Positions 1 to 20,635 of a stretch of DNA of 20,635 nt are shown piece after piece. The DNA is from a virus: positions 1 through 20,635 of the IMG/VR virus record IMGVR_UViG_3300035145_002212; one strand, written 5' to 3'. Within the stretch, counting starts at the first letter, position 1. The number at the start of each line of letters is the position of its first letter. The position numbers were made by a program, and so were the translations under genes. The notes below the pieces were generated by a model. The model searched no databases. It saw only the letters and a list, made by a program, of their open reading frames with translations, and had not been told where the DNA came from.

Positions 1-35
1 GTCTTAACAGGTGTAAAATATTTTTTCCAACTCAT
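1..35 (-). CDS. 5' end of an unidentified phage gene (partial)
   Basis: An ATG on the minus strand at 35-33 opens a frame that runs off the window (MSWKKYFTPVK...). A strong ribosome binding site, GAGGAG (plus-strand CTCCTC at 42-47), lies 6 bases upstream inside the last codons of the tape measure gene. The two genes are separated by a single base, so they probably share a late transcript. Only 11 complete codons are visible. The short aromatic/basic start resembles starts of T4-like head or tail structural proteins, but 11 residues are not enough to name it. Confidence 0.7.
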   Translation of the reverse strand, partial: MSWKKYFTPVK

Positions 36-36
36 T

Positions 37-2262
37 CTACGCTCCTCTCATGTAGTCACCGGATAGCGTAGTAAAACCTTTTCTTATTCTATCGCTCATA
101 TCTACGTTTTGTTTACTTGTATCAACTAGTTGTGTTAATGGTTGTGAAAGTGTGTTATTTAATGCTTCTTCCATAGGTCCTCGCATGTTACCAGGTAAAT
201 TCATTATAGCAGTCTTTAGAGCTTCTAAAGAAGCATTTGCCTGATTGTTATTTGCACCACCATCTCCGATAGTTGTCTTAATTGTATTTAACATTCCATT
301 CAGCATTGCGGTTCCGTTATTGGCAACTCCTTGATCGGCATACGATGCTTGGGCCGCTTGTAGAGCCCCCATTGCACTATTTCTTACTATATCTTGCATC
401 TGACTAGGAGTAACAACTGCTTCTATACCATGCAATGCTGCAAAAGTTTCTTTTCCAAAATTCTTAAATAGTTGTCCTGTTGCACCCATTGTTCCTGTGC
501 TAAACACATTTTTATTTTTTAGCTGTTCTATAATTTTTTTAATAATCTCATCGTTCATCTCGCCGTCTATAATAACATTTTCTGCATTTAGTGTAACAAG
601 ATTTGCTTCTATAGCACTTGCAATACTTTGATTTGCACTGCTTATTAATTCTTTAATAGCTGACGCAGTTGTATCTGGTAAATCTATTGCTTTCAATATT
701 TCCTGTGCTTGGTTTGTTAATTTGTCGGCTTCCTCTTTATTGTTGTTGGCTAATGCTGATTCTGCTGCTAATTCTAATTCATTTGCTTTTATAATAGCAT
801 TTCTTTGTGCAATGAACAACTCTTTTTCTTCGTCACTCATTCCTACTGTAGGAGCTAGATTCATTAATGCACCTTCGCTTGTGTTAATAGCCATTTTGAC
901 CATTTCACTAACGTCTACTCCTTCTACTTGTTTTGCAACTAACTCTGATATATCGCCTATGTTTGTAAAAATTCTTTTAAGTGTTTCTGTTTGCAAGGTT
1001 GCCGCAGTAAATTGAAGGGTTCTTAAACCATCTATATATGCATTAAGTGCCTTTTCGCCTCCAGTAGTTCCCGGAGTTAACTGCATATCTTTTTCAGCTT
1101 TTATCAATTCATTTCTAAATTTTGCAAGTGCATCAGCAGTTGCTTCTTGTCCTGGATTTTGTTGTTTAAATTTTTCAATTAATTCATCTGTTGTTAATGC
1201 TTCTGCTGACTTGTTTAAATCTCCTACTATGTTCATTAAACCTTGTGTATATTCATTTACTCCGCCAAGAATAGCCATGTTTAAAACATCTGTATTAGTT
1301 CTTAAAGCGGCTGCCTGTTGTACTGCAACATCTTGTAATCGTTTTGCTTCAGCTTCGTTTCCTGCTTGTGCGGCTGCTCTAATACCGTGCAGTGTTTGAA
1401 CTAATTCTGGTGCAAAACTATGAAGTGCCATTACTGCCGGGTCATCTGGATTTGGAAATCCTCTAGTAATAATATCAGTAGCAAGATTTCCTATTGTACC
1501 GCCCATTTTTCCTAGTCGTTGTACTGTTCCTGCAACTTCGTCTCTAACTTGCTCGTCAACAGATTGTGCAAACGCAAAAATATTTCCTTGACGGCTTATA
1601 TCTGCTCTTTCCGCTGCAAGAGCGTCAGCTTGTTCTCCAGTTAACCTTGATAGTTTATCCATTTCTTCTGCAAACTCTGCGGCCCGCATATTTCTTATCC
1701 TATCATTTTTATTGCTTCTTATATTATTAACATTAGCGATAGCATCATACTGTAGGAATCTTTCATTTATAGTATCAGTTGTCATACCAAGCAATTCTAA
1801 TCTTTCACGTAATTTTAAAAAATCACCGTTAGTGGCTTGTAAAAAAACACTTTGTCTTGACAAGAATGTATTAATGCCTTGATTAGCTGTGTTACCAAGT
1901 TGTGCAAATACTTGTGCGTTTTCTCCTGCTAAAGTAGCTAAATCTTCTAAACGTAAATTTGCTCTTCCTGCTGTGATTGACATTGTATCAAGTTCGTTAC
2001 CAAAATTGATACCTCTTGTAGTCAAATCACGCCAAACTCCTACGTATGCTTCTGCTCCTGCCATAACAGATGCAATAGTATCACCTGCTCCACCAAATGC
2101 TTTTAGAACCGGTCCGGCTGCATCAGAAAAACTTTTTGGGGCACCTTGTAAGATGCCAGTTACTGTTTTACCAAACGCTGTTGTAAGTTTATCAACAGCA
2201 GCTCTGTTCTTATTAAACGCATCCGTGTTCTTGTTTACTGATTCTGTATTTTCTGTTACCAT
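37..2262 (-). CDS. Tail tape measure protein (gp29-like), 741 aa
   Basis: Probable tape measure of a contractile tail, which sets tail length and lies inside the tube. The sequence is long, mostly helical and rich in Ala, Asn, Glu and Leu. A Gly/Ala-rich amphipathic stretch sits near residues 40-75 and long helical segments fill most of 100-560. Around residues 590-620 is a Gly/Phe-rich motif (GTMGATGQLFKNFGKE followed by LHGIEAVVT) of the kind found near the C terminus of tape measure and large tail proteins of marine T4-like phages. T4 gp29 is 590 aa, so this is somewhat longer. The start has GGAG 12 bases upstream, a little far. The gene is transcribed away from the gp26-type gene from a head-to-head late promoter. 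Assignment rests on composition, the motif and neighbours; another large tail structural protein is the alternative. Confidence 0.72.
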   Translation of the reverse strand: MVTENTESVNKNTDAFNKNRAAVDKLTTAFGKTVTGILQGAPKSFSDAAGPVLKAFGGAGDTIASVMAGAEAYVGVWRDLTTRGINFGNELDTMSITAGRANLRLEDLATLAGENAQVFAQLGNTANQGINTFLSRQSVFLQATNGDFLKLRERLELLGMTTDTINERFLQYDAIANVNNIRSNKNDRIRNMRAAEFAEEMDKLSRLTGEQADALAAERADISRQGNIFAFAQSVDEQVRDEVAGTVQRLGKMGGTIGNLATDIITRGFPNPDDPAVMALHSFAPELVQTLHGIRAAAQAGNEAEAKRLQDVAVQQAAALRTNTDVLNMAILGGVNEYTQGLMNIVGDLNKSAEALTTDELIEKFKQQNPGQEATADALAKFRNELIKAEKDMQLTPGTTGGEKALNAYIDGLRTLQFTAATLQTETLKRIFTNIGDISELVAKQVEGVDVSEMVKMAINTSEGALMNLAPTVGMSDEEKELFIAQRNAIIKANELELAAESALANNNKEEADKLTNQAQEILKAIDLPDTTASAIKELISSANQSIASAIEANLVTLNAENVIIDGEMNDEIIKKIIEQLKNKNVFSTGTMGATGQLFKNFGKETFAALHGIEAVVTPSQMQDIVRNSAMGALQAAQASYADQGVANNGTAMLNGMLNTIKTTIGDGGANNNQANASLEALKTAIMNLPGNMRGPMEEALNNTLSQPLTQLVDTSKQNVDMSDRIRKGFTTLSGDYMRGA

Positions 2263-2294
2263 TTCAGAATTGTTCTCCAGGCGATTTTTTACTC

Positions 2295-2301
2295 ATAAAT
2301 A
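2295..2301 (+). promoter_or_regulatory. Late-type promoter element ATAAATA for the gp26-type gene
   Basis: The sequence TCATAAATAG matches the core of T4-type late promoters (TATAAATA), which are read by a gp55-class sigma factor; such a factor is encoded in this window. It lies 33 bases before the ATG at 2335, leaving room for a short leader with TAGGA (2322-2326) as ribosome binding site. Seen as a motif only. Confidence 0.6.
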
Positions 2302-2311
2302 GTTTATAATA

Positions 2312-2318
2312 TATTTAT
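2312..2318 (-). promoter_or_regulatory. Late-type promoter element ATAAATA for the tape measure gene
   Basis: On the minus strand the sequence reads GGATAAATATAT. It is a T4-type late promoter core about 50 bases before the tape measure start. It is only 10 bases from the opposing plus-strand copy, so the two late transcripts are launched head to head from one 24-base stretch. Confidence 0.55.
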
Positions 2319-2334
2319 CCGTAGGATACAATGC

Positions 2335-3174
2335 ATGGAAAACAATACAAGTCCACTACAAAAATACCAAAGACAACCTAAACTGTATATTGATTTACCC
2401 AGTCAAGGTGTGTGGTATAATGAAAATGTAGTAACAAAATACAAAGATCTTGAAGTTTATAGCATGACTGCTAATGACGAAATATCTATAAAAACACCTG
2501 ACGCATTATTTTCAGGTATGACAGTTAAAACAATTATAGAAAATTGTGTTCCTAGTATTAAAGATGCATGGCATATTAATAGTATAGATCTTGACTACAT
2601 ACTTGCGGCAATTAGATTAGCAAGTTATGGCGACTCTATAACAATTGAAAAGAAATGCACTAAATGTGATAATGAAGATCAATACGCTATACCTGTACAA
2701 CCTATGCTAGATCATTTACAAAACACAAAACCTATATTTGACATTGAGGTTGAAGGGTTTAAAATACACATTCGTCCTCTTACATACAAAGAAATTGTTG
2801 AAAACAATCAATCAAATATGCATGTGAGTAGATCTTTACGTCAAGTTTTAAAAAGTTTTGCTGATGATGATCCAAAACAAGGCGAACATGTTGAAAAAAT
2901 GTACGATGAGCTCAATCAAAGAACTAAAGAAGTTGTTTGTAGAGTGATTACTATGATTACTACTCCAGACGGAGATAACGAACAAAATCAGCAATTTATA
3001 AGAGATTTTATTTTAAACGGCGAACCTGTGTTTTATAATACAATACAAGAAAGGTTTATAAACAATAATGATTTGCTAACTTTACCTCCAACAAAGGTAG
3101 AGTGTAGTGAATGCGGTGCTGAATCGGATATCAAAACCGAACTGGATTATTCAAATTTTTTCTCCAAAACCTAA
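2335..3174 (+). CDS. T4 gp26-type baseplate hub / tail-assembly protein, 279 aa (zero-frame product)
   Basis: This resembles the T4 gp26 family of small hub or tail-assembly proteins; T4 gp26 is 208 aa. The N terminus has the family-like segment KLYIDLPSQGVWY (residues 17-28). Two Cys-x-x-Cys pairs, C108/C111 and C257/C260, could form a zinc ribbon. The ATG at 2335 has TAGGA 8 bases upstream. The frame ends at TAA 3172-3174, ten bases after an A-AAT-TTT-TTC slippery run. A ribosome that slips back one base there would add 77 residues encoded to 3395, giving a 353-residue protein. The gene is a one-gene plus-strand island between the tape measure and a minus-strand unknown gene. A role as tail assembly chaperone for the tape measure is inferred from the frameshift arrangement and the neighbour; baseplate hub assembly is the traditional label. 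Confidence 0.75.
   Translation: MENNTSPLQKYQRQPKLYIDLPSQGVWYNENVVTKYKDLEVYSMTANDEISIKTPDALFSGMTVKTIIENCVPSIKDAWHINSIDLDYILAAIRLASYGDSITIEKKCTKCDNEDQYAIPVQPMLDHLQNTKPIFDIEVEGFKIHIRPLTYKEIVENNQSNMHVSRSLRQVLKSFADDDPKQGEHVEKMYDELNQRTKEVVCRVITMITTPDGDNEQNQQFIRDFILNGEPVFYNTIQERFINNNDLLTLPPTKVECSECGAESDIKTELDYSNFFSKT
3153..3162 (+). promoter_or_regulatory. Candidate -1 ribosomal frameshift site (A-AAT-TTT-TTC)
   Basis: In the frame of the gp26-type gene the codons read TCA AAT TTT TTC TCC. Two overlapping canonical X-XXY-YYZ heptamers are present: A-AAT-TTT (3153-3159) and T-TTT-TTC (3156-3162). After a -1 slip, reading continues CTC CAA AAC CTA ATC and stays open to the TAA at 3393-3395. Without a slip, translation ends at 3174. 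The motif and frames are seen directly; that slippage occurs is inference. Confidence 0.7.
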
Positions 3175-3395
3175 TCCCACTCGAGGACTCTGACATACTT
3201 GAGTTTTCTAATAAACTAGACAACGAAGTAAAACAACTCAAACACGAAGTATACAAGCTGTCTTGGTATATGCGAGGTGGTGTTAGTGCTACTGTGCTGT
3301 TCAATGACACTGACGTAGAAGATTTAAAAATTCTAGGTAAAATTATTACTGAAAATATTGAATCTACAAAGAAAAGTGGACTAAACTTAATTTAA
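3162..3395 (+). CDS. -1 frame extension of the gp26-type gene (gp51-position domain), 77 codons
   Basis: This frame is open from 3123, just after a TGA, to TAA 3393-3395. It encodes a well-formed helical domain with LEDSDILEF, then an amphipathic helix, KLSWYMRGG and a C-terminal TKKSGLNL. From memory, short proteins with the WYMRGG core and a TKK-type tail follow gp26 in other marine T4-like phages; this was not checked. Between 3123 and 3269 there is no ATG, GTG or TTG. The only start-like codons are CTG at 3258 and ATG at 3270, and the latter would leave 41 residues without the N-terminal half. The frame lies exactly -1 relative to the upstream gene across the slippery run. It is therefore most likely translated as the C-terminal part of a 353-residue fusion. 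It overlaps the stop of the convergent minus-strand gene by 4 bases. Initiation at a non-standard codon is the alternative. Confidence 0.72.
   Translation, partial: LQNLIPLEDSDILEFSNKLDNEVKQLKHEVYKLSWYMRGGVSATVLFNDTDVEDLKILGKIITENIESTKKSGLNLI
3179..3204 (+). other. Hairpin downstream of the slippery run
   Basis: ACTCGAG (3179-3185) pairs with CTTGAGT (3198-3204): 7 pairs including one G-U, with a 12-base loop. It starts 16 bases after the slippery run. That is further than the usual 5-9 base spacer for a frameshift stimulator, so it may be only a weak stimulator or incidental. Confidence 0.35.
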
Positions 3396-4798
3396 TCAAA
3401 CTTTACATTACTCGGATTCGGCGGCAACACATCTTGTGATTGATCTGGCGGTTCTATAGTTACATCTGCTGAATTAATATTATTCCAAGCATCTTGTGTT
3501 GAACGTGTAATGTCATCTCCGTCTAGTTTTACGTGATCATCTACTGCGTCTATTGCAGTTTTGAGTACCGGAGCAGTGATGTTTTCTCTATACTTATCAG
3601 CAAGTTCTTGAGCAATAGTACCTTCAATCCTGTCATGTGCCATCATTGCCCACGGAGCCATCCATTCTTTAGCTGTTTGCATCCACATACTGCTTAAAAT
3701 TGTTACTGTGGCTTGCTTTCCTACTTCTGTGTTCATTAACCATCTTACGCCAAAGTAAATAGCTAGTTCGGTCAAAACAAATATAACTACATTTACCGCT
3801 GCGGCACCAAGTAGCCCAACACCGAGCCCAGCGGATCCTGCTCCAAAAATAACAGCGGCGCCAACAGCTCTTACGTACCTTATTAGTGCCGCGGCAGCTT
3901 TTGCAGATGATATTGCAGCATTTGTCAAAACTAACATAATAGGAGCTGTCTGCATAGCAAATATATTAACTTCCAGTACTTCGTGTGCAGCTAGCCTTTG
4001 GTTTAGTAGTCTCTGCTGTTCGGCAAAATCTATTTCACCTTCGCTGTATCTCTTAATAACTTCTTGTTCATAAAGAAAAAGTTTTGCTCTTTCGTCTCTA
4101 AGTTTATTACGTAATTCTTCGTATGCTGGAATACTTGCTAGTCCTAGTATTCCTAAAAGTTTACCAAATGGTCCACGAGGTTTAAAAATTTGTTTTTTAC
4201 CAACGTCTTGATCTTTCATTGCCTGAAGGCGTTTTTTAGGATCGTTGTCGGCATTCCGTTCTGCTCTACGTGATCGTAGAGTTTTAAGACGACCTTCCAT
4301 TTGATCTATGTCATCTTGTGTAAAGTAAACTCCGTTGCGTTTTACAGGAATGCCTCTTCTAAGATCTCTTCTTTCTTTTCTTCTAAGATTCATTTCCTTT
4401 TTGGTCATTAATTCGTCAGGATCCATTTTAGCTACGTCTGCTCTAGGCTCATAACGTCCTATAGGAGTATTGCTAGTATCCGGTTTTTGAATAATAGGAT
4501 CTTTACTTCCAGCCGAAGTTGGTACGGTGCCAGATCTAAGATTTCCTCCACCGTCAAAATCTAAACGTGGCATTCCTTTTGCAGTTCTAGCTGAATTTAC
4601 AAAGCCACCTCTATATTTTTTTGGAATAGGTCCTTTTCTAATATCAGGAAACTCTTTTTTTGCTTGAGGAGAAATATCAGTAACAACAAAAGTATTACCA
4701 GCCCATCTAGCAGTGATTCCTTTCCACTTGGCGATATCGCCAGTGTCTAATTCGAAAGCACCTACATTTTCAACGAGTATTTCATTTATTGCTACCAT
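3392..4798 (-). CDS. Unknown phage protein with hydrophobic helices, 468 aa
   Basis: I do not recognise a family. Residues 1-90 look globular (KWKGITARWAGN) and are followed by a Gly/Ser/Pro-rich stretch (80-115). A very basic Arg/Lys-rich region spans 130-200. A charged helical region spans about 225-270. Strongly hydrophobic Ala/Val/Ile-rich helices lie near 277-300 and 309-350, then an amphipathic Trp/Met-rich part near 368-390 and an acidic C terminus. The hydrophobic helices could cross a membrane or be buried in the virion, as in proteins that travel in the tail or head. The start has AAGGA 8 bases upstream and sits behind a tandem late-promoter motif, which argues for a virion protein made late. 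Its 3' end overlaps the convergent gp26 -1 frame extension by 4 bases. It could equally be a late lysis or envelope-acting protein. Confidence 0.8.
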   Translation of the reverse strand: MVAINEILVENVGAFELDTGDIAKWKGITARWAGNTFVVTDISPQAKKEFPDIRKGPIPKKYRGGFVNSARTAKGMPRLDFDGGGNLRSGTVPTSAGSKDPIIQKPDTSNTPIGRYEPRADVAKMDPDELMTKKEMNLRRKERRDLRRGIPVKRNGVYFTQDDIDQMEGRLKTLRSRRAERNADNDPKKRLQAMKDQDVGKKQIFKPRGPFGKLLGILGLASIPAYEELRNKLRDERAKLFLYEQEVIKRYSEGEIDFAEQQRLLNQRLAAHEVLEVNIFAMQTAPIMLVLTNAAISSAKAAAALIRYVRAVGAAVIFGAGSAGLGVGLLGAAAVNVVIFVLTELAIYFGVRWLMNTEVGKQATVTILSSMWMQTAKEWMAPWAMMAHDRIEGTIAQELADKYRENITAPVLKTAIDAVDDHVKLDGDDITRSTQDAWNNINSADVTIEPPDQSQDVLPPNPSNVKFD

Positions 4799-4822
4799 CT
4801 GAATATTCCTTTGTAATAAGTG

Positions 4823-4836
4823 TATTTATTATTTAT
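4823..4836 (-). promoter_or_regulatory. Tandem late-type promoter, two adjacent ATAAATA copies
   Basis: The minus strand reads ATAAATAATAAATAC, two directly abutting copies of the T4 late promoter core, 25-38 bases before the start of the 468-residue gene. This is the only doubled copy I saw in the window. Confidence 0.6.
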
Positions 4837-4856
4837 TGTTTCGTTTCACGAAACAA
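4836..4856. repeat. Inverted repeat TTGTTTCG / CGAAACAA
   Basis: An 8-base-pair perfect stem with a 5-base loop (TTTCA). It abuts the tandem late promoter on its upstream side. There is only a short GTTTT after it on the plus strand, so it is a poor terminator; it could insulate the promoter from upstream transcription. Confidence 0.45.
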
Positions 4857-4871
4857 GTTTTCGCTAACGCT

Positions 4872-4895
4872 CAAACTAAACACTTCGTTTGTTTG
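4872..4895. repeat. Inverted repeat CAAAC(T)AAAC / GTTTGTTTG
   Basis: Nine pairs with one bulged T around a 5-base loop (ACTTC). It is one of three hairpins spaced within 100 bases. Confidence 0.35.
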
Positions 4896-4914
4896 ATATA
4901 ATTTATGAAGAAAC

Positions 4915-4937
4915 ACATTAACACGAAGTGTTAATGT
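4915..4937. terminator. Perfect 10-bp hairpin with 3-base loop, possible terminator
   Basis: ACATTAACAC and GTGTTAATGT are perfectly complementary around GAA (TTC on the minus strand). The stem is AT-rich. T-rich but interrupted tails follow on both strands (TTAAGTTT on plus, GTTTCTTC on minus). A weak bidirectional terminator is plausible; for the minus strand it would end the gp47-gp46-nuclease transcript. Confidence 0.4.
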
Positions 4938-4962
4938 TTAAGTTTCATGTAGATTGTTTCAG

Positions 4963-5010
4963 TCAGACGGAACCTGTTACGGTTCCATCAAACTCAAGAA
5001 AATGCTTCAT
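4963..5010 (-). CDS. Possible 15-residue micro-ORF (MKHFLEFDGTVTGSV)
   Basis: An ATG at 5010-5008 has GGAG (plus-strand CTCC, 5020-5023) 9 bases upstream and reads 15 codons to TGA at 4965-4963. The last codons fall in a perfect 6-bp hairpin (GGAACC / GGTTCC, 4969-4986). A frame this short arises easily by chance, and no family is recognised. Confidence 0.2.
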   Translation of the reverse strand: MKHFLEFDGTVTGSV

Positions 5011-5109
5011 GTGAGTCCGCTCCAGCCGAGACTTGGAAGTAGGTGTTTTCTGCTGTACAATGGGCTCTGACCTTTCCCAACCTACGTCGACATATGTAAC
5101 ATATAGAGT

Positions 5110-5128
5110 GCATAAGACGGTCTTATGC
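5110..5128. repeat. Perfect 9-base inverted repeat GCATAAGAC-G-GTCTTATGC
   Basis: A 19-base palindrome with a single central base. As RNA it would fold to about 7 pairs with a 5-base loop. On the plus strand it is followed by TTTCTGT. Its symmetry would equally suit a dimeric protein-binding site. Confidence 0.4.
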
Positions 5129-5319
5129 TTTCTGTATAATACATTACCCGTTGCTTCGTTCCTGTGCATACGGTTTTTATGTACATTGCAGTTTTTCGAC
5201 AGCCAACATTCCATCTATGCCAATCAAACACCCTACTACCGGATGCCGCTCAGCATGTTACGTGTGCTCCTATACGGATGCTTTTTCCACAGCGGTATTT
5301 CTAGTCTGGCCCGCTAACC

Positions 5320-5769
5320 TTATGTGTTGGATTGTTTTGCCTGTATGGTGTGTTCTAGCAATGCCTTACGCAATTTATCGGAACCGCCAACTCTAACATT
5401 AATAATTCCATTGTAATACTCATCCGTCTCTAACACACGGCGGTCAAATTGCTCTCTAGCCTCAATATATGACATTTCACCTCTGCCTTTGCAAAGGTAA
5501 AGTATTTCTCTTGTAAAATTTTCTGCGCCTAGTGCTTCAACATCAGCTTGTAGTCTATCAGATGAACCCCAATAGTCTCGCCAATCACTTTCTTTGTAGC
5601 CTCTGCGTTTATTTTTCTTGCCTTTGAGAGGTGGCTTTGTGGTTTTAAACTTTGCTAGTTTCTTGCCTATATACTTTTGCTCTGTTTTTTTATTAGTAAT
5701 AAGGTAAACAAATCCTTCATACTCTTCAGGTATCACATCAATTTGTTTTCCTTTGTAAGTCCAGTGCAT
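5320..5769 (-). CDS. SegE-like GIY-YIG endonuclease, 149 aa
   Basis: A small free-standing DNA endonuclease of the GIY-YIG superfamily, of the type called SegE in T4-like phages. The GIY half appears as GFVYLITN (residues 19-26) and the YIG half as KYIGKK (32-37). Arg64 within the SDWRDYW segment and Glu103/Glu106 in YIEAREQF are candidates for the catalytic Arg and the metal-binding Glu of the fold. No separate DNA-binding domain is seen beyond the basic stretch at 36-60. It follows the 66-residue gene by 26 bases and ends the gp47-gp46 transcription unit. No intron-split gene is visible beside it, so it is free-standing here. In such phages these proteins may act as mobile endonucleases or as domesticated nucleases; the sequence does not decide. 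Confidence 0.75.
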   Translation of the reverse strand: MHWTYKGKQIDVIPEEYEGFVYLITNKKTEQKYIGKKLAKFKTTKPPLKGKKNKRRGYKESDWRDYWGSSDRLQADVEALGAENFTREILYLCKGRGEMSYIEAREQFDRRVLETDEYYNGIINVRVGGSDKLRKALLEHTIQAKQSNT

Positions 5770-5795
5770 GAACTTACTTACCGATGCCTTTTATT

Positions 5796-5996
5796 TTATT
5801 TTTCTTTTCTGGTTTCTCGTGTAGTTTGATGCTTGTTGTGTATCTCGTCAGCACGTTCTTTTGCTAATGCTCGTATGTCTCGTAGACATTTTCTAACATA
5901 GCGATGTGTTCGTACTGAATTACGTTGCTCAAACTTTTCGTTTGCTTTAAAATATTCTAAGTATGCCTGTACTAGTTGATCGTGTGTATCATCCAT
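5796..5996 (-). CDS. Small conserved-looking protein of unknown function, 66 aa
   Basis: A short, highly charged, helical protein with alternating acidic and basic residues (NEKFEQRNSVRTHRYVRKCLRD) and a basic C terminus. It starts one base after the gp46 stop codon, so it is probably translated by coupling with gp46. Small proteins of similar look occur in this position in marine T4-like phages, from memory only. No known motif is visible. It could modulate the gp46/gp47 nuclease, but only position supports that. Confidence 0.7.
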   Translation of the reverse strand: MDDTHDQLVQAYLEYFKANEKFEQRNSVRTHRYVRKCLRDIRALAKERADEIHNKHQTTRETRKEK

Positions 5997-5997
5997 T

Positions 5998-7770
5998 TTA
6001 TTCTACTATATCAATATCATTTGCGTAACTTGTAAATCCGTTTTCTTTTACTACTTTGAGTACATGATTAACTCTACCTACTAATTCGTCTTTGTGACTA
6101 ATCAAATATATGTTTTTATCACGTTCTCTACCCATTTTCTTTAGTACTCCTAAAGAGTTTTCAACACCAGCAGTATCCATACCACTGTCAATTAACTCAT
6201 CAATAAACAACAAGTTAATATTTTGATACAAACTTTCCCAAACATCTCGGAATGCAAAGCTCATACCAAGTATAAGTCTATTTCTTTCACCTCGACTTAA
6301 ATTATCAAAGTCTAGATCTTGTCCTAGTTGTGTAATTTCAACAACAAGATCATTTTGGAATACAACTTGATGAGGTAAACCGAGTTTATCTAAGTAATAA
6401 GTTAGTCTGTTGTTTAGATATGCTAAATTTTGTTCAATTATTTTCTTACGTATAAACGAATCTTTATTTGTTAACAATTTAAATAAGAATTCTTGATGAT
6501 CTTTGTAATTTGTTAGATCATTAACTGGCATCCAGTCAACTTCTTGTATTGCAGATTCATTCAATTCGTCAATTTGTGCCTGGTAAGGATCATCTTCTGC
6601 GTTTTTATTCTCTAATGATTGTTTTAGATTGTCTAGATTGCTTCTATGATCGTATGCTTCTCTTGCAGTTTCATAAAATGTGTTAGGCCGACCGTTAATA
6701 TTACCAATATCATCTAGTTGTTTAATAATATCTTCTAGTTTACCTGCAACTTCGGTTTGATATGCCAGTGCATCGTTTAATTCTTTTGTCTTTCTTGACT
6801 CTATTTCGGCCTTTTTCTCCTCGTGAAGCTCTTGCCCACAAGCATAACATGTTGCATCTTCAAGATTTGCGATGTCTTTTTCTGCCTTTTCAACAGAACC
6901 GGTGGCACGTAATAGTGCAGAGTCTAATGTGCTTTTTTCTTTATTAAGAGCCAAAATAGCATTGTTCATTTCTGTCCAGTTTGCTAATTTTTCATGTGAA
7001 TCAAGCTCTTGATCAATGTCAACTTTCTCTAGTTCTTCTATTGCTTTTACTAAATTTTCTAAGTCTTTTTGTTTTTTAGCCAGCCATGCTTTTTGATTAC
7101 TTTTTAAACTAGTAATAGTTGTTTCAATTTTACTATTTGCAGCTTGTATGGCTTCAATTTTAAGTGTTTCTTGTGTGATTGCTTCTTTTGTATTTCGAAT
7201 ACCTTCTTTTAATGCCTCTGCTTTTTCAGAAAGTATAGTTATACCTAATAGTTGTTCAATAATAGCACGTTGATCGTTTGTACGCATACTCAAAAATGGT
7301 TCTGAGTATGTGTTGAGTGCTAAAATATGTTTGAACATGTCATGACTCATACCTAACAAGTCGTTGATAGACTCCTGTGTCTTACGACTATCTCCTTGAC
7401 TTTCGTCTTTTATGTCCTGCTCTTGATCGTTAATGAAAAATTTAAGTACATTAGGAGAGCGACCTCGCTCAATCCTATAATCTACTCCATCTTTTTCAAA
7501 ATGTAAAGTGACTAACATACCTTTAGAATTAGTCTTGTTAATAAGATTATTCCTTTTGATGTTAGTCAGTGCTTGGCCGTACAGTGCATACGACAATGCA
7601 TTGATTATTGTCGTTTTACCTGTACCGTTACGACTACCAGAATCGTCACCTCCTTGATCTAAGTTTTCGCCAAGCACAAGTGTGAGCTGTTCACTATTAA
7701 AATCAACAGCTTGTGTTTGATTTCCTACACTCATAAAGTTTTTTACTGTAAGATCTTTTATTTTTATCAT
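5998..7770 (-). CDS. 46: Recombination endonuclease subunit gp46 (SMC/Rad50-like ATPase), 590 aa
   Basis: ATPase subunit of the gp46/gp47 complex, the phage counterpart of Rad50/Mre11 and SbcC/SbcD. The complex resects DNA ends for recombination-dependent replication and, in T4, helps degrade host DNA. The N-terminal lobe has a Walker A, NGTGKTT (residues 48-54). A long coiled-coil arm (about 170-470) carries a zinc-hook CYAC with C308 and C311 near its apex. The C-terminal lobe has the ABC signature LSRGE (491-495) and Walker B LLFIDE with D524 and E525. T4 gp46 is 560 aa, so the length is normal. The ATG abuts the gp47 stop codon directly (TAA-ATG), which implies translational coupling and balanced synthesis of the two subunits. 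All key residues are present. Confidence 0.95.
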   Translation of the reverse strand: MIKIKDLTVKNFMSVGNQTQAVDFNSEQLTLVLGENLDQGGDDSGSRNGTGKTTIINALSYALYGQALTNIKRNNLINKTNSKGMLVTLHFEKDGVDYRIERGRSPNVLKFFINDQEQDIKDESQGDSRKTQESINDLLGMSHDMFKHILALNTYSEPFLSMRTNDQRAIIEQLLGITILSEKAEALKEGIRNTKEAITQETLKIEAIQAANSKIETTITSLKSNQKAWLAKKQKDLENLVKAIEELEKVDIDQELDSHEKLANWTEMNNAILALNKEKSTLDSALLRATGSVEKAEKDIANLEDATCYACGQELHEEKKAEIESRKTKELNDALAYQTEVAGKLEDIIKQLDDIGNINGRPNTFYETAREAYDHRSNLDNLKQSLENKNAEDDPYQAQIDELNESAIQEVDWMPVNDLTNYKDHQEFLFKLLTNKDSFIRKKIIEQNLAYLNNRLTYYLDKLGLPHQVVFQNDLVVEITQLGQDLDFDNLSRGERNRLILGMSFAFRDVWESLYQNINLLFIDELIDSGMDTAGVENSLGVLKKMGRERDKNIYLISHKDELVGRVNHVLKVVKENGFTSYANDIDIVE

Positions 7771-8781
7771 TTATAACTCGTTGTATATGTCCAGTAACAA
7801 TTTTTTGTCAAAGTTGTCACTATCTATTGCAGTAATTTCGTTGCTTACTATTTGATCTACACTTTCAAATTGCGTAATATCTAAATCGGTAGTAATTTCT
7901 TCAATTTGTTTTTGTGGTATTAGAGTGATTTCTCTACAGTTATTCTGAGCAATGTAAGTTTCTTTTATGAATTGTGCTTCTTCGTAACTAATTGGCACAT
8001 CAATAGTTACACGTAAGTACATTTTAGGTTTAATAATATTAGCATCAGGATCTAATAGTTGAGAAAGTTTTACCGTACGGTATTTTGGACAGTTCCACCA
8101 ATTGATATACTCTGGTTCTTTGCCGTTTTCGCGATCTAGAATCATCATACCACGTTCGTCATCGCCGGCATCTGCATAGTTGTGTGGAAATGCATTACCT
8201 ATGTAATGAATTTTGCCTTTTACTTGACGTTTATGAAAGTGTCCAGAGAATACATAGTCCTGGTGTTTAAAATGTTCGGCACGTAAATCGCCATGTTCTG
8301 GCATCTGTACCATTGCATTCATATAAAAGTGAGGTAATTCAAAATGACCAAACATATATTTGGATTTAATTTTTTCTATCTTTTGCCATTCATCGCCTAC
8401 TAACCACGGAACCATTGCAACGTCATCGTTTTCGATAATTTTGTCAACAACAGTTACGCCAGGGATATGCCTTGCAAATTCTGTTGAAGTAACATCACGT
8501 TTATCTTTGTAGTACAAGTCATGATTGCCTGCAAACATATAAAATTGTTCAAATGAACTACCTAGTTTTTCTAAACTACGTATGGTTGCATCCATTGTGG
8601 TAAGATTAAGACTGTTACGATTATGGTGCCAGTCACCACAAAAGATTGCAGTTTCGCAATTATTTTCTTTTGCTTGTTCAATAAACCAATCTACAAATTC
8701 TTCACAATCATCGTTATGTACTCTACTATTTCCTTTTAATCCAAAGTGGATATCTGTAAAGACTGCTGCTTTTTTAAACAA
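7771..8781 (-). CDS. 47: Recombination endonuclease subunit gp47 (Mre11/SbcD-like), 336 aa
   Basis: Metallophosphoesterase nuclease subunit that works with gp46 at DNA ends. The metal-binding motifs appear in the right order: D10-x-H12, G49-D50 with H52/H53, GNHD at 85-88, GHFE at 145-148 and GHFH at 180-183. T4 gp47 is 339 aa. The start is a TTG at 8781; GAGGA lies 8 bases upstream and the motif DIHFG follows within ten residues, so no later start is reasonable. A sigma70-type promoter lies just upstream at 8810-8838. It is the first gene of a gp47-gp46-66 aa-GIY-YIG unit. Confidence 0.95.
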   Translation of the reverse strand: MFKKAAVFTDIHFGLKGNSRVHNDDCEEFVDWFIEQAKENNCETAIFCGDWHHNRNSLNLTTMDATIRSLEKLGSSFEQFYMFAGNHDLYYKDKRDVTSTEFARHIPGVTVVDKIIENDDVAMVPWLVGDEWQKIEKIKSKYMFGHFELPHFYMNAMVQMPEHGDLRAEHFKHQDYVFSGHFHKRQVKGKIHYIGNAFPHNYADAGDDERGMMILDRENGKEPEYINWWNCPKYRTVKLSQLLDPDANIIKPKMYLRVTIDVPISYEEAQFIKETYIAQNNCREITLIPQKQIEEITTDLDITQFESVDQIVSNEITAIDSDNFDKKLLLDIYNEL

Positions 8782-8809
8782 ATTGTTTATCCTCTAATTT
8801 GACTGTAGT

Positions 8810-8838
8810 ATTATAACAAAGTTTTTTACATAGAGCAA
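8810..8838 (-). promoter_or_regulatory. Sigma70-type promoter for the gp47-gp46 unit
   Basis: On the minus strand TTGCTC (8838-8833), a 17-base spacer and TATAAT (8815-8810) precede the gp47 start by about 28 bases. The -10 is a perfect consensus and the -35 matches at TTG only. It fits early or middle transcription by unmodified host RNA polymerase. Confidence 0.6.
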
Positions 8839-8846
8839 GAGATTTT

Positions 8847-9668
8847 TTATGTTTTTTCTTTCTCTCTACGCAATGCCGCTTCCCATTCACCTGCATGTTG
8901 CCTTGTATAGCTAGGATTCATATCATTCATCTCTAAAATATCATCTCTAATGTTTTGATTACGTTTTTCTAAGTTAATAACACGAACAAATGAATTTGTA
9001 ACTGCGGCAGTGTAGTATGCAAATGGATTATTTGATTTAGATTCATCAAACTGTAACCCAATCTGTGAAAGTTGCAGTATAGCCTGGCCCTTCATTTCGT
9101 CATTGTAGGTATAACCACGCACATTTCCTCTTGTAGCATATCTATCTACTAGTTTCATCCACATCATAGCAAGTTTATCTGTAGCTCTTGCATGTTTCAT
9201 GCTAAAGTTACCGTTTTCCATACCGCCTTCCCAATGACTTTTACCTACACACACTAACTCACCTTCTTCGTTAAATTTGTAGTGTTGAAAAGGGGGAAAA
9301 TTTACTTTAACTTTTGTGTCTGCAATAGTTTTTGGATTTTTCTTTCGACCAGGTTCTTCTGGAATGTGGTCAAATGTCATTATTCTAAAAATAAGTTCTT
9401 CTTTAGTAATGGTTCTGTAGTCAATTTCGCAGTCTGCTTGTTTAACTTTTTCTCCTGCCATCTTTCTTTGTTCGTAATCTGCTTGAGATAGTCTTTTTGC
9501 TTTGTTTCTTTTGGCTTCTGCAACAGTTCTTATGTTAATTTTGTCTATACTTGGTAAAATAATATCAAATTGATGGTAATCTTGGTCTATAAAACTGCAA
9601 AATCTGCTTTTTGACTTGTGTATTTCCTTTAAAAGGTCTTTGTTGTTAAGATAATTTTGTTTCCTCAT
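8847..9668 (-). CDS. 55: Late-transcription sigma factor (gp55-like), 273 aa
   Basis: A reduced sigma factor that directs host RNA polymerase to T4-type late promoters. The C-terminal half (about 163-245) looks like the sigma region 2 core of T4 gp55, with YNDEMKGQAILQLSQIGLQF, NPFAYYTAAVTNSF and VINLEKRNQNIRDD. T4 gp55 is 185 aa, so this protein carries an extra N-terminal portion of roughly 100-150 residues that is basic and unassigned (YLNNKDLLKEIHKSK). The C terminus (EAALRREKEKT) is charged and shows no hydrophobic sliding-clamp tail like that of T4 gp55. The ATG has AGGAG 5 bases upstream and lies behind a perfect sigma70 promoter. Its targets would be the (A/C)TAAATA elements in this window. 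Confidence 0.85.
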   Translation of the reverse strand: MRKQNYLNNKDLLKEIHKSKSRFCSFIDQDYHQFDIILPSIDKINIRTVAEAKRNKAKRLSQADYEQRKMAGEKVKQADCEIDYRTITKEELIFRIMTFDHIPEEPGRKKNPKTIADTKVKVNFPPFQHYKFNEEGELVCVGKSHWEGGMENGNFSMKHARATDKLAMMWMKLVDRYATRGNVRGYTYNDEMKGQAILQLSQIGLQFDESKSNNPFAYYTAAVTNSFVRVINLEKRNQNIRDDILEMNDMNPSYTRQHAGEWEAALRREKEKT

Positions 9669-9691
9669 CGGATCTCCTGAATTTATATAAC

Positions 9692-9720
9692 ATTATAATA
9701 TACGTAGATAATTTTGTCAA
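9692..9720 (-). promoter_or_regulatory. Perfect-consensus sigma70 promoter for the late sigma gene
   Basis: The minus strand has TTGACA (9720-9715), exactly 17 bases, then TATAAT (9697-9692). The start point would fall near 9685, giving a leader of about 17 bases that contains AGGAG at 9678-9674. Such a match marks a strong early promoter for unmodified host polymerase. Confidence 0.85.
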
Positions 9721-9727
9721 CTAAATA
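9721..9727 (+). promoter_or_regulatory. Candidate late promoter CTAAATA for the baseplate operon
   Basis: ACTAAATAC lies 19 bases before the ATG at 9746 and directly abuts the -35 box of the opposing early promoter. It matches the late core except for C in place of A, and the same CTAAATA occurs before gp6. A start point 5-6 bases downstream would fall at about 9733, at the edge of the GGAG ribosome binding site. The leader would be very short, so this is a tentative call. Confidence 0.4.
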
Positions 9728-9745
9728 CTAGTGGAGAATATAAAT

Positions 9746-10525
9746 ATGGCTGTAAACAATCCAAAAGCAAGTTTAGAAAATTTAATTGGTAGTTCTGTAC
9801 CCGATGGATCAGGAGTCAATAACGCATCTCCTAATTCACCTACAGATGCTAGATCAAGAAGATTAGGAAATCTTCCTGAAAATGCTGTTCCTACTAATGA
9901 CTTAAATTTTGTTGAAGCAAATTGGCAAACTAAACAAAATCTCGATTGGAGAGTACGTTTATCTTTACCAAATAACTTTAGAAACAGCAATTTAATGACA
10001 CCTTTGTTAGAAACAGACGGTTTAATGTTTCCTTATACACCTCAAATAGTTTTGGAACACCAAGCAAACTACAACGCTTTACATCCTACACATAGTAATT
10101 ATCCTTTTCCTGCTTATCAGAACTCAGCTGTGAGTTCGATGACAATTATTGGAGAATTTTTAGTAGAAAATGCACAAGAGGCAGCTTACTGGGTTGCAGC
10201 TGTACACTATTTGCGTAGTGTAACAAAAATGGCCTATGGTAAAACAAGTAATCAAGGGTCGCCGCCTCCAGTAGTTAAATTAAACGGATATGGTGATTAT
10301 GTTTTTAATAATGTTCCTGTAACAATTACTTACTTTTCGGTTGATTTACCTAGTGATGTTGATTACATGCAAGTGCAAGTTGGACAAAATGGAACTTGGG
10401 TACCAACAAGAAGTCAGATAAATGTTCAGGCACAACCTACTTACAGCAGATCCAGTGTAACTAAATTTAGTTTAGATAAATTTATCAGTGGCGAATACGT
10501 AATAAACAAAAAAGGGTTTATCTAA
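9746..10525 (+). CDS. Baseplate / tail-tube cap protein (gp48- or gp54-like), 259 aa
   Basis: First gene of the baseplate operon. A long disordered Asn/Pro/Ser-rich N terminus (1-50) precedes a beta-rich domain with DWRVRLSLP, YTPQIVLEHQANYN and AAVHYLRSVTKMAYG, then a PPPVVKLNGYGDY stretch. This pattern resembles marine T4-like baseplate tube or tube-cap proteins, which fold like tail tube proteins; T4 gp48 (364 aa) and gp54 (320 aa) are longer. I chose ATG 9746 over the in-frame GTG at 9731 because GGAG at 9733-9736 serves as its ribosome binding site with a 9-base spacing. The stop overlaps the next start in TAATG. The choice between gp48, gp54 and another tube-like protein is uncertain. 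Confidence 0.6.
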   Translation: MAVNNPKASLENLIGSSVPDGSGVNNASPNSPTDARSRRLGNLPENAVPTNDLNFVEANWQTKQNLDWRVRLSLPNNFRNSNLMTPLLETDGLMFPYTPQIVLEHQANYNALHPTHSNYPFPAYQNSAVSSMTIIGEFLVENAQEAAYWVAAVHYLRSVTKMAYGKTSNQGSPPPVVKLNGYGDYVFNNVPVTITYFSVDLPSDVDYMQVQVGQNGTWVPTRSQINVQAQPTYSRSSVTKFSLDKFISGEYVINKKGFI

Positions 10526-10827
10526 TGGCAGAGTACGGAACTTCAAGTCCATATGCAAAGACACCAATATTCCAAGAAAATTATTTAGATATTTTGGAAA
10601 TTAGACCAGTGCCTGCATCTGACGATGACATACTTTATGAAATTAAACCTCAATATGCTTACAGACCAGATCTACTTGCTCACGATTTATATGGCGACAA
10701 AAATTTGTGGTGGATATTTGCCCAAAGGAATATGGATATACTAAAAGATCCTGTAAATGATTTTGCACCAGGTACTAGAATTTATCTACCTAGGGGAGAT
10801 GAGCTTACTAAAAGCATAGGATTTTAA
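10525..10827 (+). CDS. 53: Baseplate wedge protein gp53-like, 100 aa
   Basis: Small wedge subunit. The sequence has the gp53-like order: YAKTPIFQENYLDILEIRPV (14-33), a YRPDLLAHDLYGDKNLWWIFAQRN core (47-70), then a LysM-like end, INDFAPGT-type with DILKDPVNDFAPGTRIYLP (71-89). The core LYGDKNLWWIF is characteristic of the family. T4 gp53 is 196 aa, so this is a compact form. The start overlaps the previous stop by one base (TAATG), so translation is probably coupled. In T4, gp53 clips wedges together around the hub. Confidence 0.8.
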   Translation: MAEYGTSSPYAKTPIFQENYLDILEIRPVPASDDDILYEIKPQYAYRPDLLAHDLYGDKNLWWIFAQRNMDILKDPVNDFAPGTRIYLPRGDELTKSIGF

Positions 10828-10830
10828 TTT

Positions 10831-13161
10831 ATGGCTTTTGTATCAAATAGTAATAATATTTTTGTAGGAAATGCAACCGGAAGCGGAACAGTAAACAATT
10901 CTTTCGGTGCTACATCTTCTACAGGCACACAAAATTTAGCTACTAGTGTAAATTTCCTAATGAATCCAAGTCTTGCAGGAGCCGCAGCACTGTATGGAAA
11001 AGACATTCCGCCATTTAGAAATGAATTAAATCAGTTTGCTAGTTATTCACCTGTGTTTACACTAGGGTGTTTAACAAATATAGAATTAAACTTTCCTTTA
11101 TCTTATAGAATATTAGGACCTGCTGTAAAAATTATCAGAAGCGGAGGCAGAGGCGGACCAACTATTCCTTCTATATACGACATTGGTGGAAAAACTGAAT
11201 TTTTTATAGAAGACGTAGAAATAAAAAATCATGTTGCACCTAATCCTGGAACAAGGCATTCTAATGCAACATCTGTTAGATTTAAAGTTATAGAGCCTTA
11301 CTCAATGGGGCAATTTTTTCATAATTTAAGAACTGCTTCTTTAGTGTGTGGTCATCCTAATTATATAGATGCACCTTTTTTACTTAGTGTGGCATTTATA
11401 GGTTATGATGATGACGGAGATGTTAAATCATCCTTTTTTAGTCAAAGGCATTTTCCAATTAGGATTATACAAGCAGACATGAGCGTAAGCGAAGCTGGCG
11501 CTGTTTATGACTGTGTTGGCGTACCGTATAACGAAATGGCTGCATCAAATAGAAGTGCAAGTGTAAAAAGAGATATACAAGCAAAAGGAAAAACAGTTGC
11601 CGAAGTTTTAGAAACAGGATTGCAGTCTGTTTCTGGAGAATATAATAAACATGCTATGGATGTAGAAAAAGCTCAACAAGGAAAACAAGACAAGATTGTA
11701 ATAATGTTTCCTAACACAGGTGGACTCAGCGGAGTTACATCTTTTGTATCTAACGTTTTTAATTCTGCTAAATCTGCACTAGGAGGATTGCAAGGACAAT
11801 TTGAAAGTTTAATAGGTAGTCAGCCAAATGCAAATCCTAAAGGAGGCCCACAATATTTAGGTAAAAATGTTCAAGTAGTAACTACTGGTTCGATGATGGG
11901 AGATAGATTTAAAGCAGAAGCAAAAGGAAATCTTAATGAAATAGGATTATCGCCAATAAACAGACCAGGCGGTGGTGCCAATGGAGGAGACACTGCATAC
12001 ACTACTCCTGGATTTGCAGAAAGTATAACTGATCCTGGAAATATAGATCCAGGTAAAATGGCCAATGATCCAAATATATTCTCATTTAATTTTGCTGCAG
12101 GTACAAGTGTTTTAGATATTATTGAAGAAGTAATTCTAAGTAGTGATTATGCACGTAAAATGATGAAAGATAGTCCTGACGCACAAGGTAGATTAAATTG
12201 GTTTAGAATTGAAACACAAACATATAATGACGGTGGATTATTAGGAGGATTGTTTAGTGGTAATTCTCCTAAAGTATATGTTTATAGGGTAGTAAAATAT
12301 AGGGTAGACGAATCAACAGTTGCAAATCCAGGAGCAAGTTTATCTAGCACACTTATAAAACAAGCATTTGCAGCTAAAGCATATAGTTACATATACACTG
12401 GCCAAAATGATGATATTATTGATTTTGACCTAAAATTTGATATGGCCTTTTTTACAGGAATTCCAGCAGCAAGGTCACAGCAAAACCTACTAAAAAAATT
12501 AGGAGGACAACTAGCAGGATTCCAAACCGATAAAGATGAAACACCTTCGGGTGGTAGCGGATCAGGAGACACAGGCGGATCTTCCGCTCCAACAAAGGAT
12601 GACGCATCTGATATAGATACTGTCAACGGTGGAGGCGGTCCAGAAACAGCTGGCAATAATGCCGCAAGATATTTTAACAACATGATTATTAATACTGGTA
12701 ATGATATGTTAAAGGTAGATTTAAAAATACACGGTGATCCTTACTTCTTATGCGATTCAGGTTTAGGAAATTACGTTGGATTACCCAGCTTAGGATTCTT
12801 TCCTATAAATTTAGATGGAACTATGAATCCTATAGACGGAGAAGTTCATATTGTATTAAATTTTAGAACACCCGTTGACTATGACGAAGATGATGGTTAT
12901 GTAAAGTATCCTTTAGGAGGATTTTTACCTATTGCAATGTTTAGTGGAGTATATCAAGTTATTACAGTAGAAAATAATTTTGATAAAGGACAGTTTAGTC
13001 AAACTTTATCTCTTGTAAGGAAACGTAATCAAGACCTCAGTTTAGAATCAGTAGCCGGTAAGGTTATAAGTTTCTTAACCGGCGGCGGCAAAAAAGCATT
13101 GAATTCAGGAAATATGATGAATGAAATTCAAGGCGGAACAACCGATCAACAAGGATTTTAA
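10831..13161 (+). CDS. Large baseplate hub protein, gp27-like candidate, 776 aa
   Basis: Encoded directly before gp5, where the hub partner of gp5 would be expected. The N-terminal part (about 50-240) is beta-rich with YSMGQFFHNLRTAS and PFLLSVAFIGYDDDGD, in the manner of tail hub domains. A middle region (about 280-400) is Gly/Asn-rich. The segment FNFAAGTSVLDIIEEVILSS lies near 415-434. A Gly/Ser/Asp-rich linker spans about 570-610. The C-terminal domain has LKIHGDPYFLCDSGLGNY, and ends with FSGVYQVITVENNFDKGQF and TLSLVRKRN, as in late-control-D/gp27-type hub proteins. T4 gp27 is only 391 aa, so this is about twice as long. Gap to the previous gene is 3 bases. Virion structural protein is safe; gp27 equivalence is inference. 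Confidence 0.6.
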   Translation: MAFVSNSNNIFVGNATGSGTVNNSFGATSSTGTQNLATSVNFLMNPSLAGAAALYGKDIPPFRNELNQFASYSPVFTLGCLTNIELNFPLSYRILGPAVKIIRSGGRGGPTIPSIYDIGGKTEFFIEDVEIKNHVAPNPGTRHSNATSVRFKVIEPYSMGQFFHNLRTASLVCGHPNYIDAPFLLSVAFIGYDDDGDVKSSFFSQRHFPIRIIQADMSVSEAGAVYDCVGVPYNEMAASNRSASVKRDIQAKGKTVAEVLETGLQSVSGEYNKHAMDVEKAQQGKQDKIVIMFPNTGGLSGVTSFVSNVFNSAKSALGGLQGQFESLIGSQPNANPKGGPQYLGKNVQVVTTGSMMGDRFKAEAKGNLNEIGLSPINRPGGGANGGDTAYTTPGFAESITDPGNIDPGKMANDPNIFSFNFAAGTSVLDIIEEVILSSDYARKMMKDSPDAQGRLNWFRIETQTYNDGGLLGGLFSGNSPKVYVYRVVKYRVDESTVANPGASLSSTLIKQAFAAKAYSYIYTGQNDDIIDFDLKFDMAFFTGIPAARSQQNLLKKLGGQLAGFQTDKDETPSGGSGSGDTGGSSAPTKDDASDIDTVNGGGGPETAGNNAARYFNNMIINTGNDMLKVDLKIHGDPYFLCDSGLGNYVGLPSLGFFPINLDGTMNPIDGEVHIVLNFRTPVDYDEDDGYVKYPLGGFLPIAMFSGVYQVITVENNFDKGQFSQTLSLVRKRNQDLSLESVAGKVISFLTGGGKKALNSGNMMNEIQGGTTDQQGF

Positions 13162-13164
13162 TTA

Positions 13165-14751
13165 ATGGCAACAGAAAAAAGAACCCCTAGACAACATAAA
13201 GTTAATCCTGGTATATATTTGGGTAAAGTAATAAGCCATTTAGATACACAATTTATGGGCGGATTGGAAGTAGAACTTCTAAAACGCAAAGGTGCAGCAA
13301 ACACTAGCGGCACAGTTATTCAATGTAGATATGCTAGTCCTTTTTACGGACAATTAAGTTATGAAGGCATGCAAAAAAGTAATAGCTTTTCATCTACACA
13401 GCAGTCTTATGGTTTTTGGGCAGTACCTCCTGATGCAGGCACTCTTGTTATCGTAGTAATGCCAGAAGGTGATTATTCACAAGCCTTTTGGATAGGATGT
13501 GTTCCTGATACTGGCATGAATTTTATGACACCAGGACATGCATCAACAGAGTTAAACACAGAAGGTAAATTATTACCTACAGGAGAGTATAACAAAAAGT
13601 TAGAGTCAGCACAAACTGATTTTACAAAAATAAAAAAACCTGTAGATCAAAACAGAAAAACTGTATTAGAACAAAGCGGTCTAGAAACAGATTGGGTAAG
13701 AGGGACTAATACATCAAGTGCTAGGAGAGATATGCCTAGTATGGTATTTGGAATGAGTACCCCTGGACCATTATCGGATACAGGTCCTTCAGCAAAATAT
13801 GGAAGATTTGGAATAGAAATAGATCGTAAGTATAGTAGACTAGGCGGATCAACTTTTGTAATGGACGACGGTGATCCTACTTTGCTTAGAAAAAAGAAAG
13901 CCAAAGATGATAAACCAGAATATGCTAATCCTGTAAAAGGTGATAGAAGTGGCGATAGAAAAATTCCTGCTAATGAATTGATTCGCCTGCAAACTAGAAC
14001 AGGCCATCAAATACTATTACACAATTCTGAAGATTTAATTTATATTTCACACGGAAGTGGTGATAGTTGGATTGAGTTATCTGCAAATGGAAAGATTGAT
14101 ATCTATGCAAAAGATAGCGTAAGTATACATTCTGAGAATGATCTTAATATCTTAGCAGAAAGAGACATAAATCTAGAGTCTGGTAGAAATATTAATATAA
14201 CTTCAAAAGAAAATACTAGTTGGGAAATAGGAAAAAATCATGTAGTTAGAGTTGGTGAAAATGGTGTGTTAGACATAGGCGGTAAACAAGATACAAAAAT
14301 AGCTAACAACTATAATGTTGTTGTAGAGAATAGACACGATATGTTTGTAAAAAATAAAATAGCAATAGAAACTGAAAACTTTTTTGATTTGACGTCTAAG
14401 AGAACACGTTTAAAACCAGAAACATCATTTGATGTAAAAACTGACACTACAAATATCGAAAGCAAACTTATTAATTATATTGGTAATGATAAAATTAATT
14501 TAAACTCAGGAGGATCTGCAGCACAGGCAGAGCAACCAGAAGAGCAAAAAGAAAACGAAGAGTGGGCATTAGTTCCTGTGCGTATTCCAACTAAAGAACC
14601 TTGGTCTGATCACGAAAATTTTAATCCTAAGGAATACGAAAAAGACAAAACAGAAGCAATTAAACCCGACGAAAGAATAGGTTACTATAAAAATGGTACT
14701 ATGGAAGAAGCAGAAATACTTCCTATTATACCTGATACATTTAAAAGGTGA
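13165..14751 (+). CDS. 5: Baseplate central spike / hub protein gp5-like without lysozyme, 528 aa
   Basis: VgrG/gp5-type spike. Residues 8-125 form the N-terminal OB-fold: PGIYLGKVISHLD, FYGQLSYEGMQ, YGFWAVPPDAGTLVIVVMPEG, then AFWIGCVPD. After a linker, residues about 269-440 show the spike: RLQTRTGHQILLHNSED, then repeated short beta strands rich in Ile, Asn and Asp (IDIYAKDSVSIHSENDLNIL, INLESGRNINITSKENT), as in the gp5/VgrG triple-stranded beta-helix. T4 gp5 (575 aa) carries a lysozyme domain between these parts. Here the segment between them shows no lysozyme-like Glu/Asp/Thr catalytic region that I can recognise. The C-terminal tail is charged and ends in LPIIPDTFKR. Gap to the upstream gene is 3 bases. 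Confidence 0.85.
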   Translation: MATEKRTPRQHKVNPGIYLGKVISHLDTQFMGGLEVELLKRKGAANTSGTVIQCRYASPFYGQLSYEGMQKSNSFSSTQQSYGFWAVPPDAGTLVIVVMPEGDYSQAFWIGCVPDTGMNFMTPGHASTELNTEGKLLPTGEYNKKLESAQTDFTKIKKPVDQNRKTVLEQSGLETDWVRGTNTSSARRDMPSMVFGMSTPGPLSDTGPSAKYGRFGIEIDRKYSRLGGSTFVMDDGDPTLLRKKKAKDDKPEYANPVKGDRSGDRKIPANELIRLQTRTGHQILLHNSEDLIYISHGSGDSWIELSANGKIDIYAKDSVSIHSENDLNILAERDINLESGRNINITSKENTSWEIGKNHVVRVGENGVLDIGGKQDTKIANNYNVVVENRHDMFVKNKIAIETENFFDLTSKRTRLKPETSFDVKTDTTNIESKLINYIGNDKINLNSGGSAAQAEQPEEQKENEEWALVPVRIPTKEPWSDHENFNPKEYEKDKTEAIKPDERIGYYKNGTMEEAEILPIIPDTFKR

Positions 14752-14757
14752 TAGATT

Positions 14758-15210
14758 ATGAGTACATTAGAAAAAAGTTTATATCAACAAGTAAAAGTTA
14801 ATAGTAAAAACGCATATGACAGGGTAAAAATCGAAAGTCCTACGTATAAAGGATTCAGCACTGTAGCTAGTGTTGATAACAAGCATGTGCTTTATGACAT
14901 TGCACTTATTAAACAAGACATTATTAATCATTTTCACATAAAGCAAGGAGAAAAATTAAGTGATCCTAACTTTGGGACAATTATATGGGATATATTATTT
15001 GAACCTTTGACAGAGCAAAACAGGTCAGCTATTATAGACAATGTTACAGAAATTATAAATTATGATCCTAGGGTAAGTGTTAATCAAATTATAGTTGACG
15101 ATTATGAGCAAGGAATTTTAATTAGTTGTGAACTTATGTACTTACCGTATTCTGTTGTAGAGAGACTTCAATTACGCTTTGATGAGAATGCAGGATTTTT
15201 AGCAGAATAA
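14758..15210 (+). CDS. 25: Baseplate wedge protein gp25-like, 150 aa
   Basis: Member of the gpW/gp25 family that forms the inner baseplate core and primes the sheath. The family core is clear: ALIKQDIINHFHIKQGEKLSD (49-69), then PNFGTIIWDILFEPL (70-84) and ITEIINYDPRV-type with VTEIINYDPRVSV (95-107). T4 gp25 is 132 aa, so the length is normal. AAGGTG about 10 bases upstream overlaps the end of gp5 and gives a ribosome binding site. The order gp5-gp25-gp6 is a common tail module arrangement. Confidence 0.9.
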   Translation: MSTLEKSLYQQVKVNSKNAYDRVKIESPTYKGFSTVASVDNKHVLYDIALIKQDIINHFHIKQGEKLSDPNFGTIIWDILFEPLTEQNRSAIIDNVTEIINYDPRVSVNQIIVDDYEQGILISCELMYLPYSVVERLQLRFDENAGFLAE

Positions 15211-15232
15211 TATACGCACATTATATAAACTG

Positions 15233-15239
15233 CTAAATA
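15233..15239 (+). promoter_or_regulatory. Candidate late promoter CTAAATA before gp6
   Basis: GCTAAATATT lies 23 bases before the gp6 ATG, in the only real gap (52 bases) of the baseplate operon. The same CTAAATA occurs at 9721. AAGGA at 15251-15255 serves as the ribosome binding site. It would add a second late start for gp6 and downstream genes. Confidence 0.5.
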
Positions 15240-15262
15240 TTATTACAATTAAGGAATGAAAA

Positions 15263-18200
15263 ATGTCGTCAACAGATAGACAAAATAGATTGCTGCTTAC
15301 TGAAGATTGGAAGAAAGTTTATCAGTCTTTTCGTAATGCAGATTTCAAAAGTTATGATTTTGATAATTTGCGTAGGACAATGATACAATACCTACGTGAA
15401 AATTACCCAGAAGATTTTAATGATTATGTAGAGTCAAGTGAATATCTTGCTTTGGTTGATTTAATTGCTTTTTTAGGTCAAAATATTTCATTCCGTATAG
15501 ACCTAAATGCAAGAGAAAATTATTTAGAACTTGCAGAGCGTAGAGAAAGTGTTCTTAGATTAGCTAGACTTTTATCATACAACCCTAAAAGAAATCAAAG
15601 CTCAGAAGGAATGTTAAAACTTGATAGTATTAGAACTTCTGAGGATATTACAGATTCAAACGGAACTAGTTTGCAAGGACAAACTATACTTTGGAATGAT
15701 AGCACTAACGAAAATTGGTATGAACAATTTATAAAAATTTTAAATACTGCCCTTCCTGTAAATGGAACTTTTGGAAGGCCCATTAAAAAATCAGTCGTGC
15801 AAAATGTATCAACTGAAAAGTATAGATTCAACAGTATAAGCACAGATGTTCCTGTATTTGGTTTTGATAAAATTATTGACGGCCAGTCATTAAGTTATGA
15901 AATAGTTTCAGCTGATATTGAAAATAACGATGTTATAGAAGAAACACCGTTGCCTGGTAACAAGTTTAGTATTCTTTATAGAGACGATGGAAAAGGGATA
16001 TCAAGCACAAACAGCGGATTCTTTGCTATGTTCAAACAAGGAACTTTAGATCAAGGCGTTTTTACAATAGAAAATCCAAGTACCAATCAATCAGTAGCAA
16101 TTGAAACACCAAATATTAATAATAATGATTTATGGTTATACAAATTAGATTCAAATGGAAATGAAGAAGAGCTTTGGACTAAAGTTGAAGCACTTGAAGG
16201 TAACAATGTAATTTATAATAACCTTAGCAAAGATATTAGAAATATTTACAGTGTTTTGACAAGAGTAGACGACAGAGTAAGTTTAATTTTTAGTGATGGA
16301 GTTTTTGGTAATCTGCCTAAAGGACAGTTTAGAGTGTTTTATAGAGTAGGTGCTAACAGTAAAGTTAGAATTACTCCTGCAGATTTTAGAAGGATCAATA
16401 TAACACTTCCGTATATTAGTAAAACAGGTAAAGCAGAAACTATAGAATTAAGTTTTAGCTTGAAGAGCATTGTAGATAATGCTTCTGTGTCTGAAACAAC
16501 TGAATCTATAAAAAACAATGCACCTGCAACATACTATACCCAAAATAGAATGGTTACAGGAGAAGACTACCAAGTTGCTCCGTTAAGTATAAATCAAGAA
16601 ATTATAAAAGTAAAGTCTGTTAATAGAACATCAAGCGGTATAAGTCGCTATTTTGACCTTATAGACGCTACCGGAAAATATAGCACTACTAATTTATACG
16701 GCAACGATGGTGTTGTGTATAAAGAATTTAATGATTTAAAGCAAACATTTTCTTTTGCTACAAAAACTGACATAGAAGGTGTAGTAGAAAACACAATTAC
16801 GCCAATTCTTAACGACACGAAAGTGAGAAATTTTTATTTAGATAGAGTTCCAAGAATACTTACTGAAGATCTTGGAATAACCTGGACACAAACAACAAAA
16901 GAAACAAATCTAAGTAGTGGTAGTTTTTTAAGTGGCGGTGTCCCTGTATTTTTAGGAAGATTTACAGCATCAATTTTAAGTATTTTAAAACCTGGTACAC
17001 TTATAAAATTTACTGCACCGTCAGGACAACATTTTATGCCTGATGGAACATTAATGCAAGGCGGCGCAACTCATTTTGGTGCTTCCTCTTATAAGTGGTG
17101 TAAGGTAACAAGTGTTGAAGGGAAAGGTACTGAGCTTAGAGAAAATGGTCTAGGTGCTGTAGTGTTAAATGACATTATTCCAACAGGCGCTGTACTTGCA
17201 GAAATAAAACCGTCTCTTGCAAATAGTTTAACTGAAAGTGTTAAACAAGAGGTAATTGATCAAATTTTTGCTCAAAAAGTTTTTGGTTTAAGATTTGATC
17301 AAAATGACACAGAGTGGAAGTTGGTAACACAAAATAATTTAAATTTTGCAGATGAATTTTCAACAGGTAAAACAGGCGATACAACTAACCAACAACTTGA
17401 TGCAAGTTGGTTATTATTATTCCAAACTAATACAGAAACATATACAATAACATTTAGAAGTATGCGTTATATTTTTGAAAGTGAAAATGAAATAAGATTT
17501 TACTATGACGAAAACAGTAAAATATTTGATAACACAGCAGGTAAAGTTATTAAGGACAAAGTATCAGTTCTAAATATCAATCCTAAACCTGATACTCCAG
17601 AAGCATTTACACAAGATTTTGATTGGGAAATTACAGATGCATATAGAGATGCAGAAGGTTATATTGATAGTAAAAAAGTTGAGGTGAGTTATTTTGATTC
17701 AGACGAAGATGGTGTTGTAGATGATGTTGATATTTTTGAGCAAATCGTTGCACCTTTAACAAATAGTTCACAAAAATGGATTATATTTAAAAAAGTAGTT
17801 TCTAATGACGGTGTAGAAGATTATAACTATTTTCCTAATAACAATAAAGAAGTAATTATATTATCAACTAAAGCTGATGTAAGACCTTTTAGTGAGTATA
17901 ATGACGGACAAATTTTTTATTATATTGATACCGATATATTTGAAGTATTAGACCAAGCATCATTACGTTTAAATATTTCGTCAGATTACAAAGCAAGACA
18001 AGGTAGAGATAAATTAAAATTCCATTACATACATGCAGTAAACAGTGATGTGAGAATTGATCCTAGTGCAAGTAATATCATAGACATGTACTTGTTAACA
18101 AGAACATACGATACTAATTTTAGATTATGGATGAACGGTCAACTTTCTACAAAACCGTTACCACCTAGTTCAGATGCATTATCTATTGCATATAACCCGT

Positions 18201-18823
18201 CATTAATGAAAATTAAATCACTTACAGATGAAATTATATATCATCCTGTAAAATATAAGATATTATTTGGTAATAAAGCAGAAGAAGATCTAAGAGCAGT
18301 GTTTAAAATTGTTAAAAATACAGATAAAGTTTTAAATGATAATGAAATAAAATCAAAAGTTGTAGATGCTATAAATCAATTTTTTGCATTAGACAACTGG
18401 GACTTTGGCGATAAATTTTATTTTAGTGAATTGGCAAATTATGTAATGTACGAACTTTCGCCAGATATTAATACTTTTATAATTGTTCCTACTCAAGTTT
18501 CTCAAGTATTTGGTTCGCTATACGAGATAAAATCAGAAACAAATGAAATTTTTATAAGTGGAGCAACAGTGGACAATATTGAAATTATTGATTCTGTAAC
18601 TGCAAGTAAATTAAGAGCCGCAGGAGAAGTTGTAACACAAAGTATTACATCATCTAATGTAGGTGTACAAAGTTCATCTTTAAATGATACTGCAACAAAT
18701 GTTACAACATCAACAAGTTCTACGACAAGTTCTACAACTTCGTCATCCGGCACTACAAGTTCTAGTAGCGGTAGTAGCGGTAGTAGCGGTAGTAATTCTA
18801 ACAGCGGAGGATATAGTTACTAA
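15263..18823 (+). CDS. 6: Baseplate wedge protein gp6-like (baseplate J family), 1186 aa
   Basis: Main wedge subunit that forms the ring holding the baseplate together. The N terminus has the gp6 signature: TEDWKKVYQSFRNADFKSYD, YLALVDLIAFLGQNISFRID and ENYLELAERRESVLRLARLL (about 14-108). The C-terminal J-like part includes VDAINQFFALDNWDFGDKFY with DFGDKFYFSELANYV near residues 1045-1059. T4 gp6 is 660 aa; most of the extra length is a large middle insertion, roughly 450-1000, of beta-rich sequence. The last 50 or so residues are Ser/Thr/Gly-rich low complexity ending in NSGGYSY, encoded in part by three exact 9-base repeats. The stop overlaps the next start (TAATG). Confidence 0.88.
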   Translation: MSSTDRQNRLLLTEDWKKVYQSFRNADFKSYDFDNLRRTMIQYLRENYPEDFNDYVESSEYLALVDLIAFLGQNISFRIDLNARENYLELAERRESVLRLARLLSYNPKRNQSSEGMLKLDSIRTSEDITDSNGTSLQGQTILWNDSTNENWYEQFIKILNTALPVNGTFGRPIKKSVVQNVSTEKYRFNSISTDVPVFGFDKIIDGQSLSYEIVSADIENNDVIEETPLPGNKFSILYRDDGKGISSTNSGFFAMFKQGTLDQGVFTIENPSTNQSVAIETPNINNNDLWLYKLDSNGNEEELWTKVEALEGNNVIYNNLSKDIRNIYSVLTRVDDRVSLIFSDGVFGNLPKGQFRVFYRVGANSKVRITPADFRRINITLPYISKTGKAETIELSFSLKSIVDNASVSETTESIKNNAPATYYTQNRMVTGEDYQVAPLSINQEIIKVKSVNRTSSGISRYFDLIDATGKYSTTNLYGNDGVVYKEFNDLKQTFSFATKTDIEGVVENTITPILNDTKVRNFYLDRVPRILTEDLGITWTQTTKETNLSSGSFLSGGVPVFLGRFTASILSILKPGTLIKFTAPSGQHFMPDGTLMQGGATHFGASSYKWCKVTSVEGKGTELRENGLGAVVLNDIIPTGAVLAEIKPSLANSLTESVKQEVIDQIFAQKVFGLRFDQNDTEWKLVTQNNLNFADEFSTGKTGDTTNQQLDASWLLLFQTNTETYTITFRSMRYIFESENEIRFYYDENSKIFDNTAGKVIKDKVSVLNINPKPDTPEAFTQDFDWEITDAYRDAEGYIDSKKVEVSYFDSDEDGVVDDVDIFEQIVAPLTNSSQKWIIFKKVVSNDGVEDYNYFPNNNKEVIILSTKADVRPFSEYNDGQIFYYIDTDIFEVLDQASLRLNISSDYKARQGRDKLKFHYIHAVNSDVRIDPSASNIIDMYLLTRTYDTNFRLWMNGQLSTKPLPPSSDALSIAYNPSLMKIKSLTDEIIYHPVKYKILFGNKAEEDLRAVFKIVKNTDKVLNDNEIKSKVVDAINQFFALDNWDFGDKFYFSELANYVMYELSPDINTFIIVPTQVSQVFGSLYEIKSETNEIFISGATVDNIEIIDSVTASKLRAAGEVVTQSITSSNVGVQSSSLNDTATNVTTSTSSTTSSTTSSSGTTSSSSGSSGSSGSNSNSGGYSY
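18764..18790 (+). repeat. Three exact tandem 9-base repeats (AGTAGCGGT) in the gp6 tail
   Basis: Copies at 18764-18772, 18773-18781 and 18782-18790 encode Ser-Ser-Gly each, within a longer Ser/Thr/Gly-rich coding stretch that begins near 18700. A unit of 9 bases keeps the frame whatever the copy number. Confidence 0.85.
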
Positions 18824-20635
18824 TGGCTGATCAAAACGAATTTCCATTAGATGGAGAAACTCCAGAAAGCCGTAAGAGTGCAAGACACTTACCTAAGTAT
18901 TTTAGGACTGAGAAGAATAAAAAATTCTTACAAGCCACTCTTGACCAAATGTTACAACCTGGTGTTACTGAAAAAATTAACAGTTTTGTAGGAAGAAAAA
19001 CTGCAAAAGCATATGATAGCACAACGGACAATTATCTCAGAGATGTTAGCGTAGATAGAGAAACATATCAATTAGAACCAGTAAGTTATATAAAAGATAA
19101 TCTAGATAATATTTTATATTATACTGATTATAGAGATTATTATAATCAAATAAAAAACCTAGGAGGTGTAAATTCTAATCATAGTGTTAATTCTCAACAA
19201 GAATTTTATTCCTGGGATCCGCATGTAGATTGGGATAAGTTAACAAACTTTAGAGAATACTATTGGCTACCTAATGGTCCAGAAACAGTTGTTATTCCTG
19301 GCGATCAAAAAGAAATAACAAGTACTTTTTCATTAGACTTACAAGAAGCCGCAGGTGATTTTTCTTATGTGTTTACACCTGATGGATTAACTCCAAACCC
19401 TGTCCTTAAATTATATAGGGGCGTAAAGTATAGAATAGATGTAAATGCAGATGGACTTCCTATTACTTTTAGAACTGCAAGAGATTTAGACCCTGCATTT
19501 TTAATAGAAGAAATAACTACCGGAATTGAACAAGGTGTTTTAGAATTTACACTTGCTCCAGACATCCCAGACGAAATTTTCTATGTAGCTAGTAACAACA
19601 TTAATGTTGGTGGAATAATAAAAGTAGCTAACCAGGAAGAATCAACCTTTATAGATGTAGAAGCAGAAATAATAGGAAAGAAGTTTTATACTACTAGGGA
19701 TAATTGGAGTCTTACAAACGGATTAAAAGTTAGATTTAGCGGAGATGTTCAGCCTGCAAAATATCAAAATAGTGAATGGTATGTAGAAGGAGTAGGAAAA
19801 AGGATACAACTTGTTTCTGAATCAGATGTTGAAATATCGTTTCCTGTTGGTATTGATAAAACAATGTCATTTGACGAAGGCGGATTCGACAGAAATCCTT
19901 TTGGGTCAGCTACAGGATTTCCTGAAGACAAAGACTACATAACCATAAACAGGGCTAGTTCTGATGGTAACTTTTGGAGCAGATACAACAGATGGTTCCA
20001 CAAGGATGTTATAGAATTATCTTCACAAATTAACGGTACAGTTTTAGAAATAGACCAAACGGGTCGTGCCAATAGACCTATCATAGAATTTGATTCTGGA
20101 TTAAAATTATACAACTTTGGCACAAAAAATAAAAGAGTAGTAGATTTAATAGATGACTTTACTGAAGATGCATTTAGTACTATTGAAGGTAGTCTAGGAT
20201 ACAATGTTGACGGAGTACAACTACAATCTGGACAACGGGTATTGTTTTTAAATGATAAAGATCCTTTAGTAAAAGGTAAAATATTTGAAGTAGATTTTAT
20301 TAATTTTAAAGGTTCAGGAACTACAGGTCAAATCACCCTAAAAGAAACAGCAGATAGTAATCCTATAGTAGGAGAGAACGTTCTTGTTGTAAACGGTGAT
20401 ACCCAAGGTGGTAAGTTATATTATTACAATGGTACAGAGTGGGTAATAGCACAAACAAAAAGTTCAGTAAACCAAGCTCCTGTTTTTGATGTATTTGATG
20501 AAAACGGTAATAGTTATTCTGATCCTGCAATTTATCCCGCTAATAATTTTAGGGGAACAAAGATATTTTCTTTTGCTGTAGGTACAGGTTCTAATGATTC
20601 AGTTTTAGGATTTCCGTTAAAATATAAAAGTATAG
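18823..20635 (+). CDS. Large virion/baseplate structural protein at the gp7 position (partial, 604 codons seen)
   Basis: The frame starts at ATG 18823, overlapping the gp6 stop in TAATG, and is open to the window edge; I translated it throughout and found no stop. The N terminus (MADQNEFPLDGE, RHLPKYFRTEKNKKFLQATL) is followed by TYQLEPVSYIKDNLDNILYY and by SWDPHVDWDKLTNFREYYWL with LPNGP. Later come WSRYNRWFHKDVI and RANRPIIEFDSGLKLYNFG. I associate the YYWLPNGP and NRWFH patterns with very large virion proteins following gp6 in marine T4-like phages, from memory. By order it occupies the place of T4 gp7 (1032 aa), a wedge protein, but I see no direct gp7 signature. It could be a fibre-attachment or peripheral baseplate protein. 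Confidence 0.75.
   Translation, partial: MADQNEFPLDGETPESRKSARHLPKYFRTEKNKKFLQATLDQMLQPGVTEKINSFVGRKTAKAYDSTTDNYLRDVSVDRETYQLEPVSYIKDNLDNILYYTDYRDYYNQIKNLGGVNSNHSVNSQQEFYSWDPHVDWDKLTNFREYYWLPNGPETVVIPGDQKEITSTFSLDLQEAAGDFSYVFTPDGLTPNPVLKLYRGVKYRIDVNADGLPITFRTARDLDPAFLIEEITTGIEQGVLEFTLAPDIPDEIFYVASNNINVGGIIKVANQEESTFIDVEAEIIGKKFYTTRDNWSLTNGLKVRFSGDVQPAKYQNSEWYVEGVGKRIQLVSESDVEISFPVGIDKTMSFDEGGFDRNPFGSATGFPEDKDYITINRASSDGNFWSRYNRWFHKDVIELSSQINGTVLEIDQTGRANRPIIEFDSGLKLYNFGTKNKRVVDLIDDFTEDAFSTIEGSLGYNVDGVQLQSGQRVLFLNDKDPLVKGKIFEVDFINFKGSGTTGQITLKETADSNPIVGENVLVVNGDTQGGKLYYYNGTEWVIAQTKSSVNQAPVFDVFDENGNSYSDPAIYPANNFRGTKIFSFAVGTGSNDSVLGFPLKYKSI

Follow-up and report, generated by a model that had tools for sequence, protein, structure and literature searches.

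A predicted -1 ribosomal frameshift in the gp26-type tail gene of an uncultured T4-like virus

RESULTS

Organization of the gp26-type locus

The window analyzed here is a 20,635-nt stretch of viral DNA (IMG/VR record IMGVR_UViG_3300035145_002212). It contains a gp26-type gene whose closing codons in the zero frame are TCA AAT TTT TTC TCC AAA ACC TAA, and within these codons lies the heptamer T TTT TTC, in zero-frame phase and ending 9 nt before the stop codon (Table 1). A second candidate, A AAT TTT at 3153-3159, is likewise in zero-frame phase. In the -1 frame no stop codon occurs between 3123 and the one at 3393-3395, and the first ATG, GTG or TTG there is an ATG at index +98 relative to the gp26-type stop, which is 36 codons into the 77-codon C domain, at the Met of a conserved WYMRGG motif. 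A sequence-only reading of the window had given the same coordinates and frames, the same gap in start codons and a slip product of 353 residues, and all of these were confirmed when the sequence was read again.

Table 1. Features of the gp26-type locus (window coordinates)
Feature	Position	Strand	Basis or remarks
T4-late-promoter-like sequence CATAAATA, 5′ of TAC-N	2294..2301	+	Motif scan; ATAAATA at 2295-2301
AGGA, Shine-Dalgarno-like, 8 nt 5′ of the TAC-N ATG	2323..2326	+	Direct sequence reading
TAC-N, short tail assembly chaperone (gp26-type), predicted normal product, 279 aa	2335..3174	+	ATG 2335, TAA 3172-3174; PF12322
TAC-NC, predicted frameshift product, 276 + 77 = 353 aa, ...DYSNFF-LQNLIPLEDSD...	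2335..3395	+	Inferred from a slip at 3162
Slippery heptamer T TTT TTC, zero-frame phase	3156..3162	+	Conserved among gp26 relatives
TAC-C, 77-aa domain in the -1 frame, predicted to be reached only by slipping	3162..3395	+	Homologous -1 frame in relatives; first start at 3270
Weak hairpin candidate GAGGACTC/GAGTTTTC, 20 nt 3′ of the heptamer	3183..3208	+	Best stem of the window

The surroundings of the gene include other T4-like genes, encoding gp46-like and gp47-like nucleases, a late sigma factor, a gp25-like protein, a gp53-like protein and a gp5-like hub protein. Where the tape measure gene would be expected there is a divergent ORF of 741 aa (37-2262). This ORF matches no Pfam or PHROG family, and BLASTP against the RaK2 neighbor, which is noted as tape-measure-like, detected no similarity; from its position and size, the adjoining 741-aa gene is plausibly the tape measure gene. 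An ORF of 468 aa on the minus strand (3392-4798) converges with the -1 frame and overlaps its end by 4 nt; it has no match in Pfam and none of significance in PHROGs. Farther along the same strand is a SegE-type GIY-YIG endonuclease (5320-5769; PF19835, E = 1e-33), for whose family the PHROGs label, NAD synthetase, looks wrong. Searches for Rfam families and for tRNAs found neither.

The core of the T4 late promoter, ATAAATA, also occurs on the minus strand at 2312-2318 and 4823-4836, and copies are located directly 5′ of TAC-N, of the divergent 741-aa gene and of the 468-aa gene. Over the entire window there are fewer copies than expected by chance (5 vs 11), and four of the five precede gene starts.

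Family assignment and predicted structures

The gp26-type ORF belongs to Pfam family PF12322 (T4_baseplate; E = 3.3e-14, 53.6 bits vs a curated cut-off of 24.5) and matches the baseplate hub family phrog_150 over profile positions 3-233 of 282 (E = 2.6e-17). A tblastn search with the same protein retrieved 62 phage records, mostly of jumbo myoviruses. When the -1 domain was used alone as the query, the search led to Agrobacterium phage Atu_ph07, in which the matching sequence is directly 3′ of the gp26 homologue.

AlphaFold2 models were obtained for both parts of the predicted fusion. For TAC-N (pLDDT 92.5) the best BFVD matches are T4-like baseplate hub assembly proteins, and a Foldseek search against the PDB gave no meaningful match. 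TAC-C (pLDDT 89.6) is predicted to be all helical, with three helices, and VIA-align returned nothing for it above Z 3.0. A sequence search for solved relatives of TAC-N and TAC-C yielded none, the weak TAC-C matches resembling helical chance matches.

Conservation of the slip site and the -1 frame

In this AT-rich window, TTTTTTC occurs 12 times vs 12.9 expected. The heptamer alone is thus not unusual, and evidence for its use has to come from relatives. Scans of viral contigs with single proteins found no relatives, but a scan based on an alignment of five gp26 proteins found 80 IMG/VR loci. The alignment ended before the slip site, and the search patterns were placed near the gp26 N-terminus, far from it. 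The gp26 end was readable in 91 loci (the window, 11 phage records and 79 IMG/VR loci), which were reduced to 55 by removal of redundancy at 80% identity; all 55 match PF12322, with E-values up to 0.001.

The heptamer owes its significance to its conservation in these loci: T TTT TTC is present in phase, 10-40 nt 5′ of the stop codon, in 91 of 91. In every locus the -1 frame is also open past the gp26 stop, extending 173-227 nt beyond it in all of the complete loci. Among the 55 non-redundant loci, each of the seven heptamer positions carries 2.0 bits, and the codons at the slip are always NNT TTT TTC, although Phe is encoded elsewhere in the same genes by TTC only 20% of the time and by TTT 80%. 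Given the amino acids, the chance of such invariant codons would be approximately 10^-55 under independence of the lineages, an assumption that does not hold. A AAT TTT was considered as the main slip site and rejected, even its AAT codon being present in only 24 of the 55 loci. The sequence-only reading had pointed to both runs; of the two, T TTT TTC is the conserved slip site.

These data bear on two alternative readings of the homopolymer. One is that the T run is a base in error, or the gene decayed, with the two frames being in truth a single ORF. Homopolymer runs are error-prone and the window is a metagenomic contig; however, the same layout and run length are found in 91/91 loci, including the isolates RaK2, GAP32, 121Q, CBB and Atu_ph07, and the two-frame layout recurs in S-PM2, P-SSM2 and KVP40. 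Sequencing error is excluded because both features are conserved, and we give the reading as a whole practically no credence. The other is slippage of RNA polymerase on the T6 run, such that a fraction of the mRNAs would carry an extra U and encode the fusion. Transcriptional slippage is a known route into the -1 frame (reviewed in PMC5009743), and the slip site is a homopolymer of the kind it would use. Against it, the homopolymer in the 55 non-redundant loci invariably consists of six T residues followed by C, with a fixed codon phase, and some relatives have a hairpin at a spacing of 5-6 nt that is typical of ribosomal -1 sites (see below), making polymerase slippage extremely unlikely.

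The -1 domain is under purifying selection, judging from the pattern of substitutions, which cluster at third positions of the -1 codons (22/12/37 by codon position for the window vs L014; 9/3/36 for L035 vs L041). Four of its residues (W35, R38, G39 and N65) are invariant in 46 sequences.

It might be argued that re-initiation or translational coupling past the gp26 stop yields this domain as a small protein in its own right. A minority of relatives do have an ATG near the junction, and in Atu_ph07 and 121Q it is at the junction itself, so that coupled initiation is possible in those phages; the annotation of 121Q, like those of several further records, lists the downstream frame as an independent ORF. 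The window, RaK2 and many other loci, by contrast, have no start codon that could give the whole C domain independently. With 36 codons of the domain preceding the first start, re-initiation could not make most of it in the window, where a conserved -1 coding extension is found that has no initiation site of its own. A separate protein would also leave the invariant, in-phase T TTT TTC unexplained. We consider this explanation very improbable. Alignment with relatives had been proposed as a check on the slippery run, its phase and the missing start codon: the first two are conserved in all 91 loci for T TTT TTC, and the third is shared by many relatives, the minority with a junction ATG excepted. 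Comparison with relatives thus supports the earlier proposal of two products from one tail gene by a -1 frameshift, together with its analogy to lambda G/G-T.

RNA structure downstream of the heptamer

Across the 55 loci, the 60 nt 3′ of the heptamer are more stably folded than shuffled sequences, with a mean z-score of -2.1 vs -0.15 for an upstream control. A strong stem starting 5-6 nt after the heptamer is found in 24 of the 55, vs 0.1 expected from codon shuffles. The stems form two hairpin classes, in which the 3′ arm ends either 53 or 60-61 nt from the heptamer start. Among L014-L093, in the loci that have the hairpin (e.g., L063, L072 and L026), it lies 12-61 nt from the heptamer start. 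Both sides have changed at 7 of 10 pairs in each class, and the covariation score of the classes was matched by none of 500 shuffles; because the classes were picked for having a stem, the percentage of paired positions is biased, but the covariation and slide controls are still informative. A covarying hairpin at this position may not have been described previously in T4-like chaperone genes.

The window and its nearest relatives lack the stem at 5-6 nt that is seen in other clades, a search for a consensus structure in the window's clade found none, and no stimulatory structure is present 5-9 nt after the heptamer in the window or its nearest clade. Folding 3′ of the window's heptamer gave a z-score of -1.5 over 60 nt and -0.01 over 100 nt. 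The weak hairpin listed in Table 1 is unlikely to be a conserved stimulator. No Shine-Dalgarno-like stimulator was found 5′ of the slip site in the locus set as a whole. Stimulatory structures are common at -1 sites and are not obligate at bacterial -1 sites. In the window's clade the heptamer alone may suffice for the slip, or another signal may be involved.

PF12322 genes in other T4-like phages

We looked for PF12322 in six records (S-PM2, P-SSM2, HTVC008M, KVP40, Atu_ph07 and T4). There is one copy in each, except in T4, which alone has two. The single copies in S-PM2, P-SSM2, KVP40 and Atu_ph07 end with T TTT TTC and that in HTVC008M with T TTT TTT, and in these genes the -1 frame is open for 167-224 nt past the stop. 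In T4, gp26 is short, consisting of PF12322 alone, and gp51 consists of PF12322 plus about 48 C-terminal residues; correspondingly, the match to phrog_150 extends to position 280 for gp51 and to 235 for gp26. Pairwise (profile) comparison of T4 gp26 and gp51 with the window family was below detection, although the Pfam profile did match.

DISCUSSION

We conclude that the locus is very probably a tail assembly chaperone gene of a T4-like myovirus that is expressed as TAC-N and, through a -1 frameshift, as TAC-NC, in the manner of lambda G/GT. The simplest account of the frameshift is a tandem tRNA-Phe slip on T TTT TTC. Most ribosomes would terminate at the end of the gp26-type frame and release TAC-N, whereas a minority would slip back by one base on the heptamer, with both tRNA-Phe molecules re-pairing in the -1 frame, and would continue to the second stop codon to give TAC-NC. 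Both the occurrence of the slip and its rate are inferred. The chaperone function is proposed by analogy with lambda gpG/gpGT: TAC-N would bind the tape measure protein, and the C domain gained by the slip would recruit the tail tube subunit, leading the tube to polymerize around the tape measure.

The hairpins suggest one further scenario, which we regard as possible but doubtful. A single invariant heptamer may have been kept while the stimulator was rebuilt independently, the two classes sharing a 5′ arm and using different 3′ segments, with some clades, including that of the window, having dropped the hairpin. If this is true, frameshift efficiency would be tuned by lineage, possibly together with tail length.

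The gene type has precedents. A 2016 review described the G-T type of frameshift as widely conserved in long-tailed phages except T4 (PMC5009743). According to the passages that cite their work in PMC10885494 and PMC12846349, Vladimirov, Gautam and Davidson identified tail assembly chaperone genes in T4-like phages (2022, Virology 566:9-15). It is cited by PRFect for T4-like phages in which a short gene is accompanied by a longer fusion gene (PMC10885494), and by the paper on phage Adele for the poly-T signals at which TAC-N genes of T4-like phages shift frame (PMC12846349). The view taken in the sequence-only reading, that no gp26 frameshift is established in T4-like phages, is out of date in light of these reports. 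The frameshifted T4-like tail chaperone is already described, and the window is a newly found uncultured member. Vladimirov et al. are also reported to describe frameshifting as a conserved feature of several T4-like groups, with genes 26 and 51 being used in T4.

The lambda-type strategy of a short and a long chaperone made by -1 frameshifting appears to span uncultured T4-like, cyanophage, Pelagibacter and jumbo lineages, with T4 as an exception whose two forms are split into gp26 and gp51. A frameshift would also explain why, in the phage records examined, the downstream frame is either annotated as a short hypothetical ORF or left unannotated; the long form is missed in records that annotate gp26 alone.

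In lambda the slip occurs at G GGA AAG, and family searches revealed no sequence similarity to lambda gpG/gpGT. The putative tape measure gene of the window also differs from the lambda arrangement in being on the opposite strand. The likeness is in the strategy: a tail gene yields a short form and a low-abundance -1 extension (PMC5009743), the product level in the window being predicted. The lambda tape measure protein is bound by G, and its tail tube subunit by the T domain (PMC5009743). The Vandenendeviridae/Andersonviridae chaperone, as in phage Adele, is likewise extended by a -1 frameshift, with a conserved GTTTTT near the TAC-N end (PMC12846349); Adele belongs to a different phage family, and its motif differs from the T TTT TTC of the window.

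Finally, T4 gp26 and gp51 both carry PF12322, as does the window ORF. T4 gp26 ends with TTC TTT GAG and, unlike the window family, has no heptamer, and the C-terminal extension of gp51 (L006:8083-8226) resembles, by eye, the -1 domain found in cyanophages and in KVP40. T4 gp51 therefore looks like a fused long form, which fits an organization in which the short and long forms are two genes in T4 and one frameshifting gene elsewhere.
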